DNA of 44,586 bases, from positions 16,423 through 61,008 of the forward strand of contig KI547041.1 of the NCBI GenBank assembly GCA_000497405.1, given 5' to 3'. Under the pieces are notes generated by a model. That model saw only the letters and a program-made list of their open reading frames with translations. It ran no database searches and was not told the origin of the DNA. The translations under genes were made by a program, and so were the position numbers. Origin of the DNA: Streptomycetaceae bacterium MP113-05 (lineage in GTDB: Bacteria > Actinomycetota > Actinomycetes > Streptomycetales > Streptomycetaceae). This document shows positions 1-44,586 of this stretch, piece after piece (position 1 is the stretch's first letter; each line of letters opens with the position of its first letter).

Positions 1-35
1 GCGGGGGGCGCGGTGTCGAGACGTTCCGAGGTCAT
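1..35 (-). CDS. cebF: CebF-type sugar ABC permease, first 11 codons only
   Basis: On the minus strand an ATG at 35-33 opens a frame reading MTSERLDTAPP, which runs off the left edge without a stop. A ribosome binding site (GGAG, 8 nt upstream) lies between it and the cebE stop, 14 nt away. The position directly after a sugar-binding lipoprotein, in the same orientation, is where the first inner-membrane permease of a cebEFG operon stands. Only the N-terminal tail is visible, so the identity rests on context rather than on permease sequence. Confidence 0.55.
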   Translation of the reverse strand, partial: MTSERLDTAPP

Positions 36-49
36 GCGAACAGCTCCGG

Positions 50-1375
50 TCAGCCGATGGCGTTGTCGATGGACTTGACCGCGGAGTCCCAGCCCTCGTC
101 GGGTGACTTGCCCTGCTTCTCCACCTGCCGGATGCCCTTGGCGAGGGTCTCGGCGATGATCTGGTCCTTCGGGCCGAGGACCTGGACCGGAATGCCCTCG
201 GCCGCCTCGGTGAAGATCTTCCCGGTGGGAGCGTCGCCGTAGTACGCGTGAGTGGCGTCCTCGACTTCGGGCAGGCCGAACGCGGTGCCGGAACTGGGGA
301 AGCTGCCTCGCTTCTGGAAGAGCGTGGCCTGCTGCTCCGGAGCGGTCAGCCAGGTGGCGAGCTTGATCGCCTCCTCGCGGTTCTTCGCGTTCTCCGGCAC
401 GGCCAGGAAGGATCCGCCCCAGTTGCCGGGCCGGGGCGCGTCGGCGACGTCCCACCTGTCGGCGTTCTTCGCCCCCGCCTTGCTCTCGATGTAGCCGAGC
501 ATCCAAGCGGGGCACACCACGGTGGCGAAGTCGCCGTTGGCGTACGCCTGGTCCCACTCCGGGGTGAACTGCTGCAGCCTGGCGGTCAACTTGCCCTCAG
601 CCGCCCGCATGGCCAAATCCCACGATGTCCGGACGGCCTCGCTGTCCTGGTAGATCACCTCGCCGTCCTCGTCGTAGTAGCGCTCGGCGTAACTGGAGAC
701 GGCGCCGTTGTAGAGGCCGGAGGCGCTGTCCATGAAGCTGGTGCCGGACGGGGCGTTCTCCGCGTAGATCTCGCCTGCGTCGATGTACCTGCCCCAGTCG
801 TCGGCCCACAGCTTCGAGACCTCCTCCCGGCCGGTGGGCAGGCCGGCCTTCTCGAAGAGGTCCTTGCGGTAGCAGACGGCCATCGGGCCGGTGTCCGTGC
901 CGAGCCCGATGACCTTGCCGTCCTCGGTCTTCGCCTGCTCCCACTTCCAGTCCAGCCAGTGGTTCTTCCGTACGCCCGGGGCTTCGGCGAGGTCGACGAA
1001 CTTGTCGGCCTGGAGGGTGGCGACCTCCTTGATGTTGCCGACCTCCACCGCCTGGACGTCCTGGAGTCCGGCGCCGGCCGTCAGATGGTTGAGCAGTGCC
1101 GGGTAGTAGTCGGCGTTCTCCGCGGTGACGTTCTCCTGGATCACGATGTCGGGGTTGAGGCGTTCGTACTCGTCGTAGAGTCCGGCCTCCTTGAAGCCGA
1201 ACGTGCCGAAAAGCCCCACGGATACCGTGACCTTGCCGTCCTCTGACGTGCTGCCGCCGTCGCCGGCGCAGCCGGAGAGCAGCCCTGCGCCCAGGGCCGC
1301 GGCGATTCCGAGCGACGTCAGCCGCCGGGCCGATCTGCCTGTGGTGCGGGTAGTGCGTCGGTACTGGCTGTGCAT
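50..1375 (-). CDS. cebE: Cellobiose/cello-oligosaccharide-binding lipoprotein CebE (ABC importer)
   Basis: This 441-residue family 1 extracellular solute-binding protein has a twin-arginine/positively charged N-region, a hydrophobic stretch and a lipobox LLSGC ending at Cys36. It should therefore be exported and anchored to the outer face of the membrane. The body resembles CebE as I recall it from Streptomyces: a VTVSVGLFGTFGFKEAGLYDEY-like start with the usual ENVTAENADYYP and QAVEVGNIKE segments. It would capture cellobiose or cellotriose and hand it to permeases CebF and CebG, energised by an MsiK-type ATPase encoded elsewhere. The ATG at 1375 has GGAGG 5 nt upstream. A perfect CebR-type operator lies 46 nt upstream of the start, implying repression relieved by cello-oligosaccharides. 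Another sugar specificity within the family is possible, but the operator favours cellobiose. Confidence 0.8.
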   Translation of the reverse strand: MHSQYRRTTRTTGRSARRLTSLGIAAALGAGLLSGCAGDGGSTSEDGKVTVSVGLFGTFGFKEAGLYDEYERLNPDIVIQENVTAENADYYPALLNHLTAGAGLQDVQAVEVGNIKEVATLQADKFVDLAEAPGVRKNHWLDWKWEQAKTEDGKVIGLGTDTGPMAVCYRKDLFEKAGLPTGREEVSKLWADDWGRYIDAGEIYAENAPSGTSFMDSASGLYNGAVSSYAERYYDEDGEVIYQDSEAVRTSWDLAMRAAEGKLTARLQQFTPEWDQAYANGDFATVVCPAWMLGYIESKAGAKNADRWDVADAPRPGNWGGSFLAVPENAKNREEAIKLATWLTAPEQQATLFQKRGSFPSSGTAFGLPEVEDATHAYYGDAPTGKIFTEAAEGIPVQVLGPKDQIIAETLAKGIRQVEKQGKSPDEGWDSAVKSIDNAIG

Positions 1376-1421
1376 CGCATCCTCCCGAACGTGTACGGAA
1401 CCTGAAGGGGATCAGGCCGTT

Positions 1422-1435
1422 GGGAGCGCTCCCAG
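1422..1435. promoter_or_regulatory. CebR-type LacI-family operator upstream of cebE
   Basis: TGGGAGCGCTCCCA is a perfect 14-bp palindrome and is identical to the CebR box described for cellulose-utilisation genes in Streptomyces. It lies 46 nt upstream of the cebE start, where a bound repressor would block the promoter. cebR itself is not in this window. Confidence 0.85.
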
Positions 1436-1778
1436 ATGTGATGAGTTGAAGGGTTGCGGAGTGCGCCCGGGCTGTCAAGACATGCGGCGGGCTCTCCCGG
1501 CAACGAGACGCCGCGTGTCGTTGGGCGGTCTCGGGGTCGCGCAGGGGCGCACCTGGCACACGTCCAGCCGTCGGGGCGGGATGCCCCTGGGAGAGCCCCG
1601 ACGGCCCGTCACGTCCAGGTGTGGCACCCCGTTGCGCGGCACGACATGTCACCGGCTGCGAACACGTGGCCCGGGGGCCGGCGTCACCAGCACGGATACC
1701 GGGTGCACCTGGCGGGCCGTCACCCCTGTGGACACGCACCGGGTGCGGTCGTCGTCCGGCTCCCGTTTGCTCGCTGGC
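1436..1778. other. Intergenic region between cebE and the M23 peptidase gene
   Basis: About 340 bases without a convincing gene. The only clear structure is an inverted repeat, CCGTCGGGGC at 1568-1577 and GCCCCGACGG at 1595-1604, with a 17-base loop; it has no T-run. The region must hold the promoter of the peptidase gene, but no strong -35/-10 pair was recognised. Confidence 0.4.
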
Positions 1779-2414
1779 ATGAGTGCAGCAACCCGACATC
1801 CGACACCCGTACTGCGCCGGGCCGCCCTCGGCGTGCTGACTGCGGCTCTGCTCACCGCCGGCAGCGCCGGACTCGCCTCTCCGGCCGCGGCGGGGATACC
1901 GCTGCGCGCCCACGACGATCCCCCGGACGCGGAGCCGTACACCGTCGGCGGGTCCTGGGGGGCCGACCTGGCGGACTTCCCCTGGTACTGGACGGCCGGA
2001 ACCCCGGAGGCGTGGACCAGCCCCGTGACGACGTCCCGGGTCTCCGCGCGGTACGGCATCCGGGGAGACTGGGCGGCCGGTCACCACACCGGCGTCGACT
2101 TCCCGGTTCCCGTGGGAACCCCCGTCCGTTCGGTCGGTTCCGGCGAGGTCGTCCTGGCGGGCCGGTCCGGCGACTACGGCAAGGCCGTGACGATACGGAT
2201 GGAGGACGGCAACTACACACTCTTCGCCCACCTGTCGAAGATCTACGTGGACGAGGGCGACCGGGTGCAGGCCGGCACCCTGCTGGGGGAGTCCGGCAAC
2301 ACCGGTCGCAGTACGGGCCCGCACCTGCACTTCGAGGTCAGGGAGGGGCGTGAGTACGGCACGGACATCAATCCGGTCGCCTACCTGGAGAGGAACGGCG
2401 TCCGCATCGCGTGA
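1779..2414 (+). CDS. Secreted M23-family (LytM-like) zinc metallopeptidase
   Basis: A 211-residue peptidoglycan endopeptidase-like protein. Residues 1-38 form a signal peptide with a charged start, a hydrophobic core from about 15 to 30 and a probable AAA|G cleavage site. The catalytic domain (about 95-205) has the LytM motifs: H103-x3-D107 (HTGVD) as zinc ligands, H151 (AHLS), and H182-x-H184 (PHLHFEV), where H184 is the third zinc ligand. There is no LysM or other cell-wall-binding domain, so it is a minimal secreted M23 enzyme, likely cleaving peptide cross-bridges during growth or sporulation. The ATG at 1779 was chosen because the signal peptide begins there. There is no obvious ribosome binding site just upstream. 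Upstream in-frame codons give a low-complexity, non-secretory extension. Confidence 0.85.
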   Translation: MSAATRHPTPVLRRAALGVLTAALLTAGSAGLASPAAAGIPLRAHDDPPDAEPYTVGGSWGADLADFPWYWTAGTPEAWTSPVTTSRVSARYGIRGDWAAGHHTGVDFPVPVGTPVRSVGSGEVVLAGRSGDYGKAVTIRMEDGNYTLFAHLSKIYVDEGDRVQAGTLLGESGNTGRSTGPHLHFEVREGREYGTDINPVAYLERNGVRIA

Positions 2415-2719
2415 CCGGACTCCGCCACGAGACGATCAGGGCCCGGACTGTGGCCGACGCTCTCGGGGCGGACCGTGCCGACCTCGGGCCGCGCGCAGCG
2501 GCCCGGCACAGGTGAGTCTGTTCTGCGCTGCGCAATCCACGGTGCGGGCGGCTTCACCGCCTGCGCCTGACGCACCTGCGACAGGGACGACAGCACTCCG
2601 CCGGCCGGGGGTCAGGACCACTGGGGTGCAACCGAGCACTGTCCATCGCCGGCGGCGGGCGAGAACGCGCTCAGCCCGCCGTCCGTTGGGCCCGTGTTGT
2701 TCCCACGCTGGAAACGCGA
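2415..2719. other. Intergenic region, nothing recognised
   Basis: About 300 bases between the peptidase stop and the terminator of the tRNA. Frames here are low in coding character, and those that enter the tRNA simply translate it. No repeat, promoter or small gene could be supported. Confidence 0.35.
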
Positions 2720-2756
2720 AAGGCCCCCGACAGCGTTTCCGCTGGTCGGGGGCCTT
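2720..2756 (-). terminator. Terminator of the tRNA-His transcript
   Basis: Perfect 12-bp stem: AAGGCCCCCGAC at 2720-2731 pairs with GTCGGGGGCCTT at 2745-2756. It starts 6 nt after the tRNA 3' end. On the minus strand it is followed by a short T-rich stretch (TTTCGCGTTT), so it is a good intrinsic terminator. Confidence 0.85.
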
Positions 2757-2762
2757 CCTGCT

Positions 2763-2839
2763 TGGGGTGAATGACGGGACTTGAACCCGCGACTTCCTGG
2801 ACCACAACCAGGTGCTCTACCAACTGAGCTACATCCACC
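2763..2839 (-). tRNA. tRNA-His (anticodon GTG), CCA encoded
   Basis: On the minus strand the acceptor stem GTGGATG pairs with CATTCAC. The D-arm contains AGCTCAGTTGGTAGAGC. The anticodon stem CCTGG/CCAGG encloses loop TTGTGGT, giving anticodon GTG (His). The T-arm is GCGGG-TTCAAGT-CCCGT (one G-T pair). The extra 5' G characteristic of tRNA-His (position 2839) is present opposite C73, and CCA is encoded (2763-2765). It lies just downstream of orn on the same strand. Confidence 0.97.
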
Positions 2840-2886
2840 ATGACCGGCGGCGTTTCCCACCGGCCGAGAACGAGTGTACAGGGTCC

Positions 2887-3540
2887 TCAGGGGTGCTCGC
2901 GCACGGGTTTCTCAGCCGCGCCGCCTGCTGTCCCGTCGTCGTCCTTGGGGAGCACGTGCCGGGACGCGATCTCCTTCGCGGTGTCGGAGTCCGGACCGGG
3001 GTGCGGCACGAAGACTGCTTCACGGTAGTACCGCAGTTCCGCGATGGAATCCCGGATGTCGGCCAGTGCCCGGTGGTTGCCGTTCTTCTCCGGGCTGTTG
3101 AAGTACGCGCGCGGGTACCAGCGGCGGGCCAGCTCCTTCACCGAGGAGACGTCCACGATCCGGTAGTGCAGGTGCGACTCCAGGCTCGGCATGTCCCGGG
3201 CGAGGAAGCCGCGGTCGGTGCCCACGGAGTTTCCGCACAGCGGCGCCCGGCCGGCCTCCGGGGCGTGCTTCTGCACGTAGGAGAGGACCTGCTGCTCGGC
3301 GTCGGCGAGGGTGGTGCCCGATTCCAGCTCGTCGAGCAGACCGGACGACGTGTGCATCTGGCGCACGACTCCTGGCATGTTCGCCAGCGCCTCGGCCGGC
3401 GGACGGATCACGACGTCCACGCCCTCGCCCAGAACGTTCAGCTCCGAGTCCGTGACCAGGGCTGCCACCTCCACCAGCGCGTCGCCGGTCAGTGAGAGGC
3501 CGGTCATCTCGCAGTCGATCCACACCATGCGATCATTCAT
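2887..3540 (-). CDS. orn: Oligoribonuclease (3'-5' exoribonuclease, DEDDh)
   Basis: A 217-residue enzyme that degrades the 2-5 nt RNAs left by other nucleases and the dinucleotide pGpG, the end product of c-di-GMP turnover. The fold is an RNase H-like DEDDh exonuclease filling residues 5-180. The metal ligands and catalytic base are visible: D9 and E11 (WIDCEMTGL), D109 (VGTDRGF), H156 and D161 (NHRALADIRDS). The C-terminal 35 residues are a lineage-specific hydrophilic tail. The start was set at the ATG at 3540 (MNDRMVWIDCE) because upstream in-frame sequence is antisense to the adpA tail; GTAGGG lies about 10 nt upstream. It follows adpA after 22 nt on the same strand, and adpA-orn co-transcription is known in Streptomyces. 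Confidence 0.96.
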   Translation of the reverse strand: MNDRMVWIDCEMTGLSLTGDALVEVAALVTDSELNVLGEGVDVVIRPPAEALANMPGVVRQMHTSSGLLDELESGTTLADAEQQVLSYVQKHAPEAGRAPLCGNSVGTDRGFLARDMPSLESHLHYRIVDVSSVKELARRWYPRAYFNSPEKNGNHRALADIRDSIAELRYYREAVFVPHPGPDSDTAKEIASRHVLPKDDDGTAGGAAEKPVREHP

Positions 3541-3562
3541 GCGCTTTACCCTACGTCGCCCG

Positions 3563-4861
3563 TCACCGGCCGCGTCCACGCTGTCGGGGCAGCTGGTGAG
3601 ACCAGGCGTCCGACAGCGGCTTGCCGCCCCCGTCGGTGTGCCCTTTCGCCTCGCTGAGGGGCTCCGGGGGCACGTCGGCGCGGGAGCCGACCCGGCCGGC
3701 CCCGCCCTCGTCGTTCCGGCGGCTCGTGACACCGTCCTGGTGCCTGCCGCCGTCCGGCGCTCCCGGTCCCCGGCGGGCGTGCGGTACCCGGGGGTCGTCG
3801 GCTCCGCCGCCGTCCGGGCGGCGCGCCCGGTAGGCCGCCCGGTACGAGGCGGGGGAGGCGCCCAGCTGCCGCCGGAAGTGCCCGCGCAGGGCGACCGGCG
3901 AGCGGAAACCGCAGCGGCCCGCGACCTCGTCCACCGAGTAGTCGGAGGTCTCCAGCAGACGCTGCGCCTGCAGGACGCGCTGGGTGATCAGCCACTGCAG
4001 CGGTGCGCTGCCGGTGAGAGTGCGGAACCTCCGGTCGAAGGTCCGGCGGCTCATGTAAGCGCGCGCGGCAAGGGTCTCCACGTCGAACTGCTCGTGGAGG
4101 TGTTCCAGGGCCCAGGCGACGACCTCGGCGAGCGGGTCGGCTCCGATCTCCTCCGGTAACGACCTGTCCAGGTGCCGGGGGTGTCCGCCGTCGCCGCCGA
4201 CGGGGCGACGGGGCGGGACGACCAGCCGTCGGGCGAGGGCGCCGGCCGCGTCCGCGCCGTGATCCGAGCGGACGACGTGCAGGCAGAGGTCGATTCCGGC
4301 CGCGGTGCCGGCCGAGGTGAGGATGTCGCCGTCGTCCACGAACAGCTCGCGCGGGTCGACGTGGACGGCCGGATACCGCTTGGCCAATGTAGGCGCGTAC
4401 ATCCAGTGCGTGGTCGCCGGACGGCTGTCCAGCAGTCCGGCCGCCGCCAGGACGAATGCGCCCGTGCACAGACCGAGCACCCGCGCCCCCTCCTCGTGCG
4501 CCTGGCGGAGGGCCTCCAGGGCGGCGGCGGGCGGTGGCTGGGTTATGGAACGCCACGCGGGGACCACGACGGTGCCGGCCCGGGACAGTGCCTCGAGCCC
4601 GTGCGGCGCGGTGAGCTGCAGGCCGCCGGTGGTGCGGAGCGGGCCGTCCTCGCCCGCGCAGGCCAGCAGCCTGTAGCGGGGGACGCCGGCGTCCTGGCGG
4701 TCGATGCCGAATACCGACAACGGGATCGAGCTCTCGAATATCGGGCCGCCGCTGAACAGCAGCACGGCGACGACTTCGCGCCGCCGGCGTGCGACCAGCT
4801 TGCGGGCGGTGGCCGATGCCGGACCTTCCCGGGAGTCCTCCTGGCTCGTGGGAACGCTCAT
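3563..4861 (-). CDS. adpA: AdpA, pleiotropic AraC/GlxA-type developmental activator (BldH)
   Basis: A 432-residue global regulator of morphological differentiation and secondary metabolism. Residues 30-215 form the DJ-1/PfpI-like dimerisation domain (AVLLFSGGPIFESSIPLSVFG, GLCTGAFVLAAAGLL). Residues 240-345 form the tandem AraC helix-turn-helix DNA-binding domain (LAARAYMSRRTFDRRF, VAGRCGFRSPVALRGHF). Both are nearly identical to AdpA as I recall it. Two features differ from the roughly 400-residue family norm: a Gly/His-rich stretch in the linker near 219-232 and a charged tail beyond about 350. Leu235 is encoded by a TTA codon (4157-4159), so translation should need the bldA tRNA. The ATG at 4861 follows a GAGGGGGG ribosome binding site at a rather long 12 nt. 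A 606-bp region separates it from the divergent stress-protein gene. Confidence 0.97.
   Translation of the reverse strand: MSVPTSQEDSREGPASATARKLVARRRREVVAVLLFSGGPIFESSIPLSVFGIDRQDAGVPRYRLLACAGEDGPLRTTGGLQLTAPHGLEALSRAGTVVVPAWRSITQPPPAAALEALRQAHEEGARVLGLCTGAFVLAAAGLLDSRPATTHWMYAPTLAKRYPAVHVDPRELFVDDGDILTSAGTAAGIDLCLHVVRSDHGADAAGALARRLVVPPRRPVGGDGGHPRHLDRSLPEEIGADPLAEVVAWALEHLHEQFDVETLAARAYMSRRTFDRRFRTLTGSAPLQWLITQRVLQAQRLLETSDYSVDEVAGRCGFRSPVALRGHFRRQLGASPASYRAAYRARRPDGGGADDPRVPHARRGPGAPDGGRHQDGVTSRRNDEGGAGRVGSRADVPPEPLSEAKGHTDGGGKPLSDAWSHQLPRQRGRGR
4157..4159 (-). promoter_or_regulatory. bldA-dependent TTA codon in adpA
   Basis: The minus-strand codon for Leu235 (context RSLPEE) is TTA, just before the DNA-binding domain. 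In Streptomyces this codon is decoded only by the bldA tRNA, and a TTA in the AdpA interdomain linker is a conserved control point. Scanning the other called genes by eye, I found no other in-frame TTA. Confidence 0.93.
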
Positions 4862-5467
4862 CGGACTGTCAAGCCCCCCTCATCGTCGCGTCCTCAAGAT
4901 CCTGCACTTCTCTCCCCCGCGGCGATAGCCAAGATCGAATCTACTGCGTCCCGTGACCTCGGCGAACCAACTTCAGCACGCGACGCTATGTCGACTTGGC
5001 CACGTGGCGTGAAGCAATCGATCACTTAGCGTTCCACCGACCGGCCTCGTTGGGTAGTACGCATAACCTCACTGCCCCTCAGTAGAGCCGTCCACACACC
5101 CCGAGTACCCGTTTCTGCCCTGGTGGGGGCCGTGCCGGTGCTGGACGGTGCCGCCGGGACAAGCCGGCGGAGAAGTTGGCTGAAAAGCGTGCAGGGTGCA
5201 GCAGCGCCAACAGGAGCGGGACAGCACAGGCCGCGGGGGGTGTAAGGAGTGCAGGGGCACGTTGCGCAAACGGCCCCGCTCGTGCATGCTCCGGGGTCAG
5301 CGCGCCCCTCGCGACCCGCTCCTGCACGGCAGGGTCACGGGGAGTGCCGCCGTACCCTTGGGGTAGGTGACAGTGAGGGGGCAGGTCGTCACGAGGCCCT
5401 CCCTTCCAGGACCCCGCTCCTTCTCACAACCGTTCCCCCGCAGAGGACTCACAGCTCAGAGACCGAC
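4862..5467. promoter_or_regulatory. Long divergent regulatory region between adpA and the Usp gene
   Basis: 606 bases without a supported gene and locally less GC-rich than the surroundings (about 4920-5090). A TGGCGTGAAG at 5005-5014 matches the published AdpA consensus TGGCSNGWWY at 9 of 10 positions and could serve autoregulation. A hairpin, CCGCCGG at 5151-5157 with CCGGCGG at 5164-5170, lies in the middle. Long 5' regulatory regions are usual for adpA. Promoters for both divergent genes must be here but were not pinned down. Confidence 0.5.
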
Positions 5468-6010
5468 ATGGCTGGACACGAGATCCCCGAACCCGCGGAC
5501 CGCAGACAGTTCGCCGACCCCCAGGCGATGCCGGATGCGGTGCCGGTGGTGCCCGCACCGGGGGAGGCGCGGCAGTCCTCCTGCGACCCGGTGTTCCGTC
5601 ATGGTGTGGTCGTCGGCTTCGACGGCTCCATGTCCAGTGAACGTGCGCTGGCGTACGCCATCGGCATGGCCCGACGGTCGGGTTCCGGGCTGATCATCGT
5701 GCATGTCGCCAACCGGTTGCCGACCACGGTGTGGGCAGGGTGCGAGCCGCCGGTCTTCGTGGACGTTCCCGACCACCGTACCGAGGTGCTCGGTCTCGAG
5801 CTGGCCTGCGCGGATCATCTGGCCGAGGTGCCGTGGGTGCTGGTGGAGCGAGGTGGCGACATCTGCCACGAACTGGAGGAGGTCGGCCAGGAGTACGAGG
5901 CCGACGCCATCGTCGTCGGCTCCACACACGGCCTCGTCGGCCGCCTGTTCGGCTCCGTCGCCGGTCGTCTCGCGCGCCGTGCCGAGCGCCCCGTCGTCAC
6001 CATCCCCTGA
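5468..6010 (+). CDS. Universal stress protein (UspA family)
   Basis: A 180-residue single-domain Usp. After a Pro/Ala-rich N-terminal tail of about 45 residues, the alpha/beta fold starts at GVVVGFDGSMSSERALAYAIGMA, with the usual Asp in the first strand-loop. It ends with a nucleotide-loop-like segment, GSTHGLVGRLFGSVAGRLARRAERPV. The spacing is shorter than the classical G-2x-G-9x-G(S/T) ATP motif, so ATP binding is uncertain. Such proteins are cytosolic stress-survival factors, often linked to dormancy or respiration. The ATG at 5468 was chosen because the preceding in-frame codons are Pro/Arg-rich and uncharacteristic; the upstream GAGACC is at best a weak ribosome binding site. It is divergent from adpA. 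Confidence 0.85.
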   Translation: MAGHEIPEPADRRQFADPQAMPDAVPVVPAPGEARQSSCDPVFRHGVVVGFDGSMSSERALAYAIGMARRSGSGLIIVHVANRLPTTVWAGCEPPVFVDVPDHRTEVLGLELACADHLAEVPWVLVERGGDICHELEEVGQEYEADAIVVGSTHGLVGRLFGSVAGRLARRAERPVVTIP

Positions 6011-6204
6011 CGCTGCCTCATCTGTCCGGCGGACCCGGGAACGGGGTGAGAACCGTCCAGCGGGGGCCGAAATCCGTCGGCGCCAGGATGTGCATGATGC
6101 CTCGGTGAGGGGCATAGAGAGAAGAACGACATGCTGCCCGCCGGGAGGTGACGGCCCCGGGAGCGGCAGCACCAGCCGGCGTGATGGACGACGCCGGCAC
6201 CCTC

Positions 6205-6251
6205 GGGGGCGGACTCCCGCGCGGTGGTGGCCCGCGCGGAAGTCCGCCCCC
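6205..6251 (-). terminator. Terminator downstream of glmS, in the 6011-6330 gap
   Basis: Long hairpin: GGGGGCGGACT at 6205-6215 pairs with AGTCCGCCCCC at 6241-6251. The stem continues inward with CCGCGCGG pairing to itself across a 6-7 nt loop, interrupted by one mismatch. It lies 80 nt past the glmS stop and has no T-run, as is common in Streptomyces. The rest of the gap between the Usp stop and the glmS stop shows nothing recognisable. Confidence 0.75.
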
Positions 6252-6330
6252 GTCCCCTTCTTCGCCCCTTCGTGCCCGGTCCGTGCAGGACGAAGGCTCC
6301 GTGCGGGCCGCCCGGTGCGGGACGGTCCGT

Positions 6331-8145
6331 CTACTCCACCGTGACCGACTTCGCCAGATTGCGCGGCTTGTCGATGTCCCGGCCCAGGTGCAGCGCCGTG
6401 TGGTAGGCGAGGAGTTGCAGCGGGATTCCCATCAGGATCGGGTCGAGCTCGACCTCGTTCCGCGGGACCAGGAGAGTGTGGTCGGCCTTCTCCTGCTGAG
6501 CGTGGGCGACGGCGAGGATCCGGCCGTGCCGGGCCTTGATCTCCTCCAGGGTGGCGCGGTTCTTCTCCAGCAGTTCGTCGTCCGGCAGGATCGCCACCGT
6601 CGGCACGGCGGGCTCGATCAGCGCGAGCGGACCGTGCTTCAGCTCGGAGGCGGGGTACGCCTCGGCGTGGATGTAGGAGACCTCCTTGAGCTTCAACGAG
6701 GCCTCACGTGCGACCGGGTGGCCCCGCACTCGTCCCACGAACATCATGCTGCGGGCCTCGGCGTACTCTGCGGCGAGCCGCTTGATCTCGTCCTCGGAGT
6801 CGAGGATCCCGGCGATCTGCTCGGGCAGCCTGCGCAGTCCGGCGATGAGCCGCTTGCCGTCCGCGACGGACAGGTCGCGGATCCGGCCGAGGTGCAGGGC
6901 CAGCAGCGCGAACGCCACCGCCGTGTTGGTGAAGCACTTGGTCGAGACGACGCACACCTCAGGCCCGGCATGGACGTAAACTCCGCCGTCCGTCTCGCGG
7001 GCGATCGCCGAACCGACGACGTTCACCACCCCCAGCACCCGCGCGCCCTTGCGCTTGAGCTCCTGCACGGCGGCGAGGGTGTCGTAGGTCTCGCCGGACT
7101 GGCTGACGGCGATGTAGAGGCAGTCGGGGTCGACGACGGCGTTGCGGTAGCGGAATTCGCTGGCCGGTTCGGCGTCCGCCGGGATGCGCGCGACCTCCTC
7201 GATGAGCTGCGCGCCGATCAGGCCCGCGTGGTACGCCGAGCCGCAGCCGAGGATCTTCACCCGGCGCACGCCGCGTGCCTCGCGGGCGTCCAGGTTGAGG
7301 CCGCCGAGGTGGACGGTGGCGAACCGGTCGTCGATCCGGCCGCGCAGCACGCGGTCCACCGCGTCCGCCTGCTCCGAGATCTCCTTGTGCATGTAGGTGT
7401 CGTGGCCGCCCATGTCGTAGGACTCGGCGGCCCACTCCACGGTCTCCGGAGAGGTGGCGGTCCGGGAGCCCTCGGTGGTGTAGGTGCGGTAGTCGTCGGC
7501 CTTGATCGTTGCCATCTCGCCGTCGTTCAGGGTGACGACCTGACGGGTGTGCGACACGAGTGCCGCGACGTCGGAGGCCACCAGCATCTCGTGCTCACCG
7601 ATGCCGAGTACGACCGGAGAGCCGTTGCGGGCGACCACGATGCGGTCGGGGAAGTCGGCATGCAGCACCGCGATGCCATAGGTGCCGTCGATGTGCCGCA
7701 GCGCTTCCTGCACACGGCCTTCGAGGGTGTCGGCCCGGGCGCGGGCGACCAGGTGGGCGAGTACCTCGGTGTCGGTGTCGGAGACCGGCTCCACGCCGTC
7801 GGCGGCGAGTTTGGCGCGCACGTCTGCGGCGTTGTCGATGATGCCGTTGTGCACGACGGCGACTTTGCCCTCGGGGTCGAGGTGCGGGTGCGCGTTCACG
7901 TCGTTGGGGACGCCGTGGGTGGCCCAGCGGGTGTGGGCGATGCCCGCGGTGCCGGCGAAGCGCTTGGGCAGCTTCGCCTCCAGCTCCCGTACCCGGCCCT
8001 TGGCCTTGACGGCCTTCAGCCCGGAGCTCCGGGTCTGGACGGCGATGCCGGCGGAGTCGTAGCCCCGGTACTCCAGGCGCTGCAGCCCCTCCAGCAGCAG
8101 GGGCGCGACGTCGCGCTTACCGATGTATCCCACGATTCCGCACAT
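6331..8145 (-). CDS. glmS: Glutamine-fructose-6-phosphate aminotransferase (isomerizing)
   Basis: A 604-residue cytosolic enzyme converting fructose-6-phosphate and glutamine to glucosamine-6-phosphate, the entry into peptidoglycan and amino-sugar synthesis. The nucleophilic Cys2 (MCGIVGYIG) starts the class II glutamine amidotransferase domain (about 1-225). Two SIS sugar-isomerase domains follow (about 280-420 and 450-590; GCGSAYHAG, SQSGETYDT). The C-terminus ends in the family signature PRNLAKSVTVE. The ATG at 8145 has AAGGAG 9 nt upstream and is fixed by the need for Cys2. Length is standard. The 99-residue hypothetical gene lies 67 nt upstream on the same strand. I saw no glmS ribozyme-like element, which is expected because that is a Firmicutes feature. 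Confidence 0.97.
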   Translation of the reverse strand: MCGIVGYIGKRDVAPLLLEGLQRLEYRGYDSAGIAVQTRSSGLKAVKAKGRVRELEAKLPKRFAGTAGIAHTRWATHGVPNDVNAHPHLDPEGKVAVVHNGIIDNAADVRAKLAADGVEPVSDTDTEVLAHLVARARADTLEGRVQEALRHIDGTYGIAVLHADFPDRIVVARNGSPVVLGIGEHEMLVASDVAALVSHTRQVVTLNDGEMATIKADDYRTYTTEGSRTATSPETVEWAAESYDMGGHDTYMHKEISEQADAVDRVLRGRIDDRFATVHLGGLNLDAREARGVRRVKILGCGSAYHAGLIGAQLIEEVARIPADAEPASEFRYRNAVVDPDCLYIAVSQSGETYDTLAAVQELKRKGARVLGVVNVVGSAIARETDGGVYVHAGPEVCVVSTKCFTNTAVAFALLALHLGRIRDLSVADGKRLIAGLRRLPEQIAGILDSEDEIKRLAAEYAEARSMMFVGRVRGHPVAREASLKLKEVSYIHAEAYPASELKHGPLALIEPAVPTVAILPDDELLEKNRATLEEIKARHGRILAVAHAQQEKADHTLLVPRNEVELDPILMGIPLQLLAYHTALHLGRDIDKPRNLAKSVTVE

Positions 8146-8212
8146 GGGCGCTTCTCCTTCGAACAGTCGGTCGGGGTGCCGGCTTCCTGTGCGCCCGCCG
8201 GGTCGCGGACGG

Positions 8213-8512
8213 TCAGCCGTAGACGATGCGGCGCAGCTGCCGCAGGGACAGCTCGGGCGGCGCCACCGCGCGGTGGGGCAGTTCGGCCGCGATCCGCTCG
8301 AAGATGCTCGCGTTCACCAGCCCGCCGGACCTCAGCTCCCGGTGGCGGCGGCGCACGTAGTCCTCGATCGTCTCGTCGAAGTAGGCCAGGACGTCGAGGA
8401 CCACCCGTGCCGCCTCGCCGCGCGGCAGCGCGGTGGTGCGGGTCAGGTGGTCGATCAGGTCCTCGTGGACCGGTGTCCGGCGCTCCAGCACTCGTCGATA
8501 GTGCGCTGCCAT
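8213..8512 (-). CDS. Conserved hypothetical protein, 99 residues
   Basis: A small acidic/basic mixed helical protein starting MAAHYRRVLERRTPVHEDL. It has no signal peptide, membrane segment or cysteine, and I do not recognise a named domain. The helical pattern (DVLAYFDETIEDYVRRRHREL) suggests a compact all-alpha protein. The coding look (regular E/R/L helices, clean stop) and the conserved position upstream of glmS on the same strand support a real gene. The start at 8512 is chosen because upstream in-frame residues run through a perfect hairpin (8527-8554) with no start signal. The only ribosome-binding-site-like bases are GAGAGA about 6 nt before the ATG. A role linked to glmS is only inference from position. 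Confidence 0.7.
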   Translation of the reverse strand: MAAHYRRVLERRTPVHEDLIDHLTRTTALPRGEAARVVLDVLAYFDETIEDYVRRRHRELRSGGLVNASIFERIAAELPHRAVAPPELSLRQLRRIVYG

Positions 8513-8526
8513 GGTGTCTCTCGCAA

Positions 8527-8554
8527 CTTTCCTGCCCGAAACCGGGCAGGAAAG
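8527..8554. repeat. Perfect 12-bp inverted repeat 14 nt before a start codon
   Basis: CTTTCCTGCCCG at 8527-8538 and CGGGCAGGAAAG at 8543-8554 are perfect complements around a 4-base loop (AAAC). On the minus strand the hairpin would sit in the leader of the 99-residue gene, hiding an AGGAAAG sequence. It could be an operator, an attenuator or a translation-control hairpin. Confidence 0.6.
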
Positions 8555-8611
8555 CTCCGAAGTGGGGTCGATAGAGGTCCCTCCACGGAAGGACTGTCTA
8601 CACCCCTGCAC

Positions 8612-8632
8612 GCACGGGCGCCGGGCCCGTGC
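8612..8632 (-). terminator. Hairpin terminator after the DUF4429 gene
   Basis: GCACGGGC at 8612-8619 pairs with GCCCGTGC at 8625-8632 across a 5-base loop, 20 nt beyond the stop of the DUF4429 gene. Confidence 0.6.
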
Positions 8633-8651
8633 CCCGCCTCCGGCCGGGCCG

Positions 8652-9551
8652 TCAGAAGCGGTCCAGCACCGCGCGCTTCGTCGCGGCGAACTCCTCGTCC
8701 GTCAGGACGCCCTCGCGGTGAAGCTCGCTCAACTCCCTCAGCCTGCGCAGCAGGGCATCGTGGTCCGCCCCTTCAGGGGCGGACTCCACGAGGGCTGGCG
8801 GAGCGCCGGGGACGCCCTCCGAGAGCGCAGTGGGTGCACCGGCGTGCGGCAGGCGTGCCGTGACCGCCGCCGCCAGCAGAACCGCCCCGCTCGTCTCCCG
8901 GGCCTGTCGCACGCCCCACAGGGACACGCAGTGGGGGTCGTGCTCGGGCTTCTGGCTCGCATGCGTACCCCGCGGCCGGAAGCGCAGGCTGCCGTTCTTC
9001 AAGCCCACCGCGGGGGCCCACTCCACCCCGCTGAGCTCGTCGAGCATCAACGTCCTGGCGCCGCCGGAGGATTTGCTCTCCTCGGCCGTCCAGCTCCACT
9101 CCAACTGCACGCGTTCGCCGTCGAAGACGGCTGTGCCGTCCGAGCCGGGAGCGGTCCGTGGCACGGACGGGCCGGCCAGCAGGTACCGGTCGCACGGACC
9201 GTCCGGCACCTGCTCCAGCAGCAGTGCGTGGCGCACCTCATCGACGAAGTACCGGGCCACTCCCGACCGGTCCGCGTCGACCGCAAGCTGGTACGGGTCG
9301 GCCGCGTCCGCGAGTCGGCCGTTCGCGACCTGGGCGAGCGGGTCCGCGCCCGCGCGCAACCGCAGCCGCAGGCGCCCCGGCTTCCGGCCGTGCCCCGCCT
9401 CGTACGCGATCCCGGCGACCGCCCCCAGAGGTACGGCCACCTCGCCGAGGTCCCGCCGGAGCTGATGAACGGCCTTGCCGCTCCCCGGCACGATCCGCAG
9501 CGTGTCCCCGTCGAACGTCCATGTGCCCGTGCGTTGAATGATCTCCGCCAT
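8652..9551 (-). CDS. DUF4429 domain protein with C-terminal SHOCT domain
   Basis: A 299-residue protein common in actinomycetes. Two DUF4429 units (about 1-115 and 125-235) show the family pattern of a short beta strand with W (GTWTFDGDTLRI), repeated as VQLEWSWTAEE. The C-terminal 35 residues (DALLRRLRELSELHREGVLTDEEFAATKRAVLDRF) are a typical SHOCT short oligomerisation domain. It has no signal peptide, so it is probably cytosolic; function is unknown. There is no Shine-Dalgarno sequence before the ATG. Instead AAGAAT (9559-9564) ends 7 nt upstream, compatible with leaderless translation. Upstream by 30 nt are the remains of an oxidoreductase gene on the same strand. Confidence 0.88.
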   Translation of the reverse strand: MAEIIQRTGTWTFDGDTLRIVPGSGKAVHQLRRDLGEVAVPLGAVAGIAYEAGHGRKPGRLRLRLRAGADPLAQVANGRLADAADPYQLAVDADRSGVARYFVDEVRHALLLEQVPDGPCDRYLLAGPSVPRTAPGSDGTAVFDGERVQLEWSWTAEESKSSGGARTLMLDELSGVEWAPAVGLKNGSLRFRPRGTHASQKPEHDPHCVSLWGVRQARETSGAVLLAAAVTARLPHAGAPTALSEGVPGAPPALVESAPEGADHDALLRRLRELSELHREGVLTDEEFAATKRAVLDRF

Positions 9552-9558
9552 AGGGCAG

Positions 9559-9564
9559 ATTCTT
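9559..9564 (-). promoter_or_regulatory. Putative -10 hexamer of a leaderless promoter (DUF4429 gene)
   Basis: AAGAAT on the minus strand, followed by 7 nt and then the ATG, differs from TAnnnT only in its first base. The missing ribosome binding site supports the idea. No clear -35 was found. Confidence 0.4.
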
Positions 9565-9581
9565 GCGCACGGGCACCGCGC

Positions 9582-10148
9582 TCACGCCACCCGTCCGGCC
9601 AGGAACTCCTCCCAGGTCCGCTCTCCCACCGACGCCCCCTCCAGGGTCAGGTTGTCGCCCGCGCGGTACGCGCGCCCCCGCTTTGCCCGGGATGCGGAAC
9701 GGCATCCTGGGGCGGCGCCTGCCGCGGGCCCGCAGGTAGCTGCGGCTCAGCTCTGCGAGGTCGTACACCCGGGGACCGGCCAGGTCGGGGACCAGCCCGG
9801 ACGGCTCCCCGAGGGCCAACTGCACCAGCCGCTGGGCGACCTCGCGCGAGTCGACCGGCTGCAGTCGGAGGCCGCCGGGCGCCGGCATCACCGGCAGCTT
9901 CGCCAGCTTCTCCACCATGACCAGCGTCAGGTCGTGGAACTGTGCGGCGCGCAGCGTCGTCCACGGCACCCCGGAGTCCGCGACGGCGCGCTCGGCCGCC
10001 AACTTGGAGCGCAGCCAGGCGAGCGGCACCCGGTCGGCGCCGATGACGGAGACGTACACCAGGTGCCGCACGTGCGCCCGCGCCGCGGCGACCACCAGGT
10101 TGCGGGTCGCCGCGTCGTCGCCCTTGGGGCCGCCCGCGAGGTGCAGCC
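9582..10148 (-). pseudogene. NmrA-like NAD(P)-binding oxidoreductase, 5'-truncated and frameshifted
   Basis: In one minus-strand frame the sequence LHLAGGPKGDDAATRNLV (near 10146) through GKAG (near 9680) is clearly an NmrA/SDR-type protein. It includes HLVYVSVIGADRVPLAWLRSKLAAERAV, LPVMPAPGGLRLQPVD and the DLAELSRSYL region. The N-terminal 65-70 residues with the Rossmann glycine motif are absent; the DNA there encodes the tail of a sigma factor on the other strand. Near the 3' end the frame is lost in a C5 run (9675-9679). Removing one base restores RAYRAGDNLTLEGASVGERTWEEF and a stop at 9582-9584. So the gene is a remnant with two lesions; the frameshift could be a base-calling error, but the missing 5' end could not. 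Confidence 0.85.
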
Positions 10149-10386
10149 GGCGCTGGTGGACGGCAGGGTCGGCCTCGTGATGGCCGTTCGCGGACGCCTC
10201 TCCCTGGTGCTGGCGTTCGCCCTCGGTGACGACGACCGGATCACCGCCATCGACGTGATCGCCGACCCGGAACGGCTGCGCGCTCTCCGGATCGACGTCC
10301 TGGCCGCTCGGCCCGACGAGACGGCTGCCCGCCGGGTGGTTCGCCCGCTGGACCACGGGTCGGAACGGGGGCCATGGCGGGAGTGA
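10141..10386 (+). pseudogene. C-terminal remnant of a SigJ-type ECF sigma factor
   Basis: The plus-strand frame VQPALVDGRVGLVMAVRG, then LVLAFALGDDDRITAIDVIADPERLRALRIDVL, matches the SnoaL-like C-terminal domain that ends SigJ/ECF41-type sigma factors. It stops at TGA 10384-10386 after a short extra tail. Sigma regions 2 and 4 are missing: immediately upstream the DNA is the coding strand of an NmrA-like gene on the other strand. It has no start or promoter and is taken as a dead fragment. Confidence 0.75.
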
Positions 10387-10387
10387 T

Positions 10388-10417
10388 CCGCTCACCACGC
10401 TCCGGCGCGGTGAGCGG
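10388..10417 (-). terminator. Terminator of the leucine-catabolism operon
   Basis: CCGCTCACC at 10388-10396 pairs with GGTGAGCGG at 10409-10417 around a 12-base loop. It lies 15 nt past the stop of the acyl-CoA dehydrogenase gene, the last gene of the operon. Confidence 0.65.
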
Positions 10418-10431
10418 GCGACGGATGAGGG

Positions 10432-11592
10432 TCAGAACCCCAGCTCGCGGGCGATCAGCATGCGCTGCACCTCGCTGGTGCCCTCCCCGATCTCCAGGAT
10501 CTTCGAGTCCCGCCACATCCGTGCCACCGGGTACTCGTTCATGAAGCCGTATCCGCCGTGGATCTGGGTGGCCTCCCGGGCGTTGGTCACGGCGATCTCG
10601 GAGCTGTAGAGCTTGGCGAGGGCCGCCTCCTTCTTGAACTTCTCGCCGGCCACCAGCCGGGACGCGGCATCCCGCCAGGCGAGCCGTGCGGTGTGGGAGC
10701 GCATCTCCATGTCGGCCAGCTTGAACTGGATGGCCTGGTTCTCACCGATGGCCTTGCCGAACGCCTTGCGCGTCCGGGCGTACGCCACGGACTCGTCGAC
10801 GCAGCCCTGTGCCAGCCCGGTCGCGAGCGCCGCGATGGCGACGCGGCCCTCGTCCAGGATGCGGAGGAACTGCGCGTAACCGCGGCCCTCCTCGCCGAGG
10901 AGGTTCTCGCCCGGCACGCGGACGTCGGAGAAGGAGAGCTCGCGGGTGTCCGACGCGTTCCAGCCGACCTTGGAGTAGGGCGCGGCCACCGTGAAGCCCG
11001 GCGTGCCGGACGGCACGATGATGCTGGAGATCAGCGGGGCACCGTCGGGCTTGCGCCCGGTGACGGCGGTCACCGTGACCAGACCGGTGATGTCGGTGCC
11101 GGAATTGGTGATGAAGCACTTCGAGCCGTTGATCACCCACTCGCCGGTCTTCTCGTCCCGGACCGCGGTGGTACGCGTGCCGCCCGCGTCCGAGCCGCAC
11201 TCGGGCTCGGTGAGGCCGAAGGCGCCGAGCATCTCGCCGGAGCACAGCTTCGGCAACCACTCGCGCCTCTGCTCCTCGGTGCCGAAGCGGAAGACCGGCA
11301 TGGCGCCGAGGGAGACCCCCGCCTCCAGGGTGATGGCCACCGAGGAGTCGACCCGGGCCAGCTCCTCCAGGGCCAGGCCCAGGGCGAGGTAGTCGCCGCC
11401 CATGCCGCCGTACTCCTCGGGGAACGGCAGGCCGAAGAGGCCCATCTCGCCCATCTGGCGGACGATGTCGTAGGGGAACTCGTGGTTCTCGTAGAACTCG
11501 CCGATCTTCGGAGCCACGACGTCGTGCGCGAACTCCTCGACGGTGCGGCGCAGTTCCTCGTGTTCGGGGGCGAGACGGTGGTCGAGAGGCAT
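10432..11592 (-). CDS. acdH: Acyl-CoA dehydrogenase (short/branched-chain type, AcdH-like)
   Basis: A 386-residue flavoenzyme that introduces the alpha-beta double bond into short or branched acyl-CoAs. Residues 6-118 are the N-terminal helical domain, 122-216 the beta domain (AFGLTEPECGSDAGGTRT), and 228-380 the C-terminal helical FAD domain (QIHGGYGFMNEYPVARMWRD). The catalytic base is E370 in IGEGTSEVQR, the position used by MCAD, SCAD and short-branched-chain enzymes. In isovaleryl-CoA dehydrogenase the Glu sits instead in the LERL helix, which here reads LDEGRVAI. It is the last gene of the operon, 2 nt after the HMG-CoA lyase gene. That context points to isovaleryl-, isobutyryl- or 2-methylbutyryl-CoA from Leu/Val/Ile breakdown; in S. 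coelicolor the counterpart (acdH) acts on several branched acyl-CoAs. Confidence 0.92.
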   Translation of the reverse strand: MPLDHRLAPEHEELRRTVEEFAHDVVAPKIGEFYENHEFPYDIVRQMGEMGLFGLPFPEEYGGMGGDYLALGLALEELARVDSSVAITLEAGVSLGAMPVFRFGTEEQRREWLPKLCSGEMLGAFGLTEPECGSDAGGTRTTAVRDEKTGEWVINGSKCFITNSGTDITGLVTVTAVTGRKPDGAPLISSIIVPSGTPGFTVAAPYSKVGWNASDTRELSFSDVRVPGENLLGEEGRGYAQFLRILDEGRVAIAALATGLAQGCVDESVAYARTRKAFGKAIGENQAIQFKLADMEMRSHTARLAWRDAASRLVAGEKFKKEAALAKLYSSEIAVTNAREATQIHGGYGFMNEYPVARMWRDSKILEIGEGTSEVQRMLIARELGF

Positions 11593-11594
11593 GA

Positions 11595-12563
11595 CTACTG
11601 CTCCTTGTGGGAGAGCGCTGAGACGGTACGGGAGGGGCTGGGGCGGCCCAGCCGCTCGGCCATCCACACGCTGGTGGCGGTGAGCCGGCCGAGGTCGACC
11701 CCGGTCTCGATGCCGAGGCCGTGCAACATCCACACGAGGTCTTCGGTGGCGAGGTTGCCGGTGGCGCTCTTCGCGTACGGGCAGCCGCCGAGGCCGCCGG
11801 CGGAGGCGTCCACCGTGTGCACGCCGTGCTGGAGCGCGGCGAGGGTGTTGGCCAGTGCCTGGCCGTAGGTGTCGTGGAAGTGGACAGCGACCCGGTCCGT
11901 GCCGATGCCCTCGGCGCCCAGCGCGGTCAGGAGGGCGCCGACGTGGCCGGGGGTGGCGACACCGATGGTGTCGCCGAGGCTCAGTTCGTCGCAGCCCATG
12001 TCGATCAGACGGCGGCAGACCCGCACCACCTGCTCGACGGGGACCGGGCCCTCCCACGGGTCGCCGAAACACATGGAGAGGTAGCCCCGGACACCGGCGC
12101 CGGCCGCCCTGGCTCCGGAGACCACCGGCTCGAACATCGCGAGCGCCTCGTCGACGGTGCGGTTGAGGTTGGCCTGGGCGAAGGACTCGGTGGCGCTGGC
12201 GAACACCGCGATGTCGCGGGCGCCCAACGCGAGCGCGCGGTCCAGGCCGCGGATGTTGGGCACCAGGACCGGGAGACGCACGCCGTCGCCCAGGCCGGAG
12301 AGCCTCGGGTACAGCTCTTCGGCGTCGGCGAGCTGCGGAACCCACTTGGGATGCACGAAGCTGGTGGCCTCGACGGTCTCCAGGCCCGCGGCGGCGAGCC
12401 GGTGGACGAACTCGGCCTTCACCTCCACGGGTACGACCGCCTGCTCGTTCTGCAGCCCGTCCCGCGGCCCGACCTCGTGGATGCGAACCCGGGAGGGGAG
12501 CCCCGGCGCCGGATGGGCCGTCGGCAGCCCTTCGACGCCCGGTGCGGTGTGCGATCCGGTCAT
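11595..12563 (-). CDS. Hydroxymethylglutaryl-CoA lyase
   Basis: A 322-residue TIM-barrel enzyme that splits HMG-CoA into acetoacetate and acetyl-CoA, the last step of leucine degradation. The HMGL-like signature is complete: [11 protein letters not shown] (about residue 30) with the metal-binding Asp, the [13 protein letters not shown] histidine pair, and the active-site cysteine loop [20 protein letters not shown]. The start ATG at 12563 overlaps the stop of the carboxylase alpha gene (ATGA). It ends 2 nt before acdH, so all three are translationally coupled. Length fits the bacterial family. It corresponds to mvaB/liuE in other bacteria. Confidence 0.94.
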
Positions 12564-14632
12564 GGGACGTCGCCCTCCTTCGGCTCCGGCTGCTCGGACT
12601 CCTTGGGCTCGACGACGGCGAGCACCTGGTCCATGGCGACGGTGCTGCCGGCGGACACGTCCAGCTCGGTGACCACGCCGTCGTAGGGAGAGGCGATGAC
12701 GTGTTCCATCTTCATCGCCTCGACGACCAGCAGGCTCTGCCCCGTCACGACCTCCTCGCCGACCTCTGCCTTGACCACGGTCACCGTGCCCGGCATCGGT
12801 GCGGTGAGCGCGTCCGCGCCGTGGGCACCGGCTCCGCCGCGGAGTGCGGCTTCGACGGGGTCGTGGACCTGCGCGTGCCAGGTCTGTCCGTCCCGGCCCA
12901 GCCAGGCACCGCCTTCGTCCACCACCCGGGTGAAGTGGTGCGTGACGCCGCCCCAGCCGAGCTGGACGTGCGCGGGGCCGGTGGAGACGAGCCGGGCGGT
13001 GACGGGGTCCGCGTCCCCGACCCGGACCAGGGCGTCGTGGGCCAGGCCGCGCACCCGCACGGCGACCGGCTCGTGGCCGGGTACCCGAACGTGGTGCACC
13101 GTCCACGCCGGTTCGCCGCCCATGCGGAAGCCGGAGGGCACCTCGAAGGGGTTCGTCCAGTCGCCCGGGACCGGGGACGGTTCCAGCGCGGTGTGCCGCA
13201 GCAGTGCGGCGGCCGCGCATACCTCGTGGGGCACGCCGGTCGGCACCAGGCTCGCCGCGTCGCGGTCGACCAGGCCGGTGTCCAGCTCGCCGGAGACCAC
13301 GTCCGGGTGGGCCAGCAAGGCGCGCAGGAACGCCACGTTGGTGTCCACGCCCAGCACGGTGGTTCCGGCCAGGGCGGCGCGCAGGCCGCGCAACGCGGCG
13401 GCCCGGTCCGGGCCGTACGCGACGACCTTGGAGAGCATCGGGTCGTAGGAGGTGCCGACCTCGGTTCCCTCCGAGAGACCGGAGTCGGTGCGCACCCGCG
13501 GGCCCTGCGGTTCGCGCAGCAGACGGACCGTGCCTGCGGAAGGCAGGAAGTCGACCCGGTCCCCGGAGACCCGGGCGGTCTCGGCACAGACCCGGGCCTC
13601 CACTGCATGGCCGGTGAGGGTGACGTCGTCCTGCCCGAAGTCCAGCGGTTCGCCGGCGGCTACCCGCAGTTGCCACTGGACCAGGTCCAGCCCGGTCACC
13701 AGCTCGGTGACCGGGTGCTCGACCTGGAGGCGGGTGTTCATCTCCATGAAGAAGTAGTCGCGCGGGGCGCCGGCGGCCGGTGCGCCGCCGGGCACGATGA
13801 ACTCCACGGTGCCCGCTCCCCGGTAGCCGCAGGAGCGGGCGGCGTTCACCGCCGCCTCACCCATCGCGGTGCGGGTGGCCTCGTCCAGCAGCGGGCTGGG
13901 CGCCTCCTCGATGATCTTCTGGTGGCGGCGTTGCAGGGAGCACTCGCGCTCTCCCAGATGCACCACGTTTCCGTGGCCGTCGGCCAGCACCTGGATCTCG
14001 ATGTGCCGTGGCCGGTCGATCCAGCGCTCCACCAGCAGCGTGTCGTCGCCGAACGAACTGCGGGCCTCCCGGCGGGCGGCGGCGATCTCGTCCGCGAGCA
14101 GCGCCGCGTCCCGCACCAGCCGCATGCCCTTGCCACCACCGCCCGCAGAGGGTTTGAGCAGCACCGGCATGCCGATCTCCCGGGCGGCGGCATCCAGCTC
14201 GGCGTCGGAAAGGCCGGAGCCGGAGGAACCGGGCACGACCGGCACCCCGGCCGCCGCGACGGTCTCCTTGGCGCGGATCTTGTCACCCATCAGCTCGATG
14301 GCCGCGGTGGGCGGACCGACGAAGGTGAGGCCGGCCCCGGTGCAGGCGGCTGCGAACGCGGCGTTCTCCGCGAGGAAGCCGTAGCCGGGGTGGACCGCCT
14401 GCGCGCCGGTACGGCGGGCCGCGTCCAGCAGGCGTTCCACCGACAGGTAGCTCTCGGCGGCGGCGGCCGGGCCGATGCGTACGGCGGTGTCGGCCTCCCG
14501 CACGTGGCGGGCGTCGGCGTCGGCGTCACTGTGGACGGCGACCGAACGGACGCCCTCCGCGCGCAGGGTGCGGATGACCCGGACAGCGATCTCGCCGCGG
14601 TTGGCCACCAGCACGGTGTCGAACATCGTCAT
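12560..14632 (-). CDS. Methylcrotonyl-CoA carboxylase alpha subunit (biotin carboxylase + BCCP)
   Basis: A 690-residue biotin-dependent subunit. The biotin carboxylase N-domain starts [19 protein letters not shown]. The ATP-grasp glycine loop is [14 protein letters not shown] and the active-site segment [15 protein letters not shown] variable middle region follows (about 450-600). The C-terminal biotinyl domain carries the EAMKMEH motif with biotinylated K641. Together with the beta subunit it carboxylates 3-methylcrotonyl-CoA to 3-methylglutaconyl-CoA. The ATG at 14632 has GAGGGGG 6 nt upstream, partly inside the beta-subunit stop region. A second ATG lies two codons on. Assignment to MCC rather than acetyl/propionyl-CoA carboxylase rests on the neighbouring HMG-CoA lyase and acyl-CoA dehydrogenase. 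No enoyl-CoA hydratase (liuC) is in the operon. Confidence 0.9.
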
Positions 14633-14643
14633 CGTCGTCCCCC

Positions 14644-16275
14644 TCACATCCGGAACACGCCGAAGGCGGGCGCGTTCGGATCCTTCTCCGGCAGCGGTGC
14701 GTTGGCGCAGGCCGTGAGCGCGAGGCCCAGCACCTGGCGGGTCTCCATCGGGTCGATCACGCCGTCGTCCCACAGCCGGGCTGTGGCGTAGTACGCGTTG
14801 CCCTGCTCGTCGTACTGGGCGCGGACGGGGGCCCGGAAGGCCTCCTCCTCGTCCCCGCTCCACTCCTCACCGCGGCCCTCGATCTGGTCGCGTTTGACGG
14901 TGGCCAGCACGGACGCCGCCTGCTCCCCGCCCATCACGGAGATCTTGGCGTTGGGCCACATCCACAGGAAGCGGGGCCCGTACGCCCGGCCGCACATCGA
15001 GTAGTTGCCCGCTCCGTACGACCCGCCGACGACGACGGTCAGCTTGGGCACTCGGGTGCAGGCGACGGCGGTCACCATCTTCGCGCCGTGCTTGGCGATG
15101 CCGCCCGCCTCGTAGTCCTTGCCGACCATGAACCCGGAGATGTTCTGCAGGAAGAGCAGCGGAATGCCGCGTTGGTCGCACAGCTCGATGAAGTGCGCGC
15201 CCTTCTGGGCGGACTCCGAGAACAGGATGCCGTTGTTCGCCACGATGCCGACCGGATGACCGTGGATGTGGGCGAAGCCGGTCACCAGCGTGGTGCCGTA
15301 CTCGGACTTGAACTCCTGGAAGCGCGAGCCGTCCACCACCCGGGCGATCACCTCCCGCACGTCGTACGGCGTGCGGGAGTCGGCCGGGACGGCGGAGTAG
15401 AGCCCGTCCGGGGCGACCGCGGGCTGCTCCGGTGCGGCGACGGTCCACGGCAGCGCGGAACGGCCCGGCAGCGTGCCGACGATGTTCCGCACGATGCGCA
15501 GCGCGTGCGGGTCGTCCTCCGCGAGATGGTCGGTGACGCCGGAGGTGCGCGAGTGCACCTCGCCGCCGCCCAGCTCCTCGGCGGTGACCACCGCGCCGGT
15601 CGCGGCCTTCACCAGCGGCGGACCCCCGAGGAAGATCGTGCCCTGCTCGCGCACGATGACCGCCTCGTCGCTCATCGCCGGTACGTATGCGCCGCCGGCG
15701 GTGCAGGAGCCGAGTACCGCGGCGATCTGCGGGATGCCCGCGCCGGACATGCGCGCCTGGTTGTAGAAGATCCGGCCGAAGTGTTCACGGTCCGGGAACA
15801 CCTCGTCCTGCATGGGCAGGAAGGCGCCGCCCGAGTCGACCAGGTAGACGCACGGCAGGCGGTTCTCCAGGGCGATCTCCTGGGCGCGCAGGTGCTTCTT
15901 CACCGTCATCGGGTAGTACGTGCCGCCCTTGACGGTGGCGTCGTTGGCGACGATCACCACCTCGCGCCCCGAGACCCTGCCGATGCCGGCGATCACTCCG
16001 GCGGCGGGAGCGGCTCCGCCGTACATCCCGTCGGCGGCCAGCGGAGCGATCTCCAGGAACGGCGAGCCCGGGTCCAGCAGTGCGTCCACCCGGTCGCGGG
16101 GCAGCAGCTTGCCGCGCGCAGTGTGCCGGGCGCGTGCCTTCTCGCCGCCGCCGAGCCGGGCCGTGGCCAGCTTCTCGCGCAGCCGCGCCGCCAGCTCGCG
16201 GTGCGTGGCCTCGTTCGCCCGGCAGCTGTCCGATGCCGGATCGACGCCGCTGACCAGCGCCGTTGCCTGCTCCAT
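14644..16275 (-). CDS. Methylcrotonyl-CoA carboxylase beta subunit (carboxyltransferase)
   Basis: A 543-residue carboxyltransferase subunit with both crotonase-fold halves. The N half contains [38 protein letters not shown] and [19 protein letters not shown]. The C half contains [47 protein letters not shown] and an [20 protein letters not shown] tail. These are closer to MCC beta than to propionyl-CoA carboxylase as I remember them. It transfers the carboxyl group from carboxybiotin on the alpha subunit. It is the first gene of the operon, with AGGGGG 9 nt before ATG 16275. A twin TetR operator lies 28-77 nt upstream, shared with the divergent regulator. Confidence 0.92.
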
Positions 16276-16302
16276 GCCGCTGAGCCCCCTTGCTCCGTGC
16301 GT

Positions 16303-16352
16303 GCGTTAATGAGCGTTAACTTCTGCGACCACAGGTTAACGCTCATTAACGC
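16303..16352. promoter_or_regulatory. Twin operator between the carboxylase operon and its TetR gene
   Basis: GCGTTAATGAGCGTTAAC at 16303-16320 and its exact reverse complement at 16335-16352 are separated by 14 bases. Each 18-bp arm is itself an imperfect palindrome (GTTAA-N6-TTAAC), so this is two adjacent TetR-dimer sites facing each other. They cover the region just upstream of the tetR -10 hexamer and the start region of the divergent operon. The obvious ligand of the repressor would be an acyl-CoA of the pathway. Confidence 0.88.
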
Positions 16353-16359
16353 GCCTGTC

Positions 16360-16365
16360 TAGAAT
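16360..16365 (+). promoter_or_regulatory. -10 hexamer of a leaderless tetR promoter
   Basis: TAGAAT ends 7 nt before the ATG at 16373, the distance expected if transcription starts on the A of the start codon. TTAACG at 16336-16341, inside the operator, lies 18 nt upstream and could act as -35. Repressor binding would occlude it, giving autoregulation. Confidence 0.7.
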
Positions 16366-16372
16366 GGGCGAC

Positions 16373-17008
16373 ATGACCACCACTGCGACAGGTAGCCGAG
16401 CCGCCCCGACCCGGCGCGAGCAGATTCTGCGGGAGGCCGCGCGGCTCTTCGCCGAGCGCGGCTTCCACGGGGTCGGCGTCGACGAGATAGGCGCGGCCGT
16501 CGGGATCAGCGGCCCCGGCCTCTACCGGCACTTCGCCGGGAAGGACGCGATGCTCGCGGAGCTGCTGGTGGGTATCAGTGAGCGGCTGCACGAGGGTGGC
16601 CGGGCCCGGGTCGCGGAGTCGGCCGCCGCCGGGCTCGCGCCGGAGGCTGTTCTGGACGCGCTGATCGCCGGCCACATCGACTTCGCGCTCGACGACCGTT
16701 CGCTGATCACCCTGCACGATCGCGAGCTGGACCGGCTGCGGGACGGTGACCGCAAGCAGGTCCGCAAGCTTCAGCGGCAGTACGTGGAGCTCTGGGTGGG
16801 TGCCGTGCGGGCGGTCTACCCGGGGCTCACGGAGCTCGAGTCCCGGGTCTCCGTGCACACCGTCTTCGGCCTGCTCAACTCCACCCCTCACCTCCCCGGC
16901 GTCTCCTCGCTGCCGGATCGCGCCACGACGGCGGCCCTGTTGCACCGGCTGGCGCGGGGGGCGCTGTCCGCGGCTCCCGGGGGTGGAGGCTCTGGACAGG
17001 GTGACTGA
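16373..17008 (+). CDS. TetR-family repressor of the acyl-CoA/leucine catabolism operon
   Basis: A 211-residue regulator. The N-terminal TetR helix-turn-helix is canonical (REQILREAARLFAERGFHGVGVDEIGAAVGISGPGLYRHFAGKDAML, about 14-58). The C-terminal helical ligand domain contains DDRSLITLHDRELDRL and a LxxLNSTPHL motif seen in actinomycete regulators next to acyl-CoA dehydrogenases. ATG 16373 was preferred over the in-frame ATG at 16364 because the latter overlaps the -10 hexamer and no ribosome binding site exists; the transcript is probably leaderless. It is divergent from the carboxylase operon, with the twin operator between them, and 50 nt upstream of another acyl-CoA dehydrogenase gene. 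It probably represses the operon and itself until a branched acyl-CoA or related ligand binds. Confidence 0.9.
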   Translation: MTTTATGSRAAPTRREQILREAARLFAERGFHGVGVDEIGAAVGISGPGLYRHFAGKDAMLAELLVGISERLHEGGRARVAESAAAGLAPEAVLDALIAGHIDFALDDRSLITLHDRELDRLRDGDRKQVRKLQRQYVELWVGAVRAVYPGLTELESRVSVHTVFGLLNSTPHLPGVSSLPDRATTAALLHRLARGALSAAPGGGGSGQGD

Positions 17009-17021
17009 CTGCCCGGTAACT

Positions 17022-17043
17022 TGTCTGAGCAAGCGCTTAGACA
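17022..17043. promoter_or_regulatory. Inverted repeat upstream of the second acyl-CoA dehydrogenase gene
   Basis: TGTCTGAGC at 17022-17030 faces GCTTAGACA at 17035-17043 across 4 bases, with one G/T mismatch between the arms. It sits 15 nt before the GTG start and just before the GGAGG. The sequence is unrelated to the twin operator at 16303-16352, so a different regulator, or an RNA hairpin, would be involved. Confidence 0.5.
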
Positions 17044-17058
17044 GGTGGAGGTGGCGCA

Positions 17059-18216
17059 GTGCGACGTACGGTTTTCGGTGACGACCATGAGGCGTTCCGG
17101 CGGATCATCCGCGACTTCGTCGAAGCCGAGGTCGTGCCGTCCTACCCCGAGTGGTCGGGGCAGGGATACGTCCCGCGCGACTTCTACAAGAAGCTCGGCG
17201 AACTGGGCGTCTTCGGCATCGAGGTGCCCGAGGAGTACGGCGGCGCCGGTGAGACGAGCTTCAAGTACAACGCCGTCATCAGTGAGGAGTGCGCCCGCGC
17301 CGGAGTGAGTTTCGGCGGGTCCAGCGTGCACACCGCGCTCTGCCTGCCCTATCTCCTGACCTACGGCACCGAGGAGCAGAAGCAGCGCTGGCTGCCGTCG
17401 TTCGTCTCCGGCGAGATGATGACCGCCATCGCCATGACCGAGCCAGGCACCGGCTCGGACCTGGCCGGCATGCGCACCACCGCGAAACTCTCCGAGGACG
17501 GCACGCACTACGTTCTCAACGGCGCCAAGACCTTCATCACCGGGGGTGTCCAGGCCGACCGGGTGCTGGTCTGCTGCCGTACCGCCCCGGCCGACCCGGA
17601 CGACCGTCGAGCGGGCATATCCATCCTGGTCGTGGACACCGCGTCGAAGGGCTACGCGGTGGGCCGCACCCTGGACAAGCTCGGCCTGAAGTCCTCCGAC
17701 ACCGCGGAGCTGTCCTTCAACGACGTCGAGGTCCCCGTGGCGGACCTGCTCGGCGAGGAGGGCAAGGCCTTCGGCTATCTGGCGCACAACCTGCCGCAGG
17801 AGCGTCTCGGTATCGCCGTGGGTGCCTACGCGCAGGCCGCAGCCGCCGTCGGGTTCGCCCGCGCGTACGTCAAGGAGCGCACGGTGTTCGGCAAGGAGGT
17901 GGCGTCCTTCCAGAACACCAAGTTCGTGCTCGCCGACTGCAAGGCCGACGTGGACGCCATGCAGGCCGTCGTCGACCGGGCGCTGGAGGCCCACGACGCC
18001 CGTGAGCTGACCGCGGCCGACGCCGCTTCCGCGAAACTCTTCACCACCGAGACCGCGGCCGGTGTCATCGACAAGTGCCTCCAGCTGCACGGCGGCTACG
18101 GCTACATGACCGAGTACCCCATCTCCCGGCTGTACGCCGACACGCGCGTCACCCGGATCTACGGCGGCACCAGCGAGGTCATGCGCTCCATCATTGCCAA
18201 GTCCATGGGGTTGTGA
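17059..18216 (+). CDS. Acyl-CoA dehydrogenase (long-chain/isovaleryl active-site type)
   Basis: A 385-residue flavoenzyme with the full acyl-CoA dehydrogenase layout: helical N-domain (10-118), beta domain (AIAMTEPGTGSDLAGMRTT at 124-142) and C-terminal helical domain (QLHGGYGYMTEYPISRLYAD). At the usual catalytic Glu position it has Gly (G369 in RIYGGTSEV). A Glu is present instead at E248 in NLPQERLGIA, the location used by LCAD and isovaleryl-CoA dehydrogenase. Chemistry should therefore be intact but with the alternative base. The start is GTG 17059 with GGAGG 7 nt upstream. It is followed after 3 nt by tesB, and an inverted repeat lies between it and tetR. Substrate unknown: a long-chain or branched acyl-CoA is likely. 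Confidence 0.9.
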   Translation: MRRTVFGDDHEAFRRIIRDFVEAEVVPSYPEWSGQGYVPRDFYKKLGELGVFGIEVPEEYGGAGETSFKYNAVISEECARAGVSFGGSSVHTALCLPYLLTYGTEEQKQRWLPSFVSGEMMTAIAMTEPGTGSDLAGMRTTAKLSEDGTHYVLNGAKTFITGGVQADRVLVCCRTAPADPDDRRAGISILVVDTASKGYAVGRTLDKLGLKSSDTAELSFNDVEVPVADLLGEEGKAFGYLAHNLPQERLGIAVGAYAQAAAAVGFARAYVKERTVFGKEVASFQNTKFVLADCKADVDAMQAVVDRALEAHDARELTAADAASAKLFTTETAAGVIDKCLQLHGGYGYMTEYPISRLYADTRVTRIYGGTSEVMRSIIAKSMGL

Positions 18217-18219
18217 GGG

Positions 18220-19131
18220 GTGTTGAACCACCCCGACTCCCAGGACTCGGATCCGCAGGACCTTCAGGACCTGGTGGATCTGCTCGACCTGGAGCGGGTC
18301 GAGCAGGACATCTTCCGCGGCGCGAGCCGTCCGTCCCCGATCCCCCGGGTCTTCGGCGGGCAGGTGGCGGCACAGGCGCTGGTAGCCGCCTGCCGCACCG
18401 TCCCCGAAGGGCGGCTGCCGCACTCCCTGCACGCGTACTTCCTGCGTCCCGGCGACCCGGGAGCGCCGATCGTCTACACGGTGGACCGCATCCGTGACGG
18501 CCGCTCGTTCACCACCCGCCGGGTGGTGGCCGTGCAGCACGGGCAGCCGGTCTTCCACCTCTCCGCGTCCTGCCAGGCGCTGGAGGAGGGGCTGGAGCAC
18601 CAGGAGGCGATGCCGCGGACACCGGACCCGGAGACGCTGCCACGGGCCGAGGAGATGATGCCGCGCTACACGCACCTCTTCAGCGACCCACGAGTGCCCG
18701 CGAAACTCCTCAAGGCCCGCGCCGCGGTCGACCTGCGGTACGTCGAGGCGCCGCCGTTCGCCAGCGCCGGCGAGCCGCGGGAGGCGCGTTCGCAGGTGTG
18801 GTTCCGCACCAACGGCAAGCTGGACGGCGTCCGGGACGATCCCATGCTGCACATCTGCCTGGCCACCTACGTCTCCGACATGACACTGCTGGACTCGGTG
18901 CTGCTCGCGCACGGCCGCGGCGGCTGGGCGGTCGGCGACGTGGTGGGCGCCAGCCTGGACCACGCGATGTGGTTCCACCGGCCGTTCCGTGCCGACGAGT
19001 GGCTGCTCTACGACCAGGAGTCGCCCACGGCCCAGGGCGGCCGGGGGCTGGCGCGAGGACGCATCTTCACCCGGGACGGGCGGCTCGTCGCGTCGGTGAT
19101 CCAGGAGGGTGTCGTCCGCGTCCCACGCTGA
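18220..19131 (+). CDS. tesB: Acyl-CoA thioesterase II (TesB family)
   Basis: A 303-residue double-hotdog thioesterase hydrolysing acyl-CoAs to free acids and CoA. N-terminal hotdog: IFRGASRPSPIPRVFGGQVAAQALVAA, then HSLHAYFLRPGDP. C-terminal hotdog: GASLDHAMWFHRPF, QESPTAQGGRGLARGRIF, VIQEGVVR. The TesB catalytic trio is visible as D247, S268 (Thr in E. coli) and Q295. The gene begins 3 nt after the acyl-CoA dehydrogenase stop, so the two are probably coupled; a GAGGGG sequence overlaps the junction. The exact start is uncertain. GTG 18220 gives an unusual Asp/Gln-rich leader (HPDSQDSDPQDLQD), and the conserved part begins near LVDLLDLERVEQDIFRG. Confidence 0.88.
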   Translation: MLNHPDSQDSDPQDLQDLVDLLDLERVEQDIFRGASRPSPIPRVFGGQVAAQALVAACRTVPEGRLPHSLHAYFLRPGDPGAPIVYTVDRIRDGRSFTTRRVVAVQHGQPVFHLSASCQALEEGLEHQEAMPRTPDPETLPRAEEMMPRYTHLFSDPRVPAKLLKARAAVDLRYVEAPPFASAGEPREARSQVWFRTNGKLDGVRDDPMLHICLATYVSDMTLLDSVLLAHGRGGWAVGDVVGASLDHAMWFHRPFRADEWLLYDQESPTAQGGRGLARGRIFTRDGRLVASVIQEGVVRVPR

Positions 19132-19160
19132 CCGGTGCCGAGGCGGCTTCCGGACGGTCG

Positions 19161-19967
19161 TCAGCCGTCGGTGAGCCCGGCCGCGTCCAGCAGGTAGGCG
19201 GTCAGGGGTTCGTAGAACCGCGGGTCGGCGACATGGTCGTCCAGCGGCACCGCGACCGAGAGGGTGTCCTCCGCCTCGCCGAGGAACAGCGCAGGGTCGT
19301 TGCAGTCCGCGAAGCCGACCGTGTGGAGGCCGCGCTGTGCCGCGCAACCCGCCCAGCCGTGGTCGGCCATCACCAGGTCGGGCATGCCGTGCCCGGCCCG
19401 CTCGTAGGCGTCGAGGATCTGCCGCATCGGCTCCGGCGAATGCGTGTGCCACAGCGAGGCCCCCCGCTCGTGGACCGCGACCCCGGCGAACTGCACGACC
19501 ACACCCTCGTCGGCGTACAGCCCCAGCGGCACGCGCGCGATGTCGCAGCCGGCCGCCCGCAGCGCTCGGGCCATGGTGCCGTGCACGTCCAACAGGCCGC
19601 CCGGGTGCCCGGTGGCGAACAGCACCCGCTTGCGGTCCTCCGCCGCCTTCCGCAGCTCCGCCGCCGCCCGGTCCAGCGCGCCGACGGTCAGCTCCGGGTC
19701 GATGGTGTCCTGGCCGTGCCGGTGGTCGGGGTCGTCGCTCACGCCCACCCGCTCGGCCATCACTGCGAGCACGTCCTGCTCGTCCGACCAGCGGTCGCCC
19801 AGTTCCAGACCGAGCCAGTAGTGCCGGTTGCCGTTGGCCAGCTCGCGGTAGTGGGAGAGGTTGTTCTCGCGAGGAGTGGCCACGTGCCCGGCGATCCGGG
19901 TGTGCACCAGATGCTCGAGGAGCTCGGTGCGGCTGGGAGCGGGGGGCAGCGGAAGCGACGAAGACAT
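19161..19967 (-). CDS. Phosphatase-like protein (actinobacterial family)
   Basis: A 268-residue cytosolic protein starting MSSSLPLPPAPSRTELLEHLVHTRIAG. It resembles the actinobacterial family annotated simply as phosphatase. Conserved stretches include ENNLSHYRELANGNRHYWLGLELG, RVLFATGHPGGLLDVHG and LPDLVMADHGWAG-like sequence. Several His/Asp residues in these blocks (ATGHPGG, MADHGW) could bind metal, but the reaction and substrate are not known to me. It is convergent with tesB (29 nt apart, no strong terminator seen) and divergent from the agmatinase gene. There is no clear ribosome binding site; CACAAT ends 6 nt before the ATG, so a leaderless start is possible. Confidence 0.7.
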   Translation of the reverse strand: MSSSLPLPPAPSRTELLEHLVHTRIAGHVATPRENNLSHYRELANGNRHYWLGLELGDRWSDEQDVLAVMAERVGVSDDPDHRHGQDTIDPELTVGALDRAAAELRKAAEDRKRVLFATGHPGGLLDVHGTMARALRAAGCDIARVPLGLYADEGVVVQFAGVAVHERGASLWHTHSPEPMRQILDAYERAGHGMPDLVMADHGWAGCAAQRGLHTVGFADCNDPALFLGEAEDTLSVAVPLDDHVADPRFYEPLTAYLLDAAGLTDG

Positions 19968-19996
19968 GACGCCATTGTGTCTCGTACGTCAGGTCG

Positions 19997-20045
19997 ATGG
20001 ACGGAGTGTCCAAAAGGGCGGCCCGCGATCCACTCATCCGTCCAT
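19997..20045. promoter_or_regulatory. Imperfect inverted repeat in the phosphatase-agmatinase divergent region
   Basis: ATGGACGGAGTG at 19997-20008 faces CACTCATCCGTCCAT at 20031-20045. The arms match apart from a 2-base insertion in the right arm. It is the only symmetric element in the 113-bp divergent spacer and is a candidate operator for one or both genes. Confidence 0.35.
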
Positions 20046-20067
20046 GTGGCAGCTTCCGGCGGCTGCC

Positions 20068-20073
20068 TACCCT
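20068..20073 (+). promoter_or_regulatory. -10 hexamer of a leaderless agmatinase promoter
   Basis: TACCCT ends 7 nt before ATG 20081, and there is no ribosome binding site in between. The geometry is the same as at 16360-16365. No strong -35 was found. Confidence 0.55.
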
Positions 20074-20080
20074 TCCCTGC

Positions 20081-21115
20081 ATGAGCACCCCCTCCGAGCA
20101 GTACGCAGAGCGTCCGCAGCCCGTCGGCCCCCTCGACTCGTCCCGCATCCCCCGCTACGCCGGCCCCGCGACCTTCGCCCGGCTGCCCCGGCTGGACGAG
20201 GTGGGCGGGAAGACCGACGTGGCGGTGGTGGGCGTGCCGTTCGACAGCGGCGTCTCGTACCGGCCGGGCGCCCGGTTCGGCGGCAACGCGATACGCGAGG
20301 CCTCGCGTCTGCTGCGGCCGTACAACCCGGCGCAGGACGCCTCGCCGTTCGCACTGGCGCAGGTCGCGGACGCCGGGGACATCGCGGCCAACCCGTTCGA
20401 CATCGGTGAGGCGGTGGAGACGGTGCAGGCGGCGGCCGACGGGATACTGGACTCCGGTGCCCGGATGATGACGCTCGGCGGCGACCACACCGTCGCCCTG
20501 CCACTCCTGCGCTCCGTCGCCCGCAAGCACGGACCGGTCGCCCTGCTGCACTTCGATGCGCACCTGGACACCTGGGACACCTACTTCGGGGCCGCCTACA
20601 CACACGGCACGCCGTTCCGGCGCGCGGTGGAGGAGGGCATCCTCGACACGTCGGCGCTCAGCCACGTCGGTACCCGCGGCCCGCTGTACGGCCGGAAGGA
20701 CCTGACGGACGACGAGAAGATGGGCTTCGGCATCGTCACCTCCGCGGACGTGATGCGGCGGGGTGTGGACGAGGTCGCCCAGCAGTTGCGTGAGCGCATC
20801 GGTGACCGGCCGCTCTACGTCTCCGTCGACATCGACGTGCTCGACCCGGCCCACGCGCCGGGCACCGGCACCCCAGAGGCGGGGGGTCTCACCTCGCGCG
20901 AGCTGCTGGAGATCCTGCGCGGCCTGGCGGGCTGCCACCTGGTCTCTGCGGATCTGGTGGAGGTGGCGCCGGCGTACGACCATGCGGACATCACCTCGGT
21001 GGCCGCTTCGCACACGGCGTACGAACTCACCACACTGATGACGCGGCAGATCGCAGAGGCGCGGGAACGGAGCGGTCCGGAGAGTGGGTCCGGCAGGGCC
21101 GGCCCGCCCGGCTGA
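20081..21115 (+). CDS. speB: Agmatinase-family ureohydrolase
   Basis: A 344-residue Mn-dependent amidinohydrolase that releases urea from agmatine or a related guanidino compound such as 4-guanidinobutyrate. The ureohydrolase fold covers residues 45-325. All binuclear metal ligands are seen: H136 (LGGDHT), D159, H161 and D163 (DAHLDTW), D250 and D252 ([22 protein letters not shown]). The N-terminal 40 residues ([11 protein letters not shown]) are typical of agmatinase rather than arginase. The ATG at 20081 has no ribosome binding site but an ideal leaderless distance from TACCCT. The last 15 residues are Gly/Pro/Ser-rich and variable. Substrate choice between agmatine and guanidinobutyrate cannot be settled from sequence; Streptomyces carries both activities. 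Confidence 0.88.
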
Positions 21116-21585
21116 GGGGCCCTTTCCGGACAACCTGCCCGACCGTTCGGCGACGCCCCGTGGTGCGCGCGTGGCGTGCTGCACGCCTCCAGGTGGAGAC
21201 CGGTCACGAAACCCCGCTGGTCGGTGCGCCCGGTACGGCAGGCGAGTCCCCGACGAGAAGCATGACACTGTGGAAGTGATCCACTGCACAAGGTTACTGA
21301 ATTCATGCGGTCGACGTGCGCGAAGTGGGAGTTTCCGACACGATCCGGATCGCTGCCCCGCGGGACGGGGTGCCGTCGCCTCGGACGGAGGGCCGGCCCT
21401 GTGGGGGGGGTGCCCGGTCCACCGGAGAACCACCGGGACGGACGCCCCAGCCGGTCCGGCCCCGGAGAGTATGCGGCTCCTCCGGGGCCCGGTCCGGCCC
21501 TGTTCCTCCTCGGGCCGGGATGAAATCCGTCGCCGCCGGCGTTGGCACGTCTCGGCAGTGATCCACCGGGACGGGAGCGTGGAAC
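21116..21585. other. Intergenic region upstream of the ABC exporter
   Basis: 470 bases with no gene I can support. A 9-base sequence GTGATCCAC occurs twice (near 21276 and 21557), the second about 30 bases before the exporter start. A less GC-rich patch with TTACTGAATTC at about 21294-21304 may belong to a promoter. Frames crossing the region are short and lack family features. Confidence 0.3.
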
Positions 21586-24500
21586 GTGGGGCAGACCGCG
21601 ACGACGGAGCAGCGGGACGACGGGGCCGGGACCCGTCGGGGATGGGCCCGCCGGCTGAGCGCGTACTGCTGGCACTACCGGCGCAATGTCCTGCTGGCGC
21701 TCGGAGCCTCGCTCCTGGGCATGGGCCTCATGGCTCTCGTCCCGCTCCTCATCAAGGTGGTCATCGACGACGTCGTGGTCGGTGACGAGGGCGGCCTGGA
21801 GATCTGGGTCGGTCTGCTCGTCGTCAGCGCCGTGGCGGTCTACGGCCTCACCTACGTCCGCCGCTTCTACGGCGGGCGCCTCGCGCTCGACGTCCAGCAC
21901 GACCTGCGGACCGAGATGTACGAAGCCGTCGTACGCCTCGACGGTCACCGGCAGGACGAGCTCAGCACCGGCCAGGTCGTCGGGCGCGGCACCAGCGACC
22001 TGCAGCTCGTGCAGAGCCTGCTCTTCATGCTCCCCATGATGATCGGCAACATCCTGCTCTTCGTGGTCGCACTGGTCGTCATGCTGGTGCTGTCGCCCGT
22101 GCTCACCCTGGTCTCGCTGGCTGTCGCACCACTGCTCTGGATCATCGCCAACCGCAGCCGGGCCCGGCTGTTTCCGGCCACCTGGTACGCCCAGCAGCAG
22201 GCCGGGGTCGTCGCCTCGGTGGTCGACGGCTCGGTCACCGGCGTCCGCGTGGTGAAAGGCTTCGGGCAGGAGCAGCAGGAGACCGGCAAACTGCGGGACA
22301 TCAGCCGCACGCTGTTCGCGGCCCGGCTCCGCACCGTCAAGCTCAACGCCCGGTACACTCCCGCGCTGCAGGCCGTCCCCTCGCTGGGGCAGGTCGCCAT
22401 GCTGGCACTCGGCGGCTGGCTCGCCACCGAGGGGCGGATCACCCTCGGGACGTTCGTGGCCTTCTCCACCTACCTCGCGCAACTGGTCGGCCCGGTCCGC
22501 ATGCTGGCCATGATGCTCACCGTCGGGCAGCAGGCCCGCGCCGGCGTGGAACGCGTCTTCGACCTCATCGACACCGAGCCGAAGATGACCGAACGCCCCG
22601 GTGCGCACGAACTGCCCGCCGACGCCGAGGCCTCCGTCGAGTTCGACGACGTCTCCTTCCGCTACGGCGACGGCCCGCCCGTGCTCGACGGGCTGAACCT
22701 GCGCATCGAGCCCGGCGAGACGGTCGCCGTCGTCGGCGCCAGCGGGTCCGGCAAGTCCACCGTCTCGCTGCTGCTGCCGCGCTACTACGACGTCACCGGA
22801 GGAGCCGTCCGGGTGGGCGGTCACGACGTCCGCGCTCTCACCACCAGCTCGCTGCGGGCCGCCATCGGCCTCGTCCCGGAGAACAGCTTCCTGTTCTCCG
22901 AATCGTTGCGGGACAACATCGCCTACGGTGCCCCGGAGGCCACCGACGAGCAGATCCGCACCGCCGCCCGTGCCGCCCAGGCCGACGGCTTCATCTCCAG
23001 GATGCCCGACGGCTACGACACCACGGTCGGCGAACAGGGCCTCACCCTCTCCGGCGGTCAGCGACAGCGGGTGGCGCTCGCCCGCGCCATCCTCACCGAC
23101 CCCCGGCTGCTCGTCCTGGACGACGCGACCTCCGCCGTCGACGCCCGGGTCGAGCACGAGATCCACGGGGCTCTGCGCAGCGTGATAGCCGGCCGTACGA
23201 CGTTGCTGATCGCGCACCGGCTGTCGACGCTGGCGCTCGCCGACCGCATCGCCGTCCTGGACGGGGGCCGCCTGGCCGACGTCGGGACCCACGACGAACT
23301 GACCGGGCGCTGCACGCTCTACCGTCGCCTGCTCACCGACCCCGACGAACTCGCCGACGTCGAACGCGATCCGGCCGGTCTCGCCGCCCACGACGCCCAC
23401 CACCGGGTGGACGGTGTGACGCCCGGGCTCTGGGTCCGCTCCGACGGGGCGGGCCGGCGGACCGGTTCCGGTGACGACCCGTCCGCCACCGCACCCGCGC
23501 AGGCCGGCCGGCCCGGCAGCTTCGCCGCCGAACTCGCCGCCATGCCCGGCAGCCCCGAACTCCTCGCCCGAGTCGCCGCACTGCCCCCCGCCGACGACGT
23601 GCCGGAGGTCGACGAGCAGCGCGCCGAGCGTCCCGAGCCCTCGTACGGTCTGCGCCGCCTGCTGCACGGTTTCGGACGTCCGCTCGCGCTCGCCTTCGGT
23701 TTCGTGGCCCTGGACGCCCTCGCCGGGCTGATGCTGCCGGTCCTGATCCGGCACGGCATCGACGAGGGCGTGTCACAGCGCGCACTGGACGCGGTGTGGT
23801 GGGCGGCGGGGCTCGCACTGCTGGTCGTCGTCGGCCAGTGGGCCGCGCAGTTCGCCGCCATGCGGTTCACCGGCCGCGCCGGCGAACGCGTGCTGTACGC
23901 GTTGCGCGTGAAGATCTTCGCGCAGCTCCAGCGGCTCGGTCTGGACTTCTACGAACGGCACCTGGCCGGCTCGGTGATGACCCGCATGACCACCGACGTG
24001 GACGCGCTGTCCACCTTCCTGCAGACCGGACTCGTCACTGCGCTCGTCGCGCTGCTCACCTTCTTCGGCATCCTGGTCGCGTTGCTGGTCATCGACCTCC
24101 AACTGGCCCTGGTCGTCTTCACCGCCCTGCCGCTGCTGATCGTCGGTACCGTCTTCTTCCGGCGGCAGAGCCTGAAGGCGTACGAACTGGCCCGGGAACG
24201 GGTCAGCGTGGTGAACGCCGACCTCCAGGAGAGCGTGGCCGGGCTGCGCATGGTGCAGGCGTTCCGCCGGGAGGACGGCGGAGCGGAGCGGTTCGCGGCG
24301 CGCAGCGGCGCGTACCGGCGGGCGCGGATTCGCGGCCAGTGGCTGATCTCCGTCTACTTCCCCTTCGTGCAGTTGCTGGCGGCTCTCGCCGTCGCCGCGG
24401 TGCTGGTGGTCGGCGCCGGCCGGGTCGACGACGGCACGCTGACGGCCGGGGCTCTGGTGGCCTACCTGCTGTACATCGAGCTGTTCTTCGCCCCGGTACA

Positions 24501-25449
24501 GCAGCTTTCGCAGGTCTTCGACGGCTACCAGCAGGCAGCCGTGGCGCTGGGACGTATCCAGGAACTGCTCAGAGAGGAGACCACCACTCCCGCCGCCGGG
24601 GACCCGCGTGCGGTACGGGAGCTGCGTGGCGAGATCTCGTTCGAGGACGTGCACTTCCACTACGCGGGCTCGAATGGAGAAGGCGACGGAGGGGCCGCGG
24701 CGGCCGAACGGTCCGGAGAGGCGGGGGAGGCCGCGCTGGCCGGCATCGACCTGACCGTCGAGGCGGGCAGCACCGTGGCCTTCGTGGGGGAGACCGGCGC
24801 CGGGAAGTCCACGTTGGTCAAGCTGGTCGCCCGGTACTACGACCCCACCCGCGGTGTGGTGCGGGCGGACGGCACCGACCTGCGCGAGCTGGACCTGACC
24901 GGTTACCGGCACCGGCTCGGCGTGGTGCCGCAGGAGCCGTACCTCTTCCCCGGCACGGTCCGCGAGGCCATCGCCTACGGACGGCCCGAGGCGACCGATG
25001 CCGAAGTCGAGGCGGCGGCCCGGGCCGTGGGCGCCCACGACATGGTGGCCTCGCTGTCCGACGGCTACCTGCACGCCGTCTCCGAACGAGGCCGCAACCT
25101 GTCGGCGGGGCAGCGGCAGCTGATCGCGCTGGCCCGCGCCCAGCTCGTCGACCCGGACGTACTCCTGCTGGACGAGGCGACCGCCGCCCTCGACCTGGCC
25201 ACCGAGTCGCTGGTCAACCGTGCGACGGACAGGCTCGCCCGGCGGCGCACGACCCTGGTGGTGGCGCACCGGCTCTCCACCGCCGCGCGGGCGGACCGAA
25301 TCGTCGTGCTGGATCACGGTCGCGTCGCCGAGGCCGGCACTCACGAGGAGCTCCTCGCCCGGGACGGCAGGTACGCGGAGTTGTGGCGCGTCTACGCGGG
25401 GGAGGAGCAGGAGGAGCCGGAGGAGGCGGAGACGACGCCCGCGGTGTGA
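21586..25449 (+). CDS. Fused two-unit ABC exporter with asymmetric ATP sites
   Basis: A 1287-residue inner-membrane exporter made of two complete half-transporters in one chain. Unit 1 has six membrane helices (about 30-320) and NBD1 (345-580); a hydrophilic Ala/Pro/Asp linker runs about 585-690; unit 2 has its helices at about 697-975 and NBD2 at 1015-1268. NBD1 has Walker A GASGSGKST (384-392) and signature LSGGQ (488-492), but the catalytic Glu is Asp (D513 in VLDDATSAVD) and the Q-loop Gln is Glu (E432). NBD2 is canonical in Walker A (1068-1076), Q1116, D1196-E1197 and H1228, but has signature LSAGQ (1172-1176). So one site is degenerate and one consensus, as in heterodimeric multidrug/lipid exporters. 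Substrate unknown. GTG start with GGGAG 8 nt upstream; no other genes in the operon. Confidence 0.93.
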   Translation: MGQTATTEQRDDGAGTRRGWARRLSAYCWHYRRNVLLALGASLLGMGLMALVPLLIKVVIDDVVVGDEGGLEIWVGLLVVSAVAVYGLTYVRRFYGGRLALDVQHDLRTEMYEAVVRLDGHRQDELSTGQVVGRGTSDLQLVQSLLFMLPMMIGNILLFVVALVVMLVLSPVLTLVSLAVAPLLWIIANRSRARLFPATWYAQQQAGVVASVVDGSVTGVRVVKGFGQEQQETGKLRDISRTLFAARLRTVKLNARYTPALQAVPSLGQVAMLALGGWLATEGRITLGTFVAFSTYLAQLVGPVRMLAMMLTVGQQARAGVERVFDLIDTEPKMTERPGAHELPADAEASVEFDDVSFRYGDGPPVLDGLNLRIEPGETVAVVGASGSGKSTVSLLLPRYYDVTGGAVRVGGHDVRALTTSSLRAAIGLVPENSFLFSESLRDNIAYGAPEATDEQIRTAARAAQADGFISRMPDGYDTTVGEQGLTLSGGQRQRVALARAILTDPRLLVLDDATSAVDARVEHEIHGALRSVIAGRTTLLIAHRLSTLALADRIAVLDGGRLADVGTHDELTGRCTLYRRLLTDPDELADVERDPAGLAAHDAHHRVDGVTPGLWVRSDGAGRRTGSGDDPSATAPAQAGRPGSFAAELAAMPGSPELLARVAALPPADDVPEVDEQRAERPEPSYGLRRLLHGFGRPLALAFGFVALDALAGLMLPVLIRHGIDEGVSQRALDAVWWAAGLALLVVVGQWAAQFAAMRFTGRAGERVLYALRVKIFAQLQRLGLDFYERHLAGSVMTRMTTDVDALSTFLQTGLVTALVALLTFFGILVALLVIDLQLALVVFTALPLLIVGTVFFRRQSLKAYELARERVSVVNADLQESVAGLRMVQAFRREDGGAERFAARSGAYRRARIRGQWLISVYFPFVQLLAALAVAAVLVVGAGRVDDGTLTAGALVAYLLYIELFFAPVQQLSQVFDGYQQAAVALGRIQELLREETTTPAAGDPRAVRELRGEISFEDVHFHYAGSNGEGDGGAAAAERSGEAGEAALAGIDLTVEAGSTVAFVGETGAGKSTLVKLVARYYDPTRGVVRADGTDLRELDLTGYRHRLGVVPQEPYLFPGTVREAIAYGRPEATDAEVEAAARAVGAHDMVASLSDGYLHAVSERGRNLSAGQRQLIALARAQLVDPDVLLLDEATAALDLATESLVNRATDRLARRRTTLVVAHRLSTAARADRIVVLDHGRVAEAGTHEELLARDGRYAELWRVYAGEEQEEPEEAETTPAV

Positions 25450-25531
25450 AGGAGAGAAGCCCGGAGGCTCGGTGCGGGGGCGTCCCGTCCCGGACGTCGC
25501 GGGGTGCTCAGTCTGCACCGCGAAGGCACAC

Positions 25532-25564
25532 GGCCACCGGTGAGGTCGCCACTCACCGGTGGCC
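25532..25564. terminator. Bidirectional terminator between the ABC exporter and a convergent small gene
   Basis: GGCCACCGGTGAG at 25532-25544 pairs perfectly with CTCACCGGTGGCC at 25552-25564 around a 7-base loop. It lies 80 nt past the exporter stop. The last codons of the convergent small gene, including its stop at 25553, are inside the stem. Confidence 0.8.
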
Positions 25565-25780
25565 CCCGTTGCGGGGGTGGTGGCGTGCGGTGCGTTCGTT
25601 TCCGTGCTTGCAGGCGCCGGTCCAGCGGGCCGCCACCAGTTGTCCGTCGCTCGCCGTCACCTCGGCGAGGAACCGCTCGGAGCGGCTCCCGCGGAACGTC
25701 GCCGCGATGCGGCCGTGATGCGAGACGATGACGCTCCCGTCACCGCGCTGCTCGTACTGGAACCCGTGAGGTTTCGGCAT
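25553..25780 (-). CDS. Small conserved hypothetical protein, 75 residues
   Basis: A basic 75-residue protein beginning MPKPHGFQYEQRGDGSVIVSHHGRIAATFRG and ending in an Arg/His-rich tail. It resembles small Streptomyces hypothetical proteins I remember, with the pattern RFLAEV...QLVAARWTGACKHGNERTARHHP. It has no signal peptide, membrane helix or known fold; function unknown. It starts 16 nt after the Nudix stop on the same strand, with AGGG about 8 nt before the ATG, so it is probably the second gene of that transcript. The same bases also read TAGGGT ending 6 nt before the ATG, so an own leaderless promoter cannot be excluded. Its stop lies in the terminator hairpin. Confidence 0.7.
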   Translation of the reverse strand: MPKPHGFQYEQRGDGSVIVSHHGRIAATFRGSRSERFLAEVTASDGQLVAARWTGACKHGNERTARHHPRNGGHR

Positions 25781-25796
25781 GTGCGGACCCTACGAC

Positions 25797-26297
25797 TCAC
25801 GGCTCGCAGAGCGTGATGAGATATTCGTCGACGGTCTGTACCCGCCCTCCGGGGAGCGCCTCGCCCTCGGCGCGCCAGCACAGCCGCGAGATCTCGGCGT
25901 TGGGTGTGAACGGCTGCCGAGCAACCACGCCCCCGGTGTACAACGCGCCGTAGAGCACGTTCCGGTTCGGCAGTCTCGTGCAGGCGAAGCCGACGAAGCG
26001 CAGGTCTGCCGGGTCGATGTGCTGGCCCGTTTCCTCGTGGAGCTCCCGTACGGCGGCCTGGCGCGGCGTCTCACCCGGGTCGATGCCGCCGCCGGGGACC
26101 TCCCAGCAGTCGCGGTCGCGCTCCAGCACCATCAGGACCCGCGCCTCGTGCCACAGCACGACGAGGGCGTATCCGATGCGTGCATCGTCGAACTGCGTGT
26201 TCTCCGGCTCCTGGTGGAAGGAGAGCAACTCCATACCCAGCGGCCCGGTCGCCAGCGGGCCGGTCGCCGGTGGGCCGGTCACCTCGGCGTCATCCAT
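25797..26297 (-). CDS. Nudix hydrolase
   Basis: A 166-residue pyrophosphohydrolase of nucleoside diphosphate-X substrates. The Nudix box is complete: [23 protein letters not shown] (about residues 68-90), with the REx2EE metal-binding core. The fold continues to TVDEYLITL near the C-terminus. Residues 1-21 are a Gly/Pro/Ala/Thr/Leu repeat (two ATGPL copies) from a short DNA repeat and are not part of the Nudix fold. A second ATG at 26234 ([11 protein letters not shown]) is an alternative start. The 26297 start is favoured because TACGCT ends 6 nt upstream, a leaderless arrangement, while 26234 has no ribosome binding site. Substrate unknown. It heads a probable two-gene transcript with the 75-residue gene. 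Confidence 0.88.
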
Positions 26298-26303
26298 GTT
26301 CCG

Positions 26304-26309
26304 AGCGTA
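26304..26309 (-). promoter_or_regulatory. -10 hexamer of a leaderless Nudix-gene promoter
   Basis: On the minus strand TACGCT is followed by 6 nt and the ATG. TTCCCC lies 17 nt upstream as a poor -35. There is no Shine-Dalgarno sequence between. Confidence 0.5.
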
Positions 26310-26402
26310 GACCTCCGGCGACGGGCGGGGAACCTGCGCGGGCAGCCGGAAGACCGGTTCGGCTGGAGTCTCTTGAACGGATCTGGCGAGGTGGGCGGAC
26401 CG

Positions 26403-26486
26403 GTGACAGGCTCGCGGGTGACTTTGACCGAGCCCGACAAGAAGCTGGACAAGCCGGCTGAGCGGACGTCGGTGTCCCGCGCATGA
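26403..26486 (+). CDS. Possible 27-residue ORF (doubtful)
   Basis: A GTG at 26403 preceded by GAGGTGG (7 nt) opens a short frame reading [27 protein letters not shown] and a stop. The Lys/Asp/Glu-rich composition is unlike the Arg/Ala/Pro-rich noise of non-coding frames here, and the spacing is right. It is not a family I recognise. It may be a small protein, a leader peptide or the tail of a lost gene. It lies in the 264-base gap between the Nudix and MarR-GNAT genes, on the opposite strand. Confidence 0.2.
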
Positions 26487-26561
26487 CCAGGTTGCCCCGC
26501 GATTCGTCGGGTGCTGCGGAGCCCGTCGCCCCGCCGGGCGGCGGACACCAGCCGTATGTGC

Positions 26562-27488
26562 TCAGAGCGCCAGGTGCCAGTCCTGGCCCACGAGGTCCTG
26601 GCCGTAGCTGTGGTGAGGCTTCTCCCCGGTGAGCGTGAATCCTGCGCGCCGGTAGATGCGCCGGGCGAAGTCCAGCACGGAGTTGGTCCACAGGACCATC
26701 TCGGAATACCCCCGCTGCCGGGCGAATCCGACACACTCGCGCACCATGCGGTCGCCCAGGCCGTGGCCGCGTGCGCCGGGCTCGACCAGCAGCAGCCGTA
26801 GCCGGGCGGTCTCCGGGGCGTCCGAGTCCTGCACGCACATCACCGACCCGGCCCGCTCGCCGTCCAGTTCGGCGATCCACGCGCGCTCCCGCTCCGGATC
26901 CCGTCCCGTTGCGAACGCGCCGACGATACGGGCGACCAGAGCCTCGAAGTCGGTGTCCCAGCCGTACTCGCGGGCGTAGAGCTCACCGTGCCGCTGGACG
27001 ATCCAGCCGAGATCGCCGGGCTCCGGCTCGTGCAGCCGTATGCGCGGCGCCTGCCGGGACGGGGGCCGCTCCTCGCCGAGCACGGTCCTGATGGTGCCCA
27101 TCGCCTCGGTCAGCCGGGGGCGGTCGTCGGTGCGTACCCGGTCCAGCAGTGCCCCGACCGATTCCAGCGACCGCTCCTCGAGCAGCGTCGCCGCTTCCTC
27201 GCCGTCCTCGGTGAGGGTGATGCGCTGACGCCGGGCATCCTGGGCGGACGGCTCACGGGTGAGCAGGCCGTCCTTCTCGAACTTCAGCAGCAGCCGGCTC
27301 AGGTGCCCGGCGTCCAGGTGCAGCGAGGTGCGGAGGTCGGCGGCGTCCAGCGGGGTACTGTGCGCCAGTTCGTAGAGGATGCGCGCCTCGGTGAGCGTGT
27401 ACGGCGTGTAGAGGTGCCGGCTGTAGTCGAGGGCGCCGATCAGGTTGGTGTAGAAGCGGTTGAAGGCGCGTACTTCCTGGACGGTCAC
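26562..27488 (-). CDS. MarR-type regulator fused to a GNAT N-acetyltransferase
   Basis: A 308-residue two-domain protein. Residues 1-140 are a MarR winged helix (VQEVRAFNRFYTNLIGAL, YTLTEARILYELAH, LHLDAGHLSRLLLKFEKDGLLTREPSAQDARRQRITLTEDG). Residues 150-305 are a GNAT fold with the acetyl-CoA loop LLLVEPGARGHGLGDRMVRECVGFARQRGY and the late motif RIYRRAGFTLTGEKPHHSYG. Such fusions are thought to sense or acetylate a small molecule and self-regulate. The start was placed at GTG 27488, with AGGGGG about 8 nt upstream; a longer frame to 27539 lacks a ribosome binding site. A 13-bp MarR-like palindrome lies 52 nt upstream. Stand-alone on the minus strand; acetyl acceptor unknown. Confidence 0.88.
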   Translation of the reverse strand: MTVQEVRAFNRFYTNLIGALDYSRHLYTPYTLTEARILYELAHSTPLDAADLRTSLHLDAGHLSRLLLKFEKDGLLTREPSAQDARRQRITLTEDGEEAATLLEERSLESVGALLDRVRTDDRPRLTEAMGTIRTVLGEERPPSRQAPRIRLHEPEPGDLGWIVQRHGELYAREYGWDTDFEALVARIVGAFATGRDPERERAWIAELDGERAGSVMCVQDSDAPETARLRLLLVEPGARGHGLGDRMVRECVGFARQRGYSEMVLWTNSVLDFARRIYRRAGFTLTGEKPHHSYGQDLVGQDWHLAL

Positions 27489-27539
27489 GACATGCCCCCT
27501 GGGCTCACTCGGCTCGCGGCACGGGCGCGCCGACAACAC

Positions 27540-27552
27540 TTGACTGAGTCAA
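27540..27552. promoter_or_regulatory. Candidate MarR operator
   Basis: TTGACT-G-AGTCAA is a perfect 13-bp palindrome with a central base, 52-64 nt upstream of the MarR-GNAT start. It resembles the short symmetric sites bound by MarR dimers and suggests autoregulation. Confidence 0.6.
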
Positions 27553-27831
27553 AGGTAGACCCGTGGAGTGCCCCGGGGGAAGACCCGGCCCCTTTCTCGC
27601 TCCGGAGAGTGACGGAACTGCGTCGGGTCCGGACCCCTGCGGACCGCCCCTGCTCGCCGCCCTGGACGAAGCGCGCCACGCTCTCCTTCGTCACCACCTC
27701 GACCCGGGCCCGGAGGCTCTTGTCGACCGGCTCGCCCAGCCGCGGGACCAACGCCTTCTGCTCCCGGCAACGCCTGCCTTCCGGCCACGGGGACGGAGGT
27801 GCGACGGTGCAAGTGCGGACTGTGGGTGGCG
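27553..27831. other. Spacer between the MarR-GNAT and recD2 genes; no confident gene
   Basis: A minus-strand frame from TTG 27751 to a stop at 27485-27487 (88 residues) overlaps the MarR-GNAT start by GTGA. Its first half (EPVDKSLRARVEVVTKESVARFVQGGEQG) has protein-like composition. Its second half looks random and crosses the MarR palindrome. I cannot assign it and do not call it a gene. Confidence 0.3.
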
Positions 27832-27836
27832 GGCGC

Positions 27837-27842
27837 TACCTT
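27837..27842 (+). promoter_or_regulatory. -10 hexamer of a leaderless recD2 promoter
   Basis: TACCTT ends 7 nt before ATG 27850, with no ribosome binding site between them. The spacing is identical to the tetR and agmatinase cases. Confidence 0.55.
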
Positions 27843-27849
27843 CTGTGAC

Positions 27850-30126
27850 ATGTCGTTCCAGACCGCCGTGCTCGAGGGTGCCCTCGAGCGGATCACCTAC
27901 GCCAACGAGGACAACGGGTACACCGTCGCCCGGGTGGACACCGGTACCGGCGGCGGTGAACTGCTCACCGTCGTCGGGTCGTTGCTGGGCGCCCAGGTGG
28001 GTGAGTCGCTGCGGATGGAGGGCCGCTGGGGCTCGCACCCGCAGTACGGCAGGCAGTTCACCGTGGAGAACTACACGACGGTGCTCCCGGCCACCCTGCA
28101 GGGCATCCGCCGCTACCTCGGCTCTGGCCTGATCAAGGGCATCGGGCCGCGGATCGCCGAACGCATCGTGGACCACTTCGGGGCGGAGACGCTCGACGTC
28201 ATCGAGGAGCATCCGGAGCGCCTGGTCGAAGTGCCGGGCCTCGGCCCCAAGCGGACGAAGAAGATCGCGGCCGCGTGGGAGGAGCAGAAGGCCATCAAGG
28301 AGGTGATGGTCTTCCTCCAGGGCGTCGGCGTCTCCACCTCGCTCGCGGTCCGCATCTACAAGAAGTACGGCGACTCCTCCATTTCCGTGGTGAAGAACCA
28401 GCCCTACCGGCTCGCGGCCGACGTGTGGGGGATCGGCTTCCTCACTGCGGACCGGCTGGCGCAGGCACTGGGCATCCCGCACGACAGTCCCGAGCGGGTC
28501 GGGGCCGGACTGCAGCACGCCCTTTCCCAGTCCGCCGACCAGGGACACTGCTTCCTTCCCGAGGAGCAGTTGATCTCGGACGCGGTCAAGCTGCTCCAGG
28601 TCGACACGGGGCTGGTCATCGAGTGCCTGGGAGAGCTCGCCCGGGACGAGGAGGGTGTGGTCAGGGAGCAGGTGCCGGGGGAGGACGGGGAGCCGGTGAC
28701 CGCGGTCTACCTGGTGCCCTTCCATCGCGCCGAGATCTCCCTGGCCGCCCAGTTGCTGAGGCTGCTCCGCACCGACGAGGACCGGCTGCCGGCCTTCCAC
28801 GACGTGGACTGGAAGGCCGCGCTGAGCTGGCTCGCGCGGCGTACCGGCGCGGATCTCGCGCCCGAACAGACGCAGGCGGTGCGGCTCGCGCTGACCGAGA
28901 AGGTCGCGGTGCTCACCGGCGGGCCGGGGTGTGGCAAGTCCTTCACCGTCCGCTCGGTGGTCGAGCTGGCGCGGGCGAAGAAGGCCCGGGTGGTGCTGGC
29001 CGCTCCGACGGGGAGGGCCGCGAAGCGGCTGTCCGAGCTGACGGGAGCCGAGGCGTCCACCGTGCACCGGCTACTGGAGCTCAGGCCGGGCGGTGACGCG
29101 GCCTACGACCGGGAGCGTCCCCTGGAGGCTGACCTGGTGGTGGTCGACGAGGCGTCGATGCTCGACCTGCTGGTGGCGAACAAGCTGGTCAAAGCGGTCC
29201 CGCCCGGTGCCCACCTGTTGCTCGTCGGCGATGTGGACCAGCTTCCGTCGGTCGGGGCGGGGGAGGTGCTGCGGGATCTGCTGGCGGACGGCGGCCCGGT
29301 CCCGGCCGTACGGCTCACGCGGATCTTCCGGCAGGCGCAGCAGTCCGGCGTGGTGACCAACGCGCACCGCATCAACTCCGGTGTGCCGCCGCTGACGCAG
29401 GGCCTGCCGGACTTCTTCCACTTCGTCGAGGACGACACGGAGGAGACCGGCCGGCTGACGGTGGACGTGGTCTCCCGGCGCATCCCCGCGAAGTTCGGCC
29501 TGGACCCGCGCTGGGACGTGCAGGTGCTCGCCCCGATGCACCGCGGACCGGCCGGTGCGGGGACGCTGAACGGACTGCTCCAGCAGGCCGTCACCCCGGC
29601 TCGCCCGGACCTTCCGGAGAGGCGGTTCGGCGGCCGGGTCTTCCGCGTCGGTGACAAGGTAACGCAGATCAGGAACAATTACGATAAGGGGGAGAACGGT
29701 GTCTTCAACGGCACCGTCGGCGTGGTGACGGCACTGGACGTGGACGACCAGCGCCTCACCGTGCGCACCGACGAGGACGAGGAGGTCGGGTACGACTTCG
29801 ACGAGCTGGACGAGTTGGCCCACGCCTATGCCGTCACCATTCATCGTTCGCAGGGCAGCGAGTACCCGGCGGTGGTGATCCCGGTCACCACCAGCGCCTG
29901 GATGATGCTCCAGCGGAACCTGCTCTACACGGCGGTCACGCGGGCGAAGAAACTTGTGGTCCTGGTGGGTTCCCGCAGGGCGATCGGGCAGGCGGTACGC
30001 ACGGTGTCGGCCGGTCGCCGGTGTACCGGGCTGGACCACAGGCTGCGTGGAGCGGTGCCGCCCCGCGCGGGTGCCGGCGTCGGCGGGGGTGACCGACGAC
30101 CCCCGGAGGGTGCAGGATGGTCCTGA
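27850..30126 (+). CDS. recD2: RecD2-type ATP-dependent DNA helicase
   Basis: A 758-residue SF1B 5'-3' helicase of the RecD2 branch, which works without RecBC. Domain order: N-terminal OB-like domain (about 1-80), a helix-hairpin-helix block with GIGPRIAERIV and VPGLGPKRTKKIAAAWE, a second regulatory region, then the motor. Walker A is GGPGCGKSFTV (slightly unusual for GGPGTGKTT), motif II VVVDEASMLD, motif III GDVDQLPSVGAG. The UvrD-like C-domain has AYAVTIHRSQGSEYPAVVIP and LLYTAVTRAKKLVVLVG. It probably acts in recombinational or replication-stress repair. ATG 27850 was chosen from homology of MSFQTAVLEGALERITYANEDNGYTVA and the leaderless promoter. The last 25 residues are variable. Confidence 0.93.
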   Translation: MSFQTAVLEGALERITYANEDNGYTVARVDTGTGGGELLTVVGSLLGAQVGESLRMEGRWGSHPQYGRQFTVENYTTVLPATLQGIRRYLGSGLIKGIGPRIAERIVDHFGAETLDVIEEHPERLVEVPGLGPKRTKKIAAAWEEQKAIKEVMVFLQGVGVSTSLAVRIYKKYGDSSISVVKNQPYRLAADVWGIGFLTADRLAQALGIPHDSPERVGAGLQHALSQSADQGHCFLPEEQLISDAVKLLQVDTGLVIECLGELARDEEGVVREQVPGEDGEPVTAVYLVPFHRAEISLAAQLLRLLRTDEDRLPAFHDVDWKAALSWLARRTGADLAPEQTQAVRLALTEKVAVLTGGPGCGKSFTVRSVVELARAKKARVVLAAPTGRAAKRLSELTGAEASTVHRLLELRPGGDAAYDRERPLEADLVVVDEASMLDLLVANKLVKAVPPGAHLLLVGDVDQLPSVGAGEVLRDLLADGGPVPAVRLTRIFRQAQQSGVVTNAHRINSGVPPLTQGLPDFFHFVEDDTEETGRLTVDVVSRRIPAKFGLDPRWDVQVLAPMHRGPAGAGTLNGLLQQAVTPARPDLPERRFGGRVFRVGDKVTQIRNNYDKGENGVFNGTVGVVTALDVDDQRLTVRTDEDEEVGYDFDELDELAHAYAVTIHRSQGSEYPAVVIPVTTSAWMMLQRNLLYTAVTRAKKLVVLVGSRRAIGQAVRTVSAGRRCTGLDHRLRGAVPPRAGAGVGGGDRRPPEGAGWS

Positions 30127-30253
30127 CGGCGGCACTCCGTGCCACCGTGGGGCCCTCTGGCCGACCCCGAGTGCACGGCACGGCACCAGGTGGGGGACAG
30201 TGGAGTGAGTCAGGGCACCTCGAAGAAGAGGCACGACGTCGGTGAGGAAAGAC

Positions 30254-31555
30254 GTGAGCGAGAACCGCGATGACAACGCCGTAGTACTGAGGTACGGGGA
30301 CGGCGAGTACAGCTACCCGCTGGTCGACAGCACGGTGGGCGACCGTGGCGTCGACATCGGCAAGCTGCGCGCTCAGACCGGTCTGGTGACCCTGGACTCC
30401 GGTTACGGCAACACGGCGGCGTACAAGTCCGCCATCACCTACCTGGACGGCGAGCAGGGCATCCTGCGCTACCGCGGGTACCCGATCGAGCAGCTCGCCG
30501 AGCGTGGCTCCTTCATCGAGACGGCCTACCTGCTGATCAACGGTGAGCTGCCGACCGTCGACGAGCTCGCGAACTTCAAGAACGAGATCACCCAGCACAC
30601 CCTGCTGCACGAGGACGTCAAGCGCTTCTACGACGGCTTCCCGCGGGACGCGCACCCGATGGCCATGCTGTCCTCCGTGGTCAGTGCGCTGTCGACGTTC
30701 TACCAGGACAGCCACAACCCGTTCGACCAGGAGCAGCGGCACCTCTCGACGATCCGTCTGCTGGCGAAGTTGCCGACGATCGCTGCGTACGCGTACAAGA
30801 AGGCCATCGGGCACCCGGTGGCCTACCCGAGCAACGACCTCGGCTATGTGGAGAACTTCCTGCGGATGACGTTCTCCGTCCCCGCAGCCACGTACGACCT
30901 GGACCCGGTCGTGGTCAGTGCTCTGGACAAGCTGTTCATCCTGCACGCGGACCACGAGCAGAACTGCTCGACCTCGACGGTCCGCCTGGTCGGCTCCTCG
31001 CAGGCCAACATGTTCGCCTCCATCTCGGCCGGCATCAACGCCCTGTGGGGCCCTCTGCACGGCGGTGCGAACCAGAGCGTCCTGGAGATGCTGGAGGGTA
31101 TCCGGCGTGACGGCGGCGACGTGGACTCCTTCATCCGCCGGGTGAAGGACAAGGAGGACGGCGTCAAGCTGATGGGCTTCGGCCACCGGGTCTACAAGAA
31201 CTTCGACCCCCGCGCCAAGATCATCAAGGAAGCCGCGCACGACGTGCTCTCCGCGCTGGGCAAGAGCGACGAACTCCTGGACATCGCTCTCAAGCTGGAG
31301 GAGCACGCGCTGGCCGACGACTACTTCGTCGAGCGCAAGCTCTACCCGAACGTGGACTTCTACACCGGGCTGATCTATCGCGCCATGGGCTTCCCGACCA
31401 GCATGTTCACCGTGCTGTTCGCCATCGGCCGGCTGCCCGGTTGGATCGCCCAGTGGCACGAGATGATCAAGGAGCCCGGCTCCCGCATCGGTCGTCCCCG
31501 GCAGATCTACACCGGCGTCGTCGAGCGCGAATACGTCCCGGTCGAGTCCCGCTGA
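30254..31555 (+). CDS. citA: Citrate synthase (type II, hexameric family)
   Basis: A 433-residue enzyme condensing oxaloacetate and acetyl-CoA to citrate, the first step of the TCA cycle. The sequence is nearly identical to actinomycete CitA. Active-site His, His and Asp lie in GPLHGGANQSVLEML, MGFGHRVYKNFDPRA and YPNVDFYTGLIYRAMGFP. The type II N-terminal beta strand region (LRYGDGEYSYPLVDSTVG) is present. GTG 30254 (VSENRDDNAVVLRYGDG) is preferred because GAGGAAA stands 3 nt upstream; GTG 30242, 12 nt earlier, is the alternative and would add four residues. It is a single-gene unit followed by two tandem terminators. Confidence 0.97.
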   Translation: MSENRDDNAVVLRYGDGEYSYPLVDSTVGDRGVDIGKLRAQTGLVTLDSGYGNTAAYKSAITYLDGEQGILRYRGYPIEQLAERGSFIETAYLLINGELPTVDELANFKNEITQHTLLHEDVKRFYDGFPRDAHPMAMLSSVVSALSTFYQDSHNPFDQEQRHLSTIRLLAKLPTIAAYAYKKAIGHPVAYPSNDLGYVENFLRMTFSVPAATYDLDPVVVSALDKLFILHADHEQNCSTSTVRLVGSSQANMFASISAGINALWGPLHGGANQSVLEMLEGIRRDGGDVDSFIRRVKDKEDGVKLMGFGHRVYKNFDPRAKIIKEAAHDVLSALGKSDELLDIALKLEEHALADDYFVERKLYPNVDFYTGLIYRAMGFPTSMFTVLFAIGRLPGWIAQWHEMIKEPGSRIGRPRQIYTGVVEREYVPVESR

Positions 31556-31561
31556 CCGCCG

Positions 31562-31656
31562 CGCCCCGGGTCGGCCCCGGGGCGTACGGGCGGGACGCAT
31601 CCGGTCCCGAAGCATGCGAGCCGAGGCCCCGGTCCTTCGACCGGGGCCTCGGCTCG
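31562..31656 (+). terminator. Tandem hairpin terminators after citA
   Basis: The first hairpin has arms CGCCCCGG (31562-31569) and CCGGGGCG (31577-31584). The second is a perfect 18-bp stem: CGAGCCGAGGCCCCGGTC at 31617-31634 with its complement at 31639-31656 around CTTC. Two stems 30 nt apart suggest strong termination of an abundant transcript. Confidence 0.85.
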
Positions 31657-31702
31657 TGCGTGGTGTGCGTATCCGGAGACTGCGACGAAGAGGGTGCGAA
31701 GG

Positions 31703-31718
31703 TGTGACGCAGGTCACA
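31703..31718. promoter_or_regulatory. CRP-like site
   Basis: TGTGA-CGCAGG-TCACA is a perfect palindrome in its arms. It fits the classic CRP half-sites and the published Streptomyces Crp pattern GTG-N6-GNCAC. It lies about 55 nt before the start predicted for the ECF-type promoter at 31731-31758. Confidence 0.6.
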
Positions 31719-31730
31719 CGTCACGGAGCC

Positions 31731-31758
31731 CAACCTTTTGCGGGGATCGTGTGTCTAA
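31731..31758 (+). promoter_or_regulatory. ECF-sigma-type promoter with no recognisable gene behind it
   Basis: CAACC at 31731-31735 and GTGTCTAA at 31751-31758 resemble the AAC / (C)GTC boxes of ECF promoters at normal spacing. Downstream there is a GGGGGG-type ribosome binding site and ATG at 31880 (MTGKWKRPAGG). That frame runs at once into the copZ terminator and antisense through copZ, and encodes nothing I recognise. Confidence 0.45.
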
Positions 31759-31892
31759 GGGGTGTGCATCGACACCCGGCGGAGTCGGTGCACGGTGCTC
31801 CAGACCGGAGAGCTTTGAGCGGCCCTCCCGGCCCGGACGCACCCGAAGACACCCGGCCAGGATCCCGTGGGGGGAATCCATGACCGGGAAGT

Positions 31893-31946
31893 GGAAACGC
31901 CCCGCCGGTGGGCCCGTGGGGGGACCTGCCGGTCGGGGCGTTTTCC
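31893..31946 (-). terminator. copZ terminator
   Basis: GGAAACGCCCC at 31893-31903 pairs with GGGGCGTTTTCC at 31935-31946 (one extra T). Secondary CCGG pairing lies inside a large loop. It is 40 nt beyond the copZ stop on the minus strand. Confidence 0.6.
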
Positions 31947-31986
31947 GCGTTCGGGTCCGGTGGTGCCGCCGGAGTGCGGGGTCGCG

Positions 31987-32205
31987 TCAGGTGCGGCCGA
32001 CCAGCTCGTATCCGGCCTCGTCGACGGCCGCGCCGATCGCCGCGTCGTCCGGCTCGGCGGAGCCGGTCACCGTCACCGTTCCGGTCCCGGCGTCGGCCTG
32101 GACGCCGGTCACGCCGGTGAGCCCGGACACCTCCTCCTTGACCGCCTTCTCGCAGTGACCGCAGGTCATCCCGATGACCTTGTAGGTGGTCGTGACGGTG
32201 CTCAT
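31987..32205 (-). CDS. copZ: Copper chaperone, heavy-metal-associated domain (CopZ type)
   Basis: A 72-residue single HMA domain with the metal-binding motif MTCGHC (C15, C18), followed by the ferredoxin-like fold (AVKEEVSGLTGVTGVQADAGTGTVTVTG, AAVDEAGYELVG). It binds Cu(I) in the cytosol and passes it to a CopA-type P-ATPase, which is not encoded here. The ATG at 32205 has GAGGAG 7 nt upstream. A CsoR-type operator sits 40-58 nt upstream of the start, so expression should be induced by copper. It is a monocistronic unit ended by a hairpin at 31893-31946. Confidence 0.93.
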   Translation of the reverse strand: MSTVTTTYKVIGMTCGHCEKAVKEEVSGLTGVTGVQADAGTGTVTVTGSAEPDDAAIGAAVDEAGYELVGRT

Positions 32206-32244
32206 CGCGGTGCTCCTCACTCTGGGCCGTACCGGTTTCGTGGT

Positions 32245-32263
32245 GATACCCCCCAAGGGTATC
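32245..32263. promoter_or_regulatory. CsoR-type copper operator
   Basis: GATACCC-CCCAA-GGGTATC has perfect 7-bp arms around a C-rich centre, the hallmark of CsoR boxes (ATACCCCC..GGGTAT). It stands upstream of a copper chaperone gene. Confidence 0.85.
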
Positions 32264-32300
32264 GCAGCAACGGTTTCCGGCCACGGACCCACGCCTGGCC

Positions 32301-32322
32301 GCCCGCCGGAAGGCCGGCGGGC
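32301..32322 (-). terminator. Terminator of the small HTH gene
   Basis: GCCCGCCGG at 32301-32309 pairs with CCGGCGGGC at 32314-32322 across a 4-base loop, directly after the stop of the HTH gene. Confidence 0.7.
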
Positions 32323-32323
32323 T

Positions 32324-32521
32324 TCATCGTCTCCCTCCCCGGTTCCCCGGTCGGCGGGCCACCCACTCCCGCACCGTGTCCGCGTACCAGTACGGCCTAC
32401 CTCCCTCCACCAGATCCGGGGACGGCAGCAGCCCGTGCTTGCGGTACGAGCGCACCGTGTCCGGCTGGACGCTGATGTGCGCGGCGATCTCCTTGTAGGA
32501 CCAGAGCCGACGGTCCGTCAA
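32324..32521 (-). CDS. Small helix-turn-helix DNA-binding protein, 65 residues
   Basis: A minimal MerR/AlpA-like winged-helix protein: LWSYKEIAAHISVQPDTVRSYRKHGLLPSPD contains the helix-turn-helix (IAAHISVQPDTVRSYRKHG). The wing (GGRPYWYADTVREWVARRPG) is typical of excisionase/AlpA-type and small actinomycete regulators. There is no ligand or dimerisation domain. A TTG start at 32521 was selected: no ATG or GTG lies in frame nearby, and GGGAGG and AGGA stand 10 and 3 nt upstream. It is in the same direction as copZ and just upstream of its operator, but a terminator separates them. It could equally be a relic of an integrative element, although no integrase is present. Confidence 0.75.
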   Translation of the reverse strand: MTDRRLWSYKEIAAHISVQPDTVRSYRKHGLLPSPDLVEGGRPYWYADTVREWVARRPGNRGGRR

Positions 32522-32779
32522 TGTTCCTGCACCTCCCGCGGGGTGGCCGTGTGCTCGGACCACCCTGTGACCGGTCGGCGACGAAAGGTGACGACGGATC
32601 GCCCTGTCGCCGCGCTGTGACGCGGAACACGCGAAACGGTGACCCCCGTGACGCGGAAGAAACGCGCGGGACACGAGGAAGCGAGGGAACGCGGGAGGGG
32701 ACGTGGGCGACGCGGGAAATGAGGGGCCCGCGCCGACGGGCCGCTCACCGGAAGCCGGCAACGGGCCGCTGCGGGGCGC

Positions 32780-33682
32780 TCAGGCCCCGCAGCCCCGCAG
32801 GTAGCGCCGCGTCCGGACGGCGATCGGCATCGGCTGCTCCGGCGGACACGGGTACATGTCCTGCTCGACGATCGCGAACATGTCGACGCCCAGCTTCTGC
32901 GCCGCCGCCAGCACCGGCTCCAGCGCGGGCACCCCGCCGGGCGGCTCGCACATCACGCCCTGCCGTACGGCCGGCCCGAACGGCGTTCCGCCGGCACGCA
33001 CGTCGGCCAGAACCTCCGGGTTCACCTGCTTCAGGTGGAGATAGCCGAGGCGCTCGCCGTAGGTCTCGATCAGCCTGACGCTGTCGCCGCCGCAGTAGGC
33101 GTAGTGCCCGGTGTCCAGGCACAGCCCCACCAGGTCCGGGTCGGTCGCGTCGAGGAACATCTCGACGTGCTCCTGCGTGTCGATGTGGGTGTCGGCGTGC
33201 GGGTGCACCACGATCTGCAGACCGTACACGTCCCGCAGTTCACGTCCGAGCCGTTCCGTTCCGGAGGCCAGATGCCGCCACTGCTCCGCGGTGAGCTCCG
33301 GCGGTTCGATCCGCCGCGCGGTCCTGTCGTCCCGCCAGAACGACGGGATGACCACCACGTGCCGCGCGCCCATGGCCCGGGTGAGCCGGGCGACCCGCGC
33401 CACGTGCTCCCACGTCTCCTCCCACACGGCCGGGCCGCGGTGCAGGGCGGTGAAGACGGTGCCCGCCGAGACACGCAGCCCGCGCAGGCCGACCTCGTCG
33501 GCGAGCCGGTCCGGATCGACCGGCAGGTAACCGTACGGGCCGAGCTCGATCCACTCGTAGCCGGAGGCGGCGACCTCGTCCAGGAAGCGCGGCCAGGGGA
33601 CCTGCCACGGATCGTCGGGGAACCAGACGCCCCACGAGTCGGGCGCCGAGCCGATGCGCAGATGGTCGAGGGTGACGGCCAT
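32780..33682 (-). CDS. TIM-barrel sugar-phosphate isomerase/epimerase, probable inosose-processing enzyme (IolE/IolI-like)
   Basis: A 300-residue AP-endonuclease-2 family TIM barrel. Motifs include IGSAPDSWGVWFPDDP near the start, GYEWIELGPYGYLP, IVVHPHADTHIDTQEHV and GLCLDTGHYAYCGGD. The His/Asp/Glu residues of these blocks would bind a divalent metal. In inositol catabolism this family supplies inosose dehydratase (IolE) or inosose isomerase (IolI). The divergent neighbours iolC-iolB-iolD make that the most likely role: dehydration of 2-keto-myo-inositol to the trione hydrolysed by IolD. The ATG at 33682 has GAGGAG 10 nt upstream. Which of the two reactions it performs cannot be decided from sequence alone. 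Confidence 0.8.
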   Translation of the reverse strand: MAVTLDHLRIGSAPDSWGVWFPDDPWQVPWPRFLDEVAASGYEWIELGPYGYLPVDPDRLADEVGLRGLRVSAGTVFTALHRGPAVWEETWEHVARVARLTRAMGARHVVVIPSFWRDDRTARRIEPPELTAEQWRHLASGTERLGRELRDVYGLQIVVHPHADTHIDTQEHVEMFLDATDPDLVGLCLDTGHYAYCGGDSVRLIETYGERLGYLHLKQVNPEVLADVRAGGTPFGPAVRQGVMCEPPGGVPALEPVLAAAQKLGVDMFAIVEQDMYPCPPEQPMPIAVRTRRYLRGCGA

Positions 33683-33693
33683 GGAGTGGGCTC

Positions 33694-33728
33694 CTCACGT
33701 CGCTTTCGGGACAAGCTACCCACGTGAG
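33694..33728. promoter_or_regulatory. Inverted repeat in the divergent iol promoter region
   Basis: CTCACGT at 33694-33700 and ACGTGAG at 33722-33728 are perfect complements separated by 21 bases, about two helical turns. They lie centrally in the 143-bp spacer between the iolE-like gene and iolC. Candidate sites for an inositol-responsive repressor, which is not in the window. Confidence 0.35.
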
Positions 33729-33825
33729 CAGGGCTCAGGTCCACAATGGGACACCGAGTCGTGCCCGGCCACACCCGCCGCACTCGCCACGGCTGCCCCT
33801 CCCGCCCCGACAGAAGGGCCGATCG

Positions 33826-34857
33826 ATGACCACCCCACCCGCCGACGGCTTCGACGCCGGCACCCTCGACGGCGCTTTCGACGTCGTCACCATGGGACGG
33901 ATCGGAGTGGACGTCTACCCCCTCCAGACCGGGGTGTCGCTGGCCGACGTCGAGACCTTCGGCAAGTTCCTCGGCGGCTCCCCGACGAACGTGGCCGTCG
34001 CCGCGTCCCGGCTGGGCCGCCGCACCGCGGTCGTCTCCCGCACCGGGCAGGACCCGTTCGGCGAGTACTGCCGACGCGCGCTGACGGACTTCGGCGTCGA
34101 CGACCGCTGGGTGACGCCGGTGCCGGGCCTCCCCACGCCGGTGACCTTCTGCGAGATCTTCCCGCCGGACGACTTCCCGCTGTACTTCTACCGGCAGCCC
34201 ACCGCCCCCGACCTCCAGATCCGCGCCGCCGAACTCGACCTCACGGCCCTCCGTGCCGCCCGCGTCCTCTGGGTCACCGGCACCGGCCTGTGCGAGGAGC
34301 CCAGCCGCGAGGCGACCCTCGCCGCCCTGGCCGCCCGCGCTGCGCCCCGCGACACCGTGGCCACCGTCCTCGACCTCGACTGGCGCCCGATGTTCTGGTC
34401 CGACGGCCCGCGCGCCGCCCGTCCGGTCTACCGGGCGGCTCTGGAACACGCCACCGTGGCCGTCGGCAACCTCGAGGAGTGCGAAGTCGCGACCGGCGTA
34501 CGCGATCCCGCCGCCTGTGCCGACGCCCTGCTGGACGGCGGTGTCGAACTCGCCGTGGTCAAGCTCGGGCCGGACGGTGTGCTCGCCGCCCACCGCGACG
34601 GCACACGGGTGCGGGTGCCGCCGCGTCCCGTGGACGTGCTCAACGGCCTCGGAGCCGGGGACGCGTTCGGTGGCTCGCTCTGCCACGGCCTGCTCGCCGG
34701 CTGGGACGTGGAACGGACCGTGCACCGCGCCAACGCGGCCGGAGCCCTCGTCGCCTCCCGCCTCGCCTGCTCCACCGCGATGCCGACGACCGGCGAACTG
34801 GACGACTTTTTCGGCGCGGCCCAGACGGCCCGCTCCGCCGGCACGCCGACCGGCTGA
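33826..34857 (+). CDS. iolC: 5-dehydro-2-deoxygluconokinase
   Basis: A 343-residue PfkB-family sugar kinase that phosphorylates 2-deoxy-5-keto-gluconate in myo-inositol breakdown. PfkB signature 1 is in GKFLGGSPTNVAVAASRLGRRTAVVSRTGQDPFG. Signature 2 is VLNGLGAGDAFGGSLCHGLL with catalytic Asp D279. GRIGVDVYPLQTGVSLADVETF at the N-terminus is characteristic of IolC. The ATG at 33826 follows AAGGG at 9 nt; a longer frame from 33724 encodes only a basic, Pro-rich extension. It heads the iolCBD transcript, is 74 nt from iolB, and is divergent from the IolE-like gene. Confidence 0.92.
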   Translation: MTTPPADGFDAGTLDGAFDVVTMGRIGVDVYPLQTGVSLADVETFGKFLGGSPTNVAVAASRLGRRTAVVSRTGQDPFGEYCRRALTDFGVDDRWVTPVPGLPTPVTFCEIFPPDDFPLYFYRQPTAPDLQIRAAELDLTALRAARVLWVTGTGLCEEPSREATLAALAARAAPRDTVATVLDLDWRPMFWSDGPRAARPVYRAALEHATVAVGNLEECEVATGVRDPAACADALLDGGVELAVVKLGPDGVLAAHRDGTRVRVPPRPVDVLNGLGAGDAFGGSLCHGLLAGWDVERTVHRANAAGALVASRLACSTAMPTTGELDDFFGAAQTARSAGTPTG

Positions 34858-34931
34858 CGGGGGCCCCGCGTGTCGCCACGACCCGCGCGCAAACCGTCGT
34901 CGGAACGAGCCGTACGGGGGAGGCTGGGACC

Positions 34932-35837
34932 ATGACACCGCACTACGGCCACCACCGCACCCCGGCCGACACCGCACGCGGACCGTACCGTCCGGACGTC
35001 ACCCCCTCCGACGCCGGATGGCGGCACTCCGCGCTGCGCGTGCTGGAACTCCCGCCACGCGGCAGCCACCGCTTCGACACCGGCGACAGCGAGTGGATCG
35101 TGCTGCCGCTGTCGGGGGGCTGCGGTGTGAACGCCGACGGGGAGACGTTCGTCCTCGACGGCCGGGAGTCCGTGTTCACCTCCGTCACGGACTTCGCGTA
35201 CGTGCCCCGGGACGCTCACGTCCGCATCGACAGCTCCGGCGGCGGGCGCTTCGCCCTCGCCGGCGCGCGCTGCACCGCACGCCTGCCCGCTCGCTACGGA
35301 CCGGCCTCGGGCGTCCCCGTCGAGCTGCGGGGCGCCGGGAGCTGCTCGCGGCAGGTCAACAACTTCGCCGCAGCCGGAGTGTTCGAGGCGGACCGGCTGA
35401 TCGCCGTCGAGGTGCTCACCCCGGGCGGCAACTGGTCGTCCTACCCGCCGCACAAGCACGACGAGCACCGGCCCGGCGAGGAGAGCGAACTGGAGGAGAT
35501 CTACTACTTCGAGATCGCACCCCACGAGGGCACCGAAGGAGTCGGCTACCAGCGCGTCACGCCCTCGGGGTCCGGGAGCGGCACGGACGTGCTCGCCGAA
35601 GTCCGCACCGGCGATGTGGTACTGATCCCCGACGGCTGGCACGGGCCGTCCATGGCATCCCCCGGCCACCCGATGTACTACCTCAATGTGATGGCCGGTC
35701 CCGGCGCCGAACGCGTCTGGCTGATCCGCGACCATCCCGACCACGCCTGGATCCGGGAGAGCTGGGCCGCGCAGTCCACCGATCCGCGGCTTCCCATGAC
35801 CGCCGTCCCCGCCGGCGAGCAGGAGGAGCCGTCGTGA
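34932..35837 (+). CDS. iolB: 5-deoxy-glucuronate isomerase
   Basis: A 301-residue double-cupin isomerase converting 5-deoxy-glucuronate to 2-deoxy-5-keto-gluconate, the IolC substrate. The IolB hallmarks are present: SYPPHKHDEHRPGEESELEEIYYFEI carries the metal-binding His/His/Glu set, and VVLIPDGWHGPSMASPGHPMYYLNVMAG carries the last His. The ATG at 34932 has GGGAGG 9 nt upstream. The stop overlaps the iolD start by 4 nt (GTGA), so the two are translationally coupled. Length matches the family. Confidence 0.93.
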   Translation: MTPHYGHHRTPADTARGPYRPDVTPSDAGWRHSALRVLELPPRGSHRFDTGDSEWIVLPLSGGCGVNADGETFVLDGRESVFTSVTDFAYVPRDAHVRIDSSGGGRFALAGARCTARLPARYGPASGVPVELRGAGSCSRQVNNFAAAGVFEADRLIAVEVLTPGGNWSSYPPHKHDEHRPGEESELEEIYYFEIAPHEGTEGVGYQRVTPSGSGSGTDVLAEVRTGDVVLIPDGWHGPSMASPGHPMYYLNVMAGPGAERVWLIRDHPDHAWIRESWAAQSTDPRLPMTAVPAGEQEEPS

Positions 35838-37726
35838 CCGCCACGCTGCGCCTCACCGTTGCCCAGGCCCTGCTCCGTTTCCTCGCCGCACAGCACACCG
35901 AACGGGACGGTTGCCGGCAACGCCTGATCACCGCCTGCTGGGGGATCTTCGGCCACGGCAACGTCGCCGGTGTGGGGCAGGCGCTGCTGGAGAGCGGCGG
36001 GGAGCTGCCCTACCTCCAGGGCCGCAACGAACAGGCCATGGTGCACGCCGCCGTCGGCTACGCCCGGCAGAGTGACCGGCTGCGCGCCCATGCCGTGACC
36101 ACCTCCATCGGCCCCGGGGCCACCAATCTGGTCACCGGCGCCGCCCTCGCCACGATCAACCGGCTGCCGGTTCTGCTGCTGCCCGGCGACGTGTTCGCCG
36201 GCCGCCCGGCCGATCCGGTGCTGCAGCAGCTCGAAGTCCCCTACGCGGGCGACGTGTCCGTCAACGACGCGCTGCGCCCCGTCTCCCGCTACTTCGACCG
36301 GGTCACCCGGCCCGAGGCGCTGATTCCCGCCGCACTGGAGGCGATGCGGGTCCTCACCGACCCCGCCGAGACGGGGGCCGTCACCCTCGCACTCCCTCAG
36401 GACGTGCAGGCCGAGGCGTACGACTGGCCGGCGGACCTGTTCGCCGAACGCGTCTGGAAGGTACGCCGCCCGCTCCCCGACCCCGACGCGCTCGCCGAGG
36501 CGGCGGCAGCCCTGTGGGCGGCGGAGTGCCCACTGATCGTCGCGGGCGGCGGCGTCCACCACAGCGGGGCGGAGGAGGCGCTGGCCACTCTCGTGGAGGC
36601 CACCGGCATCCCGGTGGCCTCGACCCAGTCCGGCAAGGGCGCGCTGCGGTACGACCATCCGTGCGACCTCGGCGGCATCGGACACACGGGTACGCCGAAC
36701 GCCGACGACCGGGCCCGTGCGGCCGACCTGGTGCTCGGCGTCGGCACCCGCTGGACCGACTTCACCACCGCCTCGATGACCCTGTTCCGAAACCCGGGGG
36801 TCCGTTTCGTCAACCTCAACATCGCGCCGCCCGACACCGGCCGGATGAGTGGACTGCCGCTGGTCGCCGACGCGCGTGCGGGCCTCGAGGTCCTCACGGA
36901 GGCGCTGCGCGGCTACCGGGTCGACCCGTGCTACGAGGCGAAGTACACCGGAGCCAAAGCCCGTTGGGAGCGGAACGTGGACTCCGCCTACGAGGCGGAG
37001 GACGGTGGTGTGCGGCCGACGCAGACACAGGTCCTCGGCGTGCTCGACTCCGTCGTCGGCGACGTGGACGTGGTGATCAACGCCGCCGGCTCCCTGCCCG
37101 GTGACCTGCACAAGTTGTGGCGCACCCGGTCCCGGCGGCAGTACCACGTGGAGTACGGCTACTCCTGCATGGGCTACGAGATCCCCGCCGCGATCGGCGT
37201 CCGCCTCGCCGCCCCCGATCGCACGGTGTGGGCGCTGGTCGGCGACGGCACCTACCTGATGATGCCCACCGAGCTGGTGACCGCCGTGCAGCAGGGCCTC
37301 GACATCAACGTCGTCCTGCTGCAGAACCACGGATACGCCTCCATCGGCGGCCTGTCCGAGGCCACAGGCGGTGAAGGCTTCGGCACCGCCTACCGCTTCC
37401 GCGCGGCCGACGGCGGTTTCACCGGCGACCCGCTACCGGTGGACCTCGCGGCCAACGCCGCGTCACTCGGCATGGAGGTGCTGCGGGCCGGGACGGTCGA
37501 CGAACTGCGTGACGCGCTGCGGGCGGCGCGCGATTCGGGCCGCCCCACCTGCGTGCACGTGGTGACCCGGGCCCCCGGCCCGGACCGGCCGCCGCACGTG
37601 GGCGAGGTGCTGGCGCCACAGGCGTGGTGGGACGTCCCCGTGGCCGAGACGGCGACCAGGCCGGCGGCGGTGAAGGCGCGGGCGGAGTACGACCGCAGGG
37701 CGGTGGAGCGGCGCCGGCACCTGTGA
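35834..37726 (+). CDS. iolD: 3D-(3,5/4)-trihydroxycyclohexane-1,2-dione acylhydrolase
   Basis: A 630-residue ThDP-dependent enzyme that opens the inositol-derived dione ring to 5-deoxy-glucuronate. The N-terminal ThDP (PYR) domain holds the catalytic Glu in LQGRNEQAMVHAAVGYARQ. The central domain spans about 225-400. The C-terminal PP domain has the GDGTYLMMPTEL...LLQNHGY Mg-ThDP motif near residues 468-500. The insertion GVDPCYEAKYTGAKARWERNVDSAY-like region (about 355-390) is usual for IolD rather than acetolactate synthase. The GTG start at 35834 overlaps iolB (GTGA), with GGAGGA 6 nt upstream. It is the last gene of the iolCBD unit. Confidence 0.94.
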   Translation: MTATLRLTVAQALLRFLAAQHTERDGCRQRLITACWGIFGHGNVAGVGQALLESGGELPYLQGRNEQAMVHAAVGYARQSDRLRAHAVTTSIGPGATNLVTGAALATINRLPVLLLPGDVFAGRPADPVLQQLEVPYAGDVSVNDALRPVSRYFDRVTRPEALIPAALEAMRVLTDPAETGAVTLALPQDVQAEAYDWPADLFAERVWKVRRPLPDPDALAEAAAALWAAECPLIVAGGGVHHSGAEEALATLVEATGIPVASTQSGKGALRYDHPCDLGGIGHTGTPNADDRARAADLVLGVGTRWTDFTTASMTLFRNPGVRFVNLNIAPPDTGRMSGLPLVADARAGLEVLTEALRGYRVDPCYEAKYTGAKARWERNVDSAYEAEDGGVRPTQTQVLGVLDSVVGDVDVVINAAGSLPGDLHKLWRTRSRRQYHVEYGYSCMGYEIPAAIGVRLAAPDRTVWALVGDGTYLMMPTELVTAVQQGLDINVVLLQNHGYASIGGLSEATGGEGFGTAYRFRAADGGFTGDPLPVDLAANAASLGMEVLRAGTVDELRDALRAARDSGRPTCVHVVTRAPGPDRPPHVGEVLAPQAWWDVPVAETATRPAAVKARAEYDRRAVERRRHL

Positions 37727-37775
37727 CGGGCGGAGGAGAACGCCCCGGGGCGCGGCCGACGGCACGCACGTCGCC

Positions 37776-37793
37776 GACGGCCGTCCGGCCGTC
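37776..37793. terminator. Possible terminator between iolD and nhaA
   Basis: GACGGCCG at 37776-37783 and CGGCCGTC at 37786-37793 are complementary in the 97-bp gap between the convergent iolD and nhaA genes. The 2-base loop is tight, so the real stem would be shorter. Confidence 0.4.
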
Positions 37794-37823
37794 CTTCCGG
37801 GGGAGCACGGCCGGGCAGGGCGG

Positions 37824-39260
37824 CTATCCCGGGTTCCGGTCCTCGCCCTCGCCCTCGTTCTCGCCCTCGTTCTCGTCCTCGCGCTCGGCACGGCGCAGGG
37901 CCTCGGACTCGATGCGCGTTTTGGCCGCGGACATGGCGCGCCGCTTGTACTCGGTCGGCCGGTGGGCGAGGTCCTCGGGCTGGTCGATGTCCGGGATGCC
38001 GTCGAGGTCCTCGTCGCGGATCTCGTCCTCCCACAGCTTCGCGTACTTCGCGTCGCGCAGCTTCAGCAGGACGCACGCCAGTACGGCGGAGATCAGCGAG
38101 CCGATCAGTACGGCCGCCTTCACATGCTCCCGGGTCCCGGCGTCGGTGAAGGCCAACTCGGTGACCAGCAGCGACACGGTGAAGCCGATACCGGCCAGCA
38201 TCGAGAGGCCGGCCACGTCCGTCCAGGAGAGCCCGGGACTCAGCCGGGCCCGGGTGAAGCGTGCCGCGACGTAGGTGCCGCCGAAGATGCCCAGGAACTT
38301 GCCCGCGACCAGTCCCAGGATGACGCCCAGCGGTTCCGGCTGCCGGAACGTCTCCGCGAGGGCGGAGCCGGACACGCTCACCCCGGCCGCGAAGAGGGCG
38401 AAGAACGGCACGGCGAAACCGGCGGACAGCGGACGCACCAGATGCTCGATGCGTTCGGCCGGCGAGTGCTCCTCGTCCCCTCGCGGCGCGCAGCGCAGCA
38501 GCATGCCCATCGCGACACCGGCGATGGTGGCGTGGACGCCGCTGTTGTACATCAGTGCCCAGATCACCAGGCCCAGCGGGACGTACACGTACCAGCCGTG
38601 CACTCGCAGCCGGTGGTGGAGCAGCCAGTAGAGGGCCAGGCAGGCGAGGGCACCGCCGAAGGCCGCCCAGTTCAGCGTGGAGGTGTAGAAGACGGCGATG
38701 ACCATGATCGCGCCGAGGTCGTCGGCGATGGCCAGGGTCAGCAGGAACGCGCGGATGCCGGACGGCAGGTTGGTGCCGATCACGGCCAGCACCCCCAGGG
38801 CGAAGGCGATGTCCGTGGCCATCGGCACCGCCCAGCCGTGCAGTTCGCCACCGCCGGCGACGTTCACACCCACGTAGAACAGGGCTGGTACCGCCATGCC
38901 GCAGACCGCGGCGACGATGGGCAGTGCAGCGGCAGCCGGCTTGCGCAGTTCGCCGACGACCAGTTCGCGCTTCAACTCGATGCCGGCGGCGAAGAAGAAG
39001 ATCGTCAGGACGCCGTCCGACGCCCAGTGGCCCACGGACAGATCCAGCCCCAGCGCGGGGATACCGAAGTGGAATTCGCGGACGGTCTGGTAGACGTCGC
39101 TGAGGGGACTGTTCGCCCAGACCAGCGCGACCACAGCGGCCAACAGCAACAGCAGGCCGCCGGCGGTCTCGGTACGCAGCGCGTCGGTGAGGAGCTTCCG
39201 CTCGCGGGCCGAGGGAAGCCCGAAGAGGGCTGTCGGCTGCTTGTCCGAGAAGAGGTGCAT
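37824..39260 (-). CDS. nhaA: Na+/H+ antiporter NhaA
   Basis: A 478-residue inner-membrane antiporter exporting Na+ or Li+ in exchange for protons. There are about 12 hydrophobic helices between residues 30 and 410. The family motifs are present: FFFAAGIELKRELVVGEL (85-105), the T-D of VPMATDIAFALGVLAV (T149-D150), and the ion-binding pair D180-D181 in LAIADDLGAI. The cytosolic C-terminal tail after about 420 is highly charged and ends in an acidic Glu/Asn/Gly repeat encoded by a hexanucleotide repeat. The ATG at 39260 has GGAG 5 nt upstream. It is convergent with iolD and divergent from the PucR-type regulator gene. Confidence 0.95.
   Translation of the reverse strand: MHLFSDKQPTALFGLPSARERKLLTDALRTETAGGLLLLLAAVVALVWANSPLSDVYQTVREFHFGIPALGLDLSVGHWASDGVLTIFFFAAGIELKRELVVGELRKPAAAALPIVAAVCGMAVPALFYVGVNVAGGGELHGWAVPMATDIAFALGVLAVIGTNLPSGIRAFLLTLAIADDLGAIMVIAVFYTSTLNWAAFGGALACLALYWLLHHRLRVHGWYVYVPLGLVIWALMYNSGVHATIAGVAMGMLLRCAPRGDEEHSPAERIEHLVRPLSAGFAVPFFALFAAGVSVSGSALAETFRQPEPLGVILGLVAGKFLGIFGGTYVAARFTRARLSPGLSWTDVAGLSMLAGIGFTVSLLVTELAFTDAGTREHVKAAVLIGSLISAVLACVLLKLRDAKYAKLWEDEIRDEDLDGIPDIDQPEDLAHRPTEYKRRAMSAAKTRIESEALRRAEREDENEGENEGEGEDRNPG
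37841..37888. repeat. Hexanucleotide tandem repeat in the 3' end of nhaA
   Basis: Eight imperfect copies of a CCTCGC/CCTCGT-type hexamer. On the coding strand they give alternating Glu and Asn/Gly/Asp near the C-terminus. Unit number could vary by slippage without changing the frame. Confidence 0.8.
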
Positions 39261-39507
39261 GAAGACTCCGGGTGTGTCTGGGCAGGACGGAACGCTGCCG
39301 ACCAGACTTCCCGGCTCACCTGTGTGCGATCTTGATGTTGTCCCTCCACCGTATATGCATCTCGCCGCGAAGACGGAGTGGCGGGCGTCACACCTTGCGG
39401 GCCGGCGGGACCGCCCGTGGCCGCGGTCGGCCGGGCTCGCCTACGCTGAGCCTCCGGACAGGGGACGGGGCAAGACCGGACCCACGCCAAGGGGGCGGAC
39501 GTACAGG

Positions 39508-40614
39508 GTGCACGACGACGCGATCTCCGACGAGTTCCTCGGCTCCTACCCGGCGCTGCTGGCCGAGGTATCCGAGACCGGTCGCCTGCCGCGCCGGGAC
39601 GAGCTCGAGGCCTTCCGTGCGCTGGGCGAGAGCGCCGCCGAGTGCGGCCACGGACTGCGCCGACTGGCGAGCCTCTACATCCGGAGCACCCGCAGCGTCT
39701 GGGGCACGCTGCCCGGCATCGCGCGATCGGCCACCGCCGCGGAGCGTGCCCGTACCGGTGACGCGCTGCTGGCCGCACTCGACGCCGCGGTCGCCGCGCT
39801 CGGTGACGGGCACGAGCGGGCGCTGCGCATCGCGATGCGACAGGAGGAGGGCGAGCGGCGCGAGTTCATCGACGACCTGCTCTACGGCCGCAGCGACCTG
39901 GGCCGGCTCGCGGAACGTGCGCAGCGTTTCGGTCTCCGCCTGGCGGGGGCGCACGCGGTGGCGGTGGCGAGTGGCCCGGAGAAGTACGACGACGTACACC
40001 CGAAGGTCCGCTGGATCGAGCGTGAACTGCTCGGCCGCTTCGGTGAGCGTGACGTGCTGCTGTTCACCAAGGACGGCCGGCTGGTGTGCATCGCACCCAG
40101 CACCGAGGCCACCGTGCTGGAATCCTTCGCGCAGCACGCAGAGGCACCGGGGCCCGGTTACACCCCGGCCCGCCGGGTGGCGTTCGGCCGTCGGCACAGC
40201 GGGGCGAGTGGCGTCGTCCGCAGTTACGAGGAGGCGCTGAACTCCCTCGACCTCGCCGACCGTCTGGGCCTGGACACGGTCCGGTTGAACGCCTCCGAGC
40301 TGCTGGTCTTTCCGGTGCTGCTGCGTGACCGGGAGGCGATGGCGGACTTGGTCCGCACCGTGCTCGGGCCGCTCACCGAGGCACGCGGCGGCGCGGTGCC
40401 GCTGCTGGACACGCTCGCTGAGTGCGCCGCTGCGGGATACGTCAACGCCGAGGCGGCGCGCCGCCTCGGCGTCAGCGTGCGGACGCTGTCCTACCGGCTG
40501 GAACGCATCCGCAGCCTCACCGGCTACGACCCCGGCGACGCCCTCCACCGCTACACCCTGGAGACCGCGGCCATGGGCGCCCGCCTGCTGAACTGGCCGG
40601 CTGAGGACCTCTGA
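39508..40614 (+). CDS. PucR/CdaR-family transcriptional regulator
   Basis: A 368-residue regulator with the usual three parts. The N-terminal region (about 10-115: LAEVSETGRLPRRDELEAFRALGESAAECGHGLRRLASLYIRS) matches the RsbR/PucR-type sensory helices. A central degenerate GGDEF-like domain covers about 150-280. The C-terminal PucR HTH (LLDTLAECAAAGYVNAEAARRLGVSVRTLSYRLERIRSLTGYDP, about 295-340) binds DNA. The GTG at 39508 is preceded by AAGGGGG, rather distant (12 nt), so the start is approximate. A TACGCT hexamer at 39440-39445 and an AT-richer patch near 39332-39360 are candidate promoter elements in the 247-bp divergent spacer to nhaA. Target genes unknown; neighbours on either side are possible. 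Confidence 0.85.
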   Translation: MHDDAISDEFLGSYPALLAEVSETGRLPRRDELEAFRALGESAAECGHGLRRLASLYIRSTRSVWGTLPGIARSATAAERARTGDALLAALDAAVAALGDGHERALRIAMRQEEGERREFIDDLLYGRSDLGRLAERAQRFGLRLAGAHAVAVASGPEKYDDVHPKVRWIERELLGRFGERDVLLFTKDGRLVCIAPSTEATVLESFAQHAEAPGPGYTPARRVAFGRRHSGASGVVRSYEEALNSLDLADRLGLDTVRLNASELLVFPVLLRDREAMADLVRTVLGPLTEARGGAVPLLDTLAECAAAGYVNAEAARRLGVSVRTLSYRLERIRSLTGYDPGDALHRYTLETAAMGARLLNWPAEDL

Positions 40615-40680
40615 GCCTGCCGGTCTCCCGCACGACCGCCGTTCGAGCCCCTCCGGTGCGGACGTGAACTCGGTGTGAAG

Positions 40681-40699
40681 ATTGCCGGTTTCTGGCAAT
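40681..40699. promoter_or_regulatory. Inverted repeat upstream of the YqiJ-YqiK-ATPase cassette
   Basis: ATTGCC at 40681-40686 and GGCAAT at 40694-40699 face each other across 7 bases. It is the only symmetric and AT-containing element in the 147-bp leader of the cassette. Candidate operator or hairpin. Confidence 0.4.
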
Positions 40700-40761
40700 G
40701 TGCTGTCGGTGCGTCCCGTGTCAACCTGAGGCCACACGACAAGGGGCACGGGGGTGCGGTG

Positions 40762-41373
40762 ATGGGGGAGTTCCTGCGGGCAGCGCTGGATTTCCCCGCT
40801 GTGCTGTTCGGCTTCGCTCTGCTGGTGGTCGTCGGGTATTGGCTGTTCGTGCTGGTGGGGGCTACGGGTCTCGACGCCTTCCCGGGTGGTGAGGACGTCG
40901 GTGCGGACTCCGCGCAGACCGCACCGAGGACGGGGCTGGTGCTGCCGGGGCTTCGTGGAGCACCCGTCGCAGTGACCGTCTCCCTGCTGACGGCGATTGC
41001 ATGGTTGTTGTCTCTCGTAGTGACCGTACTGGTGCCCGGGACGCTGCTTCGGCTTGCCGCTCTCCCGCCGGCGCTCCTCGTGGCCCTGGCTCTGACACGG
41101 CTGTCGCTCCACCCGCTGCGCAGCCTCGCCCGGCCCGAGGAGTGCATCTCACACCCGGATTTCGTGGGCCGGGTGTGCGTGGTCCGCACCGGACGGGTGG
41201 ACGCGCACTTCGGCCAGGCCGAGGTCGCGGCGCCGGACGGCGCGGTCGCGCTCGTCCAGGTCCGCACGGACGACCCGCTGCCCTCCGGCCTCACCGCCGG
41301 AGCGAAGGCCCTGATCTACGCGTACGAAGCCGAGGGCGGCCACTTCCTCGTCGCCCCCTACGACGCTCTCTGA
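40762..41373 (+). CDS. OB-fold/NfeD-like inner-membrane protein (YqiJ type)
   Basis: A 203-residue membrane protein. Hydrophobic segments lie at 11-34, 68-92 and 94-115 (VLFGFALLVVVGYWLFVLVGA; VAVTVSLLTAIAWLLSLVVTVLV; LRLAALPPALLVALALTRL). They are followed by a cytosolic beta-rich OB-fold domain at about 130-200 (GRVCVVRTGRVDAHFGQAEVAAPDGAVALVQVRT). This is the layout of YqiJ, the NfeD-like partner of the flotillin YqiK. It probably scaffolds or anchors the flotillin in the membrane. The ATG at 40762 has GGGGG about 7 nt upstream. The flotillin gene begins 17 nt after the stop, so the two form an operon. Confidence 0.85.
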   Translation: MGEFLRAALDFPAVLFGFALLVVVGYWLFVLVGATGLDAFPGGEDVGADSAQTAPRTGLVLPGLRGAPVAVTVSLLTAIAWLLSLVVTVLVPGTLLRLAALPPALLVALALTRLSLHPLRSLARPEECISHPDFVGRVCVVRTGRVDAHFGQAEVAAPDGAVALVQVRTDDPLPSGLTAGAKALIYAYEAEGGHFLVAPYDAL

Positions 41374-41390
41374 CTCGAAGGAAGGTCCGT

Positions 41391-43400
41391 ATGGACGCCA
41401 TCTCCACCGGACTCGGCGTGCTCATCGCCGTCGTCCTGCTCATGGGCATCGCCCTGCTGTTCGCGGTCGGGCGGTTGTTCCGCAAGGTGCCACAGGGAAA
41501 GGCGCTGATCGTCTCCCGGATGAGGAAGGTGGACGTCACCTTCACCGGCGCGGTCGTGCTGCCGGTCCTGCACCGGGCCGAGGTCATGGACATCTCGGTG
41601 AAGACCATCGAGATCGGCCGCACCGGGCACGAGGGCCTGATCTGCCAGGACAACATCCGCGCCGACATCCGCATCTCGTTCTTCGTGCGCGTCAACAAGA
41701 CGCAGGAGGACGTCGTCAAGGTCGCGCAGGCCATCGGCACCGAGCGTGCCAGCGACCGGGCCACCCTCCAGGACCTGTTCAACGCCAAGTTCTCGGAGGC
41801 GCTGAAGACCGTCGGCAAACAGCTCGACTTCGCCGACCTCTACACCAAACGGGACGAGTTCCGGGACCGGATCATCGCCGTCATCGGCACCGACCTCAAC
41901 GGCTACAGCCTCGAGGACGCCGCCATCGACTACCTGGAGCAGACGCCGCTCGGGCAGTTGGACCGCGACAACATCCTGGACGCCCAGGGCATTCGCAAGA
42001 TCACCGAGCTCACCGCGGCCGAGCACATCCGTACCAACGAGTGGCAGCGCAACGAGGAGAAGGAGATCACCCGCCAGAACGTCGACGCCCGCGAGTCCGT
42101 GCTGGAGCTCGAACGGCGGCAGGCCGACGCGGAGATCCGGCAACGGCGTGAGGTCGACACGGTACGTGCGCGCGAGGAGGCCGAGACGGCCCGGGTCCAG
42201 GCGGAGGAGCAGCTCCGGGCGCACAGCGCGCAGCTGAAGACCGAGGAGTCCCTGGGCATCCAGAACGAGAACCGCGAGCGGGAGATCGCCGTCGCGAAGC
42301 TCAACCGGGACCGCGTCGTCGCCATCGAGAACGAGCGCATCGAGAAGGACCGCCTGCTGGAGGTCATCGCCCGCGACCGGGAGACCCAGCTCCGCCGCAT
42401 CTCCGCGGACAAGGAGGTGGAGGCCGAGAAGCGCGACATCGCAGACGTCGTCCGCGAGCGCATCGCGGTGGAGAAGACCGTCGCCCAGCAGGAGGAGGAG
42501 ATCAAGAAGCTGCGCACGGTGGAGGAGGCCGAGCGCGAGCGTCAGGCGCTGATCATCGCGGCCGAGGCCGAAGCGCAGGAGCGCCTGGTGAAGGACATCA
42601 AGGCGGCAGAGGCCGCCGAGCAGGCGGCGCAGCACCGGGCGGCCGAGGAACTCACCATCGCCGAGGCGCGGCGCAAGTCCGCCGACATGGAGGCGCAGGC
42701 GGCCGTACGGCTGTCCGAAGGCAGGCGGGCGGAGGCTGCGGCCGGCGGCCTGGCCGAGGCGGAGGTGCAGGAGCGGATGGCCGACGCCCTGGCCCGGACC
42801 CGGCAGGTGGAGGCCCAGGCGGCCAAGGACATGGGTCTCGCGGAGGCGGAGGCCAGGCGCGAACTCCTCAAGGCCGAGGCCGACGGCATCAACGAAAAGG
42901 CCGCCGCCATGGCCGCGCTGGACGAGGCGAGCCGGGAGCACGAGGAGTACCGGCTGCGCCTCGATGCGGAGAAGGAGATCCGCATCGCCGGGATCGACGT
43001 CCACCGGCAGATCGCCGAGGCGCAGGCCACGCTGGTCGGCGCCGGGCTGGAGAAGGCGAACATCGACATCGTCGGCGGCGACTCGGTCTTCTTCGACAAG
43101 CTGGTCGGGGCGATCACCGCAGGCCGCAGCGTCGACGCGTTCGTCGACGGCAGCAAGTCCGTGCAGGCGATGGCCGGACCGTGGCTGGACGCCGACGGCG
43201 AGGGGTCGACGTTTACCCGCGACATGACACGGATGGTCGCCGGCCTGGGCGCCGGGGGCGTGCGTGACCTGACGGTGGCGGGCCTGCTGAGCAAGCTGAT
43301 CGCGGACGAGGGCCCGCACACCGCGCAGTTGACGTCACTGCTGGACGCGGTGCGCCGGACCGACGCCGGGAACGTACCGGTGTCGGCACTCGCCGCCTGA
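41391..43400 (+). CDS. Flotillin-like SPFH/band 7 protein (YqiK type)
   Basis: A 669-residue membrane-associated scaffold. One N-terminal membrane helix (6-30: TGLGVLIAVVLLMGIALLFAVG) precedes the SPFH/band 7 domain (about 31-215: VPQGKALIVSRMRKVDVTFTG, VMDISVKTIEIGRTGHEGLICQDNIRADIRISFFVRV). A very long alanine/glutamate/arginine-rich coiled coil follows (about 225-570), typical of flotillin repeats. The C-terminal domain (about 575-669: LVGAGLEKANIDIVGGDSVFFDKLVGAI) drives oligomerisation. It would form detergent-resistant membrane rafts. The ATG at 41391 has AAGGAAGG 5 nt upstream. It lies between the YqiJ-like gene and the large DUF3686 ATPase gene; a strong hairpin follows its stop. Confidence 0.93.
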   Translation: MDAISTGLGVLIAVVLLMGIALLFAVGRLFRKVPQGKALIVSRMRKVDVTFTGAVVLPVLHRAEVMDISVKTIEIGRTGHEGLICQDNIRADIRISFFVRVNKTQEDVVKVAQAIGTERASDRATLQDLFNAKFSEALKTVGKQLDFADLYTKRDEFRDRIIAVIGTDLNGYSLEDAAIDYLEQTPLGQLDRDNILDAQGIRKITELTAAEHIRTNEWQRNEEKEITRQNVDARESVLELERRQADAEIRQRREVDTVRAREEAETARVQAEEQLRAHSAQLKTEESLGIQNENREREIAVAKLNRDRVVAIENERIEKDRLLEVIARDRETQLRRISADKEVEAEKRDIADVVRERIAVEKTVAQQEEEIKKLRTVEEAERERQALIIAAEAEAQERLVKDIKAAEAAEQAAQHRAAEELTIAEARRKSADMEAQAAVRLSEGRRAEAAAGGLAEAEVQERMADALARTRQVEAQAAKDMGLAEAEARRELLKAEADGINEKAAAMAALDEASREHEEYRLRLDAEKEIRIAGIDVHRQIAEAQATLVGAGLEKANIDIVGGDSVFFDKLVGAITAGRSVDAFVDGSKSVQAMAGPWLDADGEGSTFTRDMTRMVAGLGAGGVRDLTVAGLLSKLIADEGPHTAQLTSLLDAVRRTDAGNVPVSALAA

Positions 43401-43402
43401 AG

Positions 43403-43434
43403 CGGTGGTGCCCCGGGGGCCCGGGGCACCACCG
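43403..43434 (+). terminator. Strong hairpin between the flotillin and ATPase genes
   Basis: CGGTGGTGCCCCGG at 43403-43416 pairs perfectly with CCGGGGCACCACCG at 43421-43434 around GGGC, starting 3 nt after the flotillin stop. It could terminate most transcripts or stabilise the upstream mRNA, leaving the ATPase gene less expressed. Confidence 0.65.
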
Positions 43435-43496
43435 TCGGCACGCAGCGTTTCGGGACCTGCCCGGTGTGGCGGCAGGACGGGGAGGGAGACCCACGG

Positions 43497-44586
43497 ATGG
43501 ACAGTCAGGCGCAGGTCGCACAGGAGCAGACGGACGGCCGCCCGGCCCCGCCGGGGACTGGGGACGACACGACCTACGCGGTACTCCGGAGACGGATGGC
43601 CGCAGCCGCTGAGCAGCTGTCAGGGCGTACGTCGGAGCTCAACGCCCGGCGCACGGAGACCTTCGGCGCGGGCCGCCTCACGATCGAGGCCACTCTCCGG
43701 CTCGAAACCGCGGTTCCCTGCGTGCTGCGCGACGTGGTCCAGGTCGGCGGGCTGCTGCTGGCCGGCGGGGCACCCGCGGGCGCGGGCGGCTCCGGTGCCG
43801 GGGCGAGGGGCGGGTCAGGGACCGGGGCGGAGGTCCGGGCAGAGGACGTCTTCACCCTGTACCGCCCCACCGCCGAAGGGCTCGGAGCCGTTCCGTCCAC
43901 GGTGTCGCCCGGCCTGCTGGACGCCCCGCGCTTCCGGCGGGACTTCGCCGAACTGCACCGGTTCTTCCGTGGAGCGCGTCTGCTGCGGCTCCACCGGTCC
44001 GGTGCGTTCCTGCTGGCGGCCTTCCGGACGGGGGACGGCGCCGGGGACGTGCGCGTGCTGCGCTGGAGATGTCCGGCCGACGGCGGGGCACCGGAGTACC
44101 TGGGCGCGGCGGGTGGCGCGGCGGGCGGCGCGGTCCCGGCCGACCTCGACTGGACGGTCGTCGGACGCGACGCGCAGGTGCCCGGCCGGCACCCGCACAT
44201 CGGTGTGGACGGAGCCGTGTTCGTCAGCAACGAGGGCGGGCGCCTCACAGTCAAGACGGAGAACGACACCGAGACCGCCGAGGGAGTCTGGTCGGAGCCG
44301 GTGGAGGACCCGCTGCAGTCGCTGGCCGACGCCGACATCCGGTGGGCGAGGGTCGGCCCGCTGGTACTGCTGCGGATCCGCCCCTACAACGAGGACGCCC
44401 ACCGGCACCTGGTGGTCAACGAACGCAACAAGGAGGTCGTGCGCCTTCCCGCGGGAGGGGACGCGTTCCGTCTGCTGCCCGACGAGCAGGGGGTGCTCTT
44501 CCCCGGTGGCTGCTACCTGGCCTCCGCGCCCGCCGGTGAGGCCCTCCGCACCTTCCCGAGCGGCCCGGGGCGGTGGACCGCCGAGG
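43497..44586 (+). CDS. DUF3686-family 'DNA repair ATPase', N-terminal part (runs off the right edge)
   Basis: An open frame from ATG 43497 (GGAGGGAG about 9 nt upstream) continues without a stop to the window end, giving 363 codons. It reads MDSQAQVAQEQTDGRP..., then AAEQLSGRTSELNARRTETFGAGRLTIEATLRLETAVPCVLRDVVQVGGLLLAG. This is the start of the DUF3686/ATPase N-terminal region found in giant (about 1600-residue) proteins annotated as DNA repair ATPases, with a C-terminal AAA motor. Further matches are FAELHRFFRGARLLRLHR, FLLAAFRTGD, DLDWTVVGRDAQVPGRHPHI and VEDPLQSLADADI. It has no signal or membrane segment. A Gly/Ala-rich insertion lies near residues 84-105. The order YqiJ-YqiK-ATPase suggests a joint membrane-associated function. 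The motor domain itself is outside the window. Confidence 0.85.
   Translation, partial: MDSQAQVAQEQTDGRPAPPGTGDDTTYAVLRRRMAAAAEQLSGRTSELNARRTETFGAGRLTIEATLRLETAVPCVLRDVVQVGGLLLAGGAPAGAGGSGAGARGGSGTGAEVRAEDVFTLYRPTAEGLGAVPSTVSPGLLDAPRFRRDFAELHRFFRGARLLRLHRSGAFLLAAFRTGDGAGDVRVLRWRCPADGGAPEYLGAAGGAAGGAVPADLDWTVVGRDAQVPGRHPHIGVDGAVFVSNEGGRLTVKTENDTETAEGVWSEPVEDPLQSLADADIRWARVGPLVLLRIRPYNEDAHRHLVVNERNKEVVRLPAGGDAFRLLPDEQGVLFPGGCYLASAPAGEALRTFPSGPGRWTAE

Follow-up and report, generated by a model that had tools for sequence, protein, structure and literature searches.

A flotillin and AAA+ ATPase gene cassette of Streptomyces with a conserved upstream palindrome that also precedes PucR-like regulator and Na+/H+ exchanger genes

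Results

Three co-directional genes encode a YqiJ-like protein, a flotillin and a DUF3686 ATPase

The window analyzed here is a stretch of 44,586 nt from Streptomycetaceae bacterium MP113-05 (GCA_000497405.1; KI547041.1, positions 16,423 to 61,008 of the forward strand). Genes were called with a home-made GC3-based ORF caller. Its last three genes (Table 1) had been read as one cassette in an initial annotation made from the sequence alone. The ORFs and their spacing (17 nt between yqiJ and yqiK, 96 nt between yqiK and the ATPase gene, by ORF coordinates) were as described there, and judged by comparison of loci the three genes are a real conserved unit. The pairing of an NfeD/YuaF-like protein with a flotillin was also supported, with the AAA+ ATPase as an additional part. 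Missing from the initial annotation were the PucR-like gene located directly upstream of the cassette and the transporter genes sharing its operator.

Table 1. Positions of genes and sequence elements in the window
Feature	Position	Strand	Remarks
nhaA-like Na+/H+ antiporter gene	37824..39260	-	ORF; divergent from the PucR-like gene; tblastn 1e-136 to a gene annotated nhaA in L159
PucR-like transcription regulator (GGDEF_2 + HTH_30)	39214..40614	+	ORF 39187-40614, domain scan from 39214
Putative operator TTGCCGGTTTCTGGCAA	40682..40698		1 mismatch to TTGCCGG-N3-CCGGCAA; conserved flanks extend to ~40678-40702
-10-like element CAACCT (footprint consensus CAnnAT)	40722..40727	+	after the operator; columns +40 to +46 are conserved in an alignment of 77 upstream regions
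YqiJ/YuaF-like small membrane protein, 203 aa	40762..41373	+	ATG 40762, stop 41373
YqiK-type flotillin, 669 aa	41391..43400	+	ATG 41391, stop 43400
Perfect inverted repeat, 14-bp stem, 4-nt loop	43403..43434	+	between yqiK and the ATPase gene
DUF3686 ATPase, N-terminal part (beta-propeller)	43497..44586, runs beyond window end	+	ATG 43497

The YqiJ-like protein has about three hydrophobic segments and a conserved C-terminal part. It matched no Pfam family itself, and only one of 19 homologues weakly matched YqiJ_N (E = 0.035). Its profile aligned with the counterparts in Pseudomonas, Proteus, Halomonas, Deinococcus, Vibrio and Photobacterium (hhalign probability 99.9, E = 6e-33), while no solved structure matched it at E = 1. 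Profile, hydrophobic segments and position before the flotillin gene identify it as the predicted YqiJ/YuaF-like partner of DUF3686-linked flotillins. In some Streptomyces the yqiJ gene has been lost while flotillin, ATPase and operator remain (duplicate loci were kept in this survey). The membrane anchor proposed initially is evolutionarily dispensable.

For YqiK, a Pfam scan of the N-terminal 236 aa identified Band_7/SPFH (2.4e-12, residues 32-175 of the piece). The full-length scan listed nothing, neither the Flot domain (PF15975) nor the Band_7 domain, and the pQBR103 homologue showed Band_7 only. Beyond SPFH/Band_7 follows a long charged region that, judged by eye, resembles a coiled coil. 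No solved structure matched YqiK at E = 0.01.

Of the ATPase gene, the window contains the first 363 codons only, as it ends at a 10-N assembly gap within the gene; the gene continues past the gap to position 9897 of L005, the window's own locus. In 18 of 20 relatives the ORF comprises 1,614-1,744 codons, and the other two measure 999 (split) and 1,536. DUF3686 (PF12458) was detected on the window part (2.4e-87, 293.7 bits against a cut-off of 25) and again on the remainder after the gap (114 bits), which also carries DUF7902 and a C-terminal AAA+ domain, with no peptidase family listed in the Pfam scan. The AAA+ identity of the large ATPase was confirmed by PF00004 (24.5 bits, cut-off 21.2), by Walker A and B columns and by the fold; the Walker A motif SPPGYGKTTL and DDIQH are conserved across 31 rows. 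The N-terminal beta-propeller was modeled with a pLDDT of 88, and the model of the AAA+ domain reached a pTM of 0.52. A fold search with the latter placed the MoxR-type proteins NorQ/CbbQ near the top (Z about 9-10.6), and the second domains of ClpA/B/C scored equally. A search of solved structures with the ATPase gave only stretches of RuvB, NVL and Rix7 around the P-loop. The protein appears to be cytosolic. The name DUF3686 was not mentioned in the literature searched.

Flotillin and ATPase genes occur together

Flotillin and DUF3686 genes occur in the same 62 of 121 Streptomyces genomes (co-occurrence 62/62 versus 0/59, Fisher 5e-36) and are adjacent in 63 of 65 Streptomyces loci, a count that omits two of 67 rows because they are second pieces of one gene in G000 and G193. 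In a wider set, the flotillin gene lies directly upstream of the ATPase gene in 111 of 111 loci (Streptomyces, 18 other actinobacterial loci and eight non-actinobacterial loci from Deinococcus, gammaproteobacteria and Hymenobacter); these loci were found through the ATPase, and some Streptomyces duplicates were kept in. The neighborhood survey suggested by the initial annotation therefore did not find DUF3686 mostly away from yqiK in the loci examined. The comparison shows an SPFH protein and a propeller-coiled-coil-AAA+ ATPase, as predicted from their sequences, to be a gene pair kept together in nearly every examined locus, with the YqiJ/YuaF-like protein as a frequent third part.

The presence of the cassette is patchy (62/121 in Streptomyces, 8/296 in a phylum sample), and copies are also located on plasmids. 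No match was found among 50,697 phage records, and 2.8 kb of the Proteus ATPase gene had no counterpart in E. coli at the DNA level. TerD was seen near some cassettes.

A palindrome precedes the cassette in Streptomyces

The possible operator noticed earlier, positions 40681-40699 with the reading ATTGCC-N7-GGCAAT, was borne out by comparison. Of 79 Streptomyces loci, 77 have the palindrome TTGCCGG-N3-CCGGCAA ahead of the cassette, compared to 0 of 26 loci elsewhere and 6 of 1050 shuffles; at the rate seen in native sequence elsewhere in such loci, 1.3-4.7 of 79 would be expected. For the 79-locus count, yqiK had to lie at least 1300 bp from an edge, and each distinct upstream stretch was counted once; loci L224-L243, which had been chosen by operator matches, were excluded from the counts used. 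Conservation amounts to 1.45 bits per column inside the operator and 0.3-0.5 in the flanks. The downstream CAACCT element presumably acts in the promoter. As the operator is absent from non-Streptomyces cassettes, such regulation would be lineage-specific.

Within the window, the operator is the sole site with at most one mismatch. Two further sites have two mismatches and fifteen have three, a total of 18 versus 4.5 expected from shuffles, so that weak matches alone mean little. In 12 genomes, YTGCCGG-N3-CCGGCAR yielded 49 sites versus 7 control sites, whereas the looser TTGCCG-N5-CGGCAA was no commoner than its backward control in 20 genomes (22 versus 38 sites). Outside upstream regions, the background rate was one site per 80 kb in cassette loci and one per 22 kb in PucR loci, true sites included; the ATPase-gene control (one site in 268 kb) understates this background. 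Four other strict-pattern matches examined in the window's own genome all fall inside called genes.

The palindrome is linked to PucR-like regulator genes

The gene directly upstream of the cassette encodes the PucR-type domains HTH_30 (PF13556, 1.9e-11) and GGDEF_2 (PF17853, 2.2e-17). In most relatives the alignment starts at residue ~65-128 of the 466-aa sequence, and the true start of the gene probably lies about 100 codons further in, where this alignment begins. Of 33 cassettes, 23 have a PucR-like gene no more than 3 kb away, compared to 0.08 expected. All 31 cassette genomes tested, out of 62, carry such a gene, compared to 10 of 22 cassette-free genomes (P = 2.4e-6). The latter comprise G161, G246 and 20 of the 59 from the genus sample; one of the 22, G330, proved to hold a relic.

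Of 25 PucR-like genes that are not beside an intact cassette, 16 also have the operator in the 450 bp upstream, where at most 0.6 would be expected, and nine are without it. The operator is mostly found 70-154 bp from divergent PucR-like genes. In S. griseus (locus L120), the PucR-like gene is divergent and the operator is perfect. A PucR-type regulator acting at the conserved site seems to switch the cassette.

The palindrome also precedes Na+/H+ exchanger genes

In cassette loci, the operator precedes 7 of 12 Na+/H+ exchanger genes versus 12 of 1018 other genes (P = 1.6e-10); one of the seven is the gene that defined the class, and without this reference the count is 6 of 11. Among exchanger orthologues, 9 of 14 carry the operator at -142 to -144 (8 of 13 without the query gene), and 11 of 14 are located within 12 kb of a cassette (10 of 13 without the query gene). 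For the minus-strand genes L244, L249 and L254 these positions were converted by hand; the converted values agree with the other measurements of operator position. Cassette ends were estimated by hand for the exchanger distances and for the linkage counts of PucR-like and nhaA genes. A close exchanger orthologue is missing or only distant in 17 of the 31 cassette genomes (14 matched, one at just 32% identity).

For 11 of 33 cassettes, an nhaA-like gene lies no further than 20 kb away, compared to 0.33 expected. Despite this linkage, nhaA was rejected as an operator target, as the operator precedes 0 of 11 and 0 of 7 nhaA genes. The exchanger orthologue in the window's own genome (contig C13) has no copy of the operator, so that the cation link there rests on the neighboring nhaA.

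Further flotillin/NfeD-like and TrkA_N genes are also preceded by the operator. Since the class references (exchanger, Flot, TrkA_N, NfeD1b and small NfeD/YuaF-like) were picked for a preceding site, each class count contains its own reference; with references removed, the counts in PucR loci are 4/7 for small NfeD/YuaF-like, 2/8 for TrkA_N, 1/10 for Flot and 0/0 for NfeD1b. In L192, L202 and L204, one divergent site was counted for two genes. TrkA_N genes in cassette loci carry the operator in 0 of 17 cases.

Discussion

The trio itself is already known. Parts of Ravi et al. 2024 (PMC11237479) describe operons with the same three products, a band-7/flotillin protein, a YqiJ/YuaF protein with three TM segments and a beta-propeller/coiled-coil AAA+ protein, and also more widespread, abbreviated operons of flotillin and YqiJ/YuaF, "in some cases" with the AAA+ protein. 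Its main text contains none of the words "PucR", "antiporter" and "Streptomyces". New here are the palindrome, the linkage to a PucR-like gene, the exchanger sites and the loss of YqiJ.

The YqiJ-YqiK and YuaF-YuaG (NfeD2-SPFH2) operons, as presented in passages of Hinderhofer et al. 2009 (PMC2636767), likewise combine a small membrane NfeD-like gene with a flotillin gene; the cassette differs by its giant ATPase and by a divergent YqiJ (no Pfam hit in the window) whose gene is sometimes lost. HflK/C-FtsH, an SPFH cage with an AAA+ protein acting on membrane proteins, offers a functional analogy, although no protease domain was found in the post-gap part of the cassette ATPase, which is apparently cytosolic and accompanies a different SPFH family. 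Flotillin and NfeD partner form a client-holding membrane scaffold in the S. aureus FloA-NfeD system, as proposed for the cassette, but this system is described as ATP-independent in parts of PMC11222466, whereas the cassette has a dedicated ATPase. The MoxR-type AAA+ proteins NorQ and CbbQ resemble the C-terminal domain in fold; the cassette ATPase adds a fused N-terminal propeller and coiled coil. A flotillin tied to cation/pH stress also exists in B. halodurans, where it is alkali-inducible (Zhang et al. 2005, via PMC4453477); this is another phylum, and the citing passage mentions no ATPase.

We consider it an even chance that the cassette encodes a conserved flotillin and AAA+ machine that is PucR-controlled and belongs to a cation/membrane-stress regulon. 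The membrane-stress theme of the initial annotation was supported. The PucR-like protein would bind the palindrome next to the -35 region, most likely activating transcription, and the inducing condition could be a membrane stress due to cations, pH or osmolarity. YqiK would form an SPFH cage on the membrane, tuned by YqiJ where present, and the cytosolic ATPase would dock through its beta-propeller, so that its AAA+ ring could remodel the membrane proteins confined there or pull them out. These cage and client ideas draw on passages of PMC11260169, PMC11222466 and PMC12407830. Co-regulated antiporters are plausible clients, and the whole machine would be a protease-free counterpart of HflKC-FtsH. 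We regard it as rather unlikely, at about one chance among several, that the full version holds, in which Na+/H+ antiporters are enclosed and remodeled, as part of a PucR-controlled ion-homeostasis program, by a flotillin cage that has a dedicated propeller-AAA+ unfoldase in the cytosol.

Somewhat less unlikely than this full version is a general envelope-stress (PSP-type), ESCRT-like remodeler: the trio would mend membranes jointly with PspA-family proteins, and its connection to antiporters would be incidental. In Ravi et al. 2024 (PMC11237479) the trio is assigned to CesT/Tir-PspA operons, a PspA gene lies ~4 kb upstream of the pQBR103 cassette in a same-strand cluster, and Tir-PspA lies directly upstream in Hymenobacter. 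However, tblastn with two PspA queries (E ≤ 1e-3) and one Tir-like query, run on the neighborhoods of the 111 loci, matched only the source loci L151 and L153 and nothing at the window's own locus L005; the actinobacterial cassettes searched have no PspA or CesT/Tir-like neighbor. The strong marking of exchangers by the operator also argues against a PSP-type role. With the same modest standing as the full antiporter version, linkage to antiporters may be due to a common accessory stress island, in which cassette, nhaA, exchangers and PucR-like gene would move jointly on chromosomes and plasmids and would share the site by common descent, without joint function. Patchy presence, plasmid copies and wide-range clustering with nhaA and exchangers are in line with this, but the operator has kept a fixed position before different genes while the flanks diverged, and it is retained before cassettes even where no PucR-like gene adjoins. 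A role in DNA repair, or the link between membrane and DNA considered initially, is suggested by the Pfam name "ATPase involved in DNA repair" and the record labels attached to DUF3686, together with a weak RuvB similarity. We rejected this reading as unsupported and regard it as highly improbable, as the resemblance to RuvB covers only 35-43 residues around the P-loop, MoxR- and Clp-type AAA+ domains rank equal or higher, and a membrane flotillin adjoins the ATPase in each of the 111 loci.

The operator shared with Na+/H+ exchangers provides a first testable idea of the function of the cassette. With one regulator, one site and one stress, the role of a bacterial flotillin and that of a 1,600-residue "DNA repair ATPase" become addressable. 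If the antiporter reading were true, a membrane microdomain would be an ATP-driven chamber in which ion transporters undergo quality control or are switched.

Expression within the cassette may be further adjusted between yqiK and the ATPase gene. The inverted repeat is strong in the window, but a stem of at least 8 bp was found in just 16 of 81 Streptomyces loci, and we rejected it as a conserved terminator. It is a possible attenuator or mRNA processing hairpin, and could uncouple expression of the ATPase from that of the genes before it.

Flotillin and the DUF3686 ATPase are a conserved pair

The three genes of the cassette, their order and their gaps of 17 and 96 nt were found as described in the initial annotation. 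The flotillin of the window contains an SPFH/Band_7 domain and the ATPase begins with DUF3686 (both Pfam). A 10-N assembly gap lies within the ATPase gene; past the window end the reading frame resumes, in a different frame as expected from an arbitrary filler length, giving a protein of ~1,650 residues in total that also carries DUF7902 and, C-terminally, an AAA domain. The small first protein had zero Pfam model matches, and a profile of its family matched counterparts in Pseudomonas, Proteus, Halomonas, Deinococcus, Vibrio and Photobacterium. Therefore, its label YqiJ holds in the sense of a YqiJ/YuaF-like partner, not in the strict Pfam sense. A perfect GC-rich hairpin (14-bp stem) immediately 3' of the yqiK stop could reduce ATPase expression relative to the flotillin.

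Features of the window
Feature	Position	Strand	Remark
nhaA-like gene	37824-39260		divergent from PucR-like regulator
PucR-type regulator ORF	39187-40614		GGDEF_2 + HTH_30 (Pfam)
operator	40681-40699		ATTGCC-N7-GGCAAT
-10-element-like block	40722-40727		CAACCT
yqiJ-like	40762-41373	+	
yqiK (flotillin)	41391-43400	+	
hairpin	43403-43434		
DUF3686 ATPase gene	43497 onward	+	
10-N gap	at 44586		L005:6010-6019 (the window's own locus)

DUF3686 above cut-off and flotillin occurred in the same 62 of 121 Streptomyces genomes; the other 59 had neither, barring a sub-cut-off DUF3686 fragment in genome G393. At 63 of the 65 DUF3686 places compared in Streptomyces genomes, the gene immediately upstream was flotillin, in the same orientation; a contig edge (genome G391) and the fragment in G393 account for the other two. 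A phylum-wide sample yielded DUF3686 in 8 of 296 genomes, of which seven were Streptomyces, including the genome of the window, placed in this genus through its kin, and the eighth (G113) belonged to another family and had the same flotillin-ATPase arrangement. Flotillin was also directly upstream in all 111 loci collected via the ATPase: 85 from Streptomyces (a set containing some duplicates), 18 from other Actinomycetota and 8 from Deinococcus (2), Pseudomonas (pQBR103), Proteus, Hymenobacter, Vibrio, Halomonas and Photobacterium. Therefore, DUF3686 genes lying mostly away from yqiJ/yqiK, the observation the initial annotation had set against its own reading, were not encountered within the survey, which covered actinobacterial genomes and, for other phyla, the eight loci collected via the ATPase.

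A YqiJ-type membrane ORF before the flotillin was missing, by a heuristic ORF criterion, from 21 of 109 loci. In 18 of these the operator was merely 216-569 bp before the flotillin match, and there is therefore hardly any space for a YqiJ ORF. Streptomyces cassettes lacking yqiJ include L080, L085, L105, L106, L117 and L118; in others (e.g., L052, L063 and L072) the conserved C-terminal part of YqiJ seems to be lost and the membrane part kept, as assessed by eye from printed ends. A relic locus in G330 (L187, G330:C2) retains yqiJ, short ATPase C-terminal fragments and a still perfect operator, and no flotillin match was found there. From these sequence comparisons, the conserved unit is the flotillin with the ATPase, and YqiJ is apparently dispensable.

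A palindromic operator accompanies a PucR-like regulator

The candidate operator proposed from the window proved to be real. Of 79 distinct cassette loci in Streptomyces, 77 had a counterpart 200-1500 bp ahead of the flotillin match when up to two mismatches to TTGCCGG-N3-CCGGCAA were allowed; of 26 cassette loci outside Streptomyces, none had one. Shuffled sequences gave 6 of 1050, and the site rate of real DNA outside such upstream regions predicts 1.3 to 4.7 among the 79 loci. On a site-centred alignment, information content was 1.45 bits/column inside the operator vs 0.3-0.5 in the flanks. A second conserved block, CAnnAT, resembles a -10 element and lies ~23 nt past the operator end; by inference, the operator abuts the -35 region, a position that would suit an activator. 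Genome-wide, YTGCCGG-N3-CCGGCAR gave 49 sites in 12 genomes vs 7 for the backward control, and the looser TTGCCG-N5-CGGCAA was not enriched over its control (22 vs 38 sites, 20 genomes).

A PucR-type gene is located directly upstream of the cassette. Among 31 of the 62 cassette genomes, containing 33 cassettes, a PucR-like gene was found within 3 kb of 23 cassettes (0.08 expected), 18 times divergently, and it was present in 31/31 cassette genomes vs 10/22 cassette-free genomes (P = 2.4e-6). Where regulator and cassette are divergent, the site centre lay 70-154 bp from the regulator match start in 42 of 44 cases and 279 and 306 bp from it in the other two. Among 25 PucR-like genes without an intact cassette next to them, 16 also carried the operator (at most two mismatches) within 450 bp upstream (at most 0.6 expected), the remaining nine having no site there. 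It follows that the putative operator accompanies the regulator gene, and we propose that the PucR-like protein binds to it and activates the cassette upon a stimulus.

The operator is shared with cation transport genes

Gene classes were defined from site-bearing genes, and with class counts thus biased by their own references, the operator preceded 7/12 Na+/H+ exchangers (PF00999) vs 12/1018 unclassified genes (P = 1.6e-10) in cassette loci picked independently of the site. In these loci it also preceded 1/5 Flot-type flotillins, and 0/11 nhaA, 0/17 TrkA_N and 0/78 ATPase genes. In loci around PucR-like genes, it was found before 6/9 second small NfeD/YuaF-like proteins (a label given by eye, with zero Pfam matches), 4/10 TrkA_N genes, 3/10 exchangers, 2/11 Flot-domain flotillins, 1/1 NfeD1b, 0/7 nhaA and 4/388 other genes. 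Thus, one site is common to flotillin/NfeD-like and monovalent-cation transport genes. Second flotillins (Band_7+Flot), NfeD1b, small NfeD/YuaF-like and TrkA_N genes with the palindrome near PucR-like genes occur in L180, L189, L190, L192, L197, L202 and L204.

Close exchanger orthologues numbered 14, in 13 of 31 cassette genomes searched. Eleven had a cassette no more than 12 kb away (0.05 expected; 10/13 without the query gene), and nine had the site at -142 to -144 (8/13 without the query gene); the orthologue in the window's own genome has no site. Further, nhaA lay within 20 kb of 11/33 cassettes (0.33 expected). Observed and expected values still contrast strongly after real-DNA background and class-reference bias are taken into account, and we therefore left the weight of the explanations unchanged.

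The trio, with a propeller-coiled-coil-AAA+ description, is already in Ravi et al. 2024 (PMC11237479), and the YqiJ-YqiK pair was described by Hinderhofer et al. 2009 (PMC2636767). An alkali-inducible flotillin of Bacillus halodurans is cited in PMC4453477. The literature searched never joined PucR, Streptomyces and flotillin, nor "DNA repair ATPase" and flotillin, did not contain the name DUF3686, and joined Streptomyces, flotillin and antiporter solely in a review on quorum sensing and biofilms. The cassette itself is therefore known, and the operator, the regulator and the link to exchangers appear to be new within that literature. Judged from sequence, what is added is a dedicated regulator and operator, a putative cation-transport regulon and a dispensable YqiJ.

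Proposed mechanism and genomic context

The N-terminal part of the ATPase was modelled as a beta-propeller (pLDDT 88, pTM 0.86; best chain match at a borderline Z of 8.6, 5.1 A over 207 residues), in agreement with the description of Ravi et al. The C-terminal part was modelled as an AAA+ domain (mean pLDDT 80, pTM 0.52), whose best fold matches, NorQ/CbbQ and the second domains of ClpA/B/C, were tied at Z 9-10.6 (ClpC: 3.5 A over 143 residues). A Pfam scan of the part beyond the gap gave no protease domain. Flotillin is reported to form an SPFH cage (PMC11260169), FloA-NfeD to hold unfolded proteins (PMC11222466) and the stomatin SPFH cage to surround aquaporin-1 and a urea transporter (PMC12407830). 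Given these models and published cages, we consider it likeliest that a flotillin cage is served by the cytosolic ATPase, which would dock via its beta-propeller and remodel caged membrane proteins under cation or pH stress; cage and clients are thus proposed. Gene linkage, operator and domains of the cassette are established: the observation of the initial annotation was confirmed, and its interpretation was supported in part.

The cassette is carried by large plasmids at L151 (pQBR103), L150/L156 (Deinococcus plasmids) and L158 (a linear Streptomyces plasmid). On pQBR103 it sits downstream of a YjfI-PspA-rhomboid-DUF2491-DUF350-DUF1190-glutathionylspermidine synthase cluster. TerD-family genes lie within ~10 kb of several Streptomyces cassettes (L052, L063, L072, L073 and L158; raw proximity).
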